DNA from: Archangium lipolyticum
GTDB taxonomy: Bacteria; Myxococcota; Myxococcia; Myxococcales; Myxococcaceae
Reading direction: 5' to 3'
DNA length: 64,000 nt
Assembly: GCF_024623785.1 (NCBI RefSeq)
Contig: NZ_JANKBZ010000005.1
Span: 434,001-498,000 of the forward strand
Shown: positions 1 to 64,000 of the stretch, in pieces
Position numbering within the stretch: position 1 is the stretch's first letter
Layout of the letters: every line of letters begins with the position of its first letter
Made by a program: the position numbers and the translations under genes
The notes under the pieces: generated by a model
Told to the model about the DNA's origin: nothing
The model's database searches: none
The model's input: only the letters and a program-made list of their open reading frames with translations

Positions 1-1
1 G

Positions 2-640
2 AGCGGCTATCTGGTCACGCTCGCGCGCTCGCTGCGCCGGGCGCCCCTGGGGCTCGCGTACACGGTGGCCCGCGGTGGCGCGCTGCTGCTCGTCTGGCCC
101 GTGTCCGTCCTGTGGCTGGGCGAGCGGCTCACCCCGTGGACCGTGGCGGGCGCCACCGCCGTGGCCCTGGGCATGGCGGGGATGAACCTCGAGCGGCCCC
201 GGGGCGCGGTGGGCGAGGGCGTGCTCTGGGCCCTCGCGAGCGCCGCGTGCATCGCCGGGTTCAATCTCAGCTACAAGCGCGCCCTGGGCGAGGGGGTGCA
301 GCCCCCGGCCCTGTTCACCCTGTCGCTCGGCGTGGCCCTTCCCCTGCTCGTCCTCCAGCGCCGCCGCGAGGAGGCCGGCTGGGGCGTGTTGTACCGCAAG
401 GTGATGACCCGGCCCCTGTTGCTCGTGGCCGCCGGGGTGCTCTGCACGCTGTCCTTCTCGCTGCTGCTCATGGCGCTCGTGCGCAGTGGGGCGGGGGCCG
501 TGCTCACGTTGCGCAATACGTCCATCGCGTTCGCCCTGGGGCTCGGCGCGCTCCAGGGTGAGCGGTTGGGACGGCGGCGGCTCGCCGGGGCGGGCCTGGT
601 GATGCTCGGGGCCGTGCTGCTCGGCTGGCCCCGGGAGTGA
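2..640 (+). CDS. EamA/DMT-family transporter, C-terminal part (5' end outside window)
   Basis: The reading frame is open from the first bases of the window, so the N-terminus is missing. About 212 residues remain, rich in Leu/Ala/Val, with at least six hydrophobic helices. The stretch ending WLGERLTPWTVAGATAV, followed by a second similar segment ending LQGERLGRRRLAGAGLV, is the duplicated EamA arrangement, in which each half ends in a GE-R motif before its last helix. Such proteins export or import small metabolites across the inner membrane; the substrate cannot be told from sequence. It converges with the peroxiredoxin gene, with only 10 bp between the two stops. Family assignment is fairly sure, function is not. 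Confidence 0.8.
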   Translation, partial: SGYLVTLARSLRRAPLGLAYTVARGGALLLVWPVSVLWLGERLTPWTVAGATAVALGMAGMNLERPRGAVGEGVLWALASAACIAGFNLSYKRALGEGVQPPALFTLSLGVALPLLVLQRRREEAGWGVLYRKVMTRPLLLVAAGVLCTLSFSLLLMALVRSGAGAVLTLRNTSIAFALGLGALQGERLGRRRLAGAGLVMLGAVLLGWPRE

Positions 641-650
641 ATCTCGCGGC

Positions 651-1121
651 TCAGGTGGCCGCGGCGCCGGTGAGCTGCTTGACGATGTTCAGCGCCTCGG
701 TGACGTGGCGCGTGGCATTGATCTGCGAGTTGAAGACGTGCCGGACGGTGCCGTCGCGGTCGATGACGTACGTCACCCGCCCGGGCAGCAGCCCCAGCGT
801 GCTCGGAACGCCGTACTGGCTCCGCACCTTGCCGCCTTCGTCGCTCACCAGCGTGAACGGCAGCCGGTACTTCGCCGCGAAGGCCTGATGGGAGGCCGCC
901 GACTGGGAGCTGATGCCCACCACCTCGGCTCCGGCGTCCTTGAAGGCTTCGTACGAGTCACGGAACGAGCACGCCTCCTTGGTGCAGCCGGGCGTATCGT
1001 CCTTCGGATAGAAGTAGAGCACCACCGCTGACTTCTGGAGCAGCTCCTTCAGATTCGCGGGGGTACCGTCCTGCTTCGGCAACGTGAAATCGGGGGCCTT
1101 GTCGCCAATCTTGATGCTCAC
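651..1121 (-). CDS. bcp: Thioredoxin-dependent thiol peroxidase, PrxQ/Bcp type
   Basis: This 156-residue protein is a complete atypical 2-Cys peroxiredoxin that reduces hydrogen peroxide and organic hydroperoxides in the cytosol, with electrons from thioredoxin. The N-terminus GDKAPDFTLP is typical. The active site reads YPKDDTPGCTKEAC, giving peroxidatic Cys46 and resolving Cys51, the five-residue spacing that marks the PrxQ/BCP subfamily. The later R in LPGRVTYVIDRDGTV is also as expected. Length matches the family. It is divergent from the cystathionine-beta-synthase-like gene across about 146 bp; a shared promoter region is possible but I see no clear operator. Confidence 0.93.
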   Translation of the reverse strand: MSIKIGDKAPDFTLPKQDGTPANLKELLQKSAVVLYFYPKDDTPGCTKEACSFRDSYEAFKDAGAEVVGISSQSAASHQAFAAKYRLPFTLVSDEGGKVRSQYGVPSTLGLLPGRVTYVIDRDGTVRHVFNSQINATRHVTEALNIVKQLTGAAAT

Positions 1122-1267
1122 GGGGGGAGTCCTGACGTTCGACGTTCGCGGCCTTGCTAACGAGGTGCCCCTGGCGTTTCAACACCGAAGCGGGGGAATC
1201 CCAGTCTTCAACGTTGCGGGGGACGGCCGTCTTCTCCTTTCGGGCCGCTCATGTACTGTGACTGGCC

Positions 1268-2644
1268 ATGCGCTCCGCACCCCTTCCCACCGACCTCCTC
1301 GGCCTCATCGGCAACACCCCCATGGTGAAGGTCACCCAGCTCGACACGGGCCCGTGCGAGCTCTTCCTCAAGCTCGAGAGCCACAACCCCGGCGGCTCCA
1401 TCAAGGATCGCATCGGCCTGTCGATGATCTCCGCCGCGGAGCAGTCGGGCCTGCTGGGCCCCCACCAGAAGCACCTCGTCGAGGCCACCGCCGGCAACAC
1501 CGGCCTGGGGCTCGCCCTGGTCGCCTCCCAGAAGGGCTACCGGCTCACGCTCGTGATTCCCGACAAGATGAGCCAGGAGAAGGTGCTCCACCTCAAGGCG
1601 CTGGGCGCCGAAATCATCATGACCCGCTCGGACGTGGAGAAGGGCCACCCGGATTACTACCAGGACATGGCCGAGCGCATCGCCCGGGAGCTGGGGGGCT
1701 TCTACGTCAACCAGTTCGCCAATCCCGCCAACCCGCTGGCCCATGAGACCACCACCGGCCCGGAGATCGCCGCCCAGCTCGGCAACCGGCTCGATGCCAT
1801 GGTGTGCGGCGTCGGCTCCGGCGGAACCCTGGCCGGCCTGTCCCGCTACTTCGCCCGGGCCATCCCCGAGTGCGAGATGGTGCTCGCCGACCCCCAGGGC
1901 TCGGTGCTCGCGGACTACGTGAAGACGGGCACGATGGGCAAGGCGGGCTCCTGGGTCGTCGAGGGCATTGGCGAGGACTTCCTCCCCCCCAACGCGGACC
2001 TGTCCCGGGTGAAGAAGGCCTACTCCATCTCCGACGTGGAGAGCCTCGAGACTGCCCGCTTGCTGCTCAAACAGGCCGGCATCCTGGCGGGCTCGTCCTC
2101 CGGAACGCTCATCGCCGCGGCCCTGCGCTACTGCCGTGAGCAGTCCACGCCCAAGCGCGTGTGCACCTTCGTCTGCGACAGCGGCAACAAGTACCTGTCC
2201 AAGATGTTCAATGACTTCTGGATGGCGGACCAGGGCTTCCTGCCGCGCCAGCTCCATGGGGACCTGCGCGACGTCATCACCCGCCGCTACGCGGACCGGG
2301 CGGTGGTCACCCTGGCCCCCTCGGACACGATGCTCGTCGCCTACGCGCGGATGAAGCTCTACGAGGTCTCCCAGCTCCCCGTGCTCGAGGGGGGCAGGGT
2401 GGTGGGGATGATTGACGAGTCCGACCTGCTGCTCGCGGCCGTCGACGACGAGACGCGCCTGCGCCTGCCGGTGCGCGACGTCATGTCCACCCGGTTGCAG
2501 ACCGTGGACGTGCGCACCCCCGTGCGCGAGCTGCTCCCGCTGCTCGACAAGGGCTTCGTGCCCATCGTCATGGACGGGGAGGAGTTCATCGGCCTCATCA
2601 CCCGCATCGACCTGCTCAACCACCTGCGGCGCAAGCTGCGCTGA
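1268..2644 (+). CDS. PLP-dependent cystathionine beta-synthase/cysteine synthase with C-terminal CBS pair
   Basis: A 458-residue fold-type II PLP enzyme. The motif NPGGSIKDR places the Schiff-base lysine at Lys46; AGNTGL (Asn77) and GVGSGGT (181-187) bind the cofactor ring and phosphate. Residues from about 340 to the end form two CBS repeats, seen in DVITRRYADRAVVTL and RDVMSTRLQTVDV. This layout matches bacterial and eukaryotic cystathionine beta-synthases, which condense serine (or O-acetylserine) with homocysteine or sulfide; the CBS pair usually senses adenosyl ligands. There is no N-terminal haem domain. No other sulfur genes lie nearby, so cystathionine synthesis versus cysteine synthesis stays open. 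The start ATG at 1268 fits the first conserved residues (LLGLIGNTPMV). Confidence 0.9.
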   Translation: MRSAPLPTDLLGLIGNTPMVKVTQLDTGPCELFLKLESHNPGGSIKDRIGLSMISAAEQSGLLGPHQKHLVEATAGNTGLGLALVASQKGYRLTLVIPDKMSQEKVLHLKALGAEIIMTRSDVEKGHPDYYQDMAERIARELGGFYVNQFANPANPLAHETTTGPEIAAQLGNRLDAMVCGVGSGGTLAGLSRYFARAIPECEMVLADPQGSVLADYVKTGTMGKAGSWVVEGIGEDFLPPNADLSRVKKAYSISDVESLETARLLLKQAGILAGSSSGTLIAAALRYCREQSTPKRVCTFVCDSGNKYLSKMFNDFWMADQGFLPRQLHGDLRDVITRRYADRAVVTLAPSDTMLVAYARMKLYEVSQLPVLEGGRVVGMIDESDLLLAAVDDETRLRLPVRDVMSTRLQTVDVRTPVRELLPLLDKGFVPIVMDGEEFIGLITRIDLLNHLRRKLR

Positions 2645-2724
2645 GAGGCTGGGTTCCCCACCACCCCGGGTACATTCTTGGGGGGCGAGAAGTGTTTCCT
2701 GCGGGCGTGGCATGATCCGGGGCG

Positions 2725-4998
2725 ATGCCGCCAGCCGTTGCCCGCCCCCAGACAGCTCTGGCCCACTCGACGCTCCTCAAGATGGGCGTGTGGATCGCCG
2801 GGGTCATCGCTCTGGCCACGCTCGTCAGTTATTTCCACCTGCTCCGCTCCGTGCGCGACGAGGCGCTCGCGCAGCTGGCCCGGTATGTCGAGGCGCGAGC
2901 TCCACGAGAGCAGGCCCTCTTCGTGCTGGCCGAGGACAACCACGCGCTCCTCAAGACGTCCCTGGAGGAGCGGATCCGCGCCTGGAGCCATGAGGATCCG
3001 TCCGCCCGCTTCGACAGCCTCTACGTCCGCGAGCCCGATGGCGCCATCCGCTGCCGCCTGGAGAACTTCGACGGGATGAAGATGCCCGGCGGCATGGTCT
3101 CCGAGGGCGTCGAGCCCGACGATGACCTCCGCCGCCGGTTCGTGGCCTCGTTTGACGTGCTCGCCCAGCACGGGCCCGCGATGCACGTGCGCTTCACCAA
3201 TACCTATATCTCCCTGCCGGAGGGGGCGATCTCCATCTACTGGCCGGATTACCCCGACTGGTGCCGGAAGGTCGCTCCCATGCTGTCGGTCGTCCGGACG
3301 AGGAAGTCCCAGGCCAACCCACCGTCCGATAGCAGTGAGCTCTGGCGCAGCAGTCAGCGCGACAAGAACCCGGAGCGGCGGATGGTCTGGTCCAACATCT
3401 ACCGCGACAAGGTCAGCAAGGGCTGGGTGGTCTCCATCTCCACCCCGGTGGACATCGAGGGCCGCCTCGTCGCGACGATCGGCCACGATGTCCTGCTCGA
3501 GGAGTTGATGGCCCGCACCGTCAATGACCACCTGCCCGATGCCTACAACATCATCTTCCGTGACGATGGCACGCTCATCGCGCACCCCGAGCTGATGAAG
3601 GATGGCTCCTCCAACGCCTCCGACGTCCTGACGGCCACCGGGCAGCAGCCCGATGCCTCCATCTCCCAGGAGCAGCGCGCCCACCTCAAGAGCACCTTCG
3701 AGCGCGTGAAGGGACGCCAGCCCGGGCAGGTCATCGTCGAGGATCCGGAGTATGGCGAATACATCGCCGTGACGCGGCTGAAGGGCCCCGGCTGGTACTT
3801 CGCCACCGTCCTCCCCCAGAACGTGGTGACCCGGCCCGCCCTCCGGGCCGCCCGCTACGTCCTCGGTGTCGGTGTCCTCTCGCTCGTCCTGGCGCTGGCC
3901 ATCATGTACCGGGTGCTCAACGTCCAGCTCTCCCGCCCGTTGCTGGCCTTCACCCGCGCCGCCGATCAAGTGACGGCCGGTGACTTCAAGGTCTCGCTGG
4001 ATACCTCGCGCAACGACGAGCTGGGGCGGCTCGCGAGCGCCTTTCAGTTGATGACCGAGGAGGTCCAGCGCCGCGAGGAAGCCCTGCGTCAGGCCAACGA
4101 GGGGCTGGAACAGCGCGTGGAGGAGCGCACCCGCGAGCTGAAGGCGCTCCACCAGCAGTTGGTGGGGGTGGCGCGGCAGGCCGGCATGGCGGAGATCGCC
4201 ACCAACGTGCTGCACAACGTGGGCAATGTCCTCAACAGCGTCTTCACCTCGGCGACGTTGGCGAGGGAGCAGTTGACCGGGATGAAGCTCGAGCACGTGG
4301 GCCGGGTGGGGGGGCTGCTCGAGGAGAACCAGGCCTCCCTCGCGACCTTCCTCACCCAGGACGAGCGCGGCCGGGTCGTGGCTCCCTTCTTGATACAGCT
4401 GGGGCAACACCTGACGGAGGATCGCCAGGAGATCCTCTCCCTGCTCGATGACCTGGGCCGGTACACCGCGCACATCGGCACCATCGTCAAGGTCCAGCAG
4501 AACTACGCCAGCGCCCCCAAGCTTCACGAGCCCGTCCAGGTGGCGGAGCTGCTCGAGGACGCCCTGCGCATCAACGTGACCGCGCTCGGCCGCTCCGACA
4601 TCCAGGTGGAGCGGCACATCGCTCCCCTGCCTCCGGTGGTGACGGACAAGCACAAGGTGCTGATGATCCTCGTCAACCTGATCAGCAACGCCAGGTATGC
4701 GATGGACTCCGTCCCCGCGGGGCAACGGCTCCTGAGCCTGAGAATCGACACTCCCGTGGAGGGCCGCCTCCGTGTGTCGGTCACCGACAATGGGGTGGGA
4801 ATTGCCCAGGAGATGCTCACGAGCATCTTCCAGCATGGGTTCACCACCCGCGAGGGTGGGCACGGCTTTGGATTGCACGCCAGTGCGCTGGCCGCTCAGG
4901 ATCTGGGGGGGTCGCTGGTGGCGCGGAGCGAGGGGCCGGGACGCGGGGCCACCTTCATCCTGGAACTGCCCTGTCAGGACGGTGGGCGCAAGGCGTAG
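2725..4998 (+). CDS. Membrane sensor histidine kinase (Cache-like sensor, HAMP, HNVGN-type kinase)
   Basis: A 757-residue sensor kinase. TM1 lies at about 20-40, followed by a roughly 330-residue periplasmic region with Cache-like features, TM2 at about 375-398 and a HAMP linker (SRPLLAFTRAADQV). A coiled coil follows (EALRQANEGLEQRVEERTRE), then the histidine box in the form VLHNVGNVLNS, with His497 as likely phospho-acceptor. The ATPase domain shows an N-box (NLISNARYAMDS), DNGVGI and GGHGFGLH. The HNVGN box differs from the common HExxxP box but is known in one kinase subgroup. No response regulator adjoins, so it is an orphan kinase; the signal is unknown. The stop codon TAG coincides with the start of a REP-like element. 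Confidence 0.88.
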   Translation: MPPAVARPQTALAHSTLLKMGVWIAGVIALATLVSYFHLLRSVRDEALAQLARYVEARAPREQALFVLAEDNHALLKTSLEERIRAWSHEDPSARFDSLYVREPDGAIRCRLENFDGMKMPGGMVSEGVEPDDDLRRRFVASFDVLAQHGPAMHVRFTNTYISLPEGAISIYWPDYPDWCRKVAPMLSVVRTRKSQANPPSDSSELWRSSQRDKNPERRMVWSNIYRDKVSKGWVVSISTPVDIEGRLVATIGHDVLLEELMARTVNDHLPDAYNIIFRDDGTLIAHPELMKDGSSNASDVLTATGQQPDASISQEQRAHLKSTFERVKGRQPGQVIVEDPEYGEYIAVTRLKGPGWYFATVLPQNVVTRPALRAARYVLGVGVLSLVLALAIMYRVLNVQLSRPLLAFTRAADQVTAGDFKVSLDTSRNDELGRLASAFQLMTEEVQRREEALRQANEGLEQRVEERTRELKALHQQLVGVARQAGMAEIATNVLHNVGNVLNSVFTSATLAREQLTGMKLEHVGRVGGLLEENQASLATFLTQDERGRVVAPFLIQLGQHLTEDRQEILSLLDDLGRYTAHIGTIVKVQQNYASAPKLHEPVQVAELLEDALRINVTALGRSDIQVERHIAPLPPVVTDKHKVLMILVNLISNARYAMDSVPAGQRLLSLRIDTPVEGRLRVSVTDNGVGIAQEMLTSIFQHGFTTREGGHGFGLHASALAAQDLGGSLVARSEGPGRGATFILELPCQDGGRKA

Positions 4999-5034
4999 AC
5001 CCTCACCCCAGCCCTCTCCCAGAGGGAGAGGGGG
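4996..5034 (+). repeat. REP-like palindromic element, copy 1
   Basis: The element begins TAGACCCTCACCCC and continues with the inner palindrome CCCTCTCCC-AGA-GGGAGAGGG. The kinase stop codon TAG is the first triplet of the element. The same core recurs at 5061-5094 (inverted), 8120-8156 and 53281-53317, differing mainly at two bases after ACCCTCACCCC. Confidence 0.85.
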
Positions 5035-5060
5035 CATACACGGTGAGGAAGCGGGTTGGA

Positions 5061-5094
5061 CCCTCTCCCTCTGGGAGAGGGACGGGGTGAGGGT
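5061..5094 (-). repeat. REP-like palindromic element, copy 2 (inverted to copy 1)
   Basis: Reverse complement of the same element, lying head to head with copy 1 across a 26-bp spacer. Together the two can form one long hairpin of about 34 bp per arm between the convergent kinase and TPR genes. RNA from either side would fold here, so the pair may act as a bidirectional terminator or an RNA-end stabiliser (inferred). Confidence 0.85.
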
Positions 5095-5117
5095 ATGGGG
5101 TGTACCCGGGTTCCCCT

Positions 5118-7025
5118 CTACTTCGCGCTGCTCAGACGCTTCGCCGCCGCCGCCGCGTCCGGATGGTCCTTCTGCAGCTCCGCCGCCTTCTCGTACTCGG
5201 CTTTCGCCTCCACCAGCTTGCCCGACGCTTCCAGCAGCTGGCCCAGTGCGTAGTGCGGTTCGCCAAAGGCCGGGTCCATCTTCACCGAGCCCCGGAAGGA
5301 CTGCTCCGCCTCCTTCGGCTTGCCCAGCTGGTACAGCGCGTGCCCCAGGTACAGCAGTCCGTAGGCGTGCCCCGGCTCCAGCGCCACCACGTCCCCCAGC
5401 ACCTTCACCGCCTTCTCCTTGTCCCCGCCTCGCAGGTACAGGAAGCCCAGCTCCGCCTTCGCGTCCAGCTGCGCCGGATCCTTCTTCGTCACTTCCTCCA
5501 GCTCCGGCACCGCCAGGTCCGGCCGCCCCCGCCTCGAGTGCAGGATGCCCAGCCGCGCCAGCGCCGCCGTGTCCGCCTCCTCGCCCTCCTTCGGCTTCAG
5601 CTGCTTCTCCGCCCCGTCGTAGTTCCCCATCGCCAGGTACAGGTCCGCCAGCCCCAGCTTCGCCGCCTGGTTCTCCGGCTCCTCCGCCAGCACCGCCTCG
5701 TACAGCGGCGCCGCCTTCGCTCCCACCCGCTTGCGCGCGTAGGCCTTCGCCAGCGCCAGCCGGGCCTCCGTCGTCGGCTCCAGCGACAGTCGCTCCTCGT
5801 ACTGCGCGATGGCCCCGTCCAACTCACCCTTCGCCAGCAGCGCGTCGCCGTACGCCGCCCGCGCGCTCGCGTCCTTCGGGAAGCCCTCCACCGCCTTCGC
5901 CAGCGTCGCCACCGCTTCGTCCACCTTCCCCATCCCCAGGTACGCCCTCGCCAACCCCTGCCACGCCTCCGTGTTCGGCTTGCCGTCCTCCGCGCTCGCC
6001 TCCAGCGCCTTCTTGTACGCCTCCACCGCCCGGTCCTTCTTGCCCTGCGCCAGGTAGCTCGCCCCCAGCTGCGTGTATGGACCGCTCGCCCTCCGAGGCT
6101 CCAGCGACAGCGCCTTCTCGAAGTGCTTCGTCGACCGGATGTGGTCGTCCTTGCGGAAGTACGCCATCCCCAGGTTGAAGTGCGCCTCCGCGTACTTCGG
6201 GTCCGCCGCCACCGCCTTGCGGAAGCTCTCCAGCGCCTTGGCGTACTTTCCCTGCGCGTCCAGCGCCACTCCCAGGTTGTTGTGCGCCAGCGCGTGCTTC
6301 GGCGCCACCGCCAGCGCCTTCTCGTACTCGGACACCGCCCCGTCCAGCGTGCCCTCGCGCATCAGCAGCACACCCAGGTTGTAGTGCGCCTCCGCGTCCG
6401 CCGGCGCCAGCCGCGCCGCCTCCCGCAGCGTCTCCTGGGCCTCTCCCGCGAGCCCCTTGTCCGCCAGCCCCTTGCCCAGGTTCACCCGCGCCGCCGTCAG
6501 CTTCTCGTCCAGCTTCAGCGCCTCCCGGTACGCCGAGATGGCTTCGTCCGCCTTCCCCGCGCGCTGCAGCGCCTCGCCCAGGTTGAAGCGCAGCTCCGCG
6601 TCCTTCGGCGCCAGCTCCACCGCCTTCGTGAAGCGCGCGATCGCCGTGTCCCGCTCGTCCAGCGCCCTCGCCAGCAGCCCGCGCTCGGCGTGCAGCCCCG
6701 CCTCCTGCGGCCACGTGGCCAGCGCCGCGTCCAGCAGCTCCCGCGCCTTGTCCGTCTCCCCCGACAGCCGCAGCGCTCGCGCCAGCGCCACCTTCGGCGG
6801 CAGCAGCTCCGGCTCCCGCTCCGTCAGCTTCCTCAGGGGCGCCACCGCCTTCCGCGGTTGCCCCTGCGCCAGGAAGGCCGTCCCCAACCGGAACAGCTTC
6901 TCCGCCTCGGCGGACATCTCCGCCCGCGCCACGGACTCCACCACCGTCTCCTCCGGCGGCGGCGTCTCCACCTCAGGCGTCTGGGCGGTGAGCAGCTGGA
7001 ACACCAGCAGGCCAGCTCGCGTCAT
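5118..7025 (-). CDS. TPR repeat protein, last gene of Glt/Nfs-like envelope operon
   Basis: About 635 residues made almost wholly of tetratricopeptide repeats; I see roughly 15 or more units of the kind AEAHYNLGVLLMREGTLDGA and ALAHNNLGVALDAQGKYAKA. The short hydrophobic N-terminus (MTRAGLLVFQLLTAQ) suggests export, though it is a weak signal peptide. The ATG at 7025 overlaps the stop of the upstream lipoprotein gene as TGATG, which decides this start over the GTG just before it. TPR proteins serve as assembly scaffolds; in the Glt machine (GltD, GltE) they sit in the periplasm or at the outer membrane. Placement in that class rests on neighbours, not on a diagnostic motif. Confidence 0.85.
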   Translation of the reverse strand: MTRAGLLVFQLLTAQTPEVETPPPEETVVESVARAEMSAEAEKLFRLGTAFLAQGQPRKAVAPLRKLTEREPELLPPKVALARALRLSGETDKARELLDAALATWPQEAGLHAERGLLARALDERDTAIARFTKAVELAPKDAELRFNLGEALQRAGKADEAISAYREALKLDEKLTAARVNLGKGLADKGLAGEAQETLREAARLAPADAEAHYNLGVLLMREGTLDGAVSEYEKALAVAPKHALAHNNLGVALDAQGKYAKALESFRKAVAADPKYAEAHFNLGMAYFRKDDHIRSTKHFEKALSLEPRRASGPYTQLGASYLAQGKKDRAVEAYKKALEASAEDGKPNTEAWQGLARAYLGMGKVDEAVATLAKAVEGFPKDASARAAYGDALLAKGELDGAIAQYEERLSLEPTTEARLALAKAYARKRVGAKAAPLYEAVLAEEPENQAAKLGLADLYLAMGNYDGAEKQLKPKEGEEADTAALARLGILHSRRGRPDLAVPELEEVTKKDPAQLDAKAELGFLYLRGGDKEKAVKVLGDVVALEPGHAYGLLYLGHALYQLGKPKEAEQSFRGSVKMDPAFGEPHYALGQLLEASGKLVEAKAEYEKAAELQKDHPDAAAAAKRLSSAK

Positions 7026-7663
7026 CACAGTTTCTCCACGTAGGGGCTCGCGCGTGCGTCGAAAGTCTTCTTCGCCAGGGCGGCCTTCTTCACCTCCCAG
7101 GCCTCCCGCGCTGTCTTCTCCTGGGCAATGTCTTCCGCCAACTCCCCCCGCTCCTCCTTCACCTCCGCCTCACACTTGGAGACCTGCCCCTCGTACTTCT
7201 TCACGTCCAGCTTCTCGCTGCCCTCCACCTTCGCCTTGCGCGTCGACTGCAACCGCGCCAGCTCGTAGCGCGCGAACGCACAGCGCAGCGACAGCTGCTC
7301 CACATCCCGGAGGCCCACGTTCAGGCGCTGCTTCGCCCTCAGGTACGCCACCCGCGCCCGCGCCTCCTCGATGGCCAGCTTCGCCACCTCCCTCGAGGCC
7401 GCGTCCGGCGCACGGTCCTCCTCCTCCTCGGCCGCCGACTCGCGCGCCTTCGCCCTCCGGATGGCGTCTCGCGCCCTCAGCACCTCGTTGCTGGCCTCGT
7501 CCACCGTGTCGATGGCCAGCGCCAGGTCGTTCTCCGACTCCAACAGCTCGATTCGGCTCTCGTACGGCAGCTTCGACACCAGCTGGTCCGGGACCCTCAT
7601 CCCGTAGCGGGGGCCGCACGCCGCGGCGAGCAGCAGCAGGACTGGCAGGACTGTGCGCTTCAT
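7025..7663 (-). CDS. Lipoprotein with long charged helical region
   Basis: A 212-residue protein whose N-terminus MKRTVLPVLLLLAAACGPRYG is a clear lipoprotein signal with lipobox AAAC. The mature part is almost all predicted helix, rich in Ala/Glu/Arg/Lys, with coiled-coil character (LLESENDLALAIDTVDEA, then AKLAIEEARARVAYLRAKQR). No catalytic family is apparent. The start ATG overlaps the preceding stop as ATGA, and the stop overlaps the TPR gene start as TGATG, so translation is probably coupled. It likely anchors part of the envelope complex coded by this operon; I do not recognise it as a named Glt or Nfs subunit. Confidence 0.85.
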   Translation of the reverse strand: MKRTVLPVLLLLAAACGPRYGMRVPDQLVSKLPYESRIELLESENDLALAIDTVDEASNEVLRARDAIRRAKARESAAEEEEDRAPDAASREVAKLAIEEARARVAYLRAKQRLNVGLRDVEQLSLRCAFARYELARLQSTRKAKVEGSEKLDVKKYEGQVSKCEAEVKEERGELAEDIAQEKTAREAWEVKKAALAKKTFDARASPYVEKL

Positions 7664-8178
7664 GGAACGGTCGCCTCGAAGCGGCCAAAGATGGTACGGC
7701 CGGAGTAGACGTCGGTGCCGTTGGTGAAGGTGATGTGCAGCTCCCCCGTCACCTTCTTCCCCGAGTCCAGGTACCCGTCGAACACGAGCTCCCCTCGGGC
7801 TATCGCGGGGAACTGGCGCGCCGGTTCGTCCAGCACGCTCCGGCTCACCGTGCCTCGTTGTGGGCCTTCGGTGTTTCCCACCCGCTGCGCCAGGTCGATG
7901 GCGACTCGTGGCTCCAGGGTGGTTCCTTCCAGCTTCGCCGCCACCTTGAGGAGCGTGTCCTCTCCCGCTCCCTGGGGACGCAGGAAGCTCACGGACACCT
8001 CCGTCTCCGAGGCCTGGGCCTCGGCTCGCTCGTAGCTCAGGTCCAGCAGCGGGGTGACGCTGCCCTCGAGCACCTTGGCGGGTGCACAGGCCATCAGGGT
8101 GAACGCAAGCAGGGGAGGGTAGACCCTCACCCCGGCCCTCTCCCAGAGGGAGAGGGTGCTCGGAACCCGGGGTCTCAT
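7660..8178 (-). CDS. Putative lipoprotein whose 5' end is built from a REP-like element
   Basis: An ATG at 8178 overlaps the upstream TPR gene stop as ATGA and gives a 172-residue product beginning MRPRVPSTLSLWERAGVRVY. The segment LSLWERAGVRV is translated REP element (copy 3), not conserved protein. A GTG inside the element, at 8130, would instead give MRVYPPLLAFTLMAC, a tidy lipoprotein signal with lipobox LMAC and a 156-residue product. Either way the mature part starts CAPAKVLEG and is beta-rich (VSVSFLRPQGAG, GKKVTGELHITFTNGTDV). No known domain is recognised. The stop overlaps the next lipoprotein gene start as ATGA. The gene is well supported, its start is not. Confidence 0.75.
   Translation of the reverse strand: MRPRVPSTLSLWERAGVRVYPPLLAFTLMACAPAKVLEGSVTPLLDLSYERAEAQASETEVSVSFLRPQGAGEDTLLKVAAKLEGTTLEPRVAIDLAQRVGNTEGPQRGTVSRSVLDEPARQFPAIARGELVFDGYLDSGKKVTGELHITFTNGTDVYSGRTIFGRFEATVP
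8120..8156 (+). repeat. REP-like palindromic element, copy 3, inside a coding region
   Basis: It starts TAGACCCTCACCCCGG and contains the CCCTCTCCC-AGA-GGGAGAGGG palindrome. It lies within the 5' coding part of the lipoprotein gene ending at 7660, is read in frame on the minus strand and offers an in-frame GTG start at 8130. Confidence 0.85.
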
Positions 8179-11100
8179 TTGCATGCCTTCCACCCGGTGT
8201 CCACGTCGGGGCCACTCAGGCCTCCTACGTCCTTCAGTACCGACAGCTCTCGCCTCGCTCCCTCGGTGTCCCCGAAACGGCATCGCAGCGCCGCCAGGTT
8301 CAGCCTCGCCTTGTCGTACGTCGGATCCGCTTCCAGCGCCTTCGCGTACGCCTCCCTCGCCCCCATCGCGTCCCCTTGGTTCAGCATCGCCCAACCCAAG
8401 GCGCTATGTGCCGAGGCCCTCGTGTCCTGCAGCTCCGTCACCCGCCCCAGTGTCAGCTGCGCCAGCCCGAACTGGTTCGCGCTCAGGTAGCCCACCCCCA
8501 ACGCCTCCAGCGCCTCCGCCGTCAGCGCCGCCTCCGCCTTCTTGCGCAGTTCTTCCAGCGAGGAGGGTTGTGTCGATGCCCCGGGCACCGGCACCGGCAG
8601 CGCCACCGTCTCCGTCTTCGTCCGGCAGCCCACCACCGCCGCGTTGAATACCTCCAGCGACTCCGCTCGCGACACGCAGGCCTCGAAGGCGTCCTGCGCC
8701 CGCTGCCTCAGCGGCGCCACCTGCTCCGCCACCGCCTTGCGGAAGGACTGCGCGTCCGCCGCGGAGGCTCCCGCGGGTGTTGGCGTGGCCTCCACCACGT
8801 CCGCCAGGTGTCCGTACGCCAGGCCCACCTTCCACAACGACGCCACCGCCCACTCCGGGTACCCCAGCGACGCCGCCTGCGTGTACACGCCCTCCAACCC
8901 CTGCAGCGCCCCCACCTTCTCCTCCACCTTGTCCGCCGCCAGATCCTTGTACGAGCGGTACAGGATTTCGCCCAGGTACCACAGGCCCCTGGCCGCCTCC
9001 TCCGTCTGTCCGTTCGGGCCCTGCACCGCCGTCGTCAGCGTCTTGATGAGCCCGTCCGGCGCGTCCTTCACCGCCGTGGTCGCCTGCACCTCCGCCAGCA
9101 CCGCCACCGCCGCCGCGCTCGTCTTGTCCAGCTTCAGCACCACCTCCGCCGCCGCCTTCGCCTTCGCGTAGTCCTTCGACTTCAGGTGCGCCTCCGCCAA
9201 CTGCACCATCACCTCCGCCTTGCGCGCACCCGCCACCTCAGACGCCGCCTCCAGGTCCCTCGCCGCCTCCCGGAACTGTCCCAGCGCCTGCCGCAGCCGC
9301 GCTCCCGTCAGCCACCCATCCACCGCCGCCACGTCCGAGCCCAGCTTCGCTCCCACCGTCTCGAAGATGCCCGCCGCCTCGGTGAACGCCGCGGCCTCCG
9401 CCGCGTGCCGCCCCAGCGTCAGCAGTACGTCCGGTACGAACTGGCTCTTCGGGTACTCGTCCACCAGCCGCTTGCCGATCTCCCGCTCGCGCTGCAGCTC
9501 CCGCTTGTCACGCGCCGCCGTGAAGGCTCCGTACAGGGCCTTCTCCCCAATCTCCGCGCCCTTGTTCTCGTTGGCCACCTTCAGCAGGCCCTCGATGACG
9601 TCGCCCGTCTCCTGCGAACTCTTCAGCGCCAGCTCGTCCAGCGCCTCGGCGCGCGTCTGCGTGAGGATGCGCTTCACGTCGTTCTGGAAGGCCACCGGCA
9701 ACGGCGAGCCGATGAACTTCTGGCCCGTCTCCTCCAGGCCCTTGAAGTCATTCACCTGCCGCAGGCTGTCCAACGCCAGGTTGCCCGCCGCCGTCGCGTC
9801 CTTGTGCGTGGGGTGCGTGAGCGCGAAGGCCGTGAAGAGCTCGGCCGCCTTGGGGAACTCGCCGTCCTCGTAGTAGGCGCGGGCGATGTTGAACTTCACC
9901 TCCAGTGCGTTCGGGCTCTTCGGGTAGCGCGACACGTAGTCCGCCCCCATCAGCTTGAGCGCCTGCCTCGCGTCCGCCACCTCGAAGGCATTGCGGCGCT
10001 GCGCCTCCTCCGGCTTCACCGTGGAGAAGTGCGCCAGCAGCGCGCCGTACATCGCCGCTTCCGCGCCCTGTTCGTCCTTGGCCTTCATCTCGTAGCGCAC
10101 CAGCTCCTCGAACTGGCGCGCGGCCCCGGGGAACTCCTTCGCGGCGAATAGCGCCTCCGCGCGGTTCTTCATCATCGTCCGCACGTACTGCTCCGGCCGG
10201 AAGAGCCCCAGGTACTCGCGGTAGGCCGCCGCCGCCCTCACGTACAGCCCCTTGTCCTCCTTCTTCTGCGCCGCCACGTGCAGCTGCGTGGCCAGGTCGC
10301 GCGCCATCTCCTCCAGCTCCGCCAGCTCCTTCTTCCTCCCGGTCTCGTCCAGCTCCGGGTCCGTCTTGCTCGTCACCGCCGCGCGCACCAGGAAGCGCAG
10401 ATCCTCCGGCTCGGGCAGCACCTTGCCCTTGGCCGCCTTGAGCGCGTCGTACAGCTTCTGCGAGCGCTCCAGGTCCATCTCCGGGTCGTGCTGGATCTCC
10501 ATCAGCTTGCGCAGCGCCGGGATGGCGTACTCGTACTGCGCCTTGATGAAGTAGCGGTTGCCCAGCTTGTCCAGCGCGAGCGCGTACGTGGCCCGGCTGT
10601 CGCTGAGCTTCTCGAAGTAGTTGAGCGCGCCCTTGGCCGGCTTCGCCTCCGTGTAGCTGTACACGAGGTCCAACAGCGCCTCGCGCTTCACGTTGAGCGC
10701 CTTCTGCACGTCCACCCCGGGCAGCGGAGCGCTCGCCGCGGCGGCCTCGAAGAAGGGCACCGCCTCCGCGTGCTTGGCCTGGTTCACGCGAATCCAGCCC
10801 ATCTTGTAGCGGGCCAGGTCGTGCACCGGCGAGGGCGGCGCCTCCAGGATGGTGGTGTAGTGCTTCTCCGCCGCCGCCAGGTCCGACTTGTCGAAGTGGT
10901 AGTCACCGAGGATCTGGAGCGCCTCCAGCCGCAGCGGGCTGTTCGGGTACTTGCGCACCAGATCGTCCAGCGTCTTGAGCATGTCCTCGAAGGAGCCCAG
11001 CTCGCGCTGCTCGTGCGCCAGGTAGAAGTGCACCTTGTCGCCGTCGTGGAAGTCCGGCCACTCGCGCTGCAGCCGGTAGTACATCTGCACGGCCTTCTGC

Positions 11101-11447
11101 TTCAGCAGCCGCGTCTCCGGCGACACCATGGCGCCGCTCGCCCCGGCCGGACGCTGCTCGGCCTGGAGGTAGTACACGTAGCGGCTCTTCTCCACGTACA
11201 GCTCCGCCAGCCGGAACTGCAGGTCCGGCAGGTAGGGCGCGTTGCGGCTCTTGGCGATGAGGCGCTCCGTCTCGCCAATGGAGCGGTCCACCTTGAAGAT
11301 GTCGCGCTTGAGCTTCTCGATGAGCTCCTCGCGCTCCTTCGCCTTGGACACCAGCGGGTTGACGCCCGCGGGGCCGGTGGGGCGCGGGCCACCAGGGCCA
11401 GCGGCCAGCAGCGCCGCGACGAGCAGTCCGGTCAGGGTGCCGGTCAT
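8175..11447 (-). CDS. Large TPR protein, GltD/AgmU-like in character
   Basis: A 1090-residue exported protein. The N-terminus MTGTLTGLLVAALLAAGPGG is a signal peptide. A helical segment (VSKAKEREELIEKLKRDIF) follows, then YLPDLQFRLAELYVEKSRY, after which TPR-like helical pairs run to the C-terminus, ending in typical units such as ASAHSALGWAMLNQGDAMGA. Size and design resemble large TPR proteins of the myxobacterial gliding machinery, such as AgmU/GltD; that comparison is from memory of the family and not an alignment. Its ATG overlaps the stop of the preceding gene as ATGA, and its stop overlaps the next start. Probable location is the periplasm or inner face of the outer membrane. Confidence 0.85.
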   Translation of the reverse strand: MTGTLTGLLVAALLAAGPGGPRPTGPAGVNPLVSKAKEREELIEKLKRDIFKVDRSIGETERLIAKSRNAPYLPDLQFRLAELYVEKSRYVYYLQAEQRPAGASGAMVSPETRLLKQKAVQMYYRLQREWPDFHDGDKVHFYLAHEQRELGSFEDMLKTLDDLVRKYPNSPLRLEALQILGDYHFDKSDLAAAEKHYTTILEAPPSPVHDLARYKMGWIRVNQAKHAEAVPFFEAAAASAPLPGVDVQKALNVKREALLDLVYSYTEAKPAKGALNYFEKLSDSRATYALALDKLGNRYFIKAQYEYAIPALRKLMEIQHDPEMDLERSQKLYDALKAAKGKVLPEPEDLRFLVRAAVTSKTDPELDETGRKKELAELEEMARDLATQLHVAAQKKEDKGLYVRAAAAYREYLGLFRPEQYVRTMMKNRAEALFAAKEFPGAARQFEELVRYEMKAKDEQGAEAAMYGALLAHFSTVKPEEAQRRNAFEVADARQALKLMGADYVSRYPKSPNALEVKFNIARAYYEDGEFPKAAELFTAFALTHPTHKDATAAGNLALDSLRQVNDFKGLEETGQKFIGSPLPVAFQNDVKRILTQTRAEALDELALKSSQETGDVIEGLLKVANENKGAEIGEKALYGAFTAARDKRELQREREIGKRLVDEYPKSQFVPDVLLTLGRHAAEAAAFTEAAGIFETVGAKLGSDVAAVDGWLTGARLRQALGQFREAARDLEAASEVAGARKAEVMVQLAEAHLKSKDYAKAKAAAEVVLKLDKTSAAAVAVLAEVQATTAVKDAPDGLIKTLTTAVQGPNGQTEEAARGLWYLGEILYRSYKDLAADKVEEKVGALQGLEGVYTQAASLGYPEWAVASLWKVGLAYGHLADVVEATPTPAGASAADAQSFRKAVAEQVAPLRQRAQDAFEACVSRAESLEVFNAAVVGCRTKTETVALPVPVPGASTQPSSLEELRKKAEAALTAEALEALGVGYLSANQFGLAQLTLGRVTELQDTRASAHSALGWAMLNQGDAMGAREAYAKALEADPTYDKARLNLAALRCRFGDTEGARRELSVLKDVGGLSGPDVDTGWKACK

Positions 11448-12985
11448 GGATTCTCCTCGATGCAGCGGCTGTCGAGACGGACCCGGTACGAGCGCAGCTC
11501 GTCGTTCCAGTACTCGCCGTCGAAGGTGAAGCCCACCTGCGAGGGCGACAGCAGCTCCTCCTCCGGCGCCGCCGCCACCTTGGCACCCTTCTTCACGCGC
11601 TCGTACAGCTTGAGGCCCACTTCGTACTCCATCAGGCGCACCTGTTCGGTCGCCCGCAGCAGCGTGTCCGCTTCCTGCCGCACCGCCTCCTCCAGCCGCG
11701 TCTGGTAGATGCGCTGGGCCTCGGCGTGCGCCAGGTCATAGGTCTTCGTCAGGTGCGTGTAGAGCCGCTCGCCGAAGCTGCCCGCGTAGCGGCCCAGGCG
11801 CTCTCCCTCCAGCTCCAGCACCTCCAGGAAACGCGCGGCGCGCTTCGTGTTGCCATGGGCGCTCGCGGCCCGGCGCATGCGCGGGTCCTGCGTCAGGTCC
11901 TCCCGTTCGCGGATGCTCTCCAGCGAGTCCGCGAAGCGCCGCGTCAGCTCCTTCGCCGCGCGCTTGGCCGGCAGGTAGTGGCACAGGTCCCGGTAGATGA
12001 GGGCGCGCAGCAGATACTTGTCCGGCAGGAACTCGTCCCGGAACGAGGGCGCGTCCAGCGTGGTGAGGATGCCCATCGCGGCGCGCGGCTCGCCCAGCTT
12101 GTAGCGCGTCCACGCCTCCTCCAGGTACAGCGTGGCGCGGCCCGGATCCAACTCCGGCAGCTTCACCAACTCGTAGGCCTCCAGCGCGCCCTTGTAGTCC
12201 TTGCGCTCGTAGCGCAGCCGCGCCACCGCCAGCGCCGCCTCGTTGCGCGACTCACGGGTGAGCTTCTCGTCCTTGGACAGCCCGAGGAAGTCCTCGATGA
12301 GCTCGTCGTTGGGCTCCTTCACCTCGCGCAGCCGCGTGACGAGCAGCGCGAAGCGGGCCCGGCTCGCCTCGGCGCTCCCCTCGGGCAGCTTGGAGAAGTG
12401 CGTGTTGGCCCAGCGCTCGTTGCCCACCCGCAGGTCCACCAGCCCCTGCTGGTAGTGCGCGTAGGCGCCCGCCTCCTCCGGCAGGAAGCCCAGGTCCAGC
12501 GCGCCGAATACCTGCTCGTCGATCATCACCTCGTCGTGCGGCCGGTCCGTCAGCTCGCGCAGCGTCTCCAGGGCGCGGGGCAGCACGTTGGGGTTGGAGC
12601 GCTCGCGGGCGATGCGGGCCAGGTACACGCCACCGGCGTGGGTGAAGCCCAGGTCGATGAGGCTCCGGGCCAGGAAGTACTGGCCCCAGGCGTAGTTCTC
12701 GTGCGTCCGGGGCGCCGCGGACAGCCACGTGTGGAGCGGTCCGGCAGCGGCGCGCGGGTTGCCGGCGAAGTAGTCCGCCAGTGCCTTGTCGAACACCTCG
12801 TCCGGCACCTTCTCGGGCGGGGGAGGAGCGGCCTCCTTCGGCGGGGCCGCCTGGGCGGCGGGCGCGGCCGGAGCGGCGGGAGTGGGAGTGGCCGCCGGCG
12901 CGCCACCGGCCGGGTCCTTGGCGGACGCGGGCGCGGCGAGCATCGCGGCGGAGACGAGCGCGGCGAGGAGCGGGCGGTGACTCAT
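11444..12985 (-). CDS. Periplasmic TPR-type protein with Ala/Pro linker, GltC-like
   Basis: A 513-residue protein. A signal peptide (MSHRPLLAALVSAAMLAAPASA) precedes a low-complexity Ala/Pro segment of about 40 residues and then a long helical repeat region with TPR-like pairs (GPLHTWLSAAPRTHENYAWG, KDYKGALEAYELVKLPELDP). The C-terminus ends in a compact segment, FTFDGEYWNDELRSYRVRLD, followed by SRCIEENP, with a single Cys near the end. The start at 12985 overlaps the barrel gene stop as ATGA. In Glt and Nfs systems a periplasmic TPR protein (GltC) works with outer-membrane barrels, and the adjacent barrel gene here supports a similar pairing; this is inference. Confidence 0.85.
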   Translation of the reverse strand: MSHRPLLAALVSAAMLAAPASAKDPAGGAPAATPTPAAPAAPAAQAAPPKEAAPPPPEKVPDEVFDKALADYFAGNPRAAAGPLHTWLSAAPRTHENYAWGQYFLARSLIDLGFTHAGGVYLARIARERSNPNVLPRALETLRELTDRPHDEVMIDEQVFGALDLGFLPEEAGAYAHYQQGLVDLRVGNERWANTHFSKLPEGSAEASRARFALLVTRLREVKEPNDELIEDFLGLSKDEKLTRESRNEAALAVARLRYERKDYKGALEAYELVKLPELDPGRATLYLEEAWTRYKLGEPRAAMGILTTLDAPSFRDEFLPDKYLLRALIYRDLCHYLPAKRAAKELTRRFADSLESIREREDLTQDPRMRRAASAHGNTKRAARFLEVLELEGERLGRYAGSFGERLYTHLTKTYDLAHAEAQRIYQTRLEEAVRQEADTLLRATEQVRLMEYEVGLKLYERVKKGAKVAAAPEEELLSPSQVGFTFDGEYWNDELRSYRVRLDSRCIEENP

Positions 12986-13665
12986 TCCGTGGCGCCGAAG
13001 TTGAACGCGGTGGACAGCTGGAAGGTGGGGACCTGGATGAGGCGGGTGCCGCCCACGAAGACGGTGTTGTTCGTCACGTCCATGCGGAAGGAGACGTTGC
13101 GGCTGGTGAAGACGCGCACGCCCACGCCCAGGTTGATGGCCGGGCGGAATCCATCGGCGCGCGTGAGCTTCATCACCGTGGCGCCGCCGAGCAGGAAGCC
13201 GGTGAAGTGCACCACCGAGCTGTTGCTGATGGCCATCTTCCCGTAGATGGGGCTCCACACCAGGTCCGAGCCCACCATCCACTGCACCTGCTCCTCGAAG
13301 GCGGCGTTGGTGGGCGCCACGTCGAAGTCGCGCTCGAGCTGCTCGCGCAGGCTCGTCTTCAGGTTGTAGCTGTAGCTGCCCCGGCCCACCTGCCACGCGA
13401 AGCTGTCGCTGAAGTGGTAGGTGTAGCCGACGCTTCCGAGCACGCCCTTGTAGAAGGCGTCGGCGGGCAGCACGCCCACGCCGAGCGTCAGCTCGTGGTT
13501 CATCCGGTACATCCGCTCCTGGACGGCGGAGACGGTACCGGGGTTCTCGAGGGCCTCGGCCTGGGCATGGGCCAGCCCGGGCAGCAGGAGGCTCGAGAGG
13601 AGGAGCAGGGCGTTTCGCACGGTTCGGTCCTGGCGGAAGCCGGCCCGACGCGATGGGGAGCGCAT
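12982..13665 (-). CDS. Outer-membrane beta-barrel protein of the gliding/sporulation-machine type
   Basis: From ATG 13665 the product is 227 residues, with the start overlapping the upstream stop as TGATG. The signal peptide core is ALLLLSSLLLPGLAHAQA; an in-frame GTG 15 codons downstream would give a shorter, more usual signal. The mature part is made of alternating amphipathic strands with many aromatics (SVGYTYHFSDSFAWQVGRGS, INLGVGVRVFTSRNVSFRMD) and ends in a strand, as outer-membrane barrels do. Small barrels of this kind occur as GltA/GltB/GltH and NfsA/NfsB. It is probably the outer-membrane element of the complex coded by this operon. Confidence 0.85.
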   Translation of the reverse strand: MRSPSRRAGFRQDRTVRNALLLLSSLLLPGLAHAQAEALENPGTVSAVQERMYRMNHELTLGVGVLPADAFYKGVLGSVGYTYHFSDSFAWQVGRGSYSYNLKTSLREQLERDFDVAPTNAAFEEQVQWMVGSDLVWSPIYGKMAISNSSVVHFTGFLLGGATVMKLTRADGFRPAINLGVGVRVFTSRNVSFRMDVTNNTVFVGGTRLIQVPTFQLSTAFNFGATE

Positions 13666-15875
13666 CAGTAGCCGACCGAGTTGAAGATGAATGGATAGGT
13701 GATGATGACGGCGCCACCCTTGGCGGGCGGGAAGGTCCAGCCTTTCAGGCCGCCCATGATGCAGGACTCGACCGAGGGGCTGCGCAGGGTGGAGGACTTC
13801 GTCTTGGTGGCCACCACGCGGCCGTTGGTGCCGATCGTCCACTCCAGCACCACCTTGCCGGCGAGGCCCGGCTCCTTGAGCAGCGCGCGCTCGTAGCAGG
13901 CGTACACCTCCTGCAGGTGGCTGTTGACCACCTTGGCCACGGCCTCGCGGTCGATGGAGCCCTGCGCCGCGATGGTGCGCGCGCTGGCGCGTGCCACCGT
14001 GCCGCCCACCTTGCCCTTGCCCACGCCGCCCGCGCCCAGCGCGCCGATGCCGCCACCGCCCTTGCCCCGGAGAATCTCCGCGCCGAGCGTGGCACCGCCG
14101 CCCTTGCCCCCGCCACCCAGGCCGAAGGTGCCCAGGCCCGCGTTGGCGATGGGCGCCTTGCCGATGAGGCCGGAGAGCTTGAAGTTGGAGTTCTTCACGT
14201 TCTTGCTGCCCGGGCCGCTGCCCAGCTTGTCCACCGCGGCCAGCAGATCCTTGGTGGCCGGGCCCGCGGCCGACAGCTTCGCGAGCGCCTTGAGGGCCTT
14301 GGACTCGGGCGCGGCCGCCACCGCCTTGGGAGTGGGCTGCGGCTTCTCCTGCTTCGGAGGGGGAGGCTGCGGCGCCACCGGCGTCGGGGTGTCCTTCTTG
14401 GCCACCTGCTTCTTGGCCTTCTCCTTGATGGACTCGAGCTTCTTCTTGGCCTCTTCCTTCTTCTTCGGCTCGGGCGCGAGCAGGCGCAGGGCCACGGGTG
14501 GCAGGTTCTTCTGGGTGAAGTCCGCGCCCTCCGGCCGCTTGGGCATGAAGGCGATGAAGCTGCCCAGGGCCGAGCTGAAGAAGAGGAAGCACCCGATGGC
14601 CAGCCAGGGCAGGCCCTTGAGCGGGTTGACGCGTACCTTCTCGGGCAGCGGGGCCGCGTAGGCCACCAGCGACATCTTCCCCTCGGAGAGGCGCGCGGCG
14701 GTGCCCTGGCGCAGGGTGACGAAGCGGCGCTCCCCGTCCGCCTCCAGGGCGTTGGGCGCGACCCGCTCGTAACGGCCGCCAGGGCCCGTGCGCTCCACCT
14801 GCGCCCCCTTGGGCACGTAGAGGCGGAAGGCGTCGTTGGCGGACTCCGCCAGCGTGAAGGGCTCGTCCGGGAGCTGGAAGCCCCACAGTGGCATGGGGGC
14901 TTGCTCGTCCGCGGCCGCCTGGACCTTCTTGCCTGGAGCGAAGCGGCGCGCGTCGCGGCGCACGGCGCCCCAGTAGAGCTCCAGGTAGAGCTGCGCGGGG
15001 CCCCGGCCCGGCTCCAGGCGTGGCGCGTGCGTGGGACGGTCGAGCGGTGCCGCCGCCTGCTCCCACTGCATCCGCGTGTCGGGAGCCTGGGCCCGCGGCG
15101 GTTGCGGCTCCTCCGGCAGGTCCGCGAGCACATCGTCCGCCAACACGAGCGCCGGGCCCGTCGCCTGCACCGGCTGGGGTGCCGCGCGGCGCCGCGTCGA
15201 GGGCATGGTGGCCGCTGGCACGGTATCGGGGAGGGGAACGGCGGGCGGTGGGGTGGCACGGGCCGGGGTGGCTCCGGCTCCCGCGCCATAGACGGTGGTG
15301 GAGGCCAGCTGTGCTGGCGACGGCGGCGCGGGACGCGTGACGGCCACGGTAACCGCGGGCGGCGGAGACGGCACGGGCGCCACGGGCTTCACCGCGCCCG
15401 AGAACCTGGCGATAGGCTGGGTGGCGGCGAGCTGCTGCGCCGTTGGCGCTGGAGGCACCGGCGCGGCCACGGGCACCTGGGCCTGGGGAGGCGCCGCCGG
15501 GGGCGGAGCGGCACCGAGCAGCGCGGCCACCTCGGGAGGCGGTTGAGGCCGCTCGTCCCGTGGCCGCTGCGCCAGCACCCGGGTCTTCAGCACGAAGGGG
15601 CCGCAAAGCACCTCGTCCGTGGAGCGCACCTCACACGCGGAGACCCGATGGCCGTTGACGTAGACGCCCGCGTTCGAACCCGAGTCCTGGATGGCCGCGC
15701 GCCCGTTCTGGAAATAGAGGACGGCGTGGCGGGGCGCGACGCTCGCGTCGTCCAGCCGCAGGTCCGAGGCTGGAGCCGAGCCGAGCACATACGAGCCCGG
15801 CGTGAACACCTCGGTGCCCACGAGCAACCCATCACGTAGGATGACGACCTGGAGAACTGTCTGCTGACTGCTCAC
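13665..15875 (-). CDS. FHA domain-TM-periplasmic TonB-tail protein (GltG/PglI-like, AgmX/PglI C-terminal domain)
   Basis: A 736-residue inner-membrane protein. A cytosolic FHA domain occupies roughly 10-100, with GSYVLGSAPASDLRLDD, the RH pair at 49-50 and SNAGVYVNG (Asn68), so it could bind phosphothreonine. A Pro/Ala-rich linker follows, then a globular region, one TM helix at about 421-445 (LPWLAIGCFLFFSSALGSF), a Lys/Pro-rich periplasmic stretch and a Gly-rich region. The last 95 residues form a TonB-like tail (SHLQEVYACYERALLKEPG, VESCIMGGLKGWTFPPAKGG). This order is that of GltG/PglI and NfsG, which link the inner-membrane motor to the envelope complex. It supplies the strongest evidence for the nature of this operon. 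Confidence 0.9.
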   Translation of the reverse strand: MSSQQTVLQVVILRDGLLVGTEVFTPGSYVLGSAPASDLRLDDASVAPRHAVLYFQNGRAAIQDSGSNAGVYVNGHRVSACEVRSTDEVLCGPFVLKTRVLAQRPRDERPQPPPEVAALLGAAPPPAAPPQAQVPVAAPVPPAPTAQQLAATQPIARFSGAVKPVAPVPSPPPAVTVAVTRPAPPSPAQLASTTVYGAGAGATPARATPPPAVPLPDTVPAATMPSTRRRAAPQPVQATGPALVLADDVLADLPEEPQPPRAQAPDTRMQWEQAAAPLDRPTHAPRLEPGRGPAQLYLELYWGAVRRDARRFAPGKKVQAAADEQAPMPLWGFQLPDEPFTLAESANDAFRLYVPKGAQVERTGPGGRYERVAPNALEADGERRFVTLRQGTAARLSEGKMSLVAYAAPLPEKVRVNPLKGLPWLAIGCFLFFSSALGSFIAFMPKRPEGADFTQKNLPPVALRLLAPEPKKKEEAKKKLESIKEKAKKQVAKKDTPTPVAPQPPPPKQEKPQPTPKAVAAAPESKALKALAKLSAAGPATKDLLAAVDKLGSGPGSKNVKNSNFKLSGLIGKAPIANAGLGTFGLGGGGKGGGATLGAEILRGKGGGGIGALGAGGVGKGKVGGTVARASARTIAAQGSIDREAVAKVVNSHLQEVYACYERALLKEPGLAGKVVLEWTIGTNGRVVATKTKSSTLRSPSVESCIMGGLKGWTFPPAKGGAVIITYPFIFNSVGY

Positions 15876-15916
15876 CGCTACTCCTCCTGGCGCAGGCGCC
15901 CTCAGTTCCCGGATGC

Positions 15917-16324
15917 CTACGGCTGGTCGTAGACGGTGGACAGGATTTCCGAGCGGAAGTTCTCCCGCTCGCGGATCATCGACCGCGTCTGCAACTCCTT
16001 GCGGTCGTACAGGTAGACGGCTCCGGACTTGTTCGTCTGTCCCTGGATGAGCCGGTCATCGAAGTCGATGCGGGCCGGGCCTCGCGTGGGCGGTGTCCCC
16101 GAGGCGGCTGCGGCGGGCTCGCCCGCGGAGGGCTCGCTCACCCTCGCCGAGGGGGGCTCCACCTGCTGCTGCTTCGAGCTCTCGGCCTTGGGCGGCGTGG
16201 CCTTGCCGCGGTTCTTGCTCCGGGCGGCCTTCGCCGCGCGCGTACGGCCCTGGGCCCATGCTTCGGAGCCGAGCGGGGACAGAACGAGGCCGACGATCAC
16301 CAAGGGGGTCATGAAGCGCCGCAT
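15917..16324 (-). CDS. Small secreted protein, first gene of Glt/Nfs-like operon
   Basis: A 135-residue protein with a signal peptide (MRRFMTPLVIVGLVLSPLGS, cleavage after AWA), a basic segment rich in Lys/Arg, an Ala/Pro/Glu-rich disordered part and a more ordered C-terminus (ARIDFDDRLIQGQTNKSGAV, then YLYDRKELQTRSMIRERENF). No catalytic motif. It lies 41 bp upstream of the FHA protein in the same direction and looks like the first gene of the eight-gene operon. Its size and place recall GltF-type small periplasmic proteins, but I have no motif to prove that. The start could also be the Met at codon 5. Confidence 0.75.
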   Translation of the reverse strand: MRRFMTPLVIVGLVLSPLGSEAWAQGRTRAAKAARSKNRGKATPPKAESSKQQQVEPPSARVSEPSAGEPAAAASGTPPTRGPARIDFDDRLIQGQTNKSGAVYLYDRKELQTRSMIRERENFRSEILSTVYDQP

Positions 16325-16431
16325 GAGCCCGGCAGGTTAAGCGATGCGCGTACCAACCTGTCAACGCGGAGCCAGCAACTTGCGGTTAGGCTGGAAAAGG
16401 TGGAGTGCTGCTCTCGCTGACCGGTGGTGCC

Positions 16432-18690
16432 GTGAAACGCTCGATTCTTCTCCTCGCGGCGCTCGCCGCGCTCTTGATGCTGGCCGCTACAGGTGTGGTG
16501 CTGTGGCGCCACGGCGTACCGCCTGGACGGGAGGCCCACCCGCGGCTCGAGGCGGTGGGCCCGCGTCTGACGAGCAACCAGACGTCACAGCCGCTCGCCG
16601 TCCATGGCGAGGGGCTGGTGCCGGGGCTGCGCCTGGTGCTGGGGCCCCCGCTGTCGCGCGAGCTGCCGCTCACGGTGCTGGACTCGAGGCATGCCTACAC
16701 GCGCCTTCCCTCGGACCTGGGCATCGCGGCCGAGCAGGTGCAGGCGGTGGTGACGGCGCGGCTGGCCGGGTCTCCAGAGGAGGAGACCGGGGGAGAGGCG
16801 AGCCTCACCGTGGTGAATGACGCGGCCTTCCCGGACCTGACGGCGATGGTGCTCGCGCCGGATGGACGCACGCTGTTCATCGCCTCGCCGCCGACGGACA
16901 CGGTGTTCGCGCTGGACGTGGCCAGCGGGCGTGTGGAGCGGCTGGCCGCTGGAGATGGGCCGAGCGCGCTCTCGACATATGAGGATTCGGGAGGGCGTCC
17001 GTGGCTCGCGGTGGCCCACCGCTGGGAAGGGGCGCTGCGCCTGTATGCGCTGGGTGTGCCCGGGAACGCACCGCGCGTGCTACCCGCGCCGGCCGGGGCG
17101 CTGGGGCTCGCGGTGGATGGGGCTCGCGGCGTGGCCTTCGTGGCCGAGCACGTGCGGGACTCGGTGCACGCGCTCTCGTTGGAGGACGGGCGCGAGGTGT
17201 GGACGGCCCGGGTGGATCCGAATCCCCGGGAGCTGGCGCGCTGGAAGGGGCTGCTCGCGGTGGGGAGCCTGCAGACGGGGCAGGTGGAGCTGCTGCGGCA
17301 GGAGGACGGCGCGCCCGTGTCGACGCTGGTGCCCCGGCCGGGCGTGCCCATCATCGGAGGGGCGACGGAGCGCTTCTCCGCGCAGGTGATGGGAGGCAAG
17401 GCCGCGCGGGGACTGGTGGCCTCGGAGAAGCTGGGGCGCCTCTTCCTGGCGAGCCTGGGGCCCAACGTGGGGCCCAACGCCGAGCGCATGGAGGTGAGCC
17501 CCAACGGCGGCGTGGCGGAGTTGGAGCCGGAGCGCGGTGAGGTGGTGCGGCACCGGGGTTTCGGGGCGGGCATCACCGAGGGCCTGGCGCTCGATGACGG
17601 GGCGGGGCTGCTGTACGCGGCGGACGTGGGGCTGGGAGTGGTGCGCGTGCTGGATGCGCGCCGGCTGGAGGTGCTCCAGGAGGTGGCCATGCCCCTGCCG
17701 GAGGGCACGCCGCTGGTGAGGCCGGCGGCGGACTTCGGGACGGCGAGGCGGGCCGGAGTGGAGCTGCACTCGGGGCCGAGGTCGCTGGTGCTGGCTCCGG
17801 ACGGGCGCGCCCTCTACGTGCTCAACCGGCACACGGGGACGGTGGCGGTGGTGGACGTGTCCGAGGCGCGGACTGGCCGAGCTCGGGTGGTGCGGCAGTG
17901 GCCGGTGACGGAGATGCGCACGCAGGCGAAGCGGCGGTTGGGGCAGGTGCTCTACTACGCGGACCTGGGGCGCACGGCGATGAGCTGCGATGCGTGCCAC
18001 CTGGAGGGCCACACGGGGGGCGTCTTCTTCGAGAAGACGCGGCCGATGCGGATCTACCGCTCGCCCACGGCGCTCGGCAGCCGCGACACGCCGCCGTACT
18101 TCACCCCGGCGAGCACGTTCAGCCTGGCGGAGACGATGCGTACGGTGGGCGGACGCAACCGCTTCCACAACCCGAACCTCACGGACGCGGAGGTGGAGGC
18201 GCTCACCCTGTACGTGTCCCTGATGTCCACGCCGCCCAACCCCTTCCGGGACGAGCACGGCGGGCCGCCGGAGACGGTGGAGTTGCCGGACGGGCGGCGC
18301 GGGAGGCCGGCGGTGGGACGGGAGCTCTTCGAGGGGAAGGGCGGCTGCACCGGGTGCCACCCGGCGCCGCTCTTCACCACGGACCAGGATCCGAAGACGC
18401 GCGGGCGCTTCCAGGAGGTGGGGACGCCGAATGCGCTGCCATTGAGGTTGGAGCAGCAGGACCTGGTGCCGGGATTCGCGCCGCCGTCACTGGTGGGGGC
18501 GTGGGACATCTGGCCGATGCTGGGCAGCGGGGCGGCGGGCTTCGAGGTGCGTGACGGCAACCGATTGGTGGTGGGCACGCGGTTCGCGCTGCGCGCGGTG
18601 GTGGAGATGTCCGGCCCCGCGCACGGGAACATGAAGGCGCTCACGCCCGAGGAGCAGGACGACCTGCTGGCCTGGCTCCTCACGCTGTAG
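16432..18690 (+). CDS. Membrane-anchored beta-propeller protein with two c-type haem sites
   Basis: About 752 residues from the GTG at 16432, which gives a clean signal or anchor (MKRSILLLAALAALLMLAAT). A GTG at 16405 is an alternative preceded by a better Shine-Dalgarno-like AAGGTGGA. The middle half is a beta-propeller with YncE/NHL-like repeats (SLVLAPDGRALYVLNRHTGT). The C-terminal third holds two haem-attachment motifs, CDACH near residue 519 and CTGCH near residue 639, in a di-haem peroxidase/MauG-like layout. It should act in electron transfer or oxidation in the periplasm. No cytochrome biogenesis or partner dehydrogenase is next to it, so substrate and partner are unknown. Confidence 0.85.
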   Translation: MKRSILLLAALAALLMLAATGVVLWRHGVPPGREAHPRLEAVGPRLTSNQTSQPLAVHGEGLVPGLRLVLGPPLSRELPLTVLDSRHAYTRLPSDLGIAAEQVQAVVTARLAGSPEEETGGEASLTVVNDAAFPDLTAMVLAPDGRTLFIASPPTDTVFALDVASGRVERLAAGDGPSALSTYEDSGGRPWLAVAHRWEGALRLYALGVPGNAPRVLPAPAGALGLAVDGARGVAFVAEHVRDSVHALSLEDGREVWTARVDPNPRELARWKGLLAVGSLQTGQVELLRQEDGAPVSTLVPRPGVPIIGGATERFSAQVMGGKAARGLVASEKLGRLFLASLGPNVGPNAERMEVSPNGGVAELEPERGEVVRHRGFGAGITEGLALDDGAGLLYAADVGLGVVRVLDARRLEVLQEVAMPLPEGTPLVRPAADFGTARRAGVELHSGPRSLVLAPDGRALYVLNRHTGTVAVVDVSEARTGRARVVRQWPVTEMRTQAKRRLGQVLYYADLGRTAMSCDACHLEGHTGGVFFEKTRPMRIYRSPTALGSRDTPPYFTPASTFSLAETMRTVGGRNRFHNPNLTDAEVEALTLYVSLMSTPPNPFRDEHGGPPETVELPDGRRGRPAVGRELFEGKGGCTGCHPAPLFTTDQDPKTRGRFQEVGTPNALPLRLEQQDLVPGFAPPSLVGAWDIWPMLGSGAAGFEVRDGNRLVVGTRFALRAVVEMSGPAHGNMKALTPEEQDDLLAWLLTL

Positions 18691-18752
18691 CGTTTCCTCT
18701 CAAATTCCGATGTGGACTCCGTTCTGGAAATCCTGAGGGCCGTGAACCTCTC

Positions 18753-20003
18753 TCACTTCCGCTTCGTCCTGGCCGCCGTCTTCCGGGCCAGCTTCTTCTC
18801 CGGCGCGGGCTGCTTGCGGCGGCGGGGAGCGGAGCCCGCGGGAGGCTTGCCCTTCCTGTCGAAGAACGCGTCGAAGATCTCACTGCCCGTCAGCCACGAG
18901 GGCGACGTGGGCGCCGGGGCGACGTAGACGTTGCCGTCATCGTCCTGGCGCAGCACGAGCACTTCCTCCTGCTCCAGCCCTGGCAGCGTCATGGCCGAGT
19001 GGGTCGTGGCGACGAACTGGAGCCGGGGGAAGACGGTCTTCAGCGCGGGAATCAACGCGGCCTGCCAGCGCGGATGCAGGTGCAGATCCAGCTCGTCGAT
19101 GAGGACCAACCCCTCCATCTTCTCTGGCGCCACCGGCCGGCCCGCCTCGAGCAGGATGTGGCCGATGAGGTCCGCCAGCCACGCGATCGCCCCCTGGTAC
19201 CCCTGCGACAGCCACGTGGCCGGAATCTTCACCTTGTGGCCACCCAGGCGGAACTCGAAGCAGTGCGCATCCACCAGGTCCTGCCGGGTGCGGACGATGC
19301 CGTGGCTCTTGAGCTCCAGGTCGATGACGCCCGGCACGAGCTTGCCCTGGATGAGCACCTGCCGCAGCACGCGGCTGAAGGCCTTCGCCTGGGCGGGCTC
19401 GAAGACGTCGGCGAACCCGGTGGCGATCAGGTTGCCCTGGCCGAAGAGGTTCTCCAGGCGCTGCTTGATGGGGTCCGAGAGGCCTTCCCCCTGGATGATG
19501 GACTTGGGGTGGGGCAGGGCACGCGCCGTGCCGTAGCCCGCGACGAACCAGTCCGGCAGCTGCGTGCGCCGCGCCTCGCGGATGGGATCGAAGACGAGCG
19601 TGTGCTCGACGCCCACGTACCTCGAGCTGCCCACCAGCTCACGCCAGGTGTTCTTGGCCGCGATGGAGCTCCTCACGAAGGGCGCCAGCGAGTGCTTCGT
19701 CTCCAGGCCCGGGTAGCTCCGGGCCTTGTGCCCCTCCTGTCCGAAGGTGAACTCGGCGCCGATGAGCATCAGCTCCGTGGAGGGCTGGCGCCGGTCCGGC
19801 AGCGAGGTGACGTCCGCGAGCTCGCTGCCCAGCGAGGAGCCGCTCGCCGCGAGCGCGATGGCCTGGAGGATGGTCGTCTTGCACAGCCCATTCTCCCCGA
19901 CGAGGACGGTCCAGGGACGGATCTCCCCATCGTCGCGGGTGAAGGAGATGGCGACATCCCGCAGGAGCTTGAGGTTCTGGAGCGTGAGGCTGCGCAGGTA
20001 CAT
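18753..20003 (-). CDS. AAA/ABC-type ATPase with altered Walker A motif
   Basis: A 416-residue SMC/RecF-like ATPase of the AAA_15/AAA_21 type. The ATG at 20003 is chosen because MYLRSLTLQNLKLLRD is the canonical start of this fold; the longer open frame upstream is not protein-like. Walker A reads GENGLCKTT (36-44): Cys41 stands where GENGxGKT has glycine. The ABC signature-like LSQGYQG is at 265-271, Walker B is LVLIDELDLHLHP (Asp303, Glu304) and the switch His is in ATTHSAM (His335). The C-terminal 40 residues are very basic. No nuclease, TOPRIM or reverse transcriptase gene adjoins, so it is a solitary ATPase. It may act in defence or DNA metabolism, but nothing local proves this. Confidence 0.85.
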   Translation of the reverse strand: MYLRSLTLQNLKLLRDVAISFTRDDGEIRPWTVLVGENGLCKTTILQAIALAASGSSLGSELADVTSLPDRRQPSTELMLIGAEFTFGQEGHKARSYPGLETKHSLAPFVRSSIAAKNTWRELVGSSRYVGVEHTLVFDPIREARRTQLPDWFVAGYGTARALPHPKSIIQGEGLSDPIKQRLENLFGQGNLIATGFADVFEPAQAKAFSRVLRQVLIQGKLVPGVIDLELKSHGIVRTRQDLVDAHCFEFRLGGHKVKIPATWLSQGYQGAIAWLADLIGHILLEAGRPVAPEKMEGLVLIDELDLHLHPRWQAALIPALKTVFPRLQFVATTHSAMTLPGLEQEEVLVLRQDDDGNVYVAPAPTSPSWLTGSEIFDAFFDRKGKPPAGSAPRRRKQPAPEKKLARKTAARTKRK

Positions 20004-20139
20004 GCGGAGGGCCGCCGGGAACGGGTGCTTTCCCCACCATATCCTCACCCGAGGGTCTTGTGGGCATCCGCGAGACATTGGCCCACCATTCTCCGGGGCT
20101 TGCGCTCCACGCGGGGGCTGGGTTCTACAATCCCACCGA

Positions 20140-21735
20140 ATGAGCACCCTCCCGCGGATCACCTGGTTGTTGGTTCCCGTGCTGCTGCTGTCGTGCTCCG
20201 ACTCGGGCCTCTACGCCCTCGACGGGCGGGGCCCCAGCGGCAAGGACAGGGCGGACTTCTCCGGGAACGTCTGCGTGCCGCTGGCCGGCGGCGAGGCCTT
20301 CCCCGTCAAGGTCCTCTTCGCCGTGCAGGGCGGGGCGGGGCTCCCCGAGGACATGAAGGGGTCCGTCTCCGAGGCCCTCGGCACGCTCGCCAGCCGCTTC
20401 TCCGTCCCCTACATCAAGTTCAGCCTGGTGGCCTTCCACACCGTGGCCACGGGCCTGCTGGGCCGCTTCGACGACGCCACCGCCCTGCAGGCCTCCGTCC
20501 CGCGCTACGCCACCTACCAGGAGTCGGGGCCCACCAGCATGCGCTCGGCGCTGAAGCTGGCCAAAAGCATCCTCTCCGGAGACATGCAGACGAGCTGCCC
20601 CGGTGACGTGGCCCGCACCCGCTACCTCGTCGTCCTGGTGGTGACGAGCGAGGACCTCAGCTGTGAGAGCCCCGTCTTCAACGCCGGCATCGACTCGCGC
20701 TGCAGCAACCTGCCGGACTCCGCGTCCTGCAGCCAGTGCGAGCTGGCCGCCGTCACCGGTGAGCTCAAGGCGCTCGCCCAGCAGTTCGGCGCTGGCGAGG
20801 TGACGGTGCAGCCCGTCTACGTGCGCAACACGGCCGAGCCCCACGCCGCCGCCCAGGTGGCCGCCATCGCCAATGCTGGGGGCACCGAGGCGGTGACGAC
20901 GGACTTCGTCAGCCTGCCCACCGCGCTCGGCGGCCTCGACTACGCGTCGCTGCAGAGCAACCTGAAGATGAAGCGCTTCCTGGCCTTCAACCGCAACGTG
21001 GTGGTGCGTGCCGGCCAGTTCCTCCCCGACAGCGATGGCGACGGGGTGGCGGACGCGGACGAGCTGGCACGCGGCCTGGATCCGACGATCCCCGACAGCG
21101 ACCAGGACGGGGTCATGGACGGCATCGAGCTGCGCATGGGCCTGGACCCCACGCCGGGCCACGTGGACCCCATCCCCAACTGCAACTCGGCGCTGGACGA
21201 GGACGGGGACCGGCTCAACACCTGCGAGGAGCGCGTGCTGGGCACCGACCCCTGCGTGGGCGACACGGATGGCGACGGCCTGCCGGACCTCGTCGAGGCC
21301 CTCTCCAACACCAACCCCCTGATCGCCGAGGCGCTGCTGGACAGCGATCGCGACGGCATCCCCAACATCACCGAGGTGGAGGCCCATGGCGATCCCCTCA
21401 GCGCCGACATCGCCTTCCAGACCGAGCGCGGCTACGGCTACTCCCTCTCCGAGGCCGAGCCCACCGCGGACGGCCGCGCCTGCTACGCGGTGCGCGCGGA
21501 GAACGTCACCCTCGTCCCCACCCTCGAGCGGCCCAACCCCATCTTCCCCGGCCGTCGCATCCCCGCCGGCACCAACGACATCTACCTTTATATGCAGGTG
21601 GGCCGGGACAACGACCCACGCGGCTCCGGCATCGGCGCGCTCTACATCCGCTCCCTGCGCTACTCCGAGGAGGAGGGCCGCACTCCCGCTGGCACCCTCA
21701 CCTTCACTCCTGACGATTTCATCCTGGGGACTTGA
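20140..21735 (+). CDS. VWA-like/thrombospondin type-3 lipoprotein with lost metal site (VWA lipoprotein 1)
   Basis: A 531-residue lipoprotein (lipobox LLSC in LVPVLLLSCSDSG). Residues about 45-300 form a von Willebrand A-like fold, but the MIDAS position reads VKVLFAVQGGAG where its paralogues have IDQSGSM and LDASQSM, so the DxSxS metal site is gone. Thrombospondin type-3 calcium repeats follow (DSDGDGVADADE, DSDQDGVMDGIE, DTDGDGLPDLVE, DSDRDGIPNITE). The last about 105 residues share a pattern with the two VWA lipoproteins downstream (GYGYSLSEAEP, GRACYAV). Probably an outer-membrane-anchored surface protein for adhesion or cohesion. CglD-type gliding adhesins have a related VWA plus type-3 design, from memory. 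Confidence 0.85.
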   Translation: MSTLPRITWLLVPVLLLSCSDSGLYALDGRGPSGKDRADFSGNVCVPLAGGEAFPVKVLFAVQGGAGLPEDMKGSVSEALGTLASRFSVPYIKFSLVAFHTVATGLLGRFDDATALQASVPRYATYQESGPTSMRSALKLAKSILSGDMQTSCPGDVARTRYLVVLVVTSEDLSCESPVFNAGIDSRCSNLPDSASCSQCELAAVTGELKALAQQFGAGEVTVQPVYVRNTAEPHAAAQVAAIANAGGTEAVTTDFVSLPTALGGLDYASLQSNLKMKRFLAFNRNVVVRAGQFLPDSDGDGVADADELARGLDPTIPDSDQDGVMDGIELRMGLDPTPGHVDPIPNCNSALDEDGDRLNTCEERVLGTDPCVGDTDGDGLPDLVEALSNTNPLIAEALLDSDRDGIPNITEVEAHGDPLSADIAFQTERGYGYSLSEAEPTADGRACYAVRAENVTLVPTLERPNPIFPGRRIPAGTNDIYLYMQVGRDNDPRGSGIGALYIRSLRYSEEEGRTPAGTLTFTPDDFILGT

Positions 21736-21755
21736 GCCCCCAGGTGTAGGGTTCT

Positions 21756-21776
21756 CCCCCCAGGCCTGTTGGGGGG
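21756..21776 (+). other. GC-rich hairpin between VWA lipoprotein 1 and the calcium-repeat gene
   Basis: A CCCCCCA arm and a TGGGGGG arm are separated by a seven-base loop, about 20 bp after the stop at 21735. No T-run follows, so it is a weak terminator candidate that may only attenuate read-through. Confidence 0.4.
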
Positions 21777-21900
21777 GCCGCCCCCCATCCGTTGTCCTTC
21801 AGGCCTCTGGCCATGTGCAACCCCGCGAAATTCCAGCCCTTCCCCAGGCCCGGCGGACGGATCGGCTCTTGCTAATGGCCCGGTGCTGAAAGGAGTCACC

Positions 21901-23214
21901 ATGAAACTCGCTCGCATTGTCCCCGTGCTCACCATGGGGGTGCTCTTCCTGATGCCGACCCCGGCGCCGGCCCAGACCAACGGCGCGGACAACCCGGAGT
22001 GCCTGGGTACCCAGTGTGGCCGTCCCAAGGAGGAGGGCGGCGGCTGCGGATGCGGTTGTGGCTGCTCCGTCTGGGTGGCCTACACGGACGACGGCAAGAC
22101 GCTGTCCTACACGGATGACGGCGACGGCGACGGCAAGTCGGACGGCAACGACAACTGCCCCTTCTCCTCCAACCGCGGCCAGGAGGACGACGACAGCGAT
22201 GGGGTGGGCAACGTCTGCGACAACTGCTCCACGCTGGCCAACCTCCAGCAGAAGGACGCGGACGGCGACGGCATCGGCGACGACTGCGACCCAGATCAGG
22301 ACAACGACGGGGTGCCCGGCGCCAGCGACAACTGCCCGTTCGTCCCCAACCCCAAGCAGGAGAACCTGGACGGAGACGCGTTGGGCGACGTGTGCGACGT
22401 GGACGATGACGACGACACCGTCCTGGACGGCGACGACAACTGCCCGCGCGTGAAGAACACGGACCAGAAGCTGCCGGACGACCGCAGCCTGTGCAACGTG
22501 GACCGCGACGGGGACAACGTCCTGGACAGCTTCGACAACTGCCCCGCCCTGGCCAGCACCAACCAGCACGACACGGACGGGGATGGCGTGGGCGACCCGT
22601 GCGATCCGGACAAGGATGAGGACAGCGTCCTCAACGAGAAGGACAACTGCCCCGCCAACGCCAACACCGACCAGGCGGATGACGACGGGGACCACGTGGG
22701 TGACGTGTGCGACGCGCGCTACTGCGTCGTCATCGACCCGCAGCACCCCGAGAACTGCCTGGATCCGAAGTCCCCCTTCACCGTACACGGCGGTGGCACG
22801 CTGGCGCTGAAGAAGGGCGAGCAGGTTCGCCTGCCCCTGTTCGCCAACCGCAATGGCGTGGCCATCGAGTACACTTGGACCGTCACGAAGCGTCCCGAGG
22901 GCTCCAAGTCCGTGGTGGAGAACCCCCAGGGCGCGGTGACCATGAGCCGCCACTGGGAGTACGCCTATGTCGACGGCAACAAGCCCACCTTCACCGCGGA
23001 TCAGGATGGCGACTACGTTCTCCAGCTCCGCGCGAAGCTGGCCTTCGATGACCGGGCCTACCCCGGCCGCCGCGAGTCCGTCTCCGAGCTGGCCCTCCAG
23101 GTGTCCAACACGAGCGTCAGCGGTTGGAACTGCTCCGCCTTCCCCGCCACCGGTGGGGGGCTCGCCCTGGGCGCCGCCCTGGTTGCCCTGCTGCGCCGCC
23201 GCCGGCGCTCCTGA
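21901..23214 (+). CDS. Thrombospondin type-3 repeat protein with MYXO-CTERM-like tail
   Basis: A 437-residue secreted protein. The signal peptide ends at APAQ. A cysteine-glycine run (CGCGCGC, residues 49-55) comes next, followed by about seven Asp-rich calcium repeats of the DNCP type (DGDDNCPRVKNTDQ, DSFDNCPALASTNQ, EKDNCPANANTDQ), which bind Ca2+ in thrombospondins. Residues about 290-400 form a beta-sandwich-like domain. The tail NCSAFPATGGGLALGAALVA followed by LLRRRRRS has the Cys, hydrophobic helix and Arg cluster of the MYXO-CTERM signal used for surface anchoring. A strong Shine-Dalgarno (AAAGGAG) precedes the ATG. From memory, a myxobacterial cohesion protein (MtsC) has this design, but I cannot confirm orthology. 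Confidence 0.85.
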   Translation: MKLARIVPVLTMGVLFLMPTPAPAQTNGADNPECLGTQCGRPKEEGGGCGCGCGCSVWVAYTDDGKTLSYTDDGDGDGKSDGNDNCPFSSNRGQEDDDSDGVGNVCDNCSTLANLQQKDADGDGIGDDCDPDQDNDGVPGASDNCPFVPNPKQENLDGDALGDVCDVDDDDDTVLDGDDNCPRVKNTDQKLPDDRSLCNVDRDGDNVLDSFDNCPALASTNQHDTDGDGVGDPCDPDKDEDSVLNEKDNCPANANTDQADDDGDHVGDVCDARYCVVIDPQHPENCLDPKSPFTVHGGGTLALKKGEQVRLPLFANRNGVAIEYTWTVTKRPEGSKSVVENPQGAVTMSRHWEYAYVDGNKPTFTADQDGDYVLQLRAKLAFDDRAYPGRRESVSELALQVSNTSVSGWNCSAFPATGGGLALGAALVALLRRRRRS

Positions 23215-23244
23215 GTCCCGTCGTTCCAAGGAGGTCCGCACCCG

Positions 23245-25197
23245 ATGCGCCGCCTGAAACTCCAGTCGCTGCTCGTGGCGGGCCTCCTGGCCCTGTCGGG
23301 CTGCACCGATACGCTCGTCGAGCCGCTCTCGCAGGAGCAGTCCAACGTCGATGACCGGCTCACCCTCAAGGGCCGGGTGTGCTCCAGCACGCCCGACCCG
23401 AGCGGCTTCCCGGTGAAGGTGGTCATCGTCATCGACCAGTCCGGCAGTATGTGCGTGTCCGACCCGCCGGGCTCGCAGGAAGGCACCGGCTTCTGCCAGC
23501 GTCCGGAGATCCTCGCCCTCGGGCAGGGCACCGACGAGCCCGCGCGGGTGCGGGCCCTTCGCCGGCTGGTGCGGCAGTTCCGTGCGCAGCCCAACGTGCA
23601 GGTCTCCGTCGTCCCCTTCGAGACGAACATCCGCAACCCCTGGCCCGGCAGCACGGGCAACCGCTTCGCCCGGCCCACCACCGCCTCCGGCATCGACACG
23701 TACATCGGCGGGTTGCAGAGCCAGCTGGGCAAGGGCACGGACTACCAGGGCGCGCTCGCCGAGGCCTACAAGGTCATCTCCGGTGACATCACCGACGTGG
23801 CGAAGACGCGCCCCGCGGAGCTGCCGCGCACCCGCTACGTCGTCGTCTTCCTCACCGACGGCACGCCGTACCCGCGCTGCTCGGCCAACGACTCCCTCGG
23901 CCAGTACGCCTCGCCGGATCAGCCGGATCTGACGTGGGAGGACTCGGCCAGCGCGCGCGAGTTCTGCAACCTGATGGACCCGGCGGATCCGGATGCCATC
24001 ACCGGCTACATCGCGGGCACGGACCGCAACCAGAACTTCCAGCTCTTCAGCTACGTGCGGCAGCTCATGGAGCTCAAGGAGCAGCACAACGTGGGCGACA
24101 TCCGCATGCACACGGTGCTCCTCTTCAACGAGGAGTCCGTGCGCCTGTGCGGCCCCATCTGCCAGGACCTGTACGGCGTCTACCCGGGCGTGGACCCGGC
24201 CCGCTATCCGCAGGAGGCCAAGAAGATCTCCTCCTGGCTGCTCAAGCGCTTCGCGGAGATGGGCGGCGGCGTGTACCAGGAGTTCAACAACAGGACGGAG
24301 ATCTCCGAGCTGGGCCTGGGCGCGCTGGACTACTCGTCCTTCGCCTCGCGCAACGTGATGAAGACGCTGATGGTGCAGTCGCTCTCCGCGGTCCCGGGCC
24401 TGGAGTCGCGCGAGCCGGACAGCGACGGGGACGGGGTGGCGGACACCCAGGACAACGGCTTCTCCCTGGGCACCAACACCTTCACGGAGGACAGTGACGG
24501 AGACTGCTTCGGCGACGGCTTCGAGGTGCTGCGCTCGGACCAGGGCTTCAAGGCGGCCAACACCAAGGACACGCGCGGGTGCGATCCTCAATCCCCGCTG
24601 ACGCCCAGCTGCCGGTGCGCGGACACGGATGGCGATGGCCTCTCCCAGTACGCCGAGGCGTACCTGAAGACGCACTCGGGTATCGTGGACAGTGACGGCG
24701 ACGGCGTGCCGGACCAGCTGGAATCCCGCTACGGGTTGGATCCGCTTGCCCCCAACGCGTCCGGCATCGACACGGACGGGGATGGGATTCCGGACGAGCT
24801 GGAGCTGCGCTCGGAGAGCAACCCCACGCGGCGGGACCGGGCCTTCTACGAGCGGCAGGGCTACCAGTACGAGGTCGAGGCCGAGGTGCAGTCCAACGGC
24901 CGCGTCTGCTACGACTTCACCGTCTCCAACCTGCAGCTCGTCACGCCGCCCTCGCGCGCGGGCATGCAGCAGGGCTTCAACCTCTTCAAGGTGTGGTTCG
25001 CCGAGGCGCCCGAGAGTGGCGTGGCCACCGACTACGGTGTCTGGCGCACCGCCTGTGCCTGGGCCCAGTACGCGCCGCCGAGCGTGCGCGCGCCGCTCGG
25101 CCCCGAGCTGACGCTGGAGGACGGCAACTTCGTGAGACCGGACCAACTCAACGAGGACACCGAGTACCGCAACCGCTGCGTGGGAGCCCGTCCATGA
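23245..25197 (+). CDS. VWA/thrombospondin type-3 lipoprotein 2
   Basis: A 650-residue lipoprotein with lipobox LSGC (residues 17-20). The VWA domain carries an intact MIDAS (VIVIDQSGSMCVS) and the second motif FLTDGTPYPRC, so metal-dependent ligand binding is likely. It has extra cysteines absent from VWA lipoprotein 3. Calcium-type repeats follow (DSDGDGVADTQD, DTDGDGLSQYAE, DSDGDGVPDQLE, DTDGDGIPDELE). The C-terminal domain begins GYQYEVEAEVQSNGRVCYDF and matches those of the other two VWA lipoproteins. AAGGAGGT lies about 10 bp before the ATG. The stop overlaps the next start as ATGA. A surface-exposed adhesin or cohesion factor is the most likely role (inferred). Confidence 0.87.
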   Translation: MRRLKLQSLLVAGLLALSGCTDTLVEPLSQEQSNVDDRLTLKGRVCSSTPDPSGFPVKVVIVIDQSGSMCVSDPPGSQEGTGFCQRPEILALGQGTDEPARVRALRRLVRQFRAQPNVQVSVVPFETNIRNPWPGSTGNRFARPTTASGIDTYIGGLQSQLGKGTDYQGALAEAYKVISGDITDVAKTRPAELPRTRYVVVFLTDGTPYPRCSANDSLGQYASPDQPDLTWEDSASAREFCNLMDPADPDAITGYIAGTDRNQNFQLFSYVRQLMELKEQHNVGDIRMHTVLLFNEESVRLCGPICQDLYGVYPGVDPARYPQEAKKISSWLLKRFAEMGGGVYQEFNNRTEISELGLGALDYSSFASRNVMKTLMVQSLSAVPGLESREPDSDGDGVADTQDNGFSLGTNTFTEDSDGDCFGDGFEVLRSDQGFKAANTKDTRGCDPQSPLTPSCRCADTDGDGLSQYAEAYLKTHSGIVDSDGDGVPDQLESRYGLDPLAPNASGIDTDGDGIPDELELRSESNPTRRDRAFYERQGYQYEVEAEVQSNGRVCYDFTVSNLQLVTPPSRAGMQQGFNLFKVWFAEAPESGVATDYGVWRTACAWAQYAPPSVRAPLGPELTLEDGNFVRPDQLNEDTEYRNRCVGARP

Positions 25198-26954
25198 GCC
25201 GGGCCGTGGTCGCGGCGTCACTGGGGCTGGCCTCCGTGGTGGCGGTGGTGGCCTGCACGGACGCCTACCTCTATGACGGGCGGAGGGATCAGGAGGTGCC
25301 GGTGGACCGTGCCGTCGCCCTCGAGGGGCAGGTGTGCACGGTGGGCTCCAACCAGGTGGTGCGGCCCATCAAGATCATCGCCGCCCTGGATGCCAGCCAG
25401 TCCATGAACGTGAGCGACCCGGACGGCACCCGGGCCACCGCGCTGGTGCAGCTCATCGACAGCCTGCCCAAGGATGATGAGGTGTACCTGGCGGTGATGG
25501 TGTTCGCCGGCAGCACCTCGGCCTATCTCACCCAGTCGGGTGCGCCGCCCACGGTGGAGGATGGCTTCGTGCGCGTGTCCGAGCTGGACAACAACAAGCG
25601 CCTCAACCTCGTCCAGCGGTTGCTCACCTACCGCAACCCGGACACCTCGCCCAACCGCGACGCCACCGACTTCGTGAAGCCGCTGGCGGACATCTACACG
25701 CTCATCAACCGGGACATCTCCCGCAGCCGCCTGGAGCCCGGTGGCGCGCAGGCGCTGGCCCAGGCGCGCTACTCCGTCATCTTCCTCTCCGATGGCAGGC
25801 CCACGACGGATCAGGACAGGGATCTGCTGCAAGGGGACGCCGTGGTGCGCATCCGCCAGCTCAAGGACTTGGTGGAGGACGTGCGCGTCAACACGGTGCA
25901 CGTGTTCCAGCCCCTCCAGCCGGTCAGCACGGTGTGCGAGCTCCTGCCCGATGGCACCGCGGGAGATGGCGGCTGCCCCATGCTCCTCATCAACCAGAAC
26001 GCGGAGCGGCTGGCGACGATGGCGGCGCTGGGCGGCGGCAACTTCCGCGACTTCCGCAACGACGAGCCCATCAACTTCCTGGACTTCCGCTTCGGCCAGG
26101 TGCGGCGCTCCTTCCTCCTCAAGGAACTGGTGGCCTCCAACTTCTCCGCGCCCTCGGGCAGTCCCCTGGGCGAGGCGGACACGGATGGTGACGGGCTCAC
26201 CGACGCGCGCGAGGCCGAGGTGCGCACCGACATCGCGAAGGCGGACACCGACGGAGATGGCTTCAGCGACGGTGTGGAGGTCCACTTCCGGGCGCTGGGT
26301 GTGGACTTCAACCCGCTCGGTTACGCCCGGCCGGATGGTGGCGGGTTGGACCCGGGCTGTCCGCCCTCGCTGCGCGGCGTGGACTCGGACTGCGACGGAC
26401 TGCTGGATTGTGACGAGCAGTTCATCGGCACCAACTCCGAGCGTGTGGACAGCGACAGGGACGGCATCCCGGACGGGGTGGAGTGGCTCGGCGGCACGCA
26501 GGGCGCGAGCAACGACCTGGAACAGGACCCGGACAACGACGGTGTGGTGAGCCGCTCCGAGCTGCGCATGCACACGAGCCCGGTGGACGTGGACACCGCG
26601 AACCTGTCCACGGACGGCTACCGCTACACGATGAAGGCGGCGGGGCCTCCGGACGACCTGGGCCGCCAGTGCTACGACTTCCGCGTGGACAACGTGCTGC
26701 TGGCTCCCACGCAGGGCGACACGGACGATGCGGGCACGGTGCTGCGCGGCGCGGGCTACAACGACCTCTACCTGTCCGCCGCCATGATTCCCGCGGATGA
26801 CCCCACCGCGCGGACGATGGTGCGCCACTTCCGCTTCCAGGGGGCGCGCTACCCGCTGGGCGGCATCAAGTCCCCCGTGGACGGCGTCATCCGCGTCACC
26901 CCCGAGGACTTCGTCGACGGCTGCCCCGGCCGTCCCGTTCCCACCACGCCCTGA
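25194..26954 (+). CDS. VWA/thrombospondin type-3 lipoprotein 3
   Basis: A 586-residue lipoprotein (VVACTDAYLYDG after a hydrophobic N-terminus). The VWA MIDAS is intact (ALDASQSMNVSD) and the second metal-loop motif reads FLSDGRPTTDQ. Type-3 repeats follow (DTDGDGLTDARE, DTDGDGFSDGVE, DSDRDGIPDGVE). The C-terminal domain, GYRYTMKAAGPP through GRQCYDFRVDNVLL to VTPEDFVDG, is shared with the two VWA proteins upstream. The ATG overlaps the previous stop, so the two are co-translated. The N-terminal segment after the lipobox (DGRRDQEVPVDRAVALEGQV) resembles the same region in VWA lipoprotein 1, pointing to gene duplication. Confidence 0.87.
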   Translation: MSRAVVAASLGLASVVAVVACTDAYLYDGRRDQEVPVDRAVALEGQVCTVGSNQVVRPIKIIAALDASQSMNVSDPDGTRATALVQLIDSLPKDDEVYLAVMVFAGSTSAYLTQSGAPPTVEDGFVRVSELDNNKRLNLVQRLLTYRNPDTSPNRDATDFVKPLADIYTLINRDISRSRLEPGGAQALAQARYSVIFLSDGRPTTDQDRDLLQGDAVVRIRQLKDLVEDVRVNTVHVFQPLQPVSTVCELLPDGTAGDGGCPMLLINQNAERLATMAALGGGNFRDFRNDEPINFLDFRFGQVRRSFLLKELVASNFSAPSGSPLGEADTDGDGLTDAREAEVRTDIAKADTDGDGFSDGVEVHFRALGVDFNPLGYARPDGGGLDPGCPPSLRGVDSDCDGLLDCDEQFIGTNSERVDSDRDGIPDGVEWLGGTQGASNDLEQDPDNDGVVSRSELRMHTSPVDVDTANLSTDGYRYTMKAAGPPDDLGRQCYDFRVDNVLLAPTQGDTDDAGTVLRGAGYNDLYLSAAMIPADDPTARTMVRHFRFQGARYPLGGIKSPVDGVIRVTPEDFVDGCPGRPVPTTP

Positions 26955-27010
26955 GCAGGGCGCCTGGAAACCCCTACCCCCGCTCCGGCGGGGTCTCCCC
27001 TGGTTGTGCC

Positions 27011-29320
27011 ATGTCCCCTTCCGTCCGACTGCGACTGCTGCCGCTCGTGTTCCTCGTGCTCACCGCCTGTCCCTCGCAGAACCCCGGCGACCCGTCGGAC
27101 GCGGGCGAGCAGGAGGTGCCCGACCTCTGCAACTCCCGCGAGGAGTCGCTCTCCTCGGCCGAGTGCCAGCTCACGTTTGGCCAGCCGCTGGAGCGCTACA
27201 TCTCCTTCGGGGGGGACAGCGACTGGTACAGCGTCGAGATCCCCGCGGACGCGAAGCCGCGCTCGCTGGTGCGTGTCACCGCCGTCTACACCACGCCCAT
27301 CACCGCGGTGAACCTGGCCGTCAGCCTCCTGGATGAGGAGGGCTCCTCGGCGGCACCTCGCCAGGTGGACTCGCACGGCCAGGGCCAGCCCAGGCCCATC
27401 GAGTTCGTCATCCCCGTCGACCGGCCGGACAAGAGGCTGTCGCGGCTGTTCCTGCTGCTCTCGGACCGGGACTCCAACACGAGCCGTCCCGGTTTCGACG
27501 CGCGCAACCCGTACACCCTCACGGTGGAGTTGCTGGACAACCCGGACGACAACGAGCCCAACGACACGGCGAACAAGGCCACGCCGGTGACGCTGGCGAA
27601 CCAGGGCGGCATCCTCGTGGGCAGCGGCTCCGGGTACCTGGCCACCGCCGGGGACGTGGACCTCTTCGCCTTCGACGTGCCGGCCGGGAAGAACATCTAC
27701 GTCCGGCTGACGGCGCCGAACATCCCTCCGCCCGAGCCTCCTCCCGCCTACATCCTCTCCTACAGGCTGCTGCGTCCGGACGGTAACGCCGAGTTCCAGG
27801 ATCGCGTGCGCACCAACGTGCTGGCCGCGGATCTGGCCGCCGCGCGCCGGGGAGGAGCGGCGGGAAGGTGGCAGGTGGAGGTGCGGGCCTGGAACAGCGG
27901 CACCGCCAACGAGACTCCGCCCGGAGACCTGCGCCTGAAGTACACGCTGGAGGTGAAGGTGCTGGACGAGGCCGATTCGAACGACCTCTCCACCGGCAAC
28001 GACCTGCCGGACCGGGCCAGGCTTGCCTCCCTCACCGCCACGACGAGCACCCCCTCGGCGGGCAGGGCGTCCTTCACCGGACGCCTGGGGACGATGGGGG
28101 ACAAGGACTGGTTCGCGGTGGAGGTGGCCTCCAACACCGCGCCCAGCGTGCTGCGCTACCGGCTGGTTCCCCTGTCCTCGGGGGGCCGCTTCCCGCCGCT
28201 GCCCGGCCTTGCGGACCGGCAGGTGTACGTCCTCACCCAGGTGACGGGCTTCTCCGCCTCCGACTGCGTCACCAAGGCGGACGTGTGCCCCAAGGGCAGT
28301 GGCTACGGGACGGACTCGACGGTGAGGGCGCTGGTGGATGGCTGGTGCAACAACGCCACGCCGATGTGCCTGCGCTCCTCGCGCGAGGAGTCCGAGTACC
28401 TCCCCAACCTGCGCAACTTCGGGGGCGCGCTGCCAGTGCCCTCGCACACCACCACCATGCGCTACTACTTCCTCGTCCAGGACGAGGGCACCAACTGGGC
28501 GGACGACAAGGACTACCGCCTGGAGGTGGAGTGGGTGGATGACCCGGACGAGGCCAGCCACCCCTCCGAGGGAATGGCGTCACCCCGGCCGCTGGTGCAG
28601 ATGGCCAGCGATGATGCCGCCGCGACCTTCCCCGCGCCGCCCACCGGTGCGGCCTTCGAGGTGCACGGTTCCATCTCCTACGGCCACGGACGGCTCGTCG
28701 GGAACGATCCGGTGAAGGGGCAGGGCGTGCGCGGCCCCGGGGATTACGAGACCGTGACCACCGACGTGGACACCTTCGCGTTCCAGCTGCCCGGCTCCGG
28801 GGCCGAGCGCACCTGGGAGTTGCAGTGGGAGGTGGGCAACCTGCCCGATGGTGGCACGCCCCACGGGCTCGCGTTGGATCTGTCCTTCTGCGATGGAGAT
28901 CGGTTGGACGGGGGCGTCTGCACGCAGGTGTCCACCGGCACTGCCGGGCAGCCGCTGACGCTCGCGTACCGCGGGGAGCCGCTGCGCGCCTGGCACTCGC
29001 CGGCCGGCAGCCTGAGCAACCTGCAGCCGCTGTACAAGCTGGAGCGGGGAGCCACGTCCACCAAGGTGACGGTGCAACCCTACGCCTGCTCCTGCTTCGA
29101 GCCGCGCTTCCTCCGGGGTAACACCCTCAAGGTGGCCGTGAGCGGTGTGGACCGGACGGACTACGGACAGGCGGATTACACGCTGCGCACCGCGCACACC
29201 GGCTATCCGAAGTCGTACACCACCCTGGACGGCGGTTCCGCCAGCTGCCCGCGCCCGGATGGGGGCACGTTCGCGGATGGCGGAGCGGTGCCGGGCTGCT
29301 TCTTCACCCGGCAGCCTTGA
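27011..29320 (+). CDS. Large lipoprotein with PPC-like beta domains
   Basis: A 769-residue lipoprotein with lipobox LTAC (residues 17-20). The mature part holds repeated bacterial pre-peptidase C-terminal (PPC)-like modules: ERYISFGGDSDWYSVEIPAD, then EPNDTANKATPVTL followed by GDVDLFAFDVPAGKN, and another with SFTGRLGTMGDKDWFAVEVA. PPC modules are beta-sandwiches found in secreted proteins. No protease or other catalytic residues are visible. Cysteine pairs occur in the second half (ADVCPKGSG, SFCDGDRLDGGVCTQ). It follows VWA lipoprotein 3 by 56 bp in the same direction and is probably part of the same surface assembly, perhaps as partner or spacer (inferred). Confidence 0.83.
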   Translation: MSPSVRLRLLPLVFLVLTACPSQNPGDPSDAGEQEVPDLCNSREESLSSAECQLTFGQPLERYISFGGDSDWYSVEIPADAKPRSLVRVTAVYTTPITAVNLAVSLLDEEGSSAAPRQVDSHGQGQPRPIEFVIPVDRPDKRLSRLFLLLSDRDSNTSRPGFDARNPYTLTVELLDNPDDNEPNDTANKATPVTLANQGGILVGSGSGYLATAGDVDLFAFDVPAGKNIYVRLTAPNIPPPEPPPAYILSYRLLRPDGNAEFQDRVRTNVLAADLAAARRGGAAGRWQVEVRAWNSGTANETPPGDLRLKYTLEVKVLDEADSNDLSTGNDLPDRARLASLTATTSTPSAGRASFTGRLGTMGDKDWFAVEVASNTAPSVLRYRLVPLSSGGRFPPLPGLADRQVYVLTQVTGFSASDCVTKADVCPKGSGYGTDSTVRALVDGWCNNATPMCLRSSREESEYLPNLRNFGGALPVPSHTTTMRYYFLVQDEGTNWADDKDYRLEVEWVDDPDEASHPSEGMASPRPLVQMASDDAAATFPAPPTGAAFEVHGSISYGHGRLVGNDPVKGQGVRGPGDYETVTTDVDTFAFQLPGSGAERTWELQWEVGNLPDGGTPHGLALDLSFCDGDRLDGGVCTQVSTGTAGQPLTLAYRGEPLRAWHSPAGSLSNLQPLYKLERGATSTKVTVQPYACSCFEPRFLRGNTLKVAVSGVDRTDYGQADYTLRTAHTGYPKSYTTLDGGSASCPRPDGGTFADGGAVPGCFFTRQP

Positions 29321-29331
29321 GCCCGGTCACC

Positions 29332-29763
29332 TCACGGGTTGTAGCCCACGCCGGAGATGGCGATCTCCTTCTCCGGCGCGTTGGCGGCGTTGGACTTGAT
29401 GAGGAGCTTGCCCTCGAACTTCTTCGCCTGGGTGGGCTTGAAGTCCACCTGGATGAAGGCGCGCTTGCCATACTCGAGCCGCATCGGCTCGCCCTTGGCG
29501 AGCTCCGGGGGCAGGGTCATGGTGAACTGGCTGGCGCCCGACTTCGTCACCTCGGTGATCTCCAGCGTCTGCTGGCCGGTGTTCTCGATGTAGAGCGACT
29601 CGGAGATCTGCTGGTTCACGTACGCCCCGGTGCCGTACTCCTGTCCGAAGCCGATGCTGTCCCGGTCCACGAAGAGCTGGGGCTCCACGGGCGGGTCGTC
29701 GTTTCCACCACAACCCGCCAGAGCGAAGAAGATGACGGACAGCCACAAGGGACTCAGACGCAT
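29332..29763 (-). CDS. Small lipoprotein with ASH/choice-of-anchor-D-like domain
   Basis: A 143-residue lipoprotein (lipobox ALAGC, residues 14-18). The mature part is one immunoglobulin-like beta domain of the ASH (ASPM/SPD2/Hydin) or choice-of-anchor D type: SESLYIENTGQQTLEITEVT, then FIQVDFKPTQAKKFEGKLLI and AISGVGYNP at the end. It is divergent from the next lipoprotein gene, with only 31 bp between the two starts, and convergent with the PPC lipoprotein (11 bp). It opposes the direction of the surrounding locus, so it may be expressed separately. Function unknown; such domains mediate protein contacts. Confidence 0.8.
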   Translation of the reverse strand: MRLSPLWLSVIFFALAGCGGNDDPPVEPQLFVDRDSIGFGQEYGTGAYVNQQISESLYIENTGQQTLEITEVTKSGASQFTMTLPPELAKGEPMRLEYGKRAFIQVDFKPTQAKKFEGKLLIKSNAANAPEKEIAISGVGYNP

Positions 29764-29794
29764 GAACGGTTCCTCCTCAGGTGAGGTTCGGACG

Positions 29795-30283
29795 ATGACA
29801 CGTTTTCCAACGGCCTTGGGTGGGTTGCTGCTGGTCCTGGTGCTGGGAATGGGCTGTGGAGGCTCGCGCGCGGACTTCATCGGCAGCCGCGTGGCGGACA
29901 CGTGTGACGCGGCCTGGCCGGTGTGCAGCACCATGGCGGGTTGCATCCTCGGGCCGGAGAGCTACGCCGAGGGCCGCTTCCCCGGTCAGGGGCGCTTCAT
30001 CGTGCAGGTGCCCGAGGCGGCCACCGTGCGCGTGCGCTTCTTCCTCGAGGACGTCATCGCCGCGGGCGAGGAGACGGCCGTCACCTTCCACGAGGAGGGC
30101 TGCCGCGCCCGCATCCGCCAGTCCGTCAGCGGGCGCACCGCGCTGGACACGGTGGAGAAGCAGGGCGAGTTCTCCCGCGAGGCGGACCTCACCGGAGTGG
30201 GGGACCACCTCATCGAGTTCTCCTCGGACATGCAGGCGCGCTACGTGATGAAGGTGGAGGTGGTGCCGCAGCGCAACCGCTGA
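29795..30283 (+). CDS. Small lipoprotein of unknown function
   Basis: A 162-residue lipoprotein (GMGCGG lipobox near residue 20). After the lipobox, CDAAWPVCSTMAGC gives a cysteine-rich segment, then a beta-rich domain (GRFIVQVPEAATVRVRFFLE, HLIEFSSDMQARYVMKVEVV). I recognise no family. The ATG at 29795 follows a GTGAGG purine stretch and gives the best signal peptide; an earlier in-frame ATG would overlap the divergent gene. It may close the surface-protein locus. Confidence 0.75.
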   Translation: MTRFPTALGGLLLVLVLGMGCGGSRADFIGSRVADTCDAAWPVCSTMAGCILGPESYAEGRFPGQGRFIVQVPEAATVRVRFFLEDVIAAGEETAVTFHEEGCRARIRQSVSGRTALDTVEKQGEFSREADLTGVGDHLIEFSSDMQARYVMKVEVVPQRNR

Positions 30284-30287
30284 GCCC

Positions 30288-33149
30288 TCAGGGGGCGCGG
30301 GTGACGGAGACGGTCCGCACCGTGCCCGCGCTCCGCACCTCGAGCACCACCGTGGAGCCGGGCTCTCCATGGAGCAACTGGAAGGCCTTGTGGCCGTCCG
30401 TTACCGGGGTGCCATCCACCGCCAGCAGGGTGTCGCCGATCCTCAGTCCCGCGCGCGCCGCGGGGCTGCCCGGTACCACCTTGAAGAAGACCGGCTCGTC
30501 GTCGCTGATGCTCACGTACGCTCCGATGGTGCCGGCGCTTGTTCGAGGGGCGGGGAGCGCGAGGTCGCCCAGGTCGAGCACCTTTCCCTCCACCAGTGCC
30601 ACCTCGCGCTCGATGCTCCTGAACGTGTCGATGGCGACTTGCAGGCTGTACTCGCCCGCGGCCAGTCCCTCGAGGAGGAATCGTCCGTCGGGGCTGCTTC
30701 TCTCGTAGAGATTCCCGTTGCTCTGGCTCTTGACGGAGACGTAGGCGTTGGCGACGGGCTGTTTCGTGTCTTCCTCCACCACCCGGCCCCGAATGCCCGC
30801 CGCGGCCTTCAGGGTGAGCACGACCTCCGCCGAGGCCTCATGGCCGGGAGTGATCCGTGCCTCGCCGCGCGCGCCGTCCTCCGTTCGTGCCACCAGCATC
30901 GTGGGGGTGGCGGGCACGTCCCGCAGCTCGAAGCGGTCGCCCTGGAACTCCCCCTCTCTGTGGTCGATGCTGCCCGCCCAGTCCAAGGGCTGGCTGAGCA
31001 GGGAGAATTTCCTCACGGGTTGCCCGCTGGTACGTACCACCCGCCCGCGCACGGTGGCGGAAGTCCGCAGTTTCACGACCACATCCTGTTTCCCGAGCCT
31101 CACGTCCGAGCTCTCCCCGCTGCGTGTGCCATTGCTCGCCCCCACCGTGGCGCGGGCTTCGGAGAGCTCCTTCCTGGGGTGCGGGTAGAAGGTGAAGCGG
31201 CCCTCCTCATCCGCGAGCACCGTCATCGGGAAGCTCCAGCCACGGATGTTCAGAGAGACCTGGGCCCCCGGAGAGGGCATGCCATCCGGTTCGAGGACGA
31301 TGCCCTGGACGCTATATTCGTTGTGCGTGTACTCCTTCCAGAGCAGCTCCGCCCGGACGGTCTTTCCCGCTTCCACCTGCACCAGCTTCGGCGTTAGAGG
31401 GGCCGAGGACGGGCGTTGCGGGAGGCGCGCGTGCATGCGGTAGCTGCCCGCTGGCAGGGTCAGCCGGAAGTTGCCGGCCGCGTCGACCCCGGTCTGGCTC
31501 ATGTCTGGCGTTCCATCGCCGTTCTGATCCATTGCGAAGACCTTCACCGACAACGGTTCGGAGGGGAGGGTCCCTGACGCCGCTCGCACCACGCCCTCCA
31601 CGGTGCCCGTCTCCTCCAGGGTGAAGTCCAGCCGCGCCGTGCCGCCCTCCGTCACCTCCACGGGCCGGGTCGTTCCGAGCGACGCTTCCTCCCGTCTGGC
31701 GCGGAAGTACTGGTTGCCGGTGGAGAGCCCTTCGATGCGGTAGGCGCCCTCGGCATTGGTACGGGTCTCGGCGGGGGCGTTGCCCTCCTTTCCGCCCACC
31801 ACCAGCGCGCCCGCCACGGGCTGGCCGGCGGCGTCCCGGACGTGGCCCTCCACGGCGCCGGAGCCCGTGAGCTGGAGCTCGAGCCGGAAGCGCTCACCCG
31901 GTGCCACCGTCGGCCCGCGCCGGATGAGCTGGGCGAAACCCGGGGCGTTCACCACCACGTCGTAGCTGCCGGGGGCCAGTCCGCTCACGGAGAAGTGGCC
32001 CGCTTCATCCGTCACCGCCCGGCCCGAGTCCGCGGTGTTGCCCAGGGGGCTGACATCGACATGGGCGCCCGCCACGGGAGCGCCCGAGGCCTTCGCCACC
32101 ACGCGGCCCTCCAGCGTCGCGCCCGGTCCGAGCCGCAACCGCACACCGCGTGCCGTCTTCCCCGCGCTCACGACGACGGGCTTGTCCAGCGAGCCCGCCT
32201 CGTCGCCGCGCCGCGCGGAGAGGACGTGGAGGCCTGCCTCCACCTCGACGGAGAAGCCACCGCCTTCGCCGGTGGTGACCACCTGGGGCGTGCTTCCGCT
32301 CACCTTCACCTCGGCGCCCGAGGCCGGGCGGCCCCGCGCGTCCTCGACGAAGCCCTCGATGACGCCCGCCCCCTGGAGGGCCACCGTCAGCGGCCCCACT
32401 GCGGGCACCTTCACATGGTGCAGCACCGTCCCGGCATACCCCGGTGCCCGTGCTTCCACCTGGTAGTCACCGGAGGCGAGCCCGTCCACGCGGAAGTTCC
32501 CGCGCTCGTCACTCGATGCGTATACGCGCTCCTCGGCGGGAGCATCGGCGCGGCGCCAGTCCTCCAGCTCGAGGCCGTGCGCCGTGAGCACCAGCTCCAC
32601 CAGGGGCAGTGGCTCGTTCGTCCTCCGCGCCACCGTGCGGCCGGTGAGGGACTGTCCCGCCTCCAGCGTGAGGCGCAGGTGGGTGAGGGCCTCGCCCAGG
32701 GGGCGCACCACGTCGCGCCTCAGCACCGCGTGGCTTCGCGCGTGTACCGCCACCAGGTAACTTCCGGGCCGCGAGGCGAGCCGCACGCGTCCCTTCGCAT
32801 CCGTGAGGCCGGTGCTCGCCAGCCACCAGGACACCTCGTCGAGGCTCGGGTCGCGCGCGCCGCGCCAGTACAGCCGTACGCTGGCGCCGGGCACGGGCTG
32901 CTCGCTCGCGACCACCTCCACCTCCAGTGCTCCGTCCTCTTGGGTGGGCACCTGGGCCAGCGACGGTGTACTGCCCGCGTGCGCACCCATGGCCTCGGGG
33001 CTTTTCGGCCGCGGTGTCGTGCCCGCGGTGCTCGCGACCTTCGCGGAGTGGCGCTCCTCCGTGCCGCCCGGTCCTCCGGAGCGCGCGGAAAGGAAGACCC
33101 CGAGACCCATCCCCACCAGGACGGTTAGCAGAATCAACGGCTTGCGCAT
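30288..33149 (-). CDS. Membrane-anchored protein with carboxypeptidase-regulatory repeats and C-terminal PDZ domain
   Basis: About 953 residues from ATG 33149, chosen because MRKPLILLTVLVGMGLGVFL is a clean signal or anchor; a GTG 45 bp upstream adds only a poor basic extension. After a short disordered region come about eight carboxypeptidase-regulatory-like beta domains, each with a pattern such as GTVEGVVRAASG or GAVEGHVRDAAGQPVAGALV. The last about 90 residues form a PDZ domain (VVPGSPAARAGLRIGDTLLA). No protease domain is present, so it is likely a scaffold or adhesive protein facing the periplasm or surface. It lies 5 bp from the convergent lipoprotein gene, without room for a terminator. 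Confidence 0.85.
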   Translation of the reverse strand: MRKPLILLTVLVGMGLGVFLSARSGGPGGTEERHSAKVASTAGTTPRPKSPEAMGAHAGSTPSLAQVPTQEDGALEVEVVASEQPVPGASVRLYWRGARDPSLDEVSWWLASTGLTDAKGRVRLASRPGSYLVAVHARSHAVLRRDVVRPLGEALTHLRLTLEAGQSLTGRTVARRTNEPLPLVELVLTAHGLELEDWRRADAPAEERVYASSDERGNFRVDGLASGDYQVEARAPGYAGTVLHHVKVPAVGPLTVALQGAGVIEGFVEDARGRPASGAEVKVSGSTPQVVTTGEGGGFSVEVEAGLHVLSARRGDEAGSLDKPVVVSAGKTARGVRLRLGPGATLEGRVVAKASGAPVAGAHVDVSPLGNTADSGRAVTDEAGHFSVSGLAPGSYDVVVNAPGFAQLIRRGPTVAPGERFRLELQLTGSGAVEGHVRDAAGQPVAGALVVGGKEGNAPAETRTNAEGAYRIEGLSTGNQYFRARREEASLGTTRPVEVTEGGTARLDFTLEETGTVEGVVRAASGTLPSEPLSVKVFAMDQNGDGTPDMSQTGVDAAGNFRLTLPAGSYRMHARLPQRPSSAPLTPKLVQVEAGKTVRAELLWKEYTHNEYSVQGIVLEPDGMPSPGAQVSLNIRGWSFPMTVLADEEGRFTFYPHPRKELSEARATVGASNGTRSGESSDVRLGKQDVVVKLRTSATVRGRVVRTSGQPVRKFSLLSQPLDWAGSIDHREGEFQGDRFELRDVPATPTMLVARTEDGARGEARITPGHEASAEVVLTLKAAAGIRGRVVEEDTKQPVANAYVSVKSQSNGNLYERSSPDGRFLLEGLAAGEYSLQVAIDTFRSIEREVALVEGKVLDLGDLALPAPRTSAGTIGAYVSISDDEPVFFKVVPGSPAARAGLRIGDTLLAVDGTPVTDGHKAFQLLHGEPGSTVVLEVRSAGTVRTVSVTRAP

Positions 33150-33211
33150 GCCTCGCTGCCCCCGAATCGCGCGTGACGTGATGCGGGCCAACACACTACT
33201 CGCACCTACCT

Positions 33212-33227
33212 GTCACGGGGATGTGAC
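33212..33227. promoter_or_regulatory. Short inverted repeat in divergent promoter region
   Basis: GTCAC-N6-GTGAC lies in an AT-richer 210-bp gap between the divergent PDZ-repeat gene and the MYXO-CTERM gene. It could be an operator. A GTTTTT run follows on the plus strand, so a small terminator-like hairpin is also possible. Confidence 0.3.
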
Positions 33228-33359
33228 GTTTTTCCGTTTACACCGTTCTTCTTCATCCATACCGCGCGGAGTGAGGAAGTGCTCACGCAGTGTGTCAGAG
33301 GAGCATGGGAGGAAGAGGGAAAGCGAGTTAGAAAGGTAACTCTCTCTCCTGGAGGTTGT

Positions 33360-33989
33360 ATGAAGTTCCTGTCGTATTGCGCTGCGGGTGTCGTCGCGAC
33401 GAGCCTGCTGTCCACGTCGGCTTTCGCTACGCCCAACGGCGTCAGCATCAACGGCTACTCGGGCAAGTCGGGCGCGACGTGCACCGCCTGCCACGCCGCT
33501 GGCGCCGCCGTGCCCACCGTCGAGATCACCGGTCCCGAGACGCTCACCGCAGGCCAGACGGCCCAGTACTCGCTCATCATCACCGGAGGTCCCGCCAAGA
33601 CGGGCGGTGCCAACATCGCGCTGAGCAACACGGAGGCGACGCTCGCGCCGGCCACCGGCTCGGGGCTGAAGCCGCAGAGCGGTGAGCTCGTCCAGTCCAC
33701 GCCCAAGGCCTTCAGCGACAACAAGGTCCAGTTCGACTTCACGGTGACGGCGCCCAACTCGGCCGGCACGCTCACCATTTTCGCCGCCGGCAACTCGTCC
33801 AACGCGGCCAACGGCAACGCTGGCGACGGTGTGGCGACCACGAAGCGGGACGTGACCGTCACCGCGGGTGGAACGGCGCCCGGCGGCGAGGAGGAGCCCG
33901 GTGGCTGCTCTTCCACGGGTGGTGCGCCCGCGCTGATGTTCGTGCTGGCCGCGGCCGGGGTGACCCTGCTCCGCCGCCGCCACGGCTGA
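33360..33989 (+). CDS. MYXO-CTERM surface protein with a single CxxCH motif (MXAN_6652-like)
   Basis: A 209-residue secreted protein. The signal peptide ends at AFA; the mature protein starts TPNGVSINGYSGKSGATCTA, with CTACH at residues 41-45, a possible covalent haem site or structural cysteine pair. The central part is a beta-sandwich (EITGPETLTAGQTAQYSLII). The tail GGCSSTGGAPALMFVLAAAG followed by VTLLRRRHG is a clear MYXO-CTERM signal: Cys, hydrophobic helix, Arg cluster. I recall a myxobacterial family with this layout named after MXAN_6652. A good Shine-Dalgarno (CTGGAGG) precedes the start, and an intrinsic terminator follows at 34005. Confidence 0.85.
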   Translation: MKFLSYCAAGVVATSLLSTSAFATPNGVSINGYSGKSGATCTACHAAGAAVPTVEITGPETLTAGQTAQYSLIITGGPAKTGGANIALSNTEATLAPATGSGLKPQSGELVQSTPKAFSDNKVQFDFTVTAPNSAGTLTIFAAGNSSNAANGNAGDGVATTKRDVTVTAGGTAPGGEEEPGGCSSTGGAPALMFVLAAAGVTLLRRRHG

Positions 33990-34004
33990 GCCGCGTGATG
34001 TAGT

Positions 34005-34050
34005 CCCTCCTCCCGCATCCGGCCAGGCCGCGGGAGGAGGGAAGTGTTTT
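34005..34050 (+). terminator. Intrinsic terminator after MYXO-CTERM gene
   Basis: A perfect 12-bp stem (CCCTCCTCCCGC with GCGGGAGGAGGG) closes a 13-base loop and is followed by AAGTGTTTT. It lies 16 bp after the stop at 33989. Confidence 0.85.
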
Positions 34051-34121
34051 GAGGTAGACTCCTGCGGACCGAGTCCCCCCAAACCGAGTCTCCCGTGCCG
34101 CTCTCTACCCGCTCGCACAAC

Positions 34122-35141
34122 ATGTTCCAGCAGCTTCCTCGCGTCTGCTGCGGTGTCCTCTCCGCGCTGCTGGTGCTCGCCGCTCCGGTCGTCGAGGCCG
34201 CTCCCAAGTCCTCCAAGAAGTCGGCCCGGACGAGCGCCTCGAAGAAGGCATCGAAGACGGCGAAGACGGCCCCGGCCGCTCAGCCGGAGTCGGCCCGCGA
34301 GCCGGCTCCCTCCACGCCGGCGCCTCCGCCGGCCGAGGCTCCCGCCGCCGCCGCCGCGCCCGCCGTGGAGAGCAAGCCCGAGGAGGCGCCTCCTCGTCCC
34401 GCGCTGGAGCCCAAGCCCGTGGTGGCGGCCCGGCCCGCCGCTTCCCGGCCCGCTGCTTCCCGTTCCACGCCGCCGGCCCGCTCCACTCCGGCGCCTGCCC
34501 CGGCCTCATCCCCCATCGCCTCGGGCCGGACGCGCGTGGGCGTGGGAGGCGACGTCTTCCTGGAGAGCTCGCGGATGACGGGCGAGCAGGGCATCAACAC
34601 CTCGCGCCGGGACGAGTCCTTCGACTATTCCAGCGCGGGCTTCCTGTCCGCCACGGCCTGGCTGAACACACCCGTCACGGTGCTGAGTAATCGGCTGCGC
34701 GTGGGCGCGGGCCTGCGCATCTTCGGCAACTACGCCGCGGGCGGTGGCCGGGAGTTCGGTTTCGGTCTGCTGAACGAGGTCTTCATCTCCGGCGAGTACG
34801 GCCTGCCGGTGGCCGACAAGACGGAGGTCACCTTTGGTGGGCGCGTGGGGATGTCGCTCCTCGTCCCCAACCGCGAGTTCGCGGCGGAGATCCGCCGGCT
34901 CCAGGAGCAGGGCGTGCACGTGTGGAGCCTGCCGCGCGTGGGCTGGCTGGCGGGCCCGACCGTGGGAGCGCGGCGGCAGATGACGGACCGTATCTGGCTG
35001 CGCGCGGACGTGGTCGCCCAGGTCGAGCAGCAGTACCTCTTCTTCACGAGCCAGGAGCTCTCCGGGCTCCGCTTCACCAAGAACTGGAGCACCCTGGGCC
35101 TGCGTCTGGGGCTCACGCTCGGTGCCGAGTTCGCTCTCTGA
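34122..35141 (+). CDS. Outer-membrane beta-barrel protein with Ala/Pro/Lys-rich periplasmic extension
   Basis: About 339 residues from ATG 34122, which starts a normal signal peptide (MFQQLPRVCCGVLSALLVLA); a GTG at 34095 would add nine residues. A low-complexity segment rich in Ala, Pro, Lys and Ser spans about 110 residues after cleavage (KKSARTSASKKASKTAK, with repeated ARPAASRPAASR) and could contact peptidoglycan. The C-terminal about 200 residues are amphipathic strands (LRVGAGLRIFGNYAAGGGRE, TLGLRLGLTLGAEFAL at the end), typical of a barrel ending in a hydrophobic residue. It lies 29 bp before the DUF1501-operon lipoprotein and may be co-transcribed with it. Confidence 0.78.
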   Translation: MFQQLPRVCCGVLSALLVLAAPVVEAAPKSSKKSARTSASKKASKTAKTAPAAQPESAREPAPSTPAPPPAEAPAAAAAPAVESKPEEAPPRPALEPKPVVAARPAASRPAASRSTPPARSTPAPAPASSPIASGRTRVGVGGDVFLESSRMTGEQGINTSRRDESFDYSSAGFLSATAWLNTPVTVLSNRLRVGAGLRIFGNYAAGGGREFGFGLLNEVFISGEYGLPVADKTEVTFGGRVGMSLLVPNREFAAEIRRLQEQGVHVWSLPRVGWLAGPTVGARRQMTDRIWLRADVVAQVEQQYLFFTSQELSGLRFTKNWSTLGLRLGLTLGAEFAL

Positions 35142-35170
35142 GACATATCCCTTTCATCCGGGAGTCGCGC

Positions 35171-36964
35171 ATGGCAGTCCGTCGCTCGCTCTTCCTCCCC
35201 GTCCTCGCCTTGCTGGCGGCCTGCCAGCCCACCTACTCCTTCGAACCGGAGCAGGTGGCCTCCGGTCCCGGAGGCATGGTGGGCAACGGCGACCCCATTA
35301 CCCCGGGCACCTTCCCCGGGGGTGATGACATCCTGCCCGCCGCGCGGGACGTGCCGCCGCCGGCCGACTCGCGCCCGCCCGACTGTGGCGCTGACTGCGT
35401 GGCGTACTGCAACGGCGCGGGCCTGCAGAACCCCGTCAACCGCGGGCTGTGCCGCAGCCTGTGGGGCGTGGGCCTGCCGAACCGTCCCATCCAGCAGGCC
35501 GAGGCCTGCCGCCGCCTCTTCGTGGACATGGTGGGGCGCGTGCCCACCGCGGACGAGGCCGAGGCCACGTGCTCGGGCGGGTGGGGCGCCACGGTGAAGA
35601 AGCTGATGGAAGGCGACGAGTTCATCCTCGTCCAGCAGCGCCGGGCCGCGGACCGCTTCCTCTACAGCAACGAGGTGACGAGCCTCCAGGCCATCTACGA
35701 CATGGATCGGCTGGTGGAGAAGCTGTACCGCGGGAAGGTGCCGTATGACCTCTTCGCGGCGGTGGTGAGCGCCCACCCGGTGCTCACCCGCCGCTACGCC
35801 GACCCGGGCGACAAGGCCGAGGCGCTCTTCACCCACTTCCTGGGCCGTCCGCCCTTCGAGCACGAGCGCGCGGACATGGCGCGCCTCTACAAGCTGTGGC
35901 AATCGGGCTACTACGACCACCCGCAGCTGGGCATGCGGCTGCCGGACGCCTTCATCCGTTTCCGCTGCCTGGATGACGCGGGCAACGTGGACGAGACGGC
36001 CAGGGGCGAGTGCGCCAGCGTGTTGTGGGGCTACAACGAGCTCATCTTCACCCCGGACCTGCGCGCCGCGAGGGATCCGAACCTGCGCGAGCTGACGCTG
36101 TGGAGCGGGCTGCTCAGCCCCGAGGAGTGGTCGAAGTTGCAGACGCCGGGCCGCGTCCTCGCCCGGGACCTGGCCTTCTGGGAGCGCGCGGTGGACGACG
36201 TCCTCGTGCAGTACCTGGGCTACGACCTGTCCGCGAAGGTGCCCGAGGTGCGCGAGGAGCTGGTGCGCTGGCTGCTGGAGAACGATGGCGACATCCGCTC
36301 GGTGCACTACGCGGTGGCCACCTCCGCGGCCTACCTCCAGTCCGCCGAGGGGGCCTCGCCCTCCGCGTACCGGTGGACGTATGGCCCGCTCAAGCAGGTG
36401 GACGCGGAGGTCTGGATCGACTCCATGGCGCGCAACACCGGGTACGAGCTGCCGGGGTGCGACCATCGCATCAGCCAGCCGGAGGACCTGCTGGAGTCGG
36501 GCAGCATCGCCGCCTACCGGGTGTTGGAGACGTCGCGCTGGAAGATCGACGAAGAGGGTGAGGTGGACGAGCGCTACACGGAGCTGGCGCGTACCCTGGG
36601 CGGCTGCCCGGAGAACGTGACGGGCGGGCGCTTCCGCGTGGTGAGCATCCTCACCACGGCCACGCAGCTGTCCTTCGTCCAGTCGCTGTGCAACCCCTCG
36701 CTCGACCCGGAGACGAAGGGCGCGGCGGTGGAGAAGCTGCTGCCCGAGGGCATGAGCCCCAGCCGCGCGGTGAACGCGGACGTGGCCGAGGAGATCGCCG
36801 CCCACCAGTACCGGGTGCTGCTGGGCCGCTCGCCGGATGCCGCGGAGCGGGCCGAGGCCCGGGAGGCGGGCACGGAGTGCGCCCGCACCCTGTGCTCGGC
36901 GGAAGAGTTCGCCCGTCCCTACTGCTTCGTGCTGCTGTCGAGCGCGGAGCGCGTCTTCTACTAG
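35171..36964 (+). CDS. Lipoprotein of the DUF1501-associated module
   Basis: A 597-residue lipoprotein (lipobox LLAAC, residues 14-18). After a Pro/Gly-rich spacer there is a cysteine-rich start (DCGADCVAYCNGAG), then long helical segments (RRLFVDMVGRVPTADEAEAT, EALFTHFLGRPPFEHERADM) with FLGRPP and VLLGRSPDAAE motifs. These recall the planctomycete-type proteins encoded beside DUF1501 genes. No catalytic site is visible. It sits 18 bp upstream of the DUF1501 gene, which overlaps the c-haem lipoprotein gene, so the three make an operon. Role unknown; probably a periplasmic or surface partner of the exported DUF1501 protein. Confidence 0.78.
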   Translation: MAVRRSLFLPVLALLAACQPTYSFEPEQVASGPGGMVGNGDPITPGTFPGGDDILPAARDVPPPADSRPPDCGADCVAYCNGAGLQNPVNRGLCRSLWGVGLPNRPIQQAEACRRLFVDMVGRVPTADEAEATCSGGWGATVKKLMEGDEFILVQQRRAADRFLYSNEVTSLQAIYDMDRLVEKLYRGKVPYDLFAAVVSAHPVLTRRYADPGDKAEALFTHFLGRPPFEHERADMARLYKLWQSGYYDHPQLGMRLPDAFIRFRCLDDAGNVDETARGECASVLWGYNELIFTPDLRAARDPNLRELTLWSGLLSPEEWSKLQTPGRVLARDLAFWERAVDDVLVQYLGYDLSAKVPEVREELVRWLLENDGDIRSVHYAVATSAAYLQSAEGASPSAYRWTYGPLKQVDAEVWIDSMARNTGYELPGCDHRISQPEDLLESGSIAAYRVLETSRWKIDEEGEVDERYTELARTLGGCPENVTGGRFRVVSILTTATQLSFVQSLCNPSLDPETKGAAVEKLLPEGMSPSRAVNADVAEEIAAHQYRVLLGRSPDAAERAEAREAGTECARTLCSAEEFARPYCFVLLSSAERVFY

Positions 36965-36982
36965 CCCCGGAGCCCCCGTCCC

Positions 36983-38395
36983 ATGTCCGACTCCGACGAC
37001 AAGAAGTCCGTCACCCTCGGCCGCCGCCGGCTGCTGCAGGGGCTGGGCGCCAGTACCGCGGCGCTGGCCTTTCCCCACCTCTGGTTGCCCTCCGAGGCCC
37101 GTGCCCAGACGTCCGGGCACGGCTCGGTGCGCCACCTCATCTACATCCGCCTCTCCGGCGGCTTCCGCTTCACCACCGCCTTCAACGGTGACGTGGCGGA
37201 CGAGTTCAACCCCTTCGGCCGCTCGGACAGGCGCGCCCCTGGCACCGAGTGGGGTGCCACGAAGCTGCTGGAGCGCGCCAGCTGGCTGGAGGGTGAGGCG
37301 AACAAGGCCCGGCGGGACGCTGGGATGAAGCCGGTGGTGGAGTTCACCAACGAGATGTGCGTGCTGCCGTGCGTGGACCACGAGCCCCTCGCGGCGCGCG
37401 CGGACGGTGGCCACGGCACGGGCCTGGAGCGCTTCCTCACGGGCTACGTGGGAGGCGCCACGGGCTTTCTCACCTACGTCAACTACGGGGTGCGCGAGCG
37501 CGTGGCGAGGGCGGCCGGAGAGGGCATCACCCTGCTGCCGGCCTTCAGCCTGGGCGAGGCGGGCATGGCCACGGGGGCGGGCGAGTACGCCACCTACCGG
37601 CCGCCGGTGCTCGAGGGCAGTGGCTTCGAGCGCTTCAGCGTGGATCCGGACTCGACCCTGCCGGCCTGGGCGGCGAAGCTGCCTGGTCAGATCGACACGC
37701 GTTTCCGCGAGCGGCTCCACACGGCGCTGCGCGGAGGCGTGGACACGTACCAGCAGACGCGCAAGGCCACGAGCGACTACGGGAAGATCTTCCGGGACCC
37801 GATGCTTCGGGTGAGCACCGACTCCAACGAGGAGTACGACGGCATCACCAACCGCGAGCTGCGGACGCTGCTGGGCACGGACGGCACGGGGCAGCGGGCG
37901 GCGCTCGCGCTGCGCCTGTTCCACTTCGGCTGCCCGGCGGTGTTCCTCAACCAGGGCGGGTACGACTTCCACTCGCGCGAGGACGCCGAGCTGCCGGGCG
38001 AGATGGACGCGGCCAACCGGCTGGTGAGCGGCCTGCGCACGGCCCTGCGGAAGATGCAGCACCCCGAGGGCGGGACGTACTGGGACAAGACGCTGGTGGT
38101 GTTGGGCAGCGAGTTCGGCCGCACCACGGGCGGCAGCCGCTACAACTCCGCCAACGGAAGTGACCACAGTAGCGATCTGGCCACCCGGTGGATGTCCATG
38201 CCCTTCATGGGGGGCGTCATCACCGCGGCGGGCAAGGGGGGCAAGAGCCTCGGCTCGGTGAACGGCTCGAACCTCAAGGCTACCGGCAAGGTGTACTCGT
38301 ACCGCTCGGTGCTCAAGACGATGATGGACCTGCTCGGTGCCGACCACCAGGGCATCTTCCCCTCGGACGCCCCCATCGAGGACTTCTTCGCATGA
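36983..38395 (+). CDS. DUF1501 family protein, Tat-exported
   Basis: A 470-residue protein. The N-terminus GRRRLLQGLGASTAALAFPH is a twin-arginine signal ending at ARAQ. The body is the DUF1501 fold, related to sulfatases/alkaline phosphatase: YIRLSGGFRF near the start, GGYDFHSREDAELPGEM in the middle and VVLGSEFGRTTGG followed by NGSDHSSD near the end, as in other DUF1501 members. Catalytic activity of the family is not established. Tat export suggests folding, perhaps with a cofactor, before secretion. It starts 18 bp after the upstream lipoprotein gene and its stop overlaps the next start as ATGA. Confidence 0.88.
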   Translation: MSDSDDKKSVTLGRRRLLQGLGASTAALAFPHLWLPSEARAQTSGHGSVRHLIYIRLSGGFRFTTAFNGDVADEFNPFGRSDRRAPGTEWGATKLLERASWLEGEANKARRDAGMKPVVEFTNEMCVLPCVDHEPLAARADGGHGTGLERFLTGYVGGATGFLTYVNYGVRERVARAAGEGITLLPAFSLGEAGMATGAGEYATYRPPVLEGSGFERFSVDPDSTLPAWAAKLPGQIDTRFRERLHTALRGGVDTYQQTRKATSDYGKIFRDPMLRVSTDSNEEYDGITNRELRTLLGTDGTGQRAALALRLFHFGCPAVFLNQGGYDFHSREDAELPGEMDAANRLVSGLRTALRKMQHPEGGTYWDKTLVVLGSEFGRTTGGSRYNSANGSDHSSDLATRWMSMPFMGGVITAAGKGGKSLGSVNGSNLKATGKVYSYRSVLKTMMDLLGADHQGIFPSDAPIEDFFA

Positions 38396-39753
38396 AGCGC
38401 TCCACTCTCGTTTCCGCTCTCGCGGCCCTCGCGCTGGCCTGTGATCCTCCCATTCCCCCGCAGGAGCCCGGCAACATCCCCTTCGAGCCGAATCGCCCCG
38501 GGGTGGGTTCGCCTTCGGACGTGGAGCCGTACGAGGACGGGAACGCGGACGTGCTGAAGGCCCAGCAGACGTACCCCACGGGCATCGATCTGCACCGCAA
38601 GCTGGTGATGCGCACGTGCAGCGGCACCAATGGCGTGTGCCACAACCAGAAGGAGTACCCGGACCTGCACACGCCGGCCACCTTCACGGCGTCCATCAAT
38701 GCCCCGTGCAACGTGCAGTCGGGCAACCCGAATGGCGTGTACGACCGGTGCGAGCGGCTGGGCGACCGTTTCCGCTTCACCGAGGACTCCGCCGCTTTTC
38801 GGGAGATCGAGATCGGCTACTTCGAGCTCTTCCCCGGGGAGACGCCGAGGCTGGATCCGAGGGGAACGCGGCCGGACAAAACCACGGCGGGCCTGCACCT
38901 GTACCTGCACGATCCGGTGCCCGTCGAGGGGGACCGGATCAACGCCACCGGCACCTTCATCCGCAACTTCATCAATGCCGAGGGCAACGTGCAGGCGCTG
39001 CCCTTCGCCAGCTACAAGACGAACTGGTGGATCCTCGATGACCGGCGCCACCTCTTCGCCGAGGTGAGCGAGTACCAGCGAGACGCGGTGGAGAGCCTGG
39101 TGGCCAGCGGCATCATCCAGGGGGACCAGAACCGCAACGAGGTCTACGGCTACCGCGAAGGCAAGAACGTGCCGCTCATCAACCCGGGCAAGCCCGAGGA
39201 GAGCTACCTGGTGGCGCGCCTGCGCGGGACCATGCAGAACGAAGCGATTCCGGGCACGCGCATGCCGCTGGCGAACCAGCCGCCGTCCGTCACGGACATG
39301 CTGGCGCTGATGTGCTTCATCGAGGGCCTGGACCCGGCGGCCACGCAGTGGAACCTGGGCTCGGCCATCGACTACAAGAATTGCTCGTACTCGGATGACC
39401 CGTCGAAGCTCAACCTCGCGGGCACTGGCGCCAACTGGAGCGGGCGCGTGCTGCCGATCCTCCAGTCCAGCTGCGGCGGCTGCCACGGTGGCAGCGAGCC
39501 GCAGGCGGGATTGGATCTGCTCAGTGGCACGCCCAGCGAGATCCGCCAGCGCCTGCTGAAGCCCTCGAGCCAGAAGCCCGCGCTCCAGCTCATCTACCCC
39601 GGCGACCCGATCAAGAGCTACCTGTGGAACAAGCTCACGGGCGACGGCATCATCGTTGGCGCCCGCATGCCGATCGGCGCGAACGCCTCGCTGCCCGATG
39701 ACCAGCTCGCGGACATCCAGAACTGGATCAGCTACGACGCGCTGGACAACTGA
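38392..39753 (+). CDS. Lipoprotein with c-type haem site, DUF1501 operon
   Basis: A 453-residue lipoprotein (lipobox LALAC, residues 13-17). A canonical haem motif, CGGCH, begins near residue 361 inside VLPILQSSCGGCHGG, a start typical of planctomycete-type cytochrome c modules; the sixth ligand may be the Met in GARMPIGANASLP. Nearer the N-terminus, CSGTNGVCHN places a Cys and a Cys-His pair with the wrong spacing for a normal site, while the matching GTRMPLANQPP suggests a degenerate first cytochrome module. Coupled by ATGA to the DUF1501 gene, it probably carries electrons for, or docks with, that protein (inferred). Confidence 0.82.
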   Translation: MKRSTLVSALAALALACDPPIPPQEPGNIPFEPNRPGVGSPSDVEPYEDGNADVLKAQQTYPTGIDLHRKLVMRTCSGTNGVCHNQKEYPDLHTPATFTASINAPCNVQSGNPNGVYDRCERLGDRFRFTEDSAAFREIEIGYFELFPGETPRLDPRGTRPDKTTAGLHLYLHDPVPVEGDRINATGTFIRNFINAEGNVQALPFASYKTNWWILDDRRHLFAEVSEYQRDAVESLVASGIIQGDQNRNEVYGYREGKNVPLINPGKPEESYLVARLRGTMQNEAIPGTRMPLANQPPSVTDMLALMCFIEGLDPAATQWNLGSAIDYKNCSYSDDPSKLNLAGTGANWSGRVLPILQSSCGGCHGGSEPQAGLDLLSGTPSEIRQRLLKPSSQKPALQLIYPGDPIKSYLWNKLTGDGIIVGARMPIGANASLPDDQLADIQNWISYDALDN

Positions 39754-39780
39754 GCCACCGGGGCGATGGGAACACCGCGC

Positions 39781-40581
39781 TCACGGTTGAAGTGAACGCG
39801 GCTCGCTCTTCTGATGGGAGCGTGCCGAGACCGGCATGTAGCACTTGCCCTGGTACTCGGCCTGCCTCTCGTAGCAGGGCGGGCGCTTTTCCAATGCCAC
39901 CCAGCACCCGCCATTGATCTCCACCTCTCCCGACTTGGGATAGCAGGGAGCCTTGGCCTGGTCACTGAATGGCTTGGCTGGCAGGGGATAGGCGATGGTC
40001 GTCGCCCCCGGAGCGCTGAGGTCTACCAGATCGGGTGCCTTGGCCTCGCTGGCCGCCGACTCGCCGATCCCGGCACCGGCTCGCTTGTCGCCCCTGGGAC
40101 CTTCGGGGTCTTGCGAGAAGCGAGACCACATGACCGCGCTCAGGGTGACGGCGAGGCCCGCGACAACCAGCCAACCTCGTGAGCGAAGCATCCGACGCGT
40201 ACGCCCTACCCACCGCTTCCAGGTGCCCACCGGTCCGCCTGTCAGATGGGCGCGTGCCTCCTCGTTCTTCTCCAACCGCTCGACGGTGGAAGTCAGGAGG
40301 TCGAGCATGTCGGACAGCTTCGACAGCTGGCCGGAGGAGGGGGCTTGTTCCACCTCCATCGTGATGAAGGGGGGCTCTGTCTGGGCGGATATGCGCACGA
40401 GCCAGGAATCCTCGGGCTCCCAGTTCGCGCGTGCTCCGGGCATCAGCACCAGGGCGGGGGCGCCCGTGTGGATGTTCTCCGCTTCATAGAGTCGGCCCAG
40501 GTCCACCGCCACGTTCTTGTACCGCTTGCTGATGTGGAACGGTCCCAGCCGTCCGCCCTTCCAGGTCTTTTCGTCAGCCAC
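39781..40581 (-). CDS. Membrane protein with kinase-tail-like periplasmic end, no kinase domain
   Basis: About 266 residues from the GTG at 40581, which begins the ordered part (ADEKTWKGGRLGPFHISKRY). The cytosolic N-terminus resembles the lead segment of some myxobacterial signalling proteins, then comes a helical stretch, one TM helix at about 160-180 (WLVVAGLAVTLSAVMW) and a linker. The C-terminus has four spaced cysteines (CYPKSGEVEINGGCWV, then RPPCYERQAEYQGKCYMPVS), a pattern I associate with the extracytoplasmic tails of myxobacterial Ser/Thr kinases. No kinase motif is present. It is divergent from the 225-residue unknown protein across a region with tandem palindromes. Confidence 0.72.
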   Translation of the reverse strand: MADEKTWKGGRLGPFHISKRYKNVAVDLGRLYEAENIHTGAPALVLMPGARANWEPEDSWLVRISAQTEPPFITMEVEQAPSSGQLSKLSDMLDLLTSTVERLEKNEEARAHLTGGPVGTWKRWVGRTRRMLRSRGWLVVAGLAVTLSAVMWSRFSQDPEGPRGDKRAGAGIGESAASEAKAPDLVDLSAPGATTIAYPLPAKPFSDQAKAPCYPKSGEVEINGGCWVALEKRPPCYERQAEYQGKCYMPVSARSHQKSEPRSLQP

Positions 40582-40643
40582 GCGCGGCCTCCTCCTTACT
40601 TCCGCCGTTGTATACCTCCAGGTGGCTTCGGAGGGAGTCCGCT

Positions 40644-40678
40644 GCGTTCCGCTCCTCACCAGTTGAGCAGCGGAATGC
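40644..40678. repeat. Imperfect palindrome 1 (possible operator)
   Basis: Arms GCGTTCCGCTCCTCACC and GTTGAGCAGCGGAATGC pair at 14 of 17 positions around one central base. The arm shares sequence with palindrome 2. Confidence 0.6.
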
Positions 40679-40685
40679 ACCCGAC

Positions 40686-40719
40686 GCGTTCCACTCCTCA
40701 CCGGTGAGGAGTGAAACGC
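40686..40719. repeat. Near-perfect palindrome 2 (possible operator)
   Basis: Arms GCGTTCCACTCCTCACC and GGTGAGGAGTGAAACGC pair at 16 of 17 positions with no spacer. Its centre lies about 41.5 bp from that of palindrome 1, close to four helical turns, so two dimers could bind the same DNA face. Confidence 0.65.
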
Positions 40720-40885
40720 TGAGGAGTCCCTGCTCGCGGATGGTTCCTCCGAGCGGTGGGATTCTCCTGGGCACTCTGTTCACATAAGTAATTGTTTTTA
40801 CGAGGCGCCGCGTTGGCGCGGGCGTTGCTCATGCCGGACCCGAGCCGCGATTCCCGCGGCCGCTCCACATTGAGGGGGGCAATTC

Positions 40886-41563
40886 ATGGTCCAGACGAAT
40901 GGTGGCAATACCCTTTCCGAGCTGACGCTCGAGCAGGTGGCGGACTCCATCCGCACCTACCTGAGACAAGGCAACGCCGGGCACTACAACATCGGCCTGC
41001 TCTACAACCACACCGTGGACAACCAGTTGGCGGAGAAGAACGGGTACGAGAGTGCCCAGGCGTACTTCAGCCAGCACTTCGAGGAACTCTCGCAGGCGAC
41101 CCTGACCCGGTACGGCACCGTGGCGCGGGAGTTCACCGAGGAGGCGTGCGGGATGTATGGCGTGATGAAGCTGATCACGCTGCGCACCTACTTGCAGGTG
41201 GCTGAGCTCCAGTTCGCGGCAGGGGAGCCGGGCGCGACACCCATCGATGTGCCGGAGGAGGGCGGGATCGTGAAGCAGAAGCCCTTCGCCGAGTGCAGCC
41301 TGGAGGAGCTGAGGCAGGCCGTGAAGCACAAGCGCAACCCGACCCGTGCGACCATGCCCACCACGGATGCGGACCGCGTCGAGTTCATGCGGCAGTGCTT
41401 CTCGAGGCACTTCGCCAAGGGCACCCGCGTGCAGCTCAAGACGAACTTCCAGCGCGGCAAGACGCTCCTCACCATCCAGGGCGTGCCTCTGGATGATGTG
41501 GAGCGGCTCATGGAAGCGCTGATGGATGGCTTCCAGCCCCAGCTCGTGCGTTCGGCGGGGTGA
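40886..41563 (+). CDS. Protein of unknown function, cytosolic
   Basis: A 225-residue soluble protein without signal peptide or membrane segment. It has a helical N-terminal half (LTLEQVADSIRTYLRQGNAG, EEACGMYGVMKLITLRTYLQ) and a mixed C-terminal half (TLLTIQGVPLDDVERLMEAL). I recognise no family and no catalytic motif. A GAGGGGGG purine run precedes the ATG. It is divergent from a membrane protein across tandem palindromes and convergent with the tyrosinase gene, separated by a hairpin. Function cannot be inferred from context. Confidence 0.78.
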   Translation: MVQTNGGNTLSELTLEQVADSIRTYLRQGNAGHYNIGLLYNHTVDNQLAEKNGYESAQAYFSQHFEELSQATLTRYGTVAREFTEEACGMYGVMKLITLRTYLQVAELQFAAGEPGATPIDVPEEGGIVKQKPFAECSLEELRQAVKHKRNPTRATMPTTDADRVEFMRQCFSRHFAKGTRVQLKTNFQRGKTLLTIQGVPLDDVERLMEALMDGFQPQLVRSAG

Positions 41564-41586
41564 TGGGCGGGCGAGGAGCTTGAGCA

Positions 41587-41613
41587 ACCCGGGGTCGAAG
41601 CTGGACCCCGGGT
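41587..41613. terminator. Bidirectional hairpin between convergent genes
   Basis: A perfect 10-bp stem (ACCCGGGGTC with GACCCCGGGT) with a seven-base loop lies between the stops at 41563 and 41618. No T-run on either strand, so termination strength is uncertain. Confidence 0.6.
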
Positions 41614-41617
41614 CGTC

Positions 41618-42541
41618 TCAGGCCTGCAGGTCCGCGAGCGTGTCGTAGTCGTAGCGGTCGTTCGCGGTGAAGGGCGCACCAGGGGAGAGCGGATCCAACA
41701 TGCCGCGCGGGGTGACCCGCGTGGTCTCCCGGAAGACCGAGTAGAGCGCGTCATCGAGCCGGTGAAAGGACAGGGTGTTCGCCGCGTTCTGCGCGGGGAC
41801 GTACGGGGCATTCGGGTAGCGCACCCGCCACGCATGCCAGATGCGGTCCACGTTGCAGTGGTGCAGGAAGAACAGGGGGTCGTTGGGCGATGTGCTGTCC
41901 GTCATGTCGCCGCCCACCCAGACGTGCACGATGTTGTGGAGCCCCGGACCCTCCCAGCCCTCCAGGTAGTTGCGGAAACCGTTCGAGGTACTGTTGTACG
42001 GCGGGGCGTCGTAGAGGACCTGGTCGCGCAGCACTGAGCGGACCTGCTCGCGCGTGGGCAGTGCGCCCTCCCTGCCGGGTGCGCGAGCGAGAGGCCGTGG
42101 CCGTGCCAGGCGCGTGAGTCCCCGCTCCGCCGGGACGACACGCACCTGCCAGACGGCAGGCGAGGTGAAGCGGCCCATGGCACCGTCGGCCCAGAGGGGG
42201 GACTGGCGTGGATCCGCCAGCGCCGCATCCGCGGCCCAGTCCCAGTACGGCAGCCGGAACTCCGGGTCGCGGAGCGCGATTCGGAGATACACCTCGAAGC
42301 GCAACAGGAAGTACCGGTGCCACGGCAGGAAGGCCGGGCCCGAGTGGGCCGCGTTGCGGTCGCGCTGCGTGGGCGGGGTGAAGAGCATCATCGACTGGTG
42401 GTGCCAGGACACGAAGAGGTCATAGATGGAGAGCCCCTGCTGTCCCGGCCAGGGAAAGCGCGCCGGGTCCTTGAGGGCCAGCACGCCGTCGATGAACTGC
42501 TGCCTGACGGTCTCGTCGGCGAGGATGTTCCGGCGGATCAT
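41618..42541 (-). CDS. Tyrosinase/polyphenol oxidase (type-3 copper)
   Basis: A 307-residue type-3 copper enzyme that should hydroxylate or oxidise phenols to quinones. CuA ligands are His47 or His48 (SWHHQS), His66 (AAHSGPAFLPW) and His75 (PWHRYFL); CuB ligands are His202 and His206 (LHNIVHVW) and His227/228 in FFLHHCNVDRIW. These are the six expected histidines. FRLPYWDW and DPLFFLHH are hallmark stretches. There is no signal peptide; length is close to Streptomyces MelC2. The ATG overlaps the stop of a small His-rich gene as ATGA, recalling the melC1-melC2 pair. Physiological substrate (melanin-like pigment, matrix cross-linking) unknown. Confidence 0.92.
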   Translation of the reverse strand: MIRRNILADETVRQQFIDGVLALKDPARFPWPGQQGLSIYDLFVSWHHQSMMLFTPPTQRDRNAAHSGPAFLPWHRYFLLRFEVYLRIALRDPEFRLPYWDWAADAALADPRQSPLWADGAMGRFTSPAVWQVRVVPAERGLTRLARPRPLARAPGREGALPTREQVRSVLRDQVLYDAPPYNSTSNGFRNYLEGWEGPGLHNIVHVWVGGDMTDSTSPNDPLFFLHHCNVDRIWHAWRVRYPNAPYVPAQNAANTLSFHRLDDALYSVFRETTRVTPRGMLDPLSPGAPFTANDRYDYDTLADLQA

Positions 42542-43035
42542 CGAGCACCTCCATGCACATGGGCGGGCTGATGCGCGTGTCCGCCGTGGTCCATGTGGCG
42601 GCCTCCATCGTCCCCCTCGGGAGAGGGCTGAGCCGACTCGAACAGGTGCGGCATGCGCTCGATGAGGTGGCGGACGAGCTCCGTCGCCGTCGCGAAGGTC
42701 AGGTAGGGGCACAGGTGGGACCAGAGCCGGCCCTCTTCATCCACCATCATGTGCAGCGTGACGAGACGCTCGTTGACCCGGACTTCGTACGTGGTGGTGA
42801 TGGTGATGGTGTTTCCCTGGTGCTCGAGTACGCGGGTGCTGCGCGCGAGGGCCTCGTGCGAGTGCTCGACGTAGGAGGGGAAGTCCTTCATCACCCAGTC
42901 CGGGTGTTCGCTCCCGGGTTTGAATGGGTCGAACACCGCGAGTGGGACGGCGCGCGGCTCGTTCTTGCTCCGGGCTCCCGTCTCACGGTGCGTTCGTGTC
43001 TTCTGTCTCGCCGGGCGCTTCGTCTTGGCTGGCAT
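42538..43035 (-). CDS. Small protein with His-rich tail, coupled to tyrosinase
   Basis: A 165-residue protein with a strongly basic N-terminus (MPAKTKRPARQKTRTHRETG), a folded middle (TITITTTYEVRVNERLVTLH, LCPYLTFATATELVRHLIER) and a tail rich in His and Gly (HMDHGGHAHQPAHVHGG) fit to bind copper. No signal peptide. The stop overlaps the tyrosinase start by ATGA, so the two are made together. By position and metal-binding look it could be a copper-loading caddie, as MelC1 is for Streptomyces tyrosinase, but it shows no sequence likeness to MelC1 that I can see. The role is inferred. Confidence 0.8.
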   Translation of the reverse strand: MPAKTKRPARQKTRTHRETGARSKNEPRAVPLAVFDPFKPGSEHPDWVMKDFPSYVEHSHEALARSTRVLEHQGNTITITTTYEVRVNERLVTLHMMVDEEGRLWSHLCPYLTFATATELVRHLIERMPHLFESAQPSPEGDDGGRHMDHGGHAHQPAHVHGGAR

Positions 43036-43171
43036 CGACTGCCTCCCCCGTTGGTACGGCTCGGGGGATTCATAGGGCAGGGGATGCGCGGGACGCGAAG
43101 GCGGGCCCGACGAGGGATTCAGTTGAGAACACCAGGGGCGTCAGGTCGCTCGCTGTCGACCCCCGCGAGCC

Positions 43172-44506
43172 TCACGGCTCGTAGCGCTGGATGCGGGCCT
43201 CGGGCACCCGCCGGGACATGCGCTCCATGGTTCCCGCCACCTCGGCGAGGATGCGGTCCTTGTCGAGCGTGAGGTGGCGGCGCTCGTGCAGAATGACGCG
43301 GCCGTCGACCATGACGGTGTGCACGTCGCTGGCGCGGGCGCTGTACACCAGCCCGGCCGTGAGGTTGTGGGGCGGTTGCCAGTGCGTGCCTCGGGTGTCC
43401 ACGAGGATGATGTCGGCCTGGTAGCCGGGCGCGAGCGTGCCAATGCGGTCGCCCAGTCCCATCGCCGCCGCGCTGCCTCGCGTGGCGATGTCGAGCGCCT
43501 CGGGAATGGGCAGCACCTCGGGGTCCATCGCCTCGTGCTTTTGCATCAGAGCCATGAGGCGCAGGCTCTCGAAGACATCGAGCGTGTTGTTGCTGACCGC
43601 GCCGTCGGTGGCCAGGCCCACCGCCACTCCGGCCTTGCGCAAGGCGCGGATGGGGGTGATGCCCATGGCCAGCTTGAGATACGTCTTCGGCGCGTGCGCG
43701 ATGCCCACGTGCTTTCGATGCCTGGCGAGCAGCTCGATGTCCTGGGGCAGCAGTCCGCAGCCGTGCGCGATGAGGGCGGGCACACTCAGGACCCCGGTGT
43801 CCCTGAGCACCTGGATGGGCGTCAGTCCCCGCCGCTCCACGCTGGCATTCGTCTGGTTCATCTCCTCGGCGGCGTGGATGTGGATGCCGATACCGAGGCG
43901 GCTGGCGTGCTCGACGGAGGCGCGCAGGAAGCCGTCGTCGCAGGTATAGGGCGCATGCGGGGCCATGCAGGTGGTGATGCGGCCACCTGCGCCGCCCTTC
44001 CAACGCTCGGCGAAGGCCGCGGTCTCATCGAGCGCGCCGCGACCCCGGCTGGAGAACACGGCCCAACCCAGGTGCGCCCGCGTTCCTGCCTCCTCGACGG
44101 CCCGGGCCACCTGGTCCATGTGGAAGTAGTGGTCGGCCACCGTGGTGACGCCGCCCTCGATCATCTCGAGCAGGCCCAGGAGCGCGCCCCAATACACATC
44201 CTCCTCGGTGAGGTTGCTCTCCAGGGGCCAGATGAACTCGTTGAACCAGCGCTCGATGGACACGTCCTCGGCCAGCCCTCGGAAGAGCACCATGGGGACG
44301 TGAGCATGGGTGTTGATGAGCCCCGGCATGGCGAGCATTCGCTGCCCTTCGAGCACGGTGACGCCGGGCTCGGGGGGACGCCCGGTGGGGCGGATCTCCG
44401 CGATGCGGTTGCCACGGACCAGGATGTCCTGGTTGCGAACGACGGTGAGCGTGCCGCTCGTATCCGGGACGAGCGTGTGACAGTCACGGATGCAGATATC
44501 CGCCAT
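43172..44506 (-). CDS. Amidohydrolase, S-adenosylhomocysteine/methylthioadenosine deaminase-like
   Basis: A 444-residue metal-dependent amidohydrolase. The motif PGLINTHAHVPMVLFRGLAE carries the HxH pair His67/His69; further metal ligands are expected at His211 (HIHAAEEMN) and Asp301 (ATDGAVSNN), with MAPHAPYTC (His184) contributing to substrate binding. The stretch FRGLAEDVSIERWFNEFIWP is close to that in MTA/SAH and related adenosine-type deaminases, so nucleoside deamination is likely; chlorohydrolase relatives cannot be excluded. Cytosolic. An intrinsic terminator lies just upstream, separating it from the ATPase operon, so it has its own promoter. The stop codon lies within a small perfect hairpin (43166-43181). 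Confidence 0.87.
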   Translation of the reverse strand: MADICIRDCHTLVPDTSGTLTVVRNQDILVRGNRIAEIRPTGRPPEPGVTVLEGQRMLAMPGLINTHAHVPMVLFRGLAEDVSIERWFNEFIWPLESNLTEEDVYWGALLGLLEMIEGGVTTVADHYFHMDQVARAVEEAGTRAHLGWAVFSSRGRGALDETAAFAERWKGGAGGRITTCMAPHAPYTCDDGFLRASVEHASRLGIGIHIHAAEEMNQTNASVERRGLTPIQVLRDTGVLSVPALIAHGCGLLPQDIELLARHRKHVGIAHAPKTYLKLAMGITPIRALRKAGVAVGLATDGAVSNNTLDVFESLRLMALMQKHEAMDPEVLPIPEALDIATRGSAAAMGLGDRIGTLAPGYQADIILVDTRGTHWQPPHNLTAGLVYSARASDVHTVMVDGRVILHERRHLTLDKDRILAEVAGTMERMSRRVPEARIQRYEP

Positions 44507-44526
44507 CGGGAGCCTCTTGTTTGGAT

Positions 44527-44578
44527 GAAAAAGACGCGGACGGGGCGGGGCTCGAAGGGAGCCTCACACCCCGTCCGC
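44527..44578 (-). terminator. Intrinsic terminator after the P-type ATPase operon
   Basis: On the minus strand a 10-bp stem (GCGGACGGGG with CCCCGTCCGC) is followed by GTCTTTTTC. It begins about 14 bp beyond the ATPase stop and ends before the amidohydrolase start, so the two are separate units. Confidence 0.88.
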
Positions 44579-44591
44579 CGGGTACCACAGC

Positions 44592-47438
44592 TCAGCTGGC
44601 GGCGGGCTGGACGCCGACCGCCGCGTGAGGAGCGGGCGATGACTGCGGGGGCCTGAACGCGAGCAGCCGCAGCCCGTTGGCGACCACGAGGAGCGTGCTG
44701 CCCTCGTGGAGCACCACGGCGTGGCTGATCTGCGTGAGCCCGAGGACCGCGGCGATGACCAGGATGCCGCTCACCCCGAGGGAGATGACCAGGTTCTGCT
44801 TCATCACCGCCGTGGCCTTGCGCGCCAGCTCCAGGGCGAAGGGCAGCTTGGCGAGGTCATCGCTCATCAGCACCACGTCGGCCGTCTCGAGCGCCGCATC
44901 CGAGCCGGCTCCACCCATGGCCACGCCCACCGCGGCGGCGGCGAGCGCGGGCGCATCGTTCACGCCGTCGCCCACCATGGCCACCGAGTGCTGCTTGCCG
45001 ATCTCGCGCACGGCGGTGACCTTGTCGGCGGGCATCAGTGGCGCGCGCGCCTCGTCGATTCCCACCTGCGAGGCGATCGATTTAGCCACCAGCGCGTTGT
45101 CGCCGGAGAGCATCACCGTCCGCTCGATGCCCGCCTGCTTGAGGTTCTGGATGACGAGGTGCGCCCCGCCGCGGACGGTGTCCGCCACGCCGAGCACTCC
45201 GAGGTAGCGCCCCGCCTTGCGCACCACCATCGTGGTCTGCCCCGCCTCCTCGAGCTTACGGACCTCGGCGGAGATCTCCCGCGGGATGCTGTCCCCGTCG
45301 AAGAGCGCGAGGTTGCCGACCTCCACGGGCTGCTCGCCCACCTTGGCGCGGATGCCCTTGCCGTGGATGGCCTCCAGGTCCTTGCCCGCCGGAGCCTGGA
45401 TGCCCTGCTCGGACGCAGCGTCCACCACCGCGCGCGCGAGCGGGTGGGCGGAGAGCGACTCGACCGCCGCGGCGGTGCCGAGCAGCTCCTCGCGAGACAC
45501 CCCCTGCGCCGGAGCGCTGGTGAGCAGCCGGGGCCGCCCCACGGTGAGGGTGCCCGTCTTGTCGAAGGCGATCGCCCGGATGTTCCCGAGCAGCTCGAGG
45601 TAGATGCCACCCTTGACCAGCACGCCGCCTCGCGCCGCCGCCGCCACCGCGGACAGCACGGCGGAGGGCGTGGAGATGGCCAGCGCGCACGGCGAGGCCG
45701 CGACGAGCAGCGACACCGCCCGGAGGATGGCTTCCTTGAGCGGCGTGCCCATCAGCACGAGCACCACCGGGAACAGCACCGCCGCGCCCATCACCAGCGG
45801 CGCGAAGGTCCGCTCCATCCGCTGGGCGAAGCGCTGGTTGGGGCCCTTCTGGGCCTCGGCCTGCGCCACCATGTCCACCACGCGCGCGAGCACCGATTCG
45901 GAGGACAGCTTGGTGACCTCCACCTCCAGCAGCGCCTCGCAGTTGATGGTGCCGGAGAACACCTCGTCCCCCGGCTTCTTGGCGACGGGAATGGACTCGC
46001 CGGTGATCGCCGCCTGCTCCAGCGAGCTCTTGCCCTCGCGGATGATTCCATCGAGGGGCACGCGGTCACCCGGGCGCACGATGATGCGCTCGCCGCGCTG
46101 GACGTCGCCCACCGGCAGCTCGACGATGTCGTCCCCACGCCGGACCCGCGCCATCTCGGGGCGCAGCGCGCTGAGCGATTCGATCGACCGGCGCGCCTTG
46201 TCCATCGCCCGGTGCTCCAGCGCATGGCCCGCGCTGAAGAGGAAGAGCAGGAAGGCGCCCTCGAACCACGCCCCGAGCACCGCGGCGCCGAGCGCCGCCA
46301 CCACCATCATCGTCTCGATGTCGATGCGGCGCTGGAGGATGGACTGCACCGAGCCGCGGATGGCGAAGAAGCCGCCGCTCGCCATCGACAGGCCCCAGAT
46401 GACGGTCGGGACCAGGGCCGGGACGGGAGCGAAGCGCTCGACCAGCCAGCCGGCGACGAGCAGGACGCCGGAGGCCACCACCAGGGGCAGCTCAAGCTTG
46501 GGGGCCAGACCGCCGCCGTGCGCGTGGTGCGAGCAGGCATGGCCCGCGGTGGGCACCTCCAGCCCGTACCCGAGCGACTTCACGTGGGCTTCCACGTCGC
46601 TCAGCGTGAGCGTCTCGCGGTCGTACTCGATGACCAGGCGCTCGCTCGCATACGCCACGCTCGCGGAGAGGACACCGGTGAGCCGGCTGACGGCGTGTTC
46701 GATCACCGTCGCCGAGTCGGCCGAGTTCATCCCGCGCACGAACCAGGTGTGCTGCTTGTACCGCTCCGACACCACGGCCCCGGTGCTCTGAGCGAGCGCG
46801 AGCAGGTGCTGTACGCTCACCAGCTCGGGCTGGTAGTGGATGCAGATCTCCGCGTGGCCGAGGTCCCTCCGGAGGTGGACCTCGGAGATTCCGCGGTGCG
46901 CTTCCAGGGCGGCCTCGAGCTTCTGGAAGCGGCCGACCTCGTCCGTCTCTCCGGGCAGGGTGCCCTCGAGATCCAGCTGGAGCGCGATACCACCACCCTC
47001 CGCCGCCCGGTGCGCGGGCGGGTGGATCCGCCGGGTCGACTGGGGGTGATGGTGGTGGTGGTCGTGCCCGTGGTCGCAACCCGGTCCGTGCTCGTGACCG
47101 TGGTCGTGGTCATGGTCATGACCGTGCGAGCAGGAAGGTCCGTGGACATGCGCCTTCTCGTGCGCATGGCCGTGGTCGTGCTTGCAGCCAGGGCCGTGCA
47201 CGTGCTTCTCGCCGTGCTCATGAGCGTGGTCGTGCTCATGCACATGGTCGTGCTTGCAGCCAGGGCCGTGCACATGCTTCTCGCCGTGCTCATGAGCGTG
47301 CTGCTTCTCATGAGCATGGTCGTGCTTGCAGCCAGGACCGTGCACGTGCTTCTCGCCGTGCTCATGCGCATGGCCGTGCTTGCAGTCAGGGCCGTGGACG
47401 TGCCCGAGCACCCGGACGATCTTCTTCTGCTCCGACAT
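44592..47438 (-). CDS. P1B-4-type heavy-metal ATPase with extremely His-rich N-terminus
   Basis: A 948-residue metal pump. Residues 12-132 are five repeats around KHVHGPGCKHDH. Residues about 150-295 form two HMA-like folds without the CxxC pair; the second reads FVRGMNSADSA (236 on) where GMxCxxC is expected. Then TM helices, TGES (479-482), the ion-site motif SPC (582-584) rather than CPC, the phosphorylation site DKTGT (Asp626), the HP pair (665-666), GDGVND (823-828) and HEGST (911-915). SPC plus HEGxT mark the P1B-4 group, linked to Co2+, Zn2+ or Fe2+ export. The substrate is thus most likely Zn, Co or Fe (inferred). The gene follows two VWA genes by 7 bp. Confidence 0.92.
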   Translation of the reverse strand: MSEQKKIVRVLGHVHGPDCKHGHAHEHGEKHVHGPGCKHDHAHEKQHAHEHGEKHVHGPGCKHDHVHEHDHAHEHGEKHVHGPGCKHDHGHAHEKAHVHGPSCSHGHDHDHDHGHEHGPGCDHGHDHHHHHPQSTRRIHPPAHRAAEGGGIALQLDLEGTLPGETDEVGRFQKLEAALEAHRGISEVHLRRDLGHAEICIHYQPELVSVQHLLALAQSTGAVVSERYKQHTWFVRGMNSADSATVIEHAVSRLTGVLSASVAYASERLVIEYDRETLTLSDVEAHVKSLGYGLEVPTAGHACSHHAHGGGLAPKLELPLVVASGVLLVAGWLVERFAPVPALVPTVIWGLSMASGGFFAIRGSVQSILQRRIDIETMMVVAALGAAVLGAWFEGAFLLFLFSAGHALEHRAMDKARRSIESLSALRPEMARVRRGDDIVELPVGDVQRGERIIVRPGDRVPLDGIIREGKSSLEQAAITGESIPVAKKPGDEVFSGTINCEALLEVEVTKLSSESVLARVVDMVAQAEAQKGPNQRFAQRMERTFAPLVMGAAVLFPVVLVLMGTPLKEAILRAVSLLVAASPCALAISTPSAVLSAVAAAARGGVLVKGGIYLELLGNIRAIAFDKTGTLTVGRPRLLTSAPAQGVSREELLGTAAAVESLSAHPLARAVVDAASEQGIQAPAGKDLEAIHGKGIRAKVGEQPVEVGNLALFDGDSIPREISAEVRKLEEAGQTTMVVRKAGRYLGVLGVADTVRGGAHLVIQNLKQAGIERTVMLSGDNALVAKSIASQVGIDEARAPLMPADKVTAVREIGKQHSVAMVGDGVNDAPALAAAAVGVAMGGAGSDAALETADVVLMSDDLAKLPFALELARKATAVMKQNLVISLGVSGILVIAAVLGLTQISHAVVLHEGSTLLVVANGLRLLAFRPPQSSPAPHAAVGVQPAAS
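47049..47405 (-). repeat. Tandem repeats coding the His-rich domain
   Basis: Five near-identical units of about 54-72 bp encode successive HVHGPGCKHDH segments of the P-type ATPase. Near identity at the DNA level, including shared synonymous codons, points to recent repeat expansion and probable length variation. Confidence 0.8.
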
Positions 47439-47445
47439 GGTGTTC

Positions 47446-48423
47446 CTAGTGGCCGTGGCCGCGATGCTTGCGGGCTGGAGGGGCGGCGGGGGCTCGCACC
47501 GGCTCGGGCGCGTGGTCCTCCTCCTCCTCGTGGTCTTCGTCTTCGTGCTCTTCGGGGATGGGCTGGGTGAAGCGCTGGCCCGCCACCTCGAGGGTGAAGG
47601 CCTTGCACGTGGCGGGTACGTCGAACTCGAGCACCGCGGGCAGCCGGCCCTCGTAGCTCTTCAACGTCTTGCCCTGCTCGTCGTAGATGGTGCCGCCGGC
47701 GGCGACGGTCATCGTCTCGTCCACCAGCACCGCCACCAGCTCCGCCATCTCCTCCATGCGGTCGGCGATGCGGTGGCACCACAGGTGGCCCACGCCCGGA
47801 TACGTCTCGTGGGAGATGGCCTCCATCTGCTCTTCGTCCACCTGGTCGCCCACCCCGACGAACACGAAGTTCATCCGGGGCAGGCGGCCCGAGGCGATCT
47901 CCTTCGCCACCTGCGTGGCGTAGGCCTTCACGTCGTTGCCATCGTTGATCTGCGAGTCGGTGATGATCACCGCCAGACCACGGCGGGCACCGGCCTGCAC
48001 CTGCTGCTTCATGTGCGCCACGAAGTCACGCAGCACCGGGAGCATCACCGTGGCCTTCCCGTAGAAGCGGGGGCCTGGGAAGCGGTAGTCCTTGGCCTGA
48101 GGGCCGGTGAGCTCGCCCACCTCCTCGAGCTGGCTGCCGTCGCCGGTCGCCCAGTAGGCCACGCGCACCTTGCCGTCACGGTCCTTGTTGGCGAGGTACT
48201 CGAGCATCCACCGCATCTGCGGCTCGACCAGGTTCTTCACTGGCGCGAGCTTGGCGAGCACGCCGCGCGGGCCGTACTCGTCCTCCATGCTCGCCGAGCC
48301 ATCCATGTAGAGGGCCACGTCGAGCCCCTCGACGGTGGGGTCGTGCAGCAGCGTGGCCACCACCCGGTTTCCCACCCGGTGGACGTCCGAGAACGGTTTG
48401 GCGATGACTTCGTGGCCGGCCAT
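47446..48423 (-). CDS. Cytosolic VWA protein with His/acidic tail (VWA-B)
   Basis: A 325-residue soluble VWA protein without signal peptide. The MIDAS is complete (VALYMDGSASMED, Asp41, Ser43, Ser45), and IITDSQINDG provides the second loop. The later segment GVGHLWCHRIADRMEEMAEL and VDETMTVAAGGTIYDEQGK is almost word for word that of the upstream paralogue. The C-terminus is acidic and His-rich (EEHEDEDHEEEEDHAPEP, ending KHRGHGH), fit to bind metal. The ATG overlaps the paralogue's stop as TGATG and the stop is 7 bp from the ATPase start. Metal-dependent VWA proteins often act as scaffolds or chaperones; a link with the ATPase is inferred from the operon. Confidence 0.87.
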   Translation of the reverse strand: MAGHEVIAKPFSDVHRVGNRVVATLLHDPTVEGLDVALYMDGSASMEDEYGPRGVLAKLAPVKNLVEPQMRWMLEYLANKDRDGKVRVAYWATGDGSQLEEVGELTGPQAKDYRFPGPRFYGKATVMLPVLRDFVAHMKQQVQAGARRGLAVIITDSQINDGNDVKAYATQVAKEIASGRLPRMNFVFVGVGDQVDEEQMEAISHETYPGVGHLWCHRIADRMEEMAELVAVLVDETMTVAAGGTIYDEQGKTLKSYEGRLPAVLEFDVPATCKAFTLEVAGQRFTQPIPEEHEDEDHEEEEDHAPEPVRAPAAPPARKHRGHGH

Positions 48424-49349
48424 CAGTGGTGCTCCTCGTCGTGATCGTCTTCCGGAAGCGGCTGGGTGTAGCGCTGGCCGTTCACCTCGAGGGTGAAGCT
48501 CTCGGTGCCCTCGGGCACCTCGAACTCGAGCACCGCGGGCAGGCGGCCCTCGTACGTCTTCAGCACCTTGCCCTTGTCGTCGTAGATGGTGCCGCCGGCG
48601 GCGACGGTCATCGTCTCGTCCACCAGCACGGCCACCAACTCGGCCACCTGGGTGATCTCCGCGGCGATGCGGTGGCACCAGAGGTGACCGACGCCCGGGA
48701 ACTCCTCGTGGGCGATGTCCTCGAGCTGCTCCTCGTCGATGTTGTCACCGACGCCGACCAGGATGAAGTTGACGCGCGGCAGCTTGCCGGAGGCGACGTC
48801 GCGCGCCACCTGGGCCGAGAACTGCTTCACGTCGTCGGCGTCATGCAGCTTGCCGTCGGTGACGAACACGGCGCACCCGCGCCGGGCGCCCTTGGGAACC
48901 TGCTCCCTCAGGTAGCGCACGTAGTCCTTCATCGCCGGCGCCAGGTACGTGTAGCCCCCGAGGTTCTTCGGGCCGGGGAACTTGTACGTCTTGACGTCCA
49001 CGCCCTTCAGCTCGCCGATCACCTCCACGTCCTTGCCGGTGGAGCCGCAGGCCCAGTAGGCGACGCGGAGCAGGCCGTTGCGATCCTTGGTGGCCAGGTA
49101 CTCGAGCATCCACTGCACCTGGGGTTCGACCTGGTTGGAGGCTTCCTTCAGGGGCGCACCGCGCAGCCACTCCATGAAGGTGCGCGAGGGCTGCTTGTAC
49201 TCGTACTCCTCCTTCATGCTGCCGGATGCGTCCATGTAGATGGCCATATCCAGCCCCTCGACGGTGGGGTCGTGCAGCAACACCGCGTGCACCCGCCCCT
49301 CCTCGACATGGAGATCCGAAAACGGTTCGACCGGCTTCTCGTGTCCCAT
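48423..49349 (-). CDS. Cytosolic VWA protein with His/acidic tail (VWA-A)
   Basis: A 308-residue paralogue of VWA-B. The MIDAS reads AIYMDASGSMKEE (Asp40, Ser42, Ser44). It has an insert after the MIDAS (YKQPSRTFMEWLRGAPLKEA) that VWA-B lacks, and a shorter metal-binding-like end, LPEDDHDEEHH. The stretch PRVNFILVGVGDNIDEEQLE recalls TerY/TerF-type VWA proteins in style. The ATG at 49349 is preceded by GAGGGGAAAA, a good ribosome site; the longer open frame upstream is not protein-like. The stop overlaps the VWA-B start. Tandem duplication within the operon is clear, and both copies keep their metal sites, so neither seems to be decaying. Confidence 0.87.
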   Translation of the reverse strand: MGHEKPVEPFSDLHVEEGRVHAVLLHDPTVEGLDMAIYMDASGSMKEEYEYKQPSRTFMEWLRGAPLKEASNQVEPQVQWMLEYLATKDRNGLLRVAYWACGSTGKDVEVIGELKGVDVKTYKFPGPKNLGGYTYLAPAMKDYVRYLREQVPKGARRGCAVFVTDGKLHDADDVKQFSAQVARDVASGKLPRVNFILVGVGDNIDEEQLEDIAHEEFPGVGHLWCHRIAAEITQVAELVAVLVDETMTVAAGGTIYDDKGKVLKTYEGRLPAVLEFEVPEGTESFTLEVNGQRYTQPLPEDDHDEEHH

Positions 49350-49411
49350 TTTTCCCCTCTTTGCTGAGGGGGGAGACGGTATCGCCCCGAGAGCCGCCAC
49401 CGCAACCGGGC

Positions 49412-50746
49412 TCAGTCCTCGAAATCGGACATCCAGTCCGGTTTCTTCGTCGCGCTGGGAGCGGGAGCGGACTTGGACGGCTTGGACGGCCTGGCTGGTC
49501 TGGAGGGCTTGGAGGTTTTCGCGGAGCCGAAGTCGGCCATCCACTCGGGTGTTCCCACCGAGGGGGTGCCCCGCGCGGGTGTCTCCTGCGCGAGGGTGAG
49601 CTTCGGCTTCGCACCGCCAGTGCGGGTGTGCGCGTCGAGGAAGTCCTTCATCCAGTCGCTCGGGCGCGCGGGCGCGGGCGGCGCGCGAGGAGGAATCGGG
49701 CGCTGGACGAGGGGCGTCTGCGCGGGGGACGGGGCCGCGGGTGTGACGGGCATCGACCTCGCGGGCGCGTCGTTGCCGGGCCGCACCAGGGTGCGGAGCG
49801 CGCGCTCGGAGTCGCTCGGCCAGCCCGGGAGCGCGGCGAGGGCGCGGCGGGCGAGCTCGAGGAACTCGGGCGCGGAGGCTTCCGGGGGAACCTTCACCTT
49901 CTCCCGGCGCAGCCACTCCGCGAGCCGGTTCACCAGTCCCGGGTGGTTGCGTCGCAGGGTGGCCACGTCGCCTTCCACCTCGTAGCCGCGCATCTCGAGC
50001 TCCGCGATGGCCATGAGGCGGCTGGGGACGGGCAGCTCCATGTCCCGGAGCGTTTCCGGGCCGTTGTGCTCGCGGGCGGAGGCCTGCAACTGGGTGAGGA
50101 CGTCGTGGACGAGGCGTGCCACCACGGGACCGTTGGCGGCGTTGTGCGTCTGCAACTCGGCGGGGACGGCGGGGTAGGCGAGCACCAGCCCGCGGCCCTC
50201 GGCGAGGCGCTCGGGCCTGTCTCCGGGGAGGAGCGCGTGGTAGGCGCGCGGGGCGTACCTGCTCTCCGCGTCCTGCACGTAGTGGAAGGCCTCGGGCACG
50301 CCAGCCACCAGCCCGGCGAGCATGTCGCCGCGGCTCACGGTGAGCTGGCCCGGGACGCGCTCCGGGAAGTCGCTCGGCCAGGGACCGAGCAGGGTGCCGT
50401 AGAGATAGACCGGGTCGTTGATGCCCTGCGCGTCCTCCGGGTGCTCGATGAGCTCGACGGAGAAGAAGTACAGCTCCGAGGCGGAGAGCCTCCGGGGCGT
50501 GCGGCCGGAGGCGACCTCGTGGTGTGTCAGCTGGGCCCTGACGGAGGCGGGCAGTTGATGGCGCTCGCTCGCGGGTATGGCGAACACGCCTCCCACGGCG
50601 TCGGTGCCCACGAGCAACTCCTGCTCTCCGAGGAGCCGGCTCTCCAGGCGGAACGCGTCCACCGCGTGCACCATCGCGGAAGGGTCGGGCCGGAGGGGCT
50701 CGGCCGGGCTCGCGGCGTGGGGGACGAAGTAGCGGGGATGGCTCAC
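49412..50746 (-). CDS. Unknown protein with three C-terminal [DE]WMxDF motifs, first gene of VWA/ATPase operon
   Basis: A 444-residue soluble protein starting with GTG at 50746. The N-terminal about 310 residues look globular (SELYFFSVELIEHPEDAQGI, VARLVHDVLTQLQASAREHN) and match no family I know. The rest is Pro/Ala/Ser/Lys-rich and disordered, but carries three short copies of one motif: SDWMKDFLD, PEWMADF and, at the very end, PDWMSDFED. Such spaced linear motifs usually dock on a partner; here the obvious candidates are the VWA proteins encoded 62 bp downstream. It is divergent from a Ser/Thr kinase gene with 92 bp between starts. Function unknown. Confidence 0.8.
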   Translation of the reverse strand: MSHPRYFVPHAASPAEPLRPDPSAMVHAVDAFRLESRLLGEQELLVGTDAVGGVFAIPASERHQLPASVRAQLTHHEVASGRTPRRLSASELYFFSVELIEHPEDAQGINDPVYLYGTLLGPWPSDFPERVPGQLTVSRGDMLAGLVAGVPEAFHYVQDAESRYAPRAYHALLPGDRPERLAEGRGLVLAYPAVPAELQTHNAANGPVVARLVHDVLTQLQASAREHNGPETLRDMELPVPSRLMAIAELEMRGYEVEGDVATLRRNHPGLVNRLAEWLRREKVKVPPEASAPEFLELARRALAALPGWPSDSERALRTLVRPGNDAPARSMPVTPAAPSPAQTPLVQRPIPPRAPPAPARPSDWMKDFLDAHTRTGGAKPKLTLAQETPARGTPSVGTPEWMADFGSAKTSKPSRPARPSKPSKSAPAPSATKKPDWMSDFED

Positions 50747-50838
50747 GGGCGCAGGGTATAGGAAAAACGGGCGTGTCGTGCCGCTCGGGCGTTTGCACCG
50801 AGTGTGAATGGCGGGCCACGGGGGGCGCGGGTTAGATT

Positions 50839-53265
50839 ATGGCCGCCTTGCCCGAGACTCCCCGACCTCCCGATTCCGCCCTCGACGGGGGCGAGACCCT
50901 CATCCGCCCCTCAGGCACGCACGTCTCCCAGGAGGCCCTGCCCGGGCCGCTCTTCGCCGGGCGTTATGCCCTCCTGCGCATGCTCGGCCGCGGCGGCATG
51001 GGCACCGTGTACCAGGCGCGCGACAGCCTCGTCGGCGACGTGGTGGCCCTCAAGAAGCTGGAGCTCGGCAAGGACGCCGGCCCGGACGCGCTCGAGCGCT
51101 TCAGCCGCGAGGTGCGGCTCGCCCGCCGCATCACCCACCCCCACGTGGCGCGGATGCACGACCTGGGCACCCACGAGGGCCAGGCCTTCCTCACCATGGA
51201 GTTCGTGGAAGGGGATGACCTGCGGATGGTGCTCGCCCGCGAGCGTCCGCTGTCCGCGCCCCGGGCCGCCCGCATCACCCTGGCCGTGTGCGAGGGGCTG
51301 GCCGCGGCGCATGCCGCCGGGGTGGTGCACCGGGACCTGAAGCCGGCCAACATCCTCGTCGAGTCCGGTGGGCGGGTGGTCCTCACCGACTTCGGCATTG
51401 CCCGCGCGGTGGCGGGAGAGGTCGCCTCGCGGACCCAGGGCGCCGTCGGCACGCCCATGTACATGGCGCCGGAGCAGGTGTCGGGCGATCCGGTGGATGC
51501 TCGCGCGGACCTCTACGCGGTGGGGTTGTTGCTGTTCGAGATGCTCACGGGCGAGCAGCCCTTCTCCGGCGAGACACCCTGGGCCACCGCGCTGGCCCGC
51601 CTGCGCCAGCCCGCTCCGGATCTCCGGACGCGCCCCTCCGTCCCGGCGCCCCTCGCCGAGCTGGTGCACCGCTGCCTGGCCCGTGCTCCCGAGGAGCGGC
51701 CGGCGAGCGCGCTCGAGGTGGCCGGGGCGCTGCGGGACTGGCTCGTCAGCGTGGGGGAGCCCACCCTGTCGGGTCCGCCCACCCTCGCGCCGATGACGGC
51801 GAACACCCCCGTGCCCCTTTCATTGACGGGGTCCTCGCGCCACACGCCGCGCACCTCGACCTCGACTCCATCGGTGAAGCAGGGAGTTGCCCTGCTGCCG
51901 CTGCGCTTCCAGGGCCCGCGCGATTCCGAGTACCTGGGGGACTCGCTGACCGAGGCGATCATCGACCAGCTGTCGCGTGCGCGCGGGTTTCGCGTGCCCG
52001 GCAGTGGGGTGACGGCGCGCTTCCGCGACGAGAGGGATCCGCGGACGGTGGGGCGGGAGCTCGGGGTGGAGCTGGTGGTGGACGGGACGGTGCAGTGCGC
52101 GGGCTCGCAGACACGCGTGTCCGTGCGGTTGCTGGATGCCCGGTCCGGTACCCAGCTGTGGAGTGGCCGCTTCGAGTACGCCTCCACCGACGCCTTCGAG
52201 TTGCAGGACCGGCTGGTGCCTCGTATCGCCGAGGGGCTGCGCGGCGAGCTGGTGCTGTCCGCCTGGCACGCGAACACGCCTCCCGAGGCGCTGGCGCTGT
52301 ACCGGCAGGCCGCCGTCCATGTGCATGAGCCGTTCCGGGAAGGTCCCGACAGCCCGCTGAGCCTGCTGGAGTCCTGCCTGGAGCTGGCGCCGGACTTCGC
52401 GCCGGCCATCTCGCTGCACGCCATCGCGAGCCTTCGCGCGTGGTTCTCGGCCTCCCGGAGCGACGGGCGGGACTGGGCCGCGTCCGGGCGCGCCAGCGTG
52501 GAGCGCGCCCTGCGGCTGGCGCCAGAGCTGGCCACGACGCATCTGGCGCGGGCGATGCTGGCCGCCCAGCAGGACGACTGGCGCACGGCGGTGGTGTCCC
52601 TGCGCACCTCCCTGGACATCGCGCCCCTGCACCCGGCCACGTTGCAATACCTTGGCACCCTGCAGTGCGAGGCGGGCCGCGCCGACGAGGGCCTCCCCCG
52701 GTTGCGGCAGGCCTACGAGCTGGATCCCAGCCACGTGGTGGTGCTGTTCGAGCTGGCCCGTTGCAGTGCCCTGCGCGGGAAGATGGACGACTACTGGTGG
52801 GCCATGGAGCGGCTGAGCGCGGCGACCCAGCACCGCTTCGGGGCCATCTCCCTGCGCGTGCGCGTGGCCGCCTGGGTGGGAGACCACGAGGAACTGCGGC
52901 GGTGCCGGGACCTGTTGCTGGCGGACGAGCCGGAGTTCCCGGCCCGTGCGAGCAGGGACTACGTGGGCGTGGTGCTCGGAGAGGTCGATGTGCTCTCGCT
53001 GGTGCCGGAGTTCGAGCAGATGCTCTCCCAGGCGAGCAGCCCGCGCTTCGTCAGCCTGCTGTGCCAGATCTCCACCGAGATGCTGTGCATCTCCGGTCAC
53101 CCGGAGCGGGCGCTGACGTACTTCCAGCGGGCCGCGGACACGGCGCTCATCGACCTGGAGTGGATCGAGCGCTGCCCGGTGCTTCAGCCCCTCCGGGCCC
53201 TGCCGGGCTTCGCCGAGGGGCGCCGTAAGGTGCGCGCCCGGATCGAAGCCATCTGGAACGCGTGA
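50839..53265 (+). CDS. Ser/Thr protein kinase with TolB-like and TPR-type C-terminus
   Basis: An 808-residue Hanks-type kinase. The glycine loop is LGRGGMGTVYQAR (50-55), the catalytic lysine Lys72, the catalytic loop HRDLKPAN (164-171) with Asp166 and the metal-binding DFG 184-186; GTPMYMAPEQ follows, so all active residues are present. From about 355 comes a TolB/FlgO-like domain (GVALLPLRFQGPRDSEYLGD, VDGTVQCAGSQTRVSVRLL), as in adenylate-cyclase and kinase fusions, then TPR-like repeats to the end. I see no clear TM helix, so it is likely cytosolic. The divergent neighbour begins 92 bp away; whether it is a substrate is unknown. Confidence 0.9.
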   Translation: MAALPETPRPPDSALDGGETLIRPSGTHVSQEALPGPLFAGRYALLRMLGRGGMGTVYQARDSLVGDVVALKKLELGKDAGPDALERFSREVRLARRITHPHVARMHDLGTHEGQAFLTMEFVEGDDLRMVLARERPLSAPRAARITLAVCEGLAAAHAAGVVHRDLKPANILVESGGRVVLTDFGIARAVAGEVASRTQGAVGTPMYMAPEQVSGDPVDARADLYAVGLLLFEMLTGEQPFSGETPWATALARLRQPAPDLRTRPSVPAPLAELVHRCLARAPEERPASALEVAGALRDWLVSVGEPTLSGPPTLAPMTANTPVPLSLTGSSRHTPRTSTSTPSVKQGVALLPLRFQGPRDSEYLGDSLTEAIIDQLSRARGFRVPGSGVTARFRDERDPRTVGRELGVELVVDGTVQCAGSQTRVSVRLLDARSGTQLWSGRFEYASTDAFELQDRLVPRIAEGLRGELVLSAWHANTPPEALALYRQAAVHVHEPFREGPDSPLSLLESCLELAPDFAPAISLHAIASLRAWFSASRSDGRDWAASGRASVERALRLAPELATTHLARAMLAAQQDDWRTAVVSLRTSLDIAPLHPATLQYLGTLQCEAGRADEGLPRLRQAYELDPSHVVVLFELARCSALRGKMDDYWWAMERLSAATQHRFGAISLRVRVAAWVGDHEELRRCRDLLLADEPEFPARASRDYVGVVLGEVDVLSLVPEFEQMLSQASSPRFVSLLCQISTEMLCISGHPERALTYFQRAADTALIDLEWIERCPVLQPLRALPGFAEGRRKVRARIEAIWNA

Positions 53266-53280
53266 GCCGCGGGGCCGCGG

Positions 53281-53317
53281 TAGACCCTCACCCCGGCCCT
53301 CTCCCAGAGGGAGAGGG
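53281..53317 (+). repeat. REP-like palindromic element, copy 4, forming a gene's 3' end
   Basis: It starts TAGACCCTCACCCCGG with the CCCTCTCCC-AGA-GGGAGAGGG palindrome, 15 bp after the kinase stop. On the minus strand it codes the last residues (PSPSGRGPG) and the TGA stop of the GMC oxidoreductase gene. Confidence 0.85.
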
Positions 53318-54979
53318 TCGAATCTCATTGCGCTTCATTCGTGTCACCAGACCTCGCGCCACGCGGAAGCTGTTGGCCACGATGGTGAGCGTCGAGGGCA
53401 CGCTGCCCGCGGTGGGCATGAAGCTGCCGTCCACCACGTAGAGGTTGGGCACCTCGTGCGCCCTGCACTCCTTGTTCAGCACCGAGGTGGCCGGGTCGTT
53501 CCCGAAGCGGCACGTGCCGTGTTGCAGGATGGTCGTCTCCCCGGCGATGCCCACGCGCTTCATGTCATCCGGGTCCAGCCGCATCAGGATTTCCTCGCCC
53601 CGCTCCACGAGGAAGCGCGTGGCGGCGAAGTCCATGGGGTGCCGCTCCATCGTGATGGCGGCCACGGGCAGGCCGTACTTGTCCTTCACGCCCGGCTCCA
53701 CCGTCACGTACGTGCCCGAGGTGGGGAGGAACTCGCCGTACACCTCGAACTGGAGGATGCGCGAGTCCCGGTACTCCCGCATCCGGTCCTTCAGCGCCTT
53801 GCCGAAGACGCCGTCCTTGCCGCTGCCCGCGAGCCCCACCGCCGCGAAGATGGGGTTGGGGTGCGTCCACATGAAGCCCAGCGTCCCTCCCTTGCGGAAG
53901 CCGAAGCGCTCGTCCGGCATCAGGTAGAAGTCCTGCACGCTCCGGTTCACGAAGGGCGCCGGGTCCGTCAGCCACGGCCGCGCCGCGCTCTGCTTCGACA
54001 CGCGGAACGTGGCACGCGACTCGCCGAACGAGCTGAAGATGAGGTTCCTGCCCACCAGCCCGCTGCCATTGGCGAGCCCTCGCGGGAAGCGGTTGGACAC
54101 CGAGTTGAGCAGCAGCCGCGCGCTCTCCACCGCCGTGCAGGACACCACCACCACCTTCGCTGGCTGCTCCTGCTCCACCCCGTCCGCGTCCAGGTACACC
54201 ACGCTCCGGGCCCGGCCCTCCTTGTCCACCTCCACCGAGCGCGCCATGCACCGCGGCCGCAGCTCCACGTTCCCTGTGGCGAGCGCCGCCGGGATGAGGT
54301 TCGCGTTGGTGCCGCTCTTGGCTCCCATCTCGCAGCCGTAGCTGCCGCACAGCGCGCAGTAGGCGCATCCCGCGCGTCCCCGGTAGGGCCGGCTGATGAT
54401 GCCTCGCGCCGTGGGCAGGCTGTGCCACCCCATGTCCCCGCACACCCGGTCCAGCTCCCGGGCGATGGGGTGCACGTCCAGCGGTGGCAGCGGGTACGGG
54501 CCCTTGCGCGGCTCGGCGAAGGGATGCGGCACCGCCTCGCCGGACACGCCCAGCTCGGCCTCGGCCACGTCGTAGAAGGGCGCCAGCTCCTCGTAGGCGA
54601 TGGGCCAGTCCGCGAGCGTGCTGCCCTTCACCGCGCCGAGCGTCGAGCGCAGCCGGAAGTCCACCGGCTTGAGCCGGTAGAAGTAGCCGCTCATGTGCAC
54701 CGTGCCGCCGCCCACGCAGTTGGCCGTCCACGCGGAGTTGGTGCGCTCGTAGCGGCCCGCCGCGCCCTGGCGCACCAGGTGGGGCTCCTCCCACGGCAGG
54801 GGCATGAAGAAGTTGCGGCGGCTGTTGAGGATCTCGTCGTGGATGAAGTCCTTGGGTTGGTAGTGCGCTCCCTTCTCCAGCACCACCACCTTGAAGCCCG
54901 CGCGTCCCAGCTCCAGCGCCATGGGGGCACCGCCCGCGCCGCTGCCGATGATGCAGACGTCCACTGGCGCCTTCGTCAC
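53288..54979 (-). CDS. GMC oxidoreductase, gluconate/glucose dehydrogenase-like FAD subunit
   Basis: About 563 residues from the GTG at 54979, which overlaps the small-subunit stop as GTGA; an ATG at 55006 would add nine residues. The FAD motif IIGSGAGGAPMALELGRAG is near the N-terminus. A cysteine cluster CAYCALCGSYGC near residues 202-213 could hold an Fe-S centre, as in some membrane sugar dehydrogenases. The C-terminal catalytic site shows LQHGTCRFG and VPSTLTIVAN with the usual His and Asn. It should oxidise a sugar or alcohol and pass electrons to a cytochrome or quinone. No haem subunit gene adjoins. Its last residues come from a REP-like element. Confidence 0.88.
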   Translation of the reverse strand: MTKAPVDVCIIGSGAGGAPMALELGRAGFKVVVLEKGAHYQPKDFIHDEILNSRRNFFMPLPWEEPHLVRQGAAGRYERTNSAWTANCVGGGTVHMSGYFYRLKPVDFRLRSTLGAVKGSTLADWPIAYEELAPFYDVAEAELGVSGEAVPHPFAEPRKGPYPLPPLDVHPIARELDRVCGDMGWHSLPTARGIISRPYRGRAGCAYCALCGSYGCEMGAKSGTNANLIPAALATGNVELRPRCMARSVEVDKEGRARSVVYLDADGVEQEQPAKVVVVSCTAVESARLLLNSVSNRFPRGLANGSGLVGRNLIFSSFGESRATFRVSKQSAARPWLTDPAPFVNRSVQDFYLMPDERFGFRKGGTLGFMWTHPNPIFAAVGLAGSGKDGVFGKALKDRMREYRDSRILQFEVYGEFLPTSGTYVTVEPGVKDKYGLPVAAITMERHPMDFAATRFLVERGEEILMRLDPDDMKRVGIAGETTILQHGTCRFGNDPATSVLNKECRAHEVPNLYVVDGSFMPTAGSVPSTLTIVANSFRVARGLVTRMKRNEIRPSPSGRGPG

Positions 54980-55596
54980 GGGTGCCTCCCGCAGGTCTTC
55001 AGGCACTTCATGCCGTCATGGCCCTCGGGCGGCGCGGAGGCCACCGTGCCCACCGTGTCGAAGCCCACCAGCTTCCAGCCCACCCGGTCCTTGTTGCCGC
55101 CGTAGGACGGGTCCCCGAGGTACCCCTCCAGCGTCAGCACCATCAACAGCTCGAAGAAGTGCGCCTCGCCGCTGCCCGCGGGGCTGTCCTTGAAGACACC
55201 GAGCAGCTCGTCCTGCTGGGCGGGCGTGGCCTGGACGAAGCCCACCTGGAACATCCGCTGCGAGCGCCGCTCCAGCGCGGCCACGCCCTGCATGAAGTCC
55301 TGGCGCATCTGCTCGAGCTCCGGTGACTGGAGCATCCGGTCGATGTAGACGGGCACGTCCGCGTCCTTCGCGCCAGGGTCCTCGTCGCGCGGGAGGATTC
55401 GATCGCTGGCGGCGGCCACCACGGCGTACTCGGCCCGGGTGAAGGTGAGGGGGGACAGGCCGTTCGCCGCCGCGGCCTGGGTGTTGGCGGGCGCCGAGGG
55501 CTCTGAGGACGGGCCGCGCTTGCAGGCCGCGCCGCCGAGGAGCACCACGCCGCCACCGAAGAAGGACAGCCGCTGGAGGAAGGATCGCCGGTCCAT
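54976..55596 (-). CDS. Gluconate 2-dehydrogenase subunit 3-like small subunit
   Basis: A 206-residue exported protein. The N-terminus MDRRSFLQRLSFFGGGVVLL is a Tat-like signal followed by GAACKRG, so it may also be lipidated. The body matches the subunit-3 type: FTRAEYAVVAAASDRILPRD, then VPVYIDRMLQSPELEQMRQD, FFELLMVLTLEGYLGDPSYG and GWKLVGF. These small subunits help export or fold the FAD subunit, which has no signal of its own. The C-terminal MKCLKTC pair is notable. Its stop overlaps the FAD-subunit start, so the two proteins are made in step. Confidence 0.88.
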   Translation of the reverse strand: MDRRSFLQRLSFFGGGVVLLGGAACKRGPSSEPSAPANTQAAAANGLSPLTFTRAEYAVVAAASDRILPRDEDPGAKDADVPVYIDRMLQSPELEQMRQDFMQGVAALERRSQRMFQVGFVQATPAQQDELLGVFKDSPAGSGEAHFFELLMVLTLEGYLGDPSYGGNKDRVGWKLVGFDTVGTVASAPPEGHDGMKCLKTCGRHP

Positions 55597-55666
55597 GGGC
55601 GCCCAAGCCTAGCCCAGCTGGCGTAGGATGGGGTCCTTGCTCGATTCACAACCAAGGAGACGCTCC

Positions 55667-56953
55667 ATGAGACGGCAGGGATGGGCGCTGGGCCTGGCGC
55701 TCGCATTGGCGTGTACCCCCGAGGCGCCGCGTCCCCCCGATGCGGGCACCGGGGGCGACAACACCGACACCCTCAACGAGTTGTCCCCCTTCCAACGGCT
55801 CGTCCTCGACGCGACGGCCACGGAGCTGCAGCCGCTCGCGCTCGCGGTGGGGCCGCAGGACCGGGTCGGCGTGGCCTACATCAGCCGCGTGACGGGGACG
55901 AAGGAGTACGAGGTCCGCTTCATCGAGTGGAAGGCCGGCCAGGCCTCGCAGCCCGAGCGCGTCGCCACGGTGGAGGTGGTGGGGGGCGTGGCGGTGGCGT
56001 ACGACTCCACGGGCAAGGCCGCGGTGAGCTACCTCGGTGGCGGCAGCGACCAATCCGTGGAGTGGGTGCAGAGCGATCTCGCCGTGTCGTACCGCAATGC
56101 GCCCGGAAGCTGGGTGGAGAGAATCCCGGCCACCAGGAGCAACAACGCGCCGACGGGCAACGCTCTGGCGGACTCGGGCTACCTGGTGGGCCTCAACCCC
56201 GCCATCGTCTTCGACGGCACGAAGGCCTACGTCGCGTACCGGGACGGGCACAACGGCCAGTTCGGCAAGCAGGACTGGGAGGGCAGCGACCTCGAGCTGG
56301 TCGAAGGTGGCCCGACGAGCTGGACCCCCAGGATGTTGGCCATGTCTGCCGACACCAAGGCGGGTTATGGCGGCCACATCTCCATGGTGATGGCGGGGGG
56401 GCAGCCGGCGCTGGTGCACGACCAGGTGACGGATGGAGCGGATGCCCGGGGCCGCAACGTGCTCTTCCAGCGCCGCAAGCCGGACGGCTCCTGGACGACG
56501 GCGTTCCAGGTGCAGGCGGTCGCCGACACGCAGCTGGGCGCGAGCCTCGGATGGGACAGCCAGGTGGGCTACGGCGTGGCGGTGGTGAACCGCACCAGCA
56601 ACAAGCTCACCTATACCTTCTCGAAGGATGGCGTCTCCTGGTCCGAGCCGGACCCGGTGTTCCAGTCGGGCGCGGGTGGCTGGTACCCGTCGCTGGCCTT
56701 CGACCCGGTGCATCACGAGCCGCACATCGCCTATTACATCTGCTCCAACAGCGTGAGCGCCAACGAGCAGAGCTGCGACCCGCGCGTGGACGAGCTGCAC
56801 ATCTCCGCGTTCATCGAGCAGAACTGGAATGACGTGCTGGTGGACGCCGCGGGCGGGTGGGGAGCGAAGCTGGCCTTCCTGTCCACGGGCAAGCGGGTGG
56901 TGGCGTACCGCGCGCCGGACACGGGCATGGTGAAGCTGGCGGTGGAGCCGTGA
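55667..56953 (+). CDS. Lipoprotein with predicted beta-propeller
   Basis: A 428-residue lipoprotein (lipobox LALAC, residues 12-16), with AAGGAGA about 10 bp before the ATG. The mature part is a series of beta-blade-like repeats (RVGVAYISRVTGTKEYEVRF, KLTYTFSKDGVSWSEPDPVF, PHIAYYICSNSVSANEQSCD), typical of a sialidase/BNR-style propeller without the catalytic residues I would expect. Function unknown. The stop overlaps the next start as GTGA. Confidence 0.8.
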   Translation: MRRQGWALGLALALACTPEAPRPPDAGTGGDNTDTLNELSPFQRLVLDATATELQPLALAVGPQDRVGVAYISRVTGTKEYEVRFIEWKAGQASQPERVATVEVVGGVAVAYDSTGKAAVSYLGGGSDQSVEWVQSDLAVSYRNAPGSWVERIPATRSNNAPTGNALADSGYLVGLNPAIVFDGTKAYVAYRDGHNGQFGKQDWEGSDLELVEGGPTSWTPRMLAMSADTKAGYGGHISMVMAGGQPALVHDQVTDGADARGRNVLFQRRKPDGSWTTAFQVQAVADTQLGASLGWDSQVGYGVAVVNRTSNKLTYTFSKDGVSWSEPDPVFQSGAGGWYPSLAFDPVHHEPHIAYYICSNSVSANEQSCDPRVDELHISAFIEQNWNDVLVDAAGGWGAKLAFLSTGKRVVAYRAPDTGMVKLAVEP

Positions 56954-57453
56954 GGGCAGTGGCGTGCCTGGCGCTGGCGGTGTGCGGCACGCTGGTGGGG
57001 TGTGGCGGGGACAACTCGCTGTCGGGCAGCGTGGGAGACCTGTTCTCGCTGGAGGTGTCGCGCGTGGAGGTGCAGCGCAACGTCCAGGCGCTGCAGGTGA
57101 GCTACTACCGCAGCACGGCCACCGATGTGGACCTGGTGGTGCGGTTGAGCGTGGACACGGAGGGGTTGGAGCTGAAGCCGGGGACGGAGGTGGACCTGGC
57201 GGGGCTGACGCCTTCGGGGCACGCGCGGGCGACGGTGGTGCACCTGGCGGCGGGCGAGCCGGCGCGTGTCTTCGCGCCGGTGGAGAACGGAGACCTGGTG
57301 CTGGACGAGGGCGGCAACCCGGGTGAGCCGACGCGCGGTGACTTCTCGCTGTCCTTCAAGAAGGGCGAGGGCTACGGCGCGGGCCGGACGCTCGGCGGCC
57401 GTTTCTCGGCGGTGGCGGCCGACGCGGGCTTCGGCCCCGAGCCTCCTCTGTAG
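56950..57453 (+). CDS. Small lipoprotein of unknown function
   Basis: A 167-residue lipoprotein starting at the GTG that overlaps the preceding stop (GTGA). The signal MRAVACLALAVCGTLVGCGG has lipobox LVGC. The mature part is one beta-rich domain (SRVEVQRNVQALQVSYYRST, HARATVVHLAAGEPARVFAP). No known family. Translational coupling suggests it works with the propeller lipoprotein, perhaps as a partner in the outer membrane. Confidence 0.78.
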   Translation: MRAVACLALAVCGTLVGCGGDNSLSGSVGDLFSLEVSRVEVQRNVQALQVSYYRSTATDVDLVVRLSVDTEGLELKPGTEVDLAGLTPSGHARATVVHLAAGEPARVFAPVENGDLVLDEGGNPGEPTRGDFSLSFKKGEGYGAGRTLGGRFSAVAADAGFGPEPPL

Positions 57454-57503
57454 AGGGCGAGTGGAAGCAAAGAGGTCCGGCTTCCGCTATGGGAAGGGGC
57501 GTG

Positions 57504-58154
57504 ATGAGAACTTCGTTGCTGCTCCTTCCCGCCCTGCTCGCCACGGGGTGCGGCTTGTCCACCCAGGTGCGCCCCGTGCCGCGTGGCGCCATCCAGGTCG
57601 AGGGGGCCTTGGGCGGGCCCCTGGTGAAACTGGGGCCGGTGATTCCGGTTCCGCTGAGCACCGTGGGCGCCCGCTACGGCGTGGCCGACCGCGTCGACGT
57701 GGCCGCCCATGCGCACCTCACGACGCTCGCCTTCGGTGTGGCGGGCCTGGACGTGGGCGGCAGTTGGTTGGCGCTCGAACAGGATGGCGTGATACCCGCC
57801 CTCTCCCTGGGCGGCCGCGTCTACGGCTTCACCCAGGTCCTCTCCTCGCGACAGGCGTCCCCTCGTGCCTATGTCGAGGTGTCGCCCACCGTCAGCTACC
57901 TGCTCGGCGGGCGTTTCCTCTCCTACGTCTCGGCCACGGGCCTGGTGCAGCTCGCGGGCGGGCGGCCCCTGCTGTCGCTGGCGGTGGGCGAGGAGGTGCG
58001 GCTGGGCGCGTGGGGCGTGCAGTTGGACCTGCGCTGGTATCAGCCCGACTCCGCCACCCGCTTCAACGCGGCGGACTGGCAGGGCCTCCAGGGCATGGGG
58101 GCGCTGGGTGTCGTGCTGGGCGTGAACCACCGCTTCGGAGGTGACGGGAGATGA
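57504..58154 (+). CDS. Small outer-membrane-type lipoprotein
   Basis: A 216-residue protein with signal MRTSLLLLPALLATGCGLST (lipobox ATGC). The start at 57504 is preceded by GGGAAGGGG; an earlier ATG at 57489 would add five residues. The mature part looks like membrane beta-strands (RVDVAAHAHLTTLAFGVAGL, ALGVVLGVNHRFGGDGR at the end) and could form a small barrel. A lipidated barrel would be unusual, so either reading is uncertain. The stop overlaps the hydrolase start as ATGA. Confidence 0.72.
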   Translation: MRTSLLLLPALLATGCGLSTQVRPVPRGAIQVEGALGGPLVKLGPVIPVPLSTVGARYGVADRVDVAAHAHLTTLAFGVAGLDVGGSWLALEQDGVIPALSLGGRVYGFTQVLSSRQASPRAYVEVSPTVSYLLGGRFLSYVSATGLVQLAGGRPLLSLAVGEEVRLGAWGVQLDLRWYQPDSATRFNAADWQGLQGMGALGVVLGVNHRFGGDGR

Positions 58155-59008
58155 GCCGCCGCGCGCTGATATTGGGAACCCTGCTGGCCGCGGTGGGCCT
58201 CGGGGCCTGCTATTCGTTGGACCCCTTCCTCTACTCGCGCGAGCGGGTGGACCACTACACGCTCCCCGCCGAGGGCGACACGCCCGAGGAGACGGTGTCC
58301 CCCGACCGCATCGAGCCGGTGGACCTCGTGGTAGACGCGCACGTGCGGCTGGGAGCCGCGTACGTGAAGTCCGCGCAGCAGCCGCCCCTCGGCTACGTCC
58401 TCTACTTCCACGGCATCTGCTGCAACCTGGACGCGCACATCGCCCGGCCCAAGGGCCTCTCCAACCTCGGCTACGACGTGCTCGTCTTTGACTACCGGGG
58501 CTGGGGTACCTCCACCGACGTGGAGCCCACCGAGCAGGGCCTGCTCGAGGACAGCCGGGCGGCGCTCGCCTGGCTCTCCGCGCGCTCGGGCCTCCCGGCC
58601 GACCGTCTCGTCTACTACGGGCGCTCCTTCGGCACGGCGGTGGCCACCCAGCTCGCGGCGGACAAGCCACCCGCGGCGCTCGTGCTCGAGTCTCCCTTCA
58701 GCTCCGTGCAGGGGCTGGTGGGGGACTCCAGCAACATGGACCTCCCCGCCAGCTTCCTGTCCGAGGGCGCCTGGGATACCGAGGGCCGCCTCCGCGCCAT
58801 GCGGGGCGTGCCCCTGCTGTTGCTGCACGGCGCCGAGGACGACTTCGTCCGCCCCGAGTTCTCCGAGCGTCTCTACTCCGTGGCGCATGAACCCAAGCGG
58901 CTCGTCCTGGTGGAAGGCGCTGACCACGATGACGTTCCCCTGCGCATGGGTGTGGACTACGCGCCCACCTTGGCTGACTTCCTCTCCGGCACTCGCGCCT
59001 GGCCTTGA
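58151..59008 (+). CDS. Lipoprotein-type alpha/beta hydrolase
   Basis: A 285-residue serine hydrolase with lipobox GLGAC (residues 16-20), so it is exported and membrane-anchored. The oxyanion-side motif is LYFHGICCNLD and the nucleophile elbow YYGRSFGTA (Ser159). The acid is Asp230 or Asp231 (HGAEDDFVRP) and the base His259 (EGADHDDV). The layout fits the BAAT/acyl-CoA thioester or dipeptidyl peptidase-like abhydrolase group with no cap domain. Substrate unknown; an ester or acyl group at the envelope is likely. Coupled by ATGA to the small outer-membrane gene before it. Confidence 0.85.
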   Translation: MSRRALILGTLLAAVGLGACYSLDPFLYSRERVDHYTLPAEGDTPEETVSPDRIEPVDLVVDAHVRLGAAYVKSAQQPPLGYVLYFHGICCNLDAHIARPKGLSNLGYDVLVFDYRGWGTSTDVEPTEQGLLEDSRAALAWLSARSGLPADRLVYYGRSFGTAVATQLAADKPPAALVLESPFSSVQGLVGDSSNMDLPASFLSEGAWDTEGRLRAMRGVPLLLLHGAEDDFVRPEFSERLYSVAHEPKRLVLVEGADHDDVPLRMGVDYAPTLADFLSGTRAWP

Positions 59009-59233
59009 GGGCACATCCGCACTTGGAGTCACACGCCGGGCACCATCCTGGTATTACTGGGATGTAGGTCTTGGGAGATTGATTTCATTTTCCGGGTGAT
59101 CCGGGTGTAAAAATACAATGCCCGGATTGAGTCGGCCGTACGCGGACAATCACGGGAGTGCCGAGAACGAGGCGAGGGGTTAGAGGACCCCATCGCCGTG
59201 GTCCGTCCCAGCCAAGAGAGGGGAGGGGTATGG

Positions 59234-62059
59234 ATGCTGTCTGATACCCTGGAGAAGTGTCTGAGCGGCATCCGTGGCCGGATGCTGTGTGTCCTGGGTG
59301 CGTTGCTGCTCACCGCGTGCACCGGCGATCTGTCTTTGGATGCGGAGACCGTCCCGCCTCCGCTGCCCAAGGCGTTGGCACCGAGCCCCCTCGTGAGCAC
59401 GCGCCCACCAGGGGTGGTCAGCACCAACAAGGTGCTCATCCTGGACAGCACGGTCATCCATGGCGAAGACAGCATGGAGGCCAACGAGGCCAGGAACCTG
59501 GGCTACGCGGTGGATGTCGTCAGCGAGGCGCAGTGGGCCGCGATGACCGCGGCGGACTTCGCCTCCTATCGCGCCATCATCCTCGGGGATGCCTCGTGCG
59601 CCGGCCTGACGGTGGTGCAGGCGGCGGTGAACAACCGCAACGTGTGGGGCCCCATCGTCGATGGCAACGTCATCATCGTGGGCACCGACTTCGTGCACCA
59701 CTATGAGTACACGGGCACGCGCAACTCCATCGCGTTCGCCGCCTTTCAGACGGGCAAGACGGGCGCCTACATCAGCCTGAGCTGCTACTACCACGGCATC
59801 CAATCCAACACGCAGGTGAAGCTGCTCGAGCCGTTCGGTGGTTTCACCGTGACGGGCGTGGGCTGTTACGACGCCGCCCACATCGTGGCCCAGCATGATG
59901 CGCTCAATGGCCTGACGGATCGCCAGCTGTCCGGCTGGAACTGCTCCGTGCACGAGGCCTTCGATGTCTATCCGGATGCCGACTTCACGGCGCTGGTGAT
60001 TGCCCTGGATCGGGACTCGACCATGGGCCCGCGCTGGCCCGGCTCGCGGGACTTCGCGGATGGCTCGCATGGTGTGCCCTACATCCTGGCGCGGGGTGCC
60101 ACGCCCGTGATGTGTGGTGACGGGGTGGTGCAGTACCCCGAGGAGTGCGATGCCGGCAAGGCGACGAATGGTACCCCGGGCACGGCGTGCTCGGCCGTGT
60201 GCCGCCTGCACTGGTGCGGTGACGGCGTGTTGGATCCGGGCGAGGAGTGCGACACCGGCGCCAGCAATGGTACGGGTTCCTGCTCTGCCTCGTGCCGGTC
60301 CTCCGGCGGTCCCGTCGCGCGTGCTCCGGTGGCCCGCTGCAAGGACCTGGACGTGACGGCTGGCGAGCTCTGCGGTACCGGCTCGGTGGACAATGGCTCC
60401 TACGATCCGGATGGGGACCTGCGCTCCTGCACCCAGACGCCGGAGGGCCCCTTCGGGCCTGGCACCACCACGGTGACGCTGACGTGCGTGGACCAGACCA
60501 ACCTGCGCTCCTCCTGCACGGCGCGGGTGAAGGTGACCGACAGCACGGCTCCGACCCTCTACTGCCCGGAGGACAGGATGGCCGAGTGCTCCGAGGATCT
60601 GACGATCGACCCGGGCCAGGCGGTCGCCATCGACAACTGTGGCGAGGTGAGCGTGAGCGCCGACCGGGGTCCGGGCAGCTTCCCGCCGGGCTCCACGACG
60701 GTGACGCACACCGCGAAGGATTCCTCCGGGAACACCGCCATCTGCACCAGCACGGTGAAGGTGCTGGACACCCAGGCTCCCATCGTGGCGCTGCTGGGTG
60801 ACTCCACGGTGACCGTGGAGTGTCTGACCCCGTACGTCGAGCCCGGCGTGGACGTCTACGACGCATGCCTGGGAGACCTGAGTGCCCAGGCGACCGTCTC
60901 CGGCTTCGTCAATACGAAGGTGCCGGGCACGTACACGCTCACCTACGCGGTGAAGGACTCGTCCGGCAACGTCGGTAGCGAGACCCGCACGGTAAATGTC
61001 GTTCCGGGCCCCTCTGGCACCTGTGACACGACGGGTGGCGATGACAAGGGCTGGGTGCTCACGGGCGGCATGGCCCTGCCTCGCCTGCATCACTCCGCCA
61101 CGCTGCTCGGGGATGGCCGTGTGCTGGTGGCGGGTGGCTACAACGTCACCTCGGAGGTGTACGACCCGGACGCCAAGGCCTGGTCGGCCACGGGCAACAC
61201 CCTCACCACCCACCGCGGCCACACGGCCACGCGGCTGCGGGATGGGGGGGTGCTGGTGGCGGGTGGTGGCCAGGACGTGTTCTCCGGCATCACCGCGGAG
61301 CTGTACGTCCCGTCGCGGGGCCAGTGGGAATCGGCCGGCAGGCTGAACCAGCTGCGCTTCAACCACGCCGCGGTCCTGCTGCTCGACGGCAAGGTGCTGG
61401 TGGCCGGTGGTGGCTCCGAGGAGTATGGCGGCGGTGTGCTGGCCTCGGCCGAGCTGTATGACCCGGCCCTGGGCACCTGGTCGTTCACCGGCGGCATGAG
61501 CACGGCCCGGCGCTTCCACACCCTGACCCTGCTGGCCAACGGCAAGGTGCTGGTGACGGGCGGCCTGGATGCCTCCGGCGCGCGCGTCTCCTCGGCGGAG
61601 CTGTATGACCCCGCCACCGGCGAGTGGACGGCCGTGGCCGGCATGGGCACGGGCCGCGCGTACCACTCGGCCACCCTGCTGCAGAATGGCAAGGTGCTGG
61701 TGGCTGGCGGCGCGGGCCTCGATGTGCCGCTCAGCGCCTCGGCGGAGCTGTTCGACCCGGCCACCAACACCTGGTCGTCCACCGGCGCCATGGGCTCGCC
61801 GCGCCGGTACCACTCGGCCACCGGGCTGAAGGACGGCAAGGTGCTGGTGGCGGGCGGCTACCACGACGCCCTGGGCATCCTGTACTCGGCCGAGCTGTAT
61901 GACCCGGCCACGGGGACCTGGAGCTCCACGACGGCCATGAACGTGGACCGCTTCCAGCACACGGCCACGCTGCTGGACAACGGCACGGTGCTCGCGGTGG
62001 GCGGAGCCAGCAACCACGACCAGGCCTCGTCGGAGGTCTACAACCCGGCGAACCCGTAA
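59234..62059 (+). CDS. Kelch-repeat surface lipoprotein with Cys-rich, HYR and Ig-like domains
   Basis: About 941 residues from ATG 59234, chosen because GGGAGGGG lies just before it; the lipoprotein signal itself is [16 protein letters not shown], whose own Met (59282) is an alternative start. Order of domains: an N-terminal alpha/beta region ([17 protein letters not shown]), two DUF4215-like Cys repeats ([30 protein letters not shown]), HYR-type repeats ([27 protein letters not shown]), a DUF5011-like Ig domain ([20 protein letters not shown]) and about six Kelch blades (KVLVAGG motifs). A secreted surface adhesin or sugar-binding protein is likely; no enzyme site is visible. A strong terminator follows. 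Confidence 0.86.
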
Positions 62060-62084
62060 CGGGAGTTTCCACGGGCTTTCATTC

Positions 62085-62134
62085 GGGGGCGCGAGGCTCC
62101 TGGGACCTTCCCAGGGCCCGCGCCCCCTGTGTTT
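62085..62134. terminator. Strong hairpin terminator between convergent genes
   Basis: A GGGGGCGCG arm pairs with CGCGCCCCC, with an inner CCTGGGA/TCCCAGG stem, followed by TGTGTTTT on the plus strand. It lies between the Kelch gene and the convergent serine hydrolase gene. Confidence 0.85.
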
Positions 62135-62139
62135 TCACG

Positions 62140-64000
62140 TCACGGGTTGCCGGAGGCCTGCGCCGCCTGCTTCTCGAAGACGTAGCGCAGCTGCGGCAGC
62201 TCGAGCACGAGCGTGGTGCGCTCCGCCTCCTTCCTGGACTGGAGCTCGGTGCCGGCCATCGGCGGATCCAAGAGGACGAGCGTGCGCGTGCCGTCCTTCT
62301 CCTGCTTCTCGCCCAGGGTGCTGCGCCACTCGCCCGCGTCGAGCACCGCGCCCGAGCCCTCGACGCGCAGGGTGACGCGTCCGAGGTCCGCGTTGTGCCA
62401 GGTGCCGGCCAGGGTCTTCACCCAGGCCAGGTCGGGCTTCGCGCGGACGGGGGCCAGCTCCTTCTCGTACTGCTCGCGCCGGTTCTTCAGGGCGAAGTCG
62501 AGCTGGGCGCGGGCCTCGTCGCGGCCGTCGAAGAGCAGCTCCAGGAACCTGCGGCGGACGGCGTCGCGGAAGGGGCCATCCCCCTGGACGTTGGTGAGCA
62601 GGACGACGCCCACGTTGGCCTCGGGCAGGAAGAACATGTCCGAGCTGAAGCCCAGTGTGTTGCCTCCATGGTGGATGACGTGGGCGCCGTGGTCGTCGTC
62701 CACCATGAGTCCCAGCCCGTAGCTCATGGTATCGGTGATCTTCACCTGCGGCTCGCGGCGCGCGAGCATGTTGGCCTCGGAGACGAGCCGCTGGCCCTCG
62801 GGCGTGAGGCCCCTGGAGAGCTCGACCATCAGGTAGCGCTCCATGTCCCGGAGGTTGGACCAGGCGCCGCCGGCGGGACGGACCGGGACGATGATCTCAT
62901 CCTGGGACAGGGGCAGGGGGGTGTAGCCGAGCGCGAGGGTCATCCCATGCGGCGAGGCGTGGTCCTGCTTCGCCGCGCGGGCGAAGTCGAAGGTGGTGGA
63001 CTTCATGCCCAGGGCATCGAAGACGCGCGTCTGCATCACGCGGTCGTACGCCTGGCCGAGCGGGAGCCTGGGCTCGGCGGCGTGCGCGGCCATGTAGCCA
63101 CCGGCCGTCACCATGGGGTTGCTGTACTGGAAGGTCTCGCCGATGCCCGTGGTGGGCTTCATCCGCCGCATCTCGGCGATGCGCTGCTCGCCGGTGACTC
63201 CCGCGTACTCGAAGACCATCTCCATGTCCTGGCGCGGCATGCCGGTGCAGGCGCACACGGTGTTACGCAGGGTGAGCTTCTTCGTCACCTCGGCGTCGGC
63301 GAGCGAGAAGTCGGGCAGGAGCCGGGTGGCGGGGGTGTCCCAGCCGAAGAGGCCCTCGTCCACCAGCCGCGCCATCATCAGCGTGGTGAGCGACTTGCTC
63401 GTGGAGCCGATGAGGAAGAGCGTCTCCGGCGTCACCGGCTCCGGCTTGCCGAGCTCCCGCGTCCCGAAGCCCTTCTCGAGGAGGACCCGGTTGCCCTGGA
63501 CGACGGCGACGGCCACGCCCGGAATCTTCATCGTCTGGCGGGCCTGCTCGATGAAGGACTCGAAGGACTGGAGGCGCTCGGCGGTCAGCGGCAGCGGGGC
63601 CTTGCCGGCGAAGGACTCCTCGGCGAGCCGGGCCGACTTGAAGCCGAGGAAGATTTGCGCGGCCTGGGCCCTCCGGCGATCCATGGCGGCCGCGGCGCCC
63701 TCCAGGAGGACGACGTAGTTGGTGTCACCCTTGCGCCGGGCGAGGCCGACGACCACGCGCGCCTCCTGCGACGAGGGCTCGTAGGTGTTCTGGAAGATCT
63801 CGTCCCATCCGTCCTGCGCGGGCGGGTGGACCGCGTGCTTCACGGGGAGGGTGAAGCCGGGCCGGGTCTGCTTCCAGGCGGCGTCGATGGCGCGCTCGGC
63901 AGAGGGTCCTGGCACCTCCAGCAGGGTGAGGCGGAGCTGCCGCTCGGGGTCCTCGAGCAGCAGGCGCCCGTCCTGCTCGGTGACGTACCACCCGGCGGAC
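62140..64000 (-). CDS. Serine beta-lactamase-like hydrolase, N-terminus outside window
   Basis: The frame is open to the window end, so more than 615 residues of a longer protein are seen. A first region of about 130 residues (WDEIFQNTYEPSSQEARVVV) precedes a class-C beta-lactamase/esterase domain. The SxxK motif is GSTSKSL, the YxN motif is FQYSNPM and the third motif is IHHGGNTLG, so the catalytic set is intact. The C-terminal about 130 residues are beta-rich (DLGRVTLRVEGSGAVLDAGE), as in the DUF3471-type tails of such proteins. It should cleave D-amino-acid peptides or esters; the signal peptide cannot be judged. Confidence 0.87.
   Translation of the reverse strand, partial: SAGWYVTEQDGRLLLEDPERQLRLTLLEVPGPSAERAIDAAWKQTRPGFTLPVKHAVHPPAQDGWDEIFQNTYEPSSQEARVVVGLARRKGDTNYVVLLEGAAAAMDRRRAQAAQIFLGFKSARLAEESFAGKAPLPLTAERLQSFESFIEQARQTMKIPGVAVAVVQGNRVLLEKGFGTRELGKPEPVTPETLFLIGSTSKSLTTLMMARLVDEGLFGWDTPATRLLPDFSLADAEVTKKLTLRNTVCACTGMPRQDMEMVFEYAGVTGEQRIAEMRRMKPTTGIGETFQYSNPMVTAGGYMAAHAAEPRLPLGQAYDRVMQTRVFDALGMKSTTFDFARAAKQDHASPHGMTLALGYTPLPLSQDEIIVPVRPAGGAWSNLRDMERYLMVELSRGLTPEGQRLVSEANMLARREPQVKITDTMSYGLGLMVDDDHGAHVIHHGGNTLGFSSDMFFLPEANVGVVLLTNVQGDGPFRDAVRRRFLELLFDGRDEARAQLDFALKNRREQYEKELAPVRAKPDLAWVKTLAGTWHNADLGRVTLRVEGSGAVLDAGEWRSTLGEKQEKDGTRTLVLLDPPMAGTELQSRKEAERTTLVLELPQLRYVFEKQAAQASGNP

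Follow-up and report, generated by a model that had tools for sequence, protein, structure and literature searches.

A likely MelC1-type caddie without a signal peptide, encoded ahead of a tyrosinase gene in Archangium lipolyticum

In Archangium lipolyticum, a small gene that overlaps the start of a tyrosinase gene encodes a protein that is likely a homologue of MelC1, the caddie protein of Streptomyces tyrosinase. The homology is drawn from sequence profiles, a spaced motif and a fold comparison combined. The gene pair itself is real and conserved. By analogy with Streptomyces, the small protein would be a divergent, signal-free MelC1-type caddie that supplies a cytosolic tyrosinase with copper and covers its active site by means of Tyr111, a reading to which we give a probability of about 0.8.

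The pair is found in a window of 64,000 nucleotides (the whole stretch of DNA that was analysed), which is ~70% GC and belongs to a genome of 12.6 Mb. The original prediction described a tyrosinase and a His-tailed small protein joined by an ATGA overlap, and this is borne out. Both open reading frames are present on the minus strand, the small gene reading from 43035 down to 42538 and the tyrosinase gene from an ATG at 42541 to its end at 41618 (Table 1).

Table 1. Positions of the tyrosinase gene, the small gene and their features in the window
Feature	Coordinates	Strand	Remarks
Tyrosinase, 307 aa	41618..42541	-	all six type-3 copper histidines present (PF00264 and MelC2 alignment)
Small gene, 165 aa, product likely a divergent caddie of the MelC1 type lacking a signal peptide	42538..43035	-	kept in 8 loci
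Stop of small gene/start of tyrosinase overlap, ATGA	42538..42541	-	ATGA in 7/8 loci, TGATG in 1/8
Shine-Dalgarno-like GGAGG for tyrosinase	42548..42552	-	consists of small-gene codons for Gly162-Gly163
His-rich C-terminal tail	42553..42597	-	His147, 150, 153, 155, 159, 161
Modelled core, residues 58-137	42625..42864	-	structurally matched best by caddie chains of Streptomyces
Tyr111	42703..42705	-	counterpart of caddie Tyr98, which enters the tyrosinase active site (PMC6312201)
Leu94-His95-Met96-Met97	42745..42756	-	counterpart of caddie Leu81-His82-Val83-Met84
Shine-Dalgarno-like GGAGG of small gene	43042..43046	-	

The last 32 residues of the small protein include six histidines. Related small proteins are found at eight loci, the one in the window included, and the number of histidines that follow a MPHLFE motif varies from three to seven among all eight. 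Gly162-Gly163 and Pro110 are invariant in the eight, and residues 37-66 form an additional conserved N-terminal stretch. At one locus (L013), which start codon the small gene uses is uncertain. The original prediction also placed the small protein in the cytosol, and by hydropathy it has no leader. Within the first 59 residues the best 15-residue mean is 0.3, compared with 1.37-2.04 in nine of nine MelC1 proteins, and hydropathy means reveal a hydrophobic N-terminal stretch in none of the eight small proteins (best 0.3). We infer that the protein is cytosolic.

The small protein was originally considered unlike MelC1 and was proposed to be a separate origin of a tyrosinase caddie. Neither claim is supported, as profile similarity, a motif with identical spacing and the comparison of folds each speak for descent from a common caddie family. 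Nine MelC1-type proteins served for comparison; they come from Streptomyces plasmid records, seven bearing a tyrosinase-cofactor or copper-chaperone annotation and two stemming from unannotated records (12 of 89 tyrosinase-bearing plasmid records were examined). An hhalign comparison of the eight small proteins with these nine gives a score of 39.8 (P 7e-6, probability 84.5%). The opposite direction yields P 3.9e-6 and a probability of 87.2%, and a repeat on a separately built alignment yields P 1.5e-5 and 79.5%; these probabilities of 80-87% are based on few, similar sequences. In the separately built MelC1 alignment the L066 row is shortened at the C-terminus, and the main comparison used the longer L066 sequence. 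In global mode the probability is 30-33%. None of 300 column shuffles of the small-protein alignment reaches the real score (maximum 24.5), and the reversed alignment scores 16.5. With the N-terminus and the His tail removed, the core still scores 38.8, against a maximum of 30.5 in 300 shuffles, so the histidine tail is not the source of the similarity to MelC1.

The small protein also stands out among the 523 stop-to-stop open reading frames of the window (at least 60 aa). It ranks first with a MelC1 HMM (E 0.0024; next 0.13) and first when each frame is compared with MelC1 by hhalign (31.0; next 22.6). The motif L-H-x-M-x13-Y, which is present in 8/8 small proteins and 9/9 MelC1 proteins, is found in only one of the 523 frames, that of the small protein itself. 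In the numbering of the 1wx2_B alignment, caddie H82, M84 and Y98 correspond to H95, M97 and Y111 of the small protein with the same spacing. Caddie H97 aligns with Pro110, and the small protein has no equivalent of His97. In an alignment of the core from six of the eight small proteins and four of the nine MelC1 proteins (the L066 row being shortened at its C-terminus), Gly74, Leu94, His95, Met97 and Tyr111 are identical in all ten rows, and the small protein shares 18-28% identity with the four MelC1 sequences.

Curated models do not recognize the protein. The small protein from the window has no Pfam family at E 1, and Pfam and NCBIfam searches with it return nothing beyond noise at E 0.14. 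Three of its seven siblings were scanned with Pfam. One matches MelC1 (PF06236) at the expected place with 13.3 bits (cut-off 27, E 0.087), ranked behind a sub-threshold PAS match (E 0.024), and the other two have no MelC1 match; three of the nine MelC1 controls score 93.6-141.2 bits against the same model. No PF06236 match above the cut-off is found in 59 genomes (own genome included), where the small gene is not picked even at E 0.1. The 22 sub-cut-off matches, in 20 of the 59 genomes, are treated as chance; 18 of them lie in frames longer than 250 aa. A MelC1 profile run over 193 genomes at E 0.01 does not find the small gene, and in the two genomes where it has matches (G064 and G137) these span its N-terminal half. 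Among PDB sequences, a profile of the eight small proteins finds no caddie at E 10 (best E 0.56, unrelated), the single sequence has an unrelated best match at E 0.13, and tblastn of the small protein against plasmids gives nothing useful. As the Pfam cut-off is missed and an H97 equivalent is lacking, the protein is termed a MelC1-like caddie rather than a member of PF06236.

A model of the core built from the single sequence (pLDDT 75, pTM 0.59) was used for structure searches, the full-length single-sequence model being poor (pLDDT 45, pTM 0.29). Foldseek places Streptomyces caddie chain 1wx2_B third (E 0.23), behind two SH2-domain rows, and among the best 50 rows the TM-scores are highest for caddie chains (0.45-0.53). 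When 658 Foldseek chains are realigned with VIA-align, ranks 1-20 are all caddie chains and the next row has a Z of 4.2; the Z-scores of these twenty, 4.4-5.1, are modest, and as values under 8 may reflect a common arrangement, they are by themselves no proof of a shared fold.

A copper chaperone of independent origin that merely resembles MelC1 is unlikely in the face of these data. Such an origin would fit the failure of the curated MelC1 model, the additional N-terminal stretch and the location of the His-rich stretch, which is C-terminal here and upstream of the core in several MelC1 proteins. There is also a precedent for an unrelated tyrosinase chaperone, PpoB2 of the Gram-negative Marinomonas mediterranea, an operon partner in copper transfer to tyrosinase (PMC2855505). 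By that description PpoB2 resembles putative transmembrane COG5486 proteins and is set apart as another family. However, independent origin does not readily explain a common motif with identical spacing, a profile similarity that far exceeds that of shuffles, or a VIA-align ranking led by caddie structures.

How a MelC1-like caddie might act here can be sketched from the Streptomyces system. According to two papers, the Streptomyces caddie carries copper sites and delivers copper to the apo-enzyme (PMC6312201, PMC8375020); its Tyr98 occupies the active-site pocket of the tyrosinase (PMC6312201); and the enzyme, once loaded, turns Tyr98 into a quinone, which stimulates caddie aggregation and release of the tyrosinase (PMC6312201, PMC8375020). 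By analogy, the small protein would be translated first, would remain in the cytosol and would bind the product of the overlapping gene downstream, the tyrosinase, in its apo form. Copper, perhaps gathered by the C-terminal His tail, would be presented via His95 and Met97, and Tyr111 would plug the active site until the enzyme is loaded. The loaded enzyme would then oxidize Tyr111, upon which the small protein would be released.

Slightly less likely again than an independent origin is that the small protein is a caddie homologue that no longer loads copper and serves mainly as a folding partner or a reversible lid of the tyrosinase. A proline in place of H97, the variable number of tail histidines and the retention of Tyr111 in 8/8 small proteins are all compatible with such a role. 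The invariance of His95 and Met97 speaks against it, as mutants of their caddie counterparts were crystallized with copper. By their titles, PDB entries exist for the caddie mutants H82Q, M84L, H97Q and Y98F, and three of these four residues (H82, M84 and Y98) have counterparts in the small protein.

Two neighbouring genes were also looked at. Positions 44592-47438 encode a heavy-metal P-type ATPase whose N-terminus bears a His-rich extension of ~130 residues. It scores above the NCBIfam cut-offs for the general heavy-metal and cadmium families and just under that of the copper model (385.5 vs 397 bits). The ATPase was dropped as a candidate copper supplier; of the eight loci, just two (the window and L010) have it next to the pair. 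The gene at 40886-41563 encodes a 225-aa protein with no Pfam or NCBIfam match, of which relatives carry several homologues (as many as four in one genome, E 1e-20).

The tyrosinase matches PF00264 with an E of 2.7e-40 (139.4 bits, cut-off 22.6). In the alignment with MelC2, its copper ligands H47, H66, H75, H202, H206 and H228 align with Streptomyces H38, H54, H63, H190, H194 and H216. With the MelC2 equivalog model (NCBIfam NF047834) it scores 198.3 bits, under the cut-off of 450 bits. At all eight loci a GGAGG or GGGGG is located within the last codons of the small gene, just ahead of the tyrosinase start. The Gly-Gly pair may never change because its codons form this Shine-Dalgarno-like site. 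Translation of the two genes is probably coupled.

Lack of conservation had been named in the original prediction as evidence that would count against it, and the pair is found to be conserved. The small protein is present in 7 of 98 genomes searched, own genome included, at eight places, and at each of the eight the tyrosinase gene is directly downstream. In the genomes searched the pair is restricted to two genera of one family. A small-protein profile run over 195 genomes of the phylum recovers the same eight places and one further match, in G194 (E 7e-4). The latter was rejected; the 383-aa frame concerned is repetitive where it matches and lacks the motif, and the tyrosinase WHR motif is absent from all frames of at least 150 aa in its 2.7 kb. 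Conversely, among 96 genomes of the family there are eight tyrosinases that are at least 78% identical, precisely those that are paired. One of these belongs to a second pair in the genome of the window (G000:C7:38730-40111, L009), in a different neighbourhood, with a tyrosinase that is 78% and a small protein that is 66% identical.

The eight loci represent five neighbourhoods: the window with L010; L012 with L013 and L015; and L009, L011 and L014 each alone. Neighbourhood open reading frames were picked by a GC filter that misses some genes, e.g., the L009 tyrosinase, and were then compared against whole loci; among the frames so compared, only the pair is common to different neighbourhoods. 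Two congeners lack the pair, and in them homologues of its two flanking genes from the window are separated by 54 and 58 bp (G001:C1:2754718-2754771 and G005:C424:9742-9799). They are ~4.5 kb apart in G002, where the pair is located elsewhere, and one of the two was not found in G004. As the gene at 40886 is multicopy, the flanking genes in relatives are homologues and not proven orthologues. The adjacency of flank homologues where the pair is absent, together with the differing neighbourhoods, suggests that the two genes come and go together. When the window genes are compared with seven relatives, dN/dS is low for the small gene (0.24-0.55) as well as for the tyrosinase gene (0.19-0.29), which fits purifying selection on both. 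ATGA overlaps are common in bacteria, and two unrelated neighbours might overlap by chance, but a pair that is present in 8/8 loci and five neighbourhoods, with both genes missing in two congeners, makes this very improbable.

The same genus has eight further tyrosinase loci. Their products are 38-47% identical, with open frames of 349-426 aa, and several seem, by eye, to bear a leader or lipobox. No small protein of the kind described here was found beside these eight. In a tyrosinase tree of 26 of 27 rows (all but the L066 tyrosinase; the distant matches L052, L063 and L064 were not among the 27), the eight paired tyrosinases form one clade (support 100/100) that excludes the eight further ones of the genus. 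The paired clade joins the side of Streptomyces and Priestia with weak support (77/64) and with a long-branch warning there. The operon may have a shared origin.

Streptomyces MelC1-MelC2 (caddie, PF06236, PDB 1wx2) has the same gene order as the pair, and its type-3 copper tyrosinase has the same six histidines. The core motif is common to both and the folds may be alike, as judged from the model. The secreted MelC1 has a Tat export signal, whereas the small protein displays no export leader by hydropathy. The His-rich stretch, the proline at the H97 position and the additional N-terminal segment are further differences.

A helper gene ahead of a non-secreted enzyme is also described for the Streptomyces intracellular polyphenol oxidases MelD1-MelD2 and GriE-GriF (PMC2758597). 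There, MelD1 is a homologue of MelC1, and the S. coelicolor form lacks a Tat signal; a signal peptide is predicted for MelD1 in some species, and MelD2 was mostly membrane-associated. The genes melD1 and melD2 share a 17-bp overlap in most of the species covered (PMC2758597). These systems are actinobacterial and are likened to the Archangium pair by description. A Bacillus-type tyrosinase on a Priestia plasmid (L073) has the same six copper histidines, and no helper gene is annotated within 1.5 kb of it.

A separate observation concerns Methylobacter sp. YRD-M1 plasmid NZ_CP091426.1. A 93-aa open reading frame with no evident leader (L074:1080-1361) ends 1 bp ahead of a lectin-fused tyrosinase. 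It aligns with MelC1 over 68 columns (hhalign P 7e-5, probability 63%), has no Pfam MelC1 match, and does not align with the Archangium-type family (hhalign P 0.34). Its sequence suggests that it is perhaps another unrecognized Gram-negative caddie.

Since MelD1 and PpoB2 are already known, the small protein would be neither the first caddie to lack a Tat signal nor the first tyrosinase chaperone of a further type. Within the searches made, those of the literature included, what is new is a diverged, non-actinobacterial caddie with a different layout that curated models miss. A caddie or tyrosinase of these bacteria appears in no title among the literature matches listed; copper and melanin in Myxococcus xanthus are the subject of PMC7010606.

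More tentatively, at what we would call somewhat under even odds, the pair represents a cytosol-only, non-actinobacterial branch of the caddies. In this branch the histidines that collect copper would have shifted to a tail at the C-terminus, and the final codons of this tail would also serve as the ribosome-binding site of the tyrosinase. If such a branch exists, caddie and enzyme would be tied together at both the RNA and the protein level, and copper loading would be a function that can be separated from the part of MelC1 in export and that may predate it. The claim of a second invention of a caddie is corrected, and the caddie concept, studied mainly in Streptomyces, would extend to another group of bacteria. 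The pair offers a natural experiment on the loading of a tyrosinase without export. As only part of the studied copper-handling residues are kept, it also offers one on which caddie residues matter.
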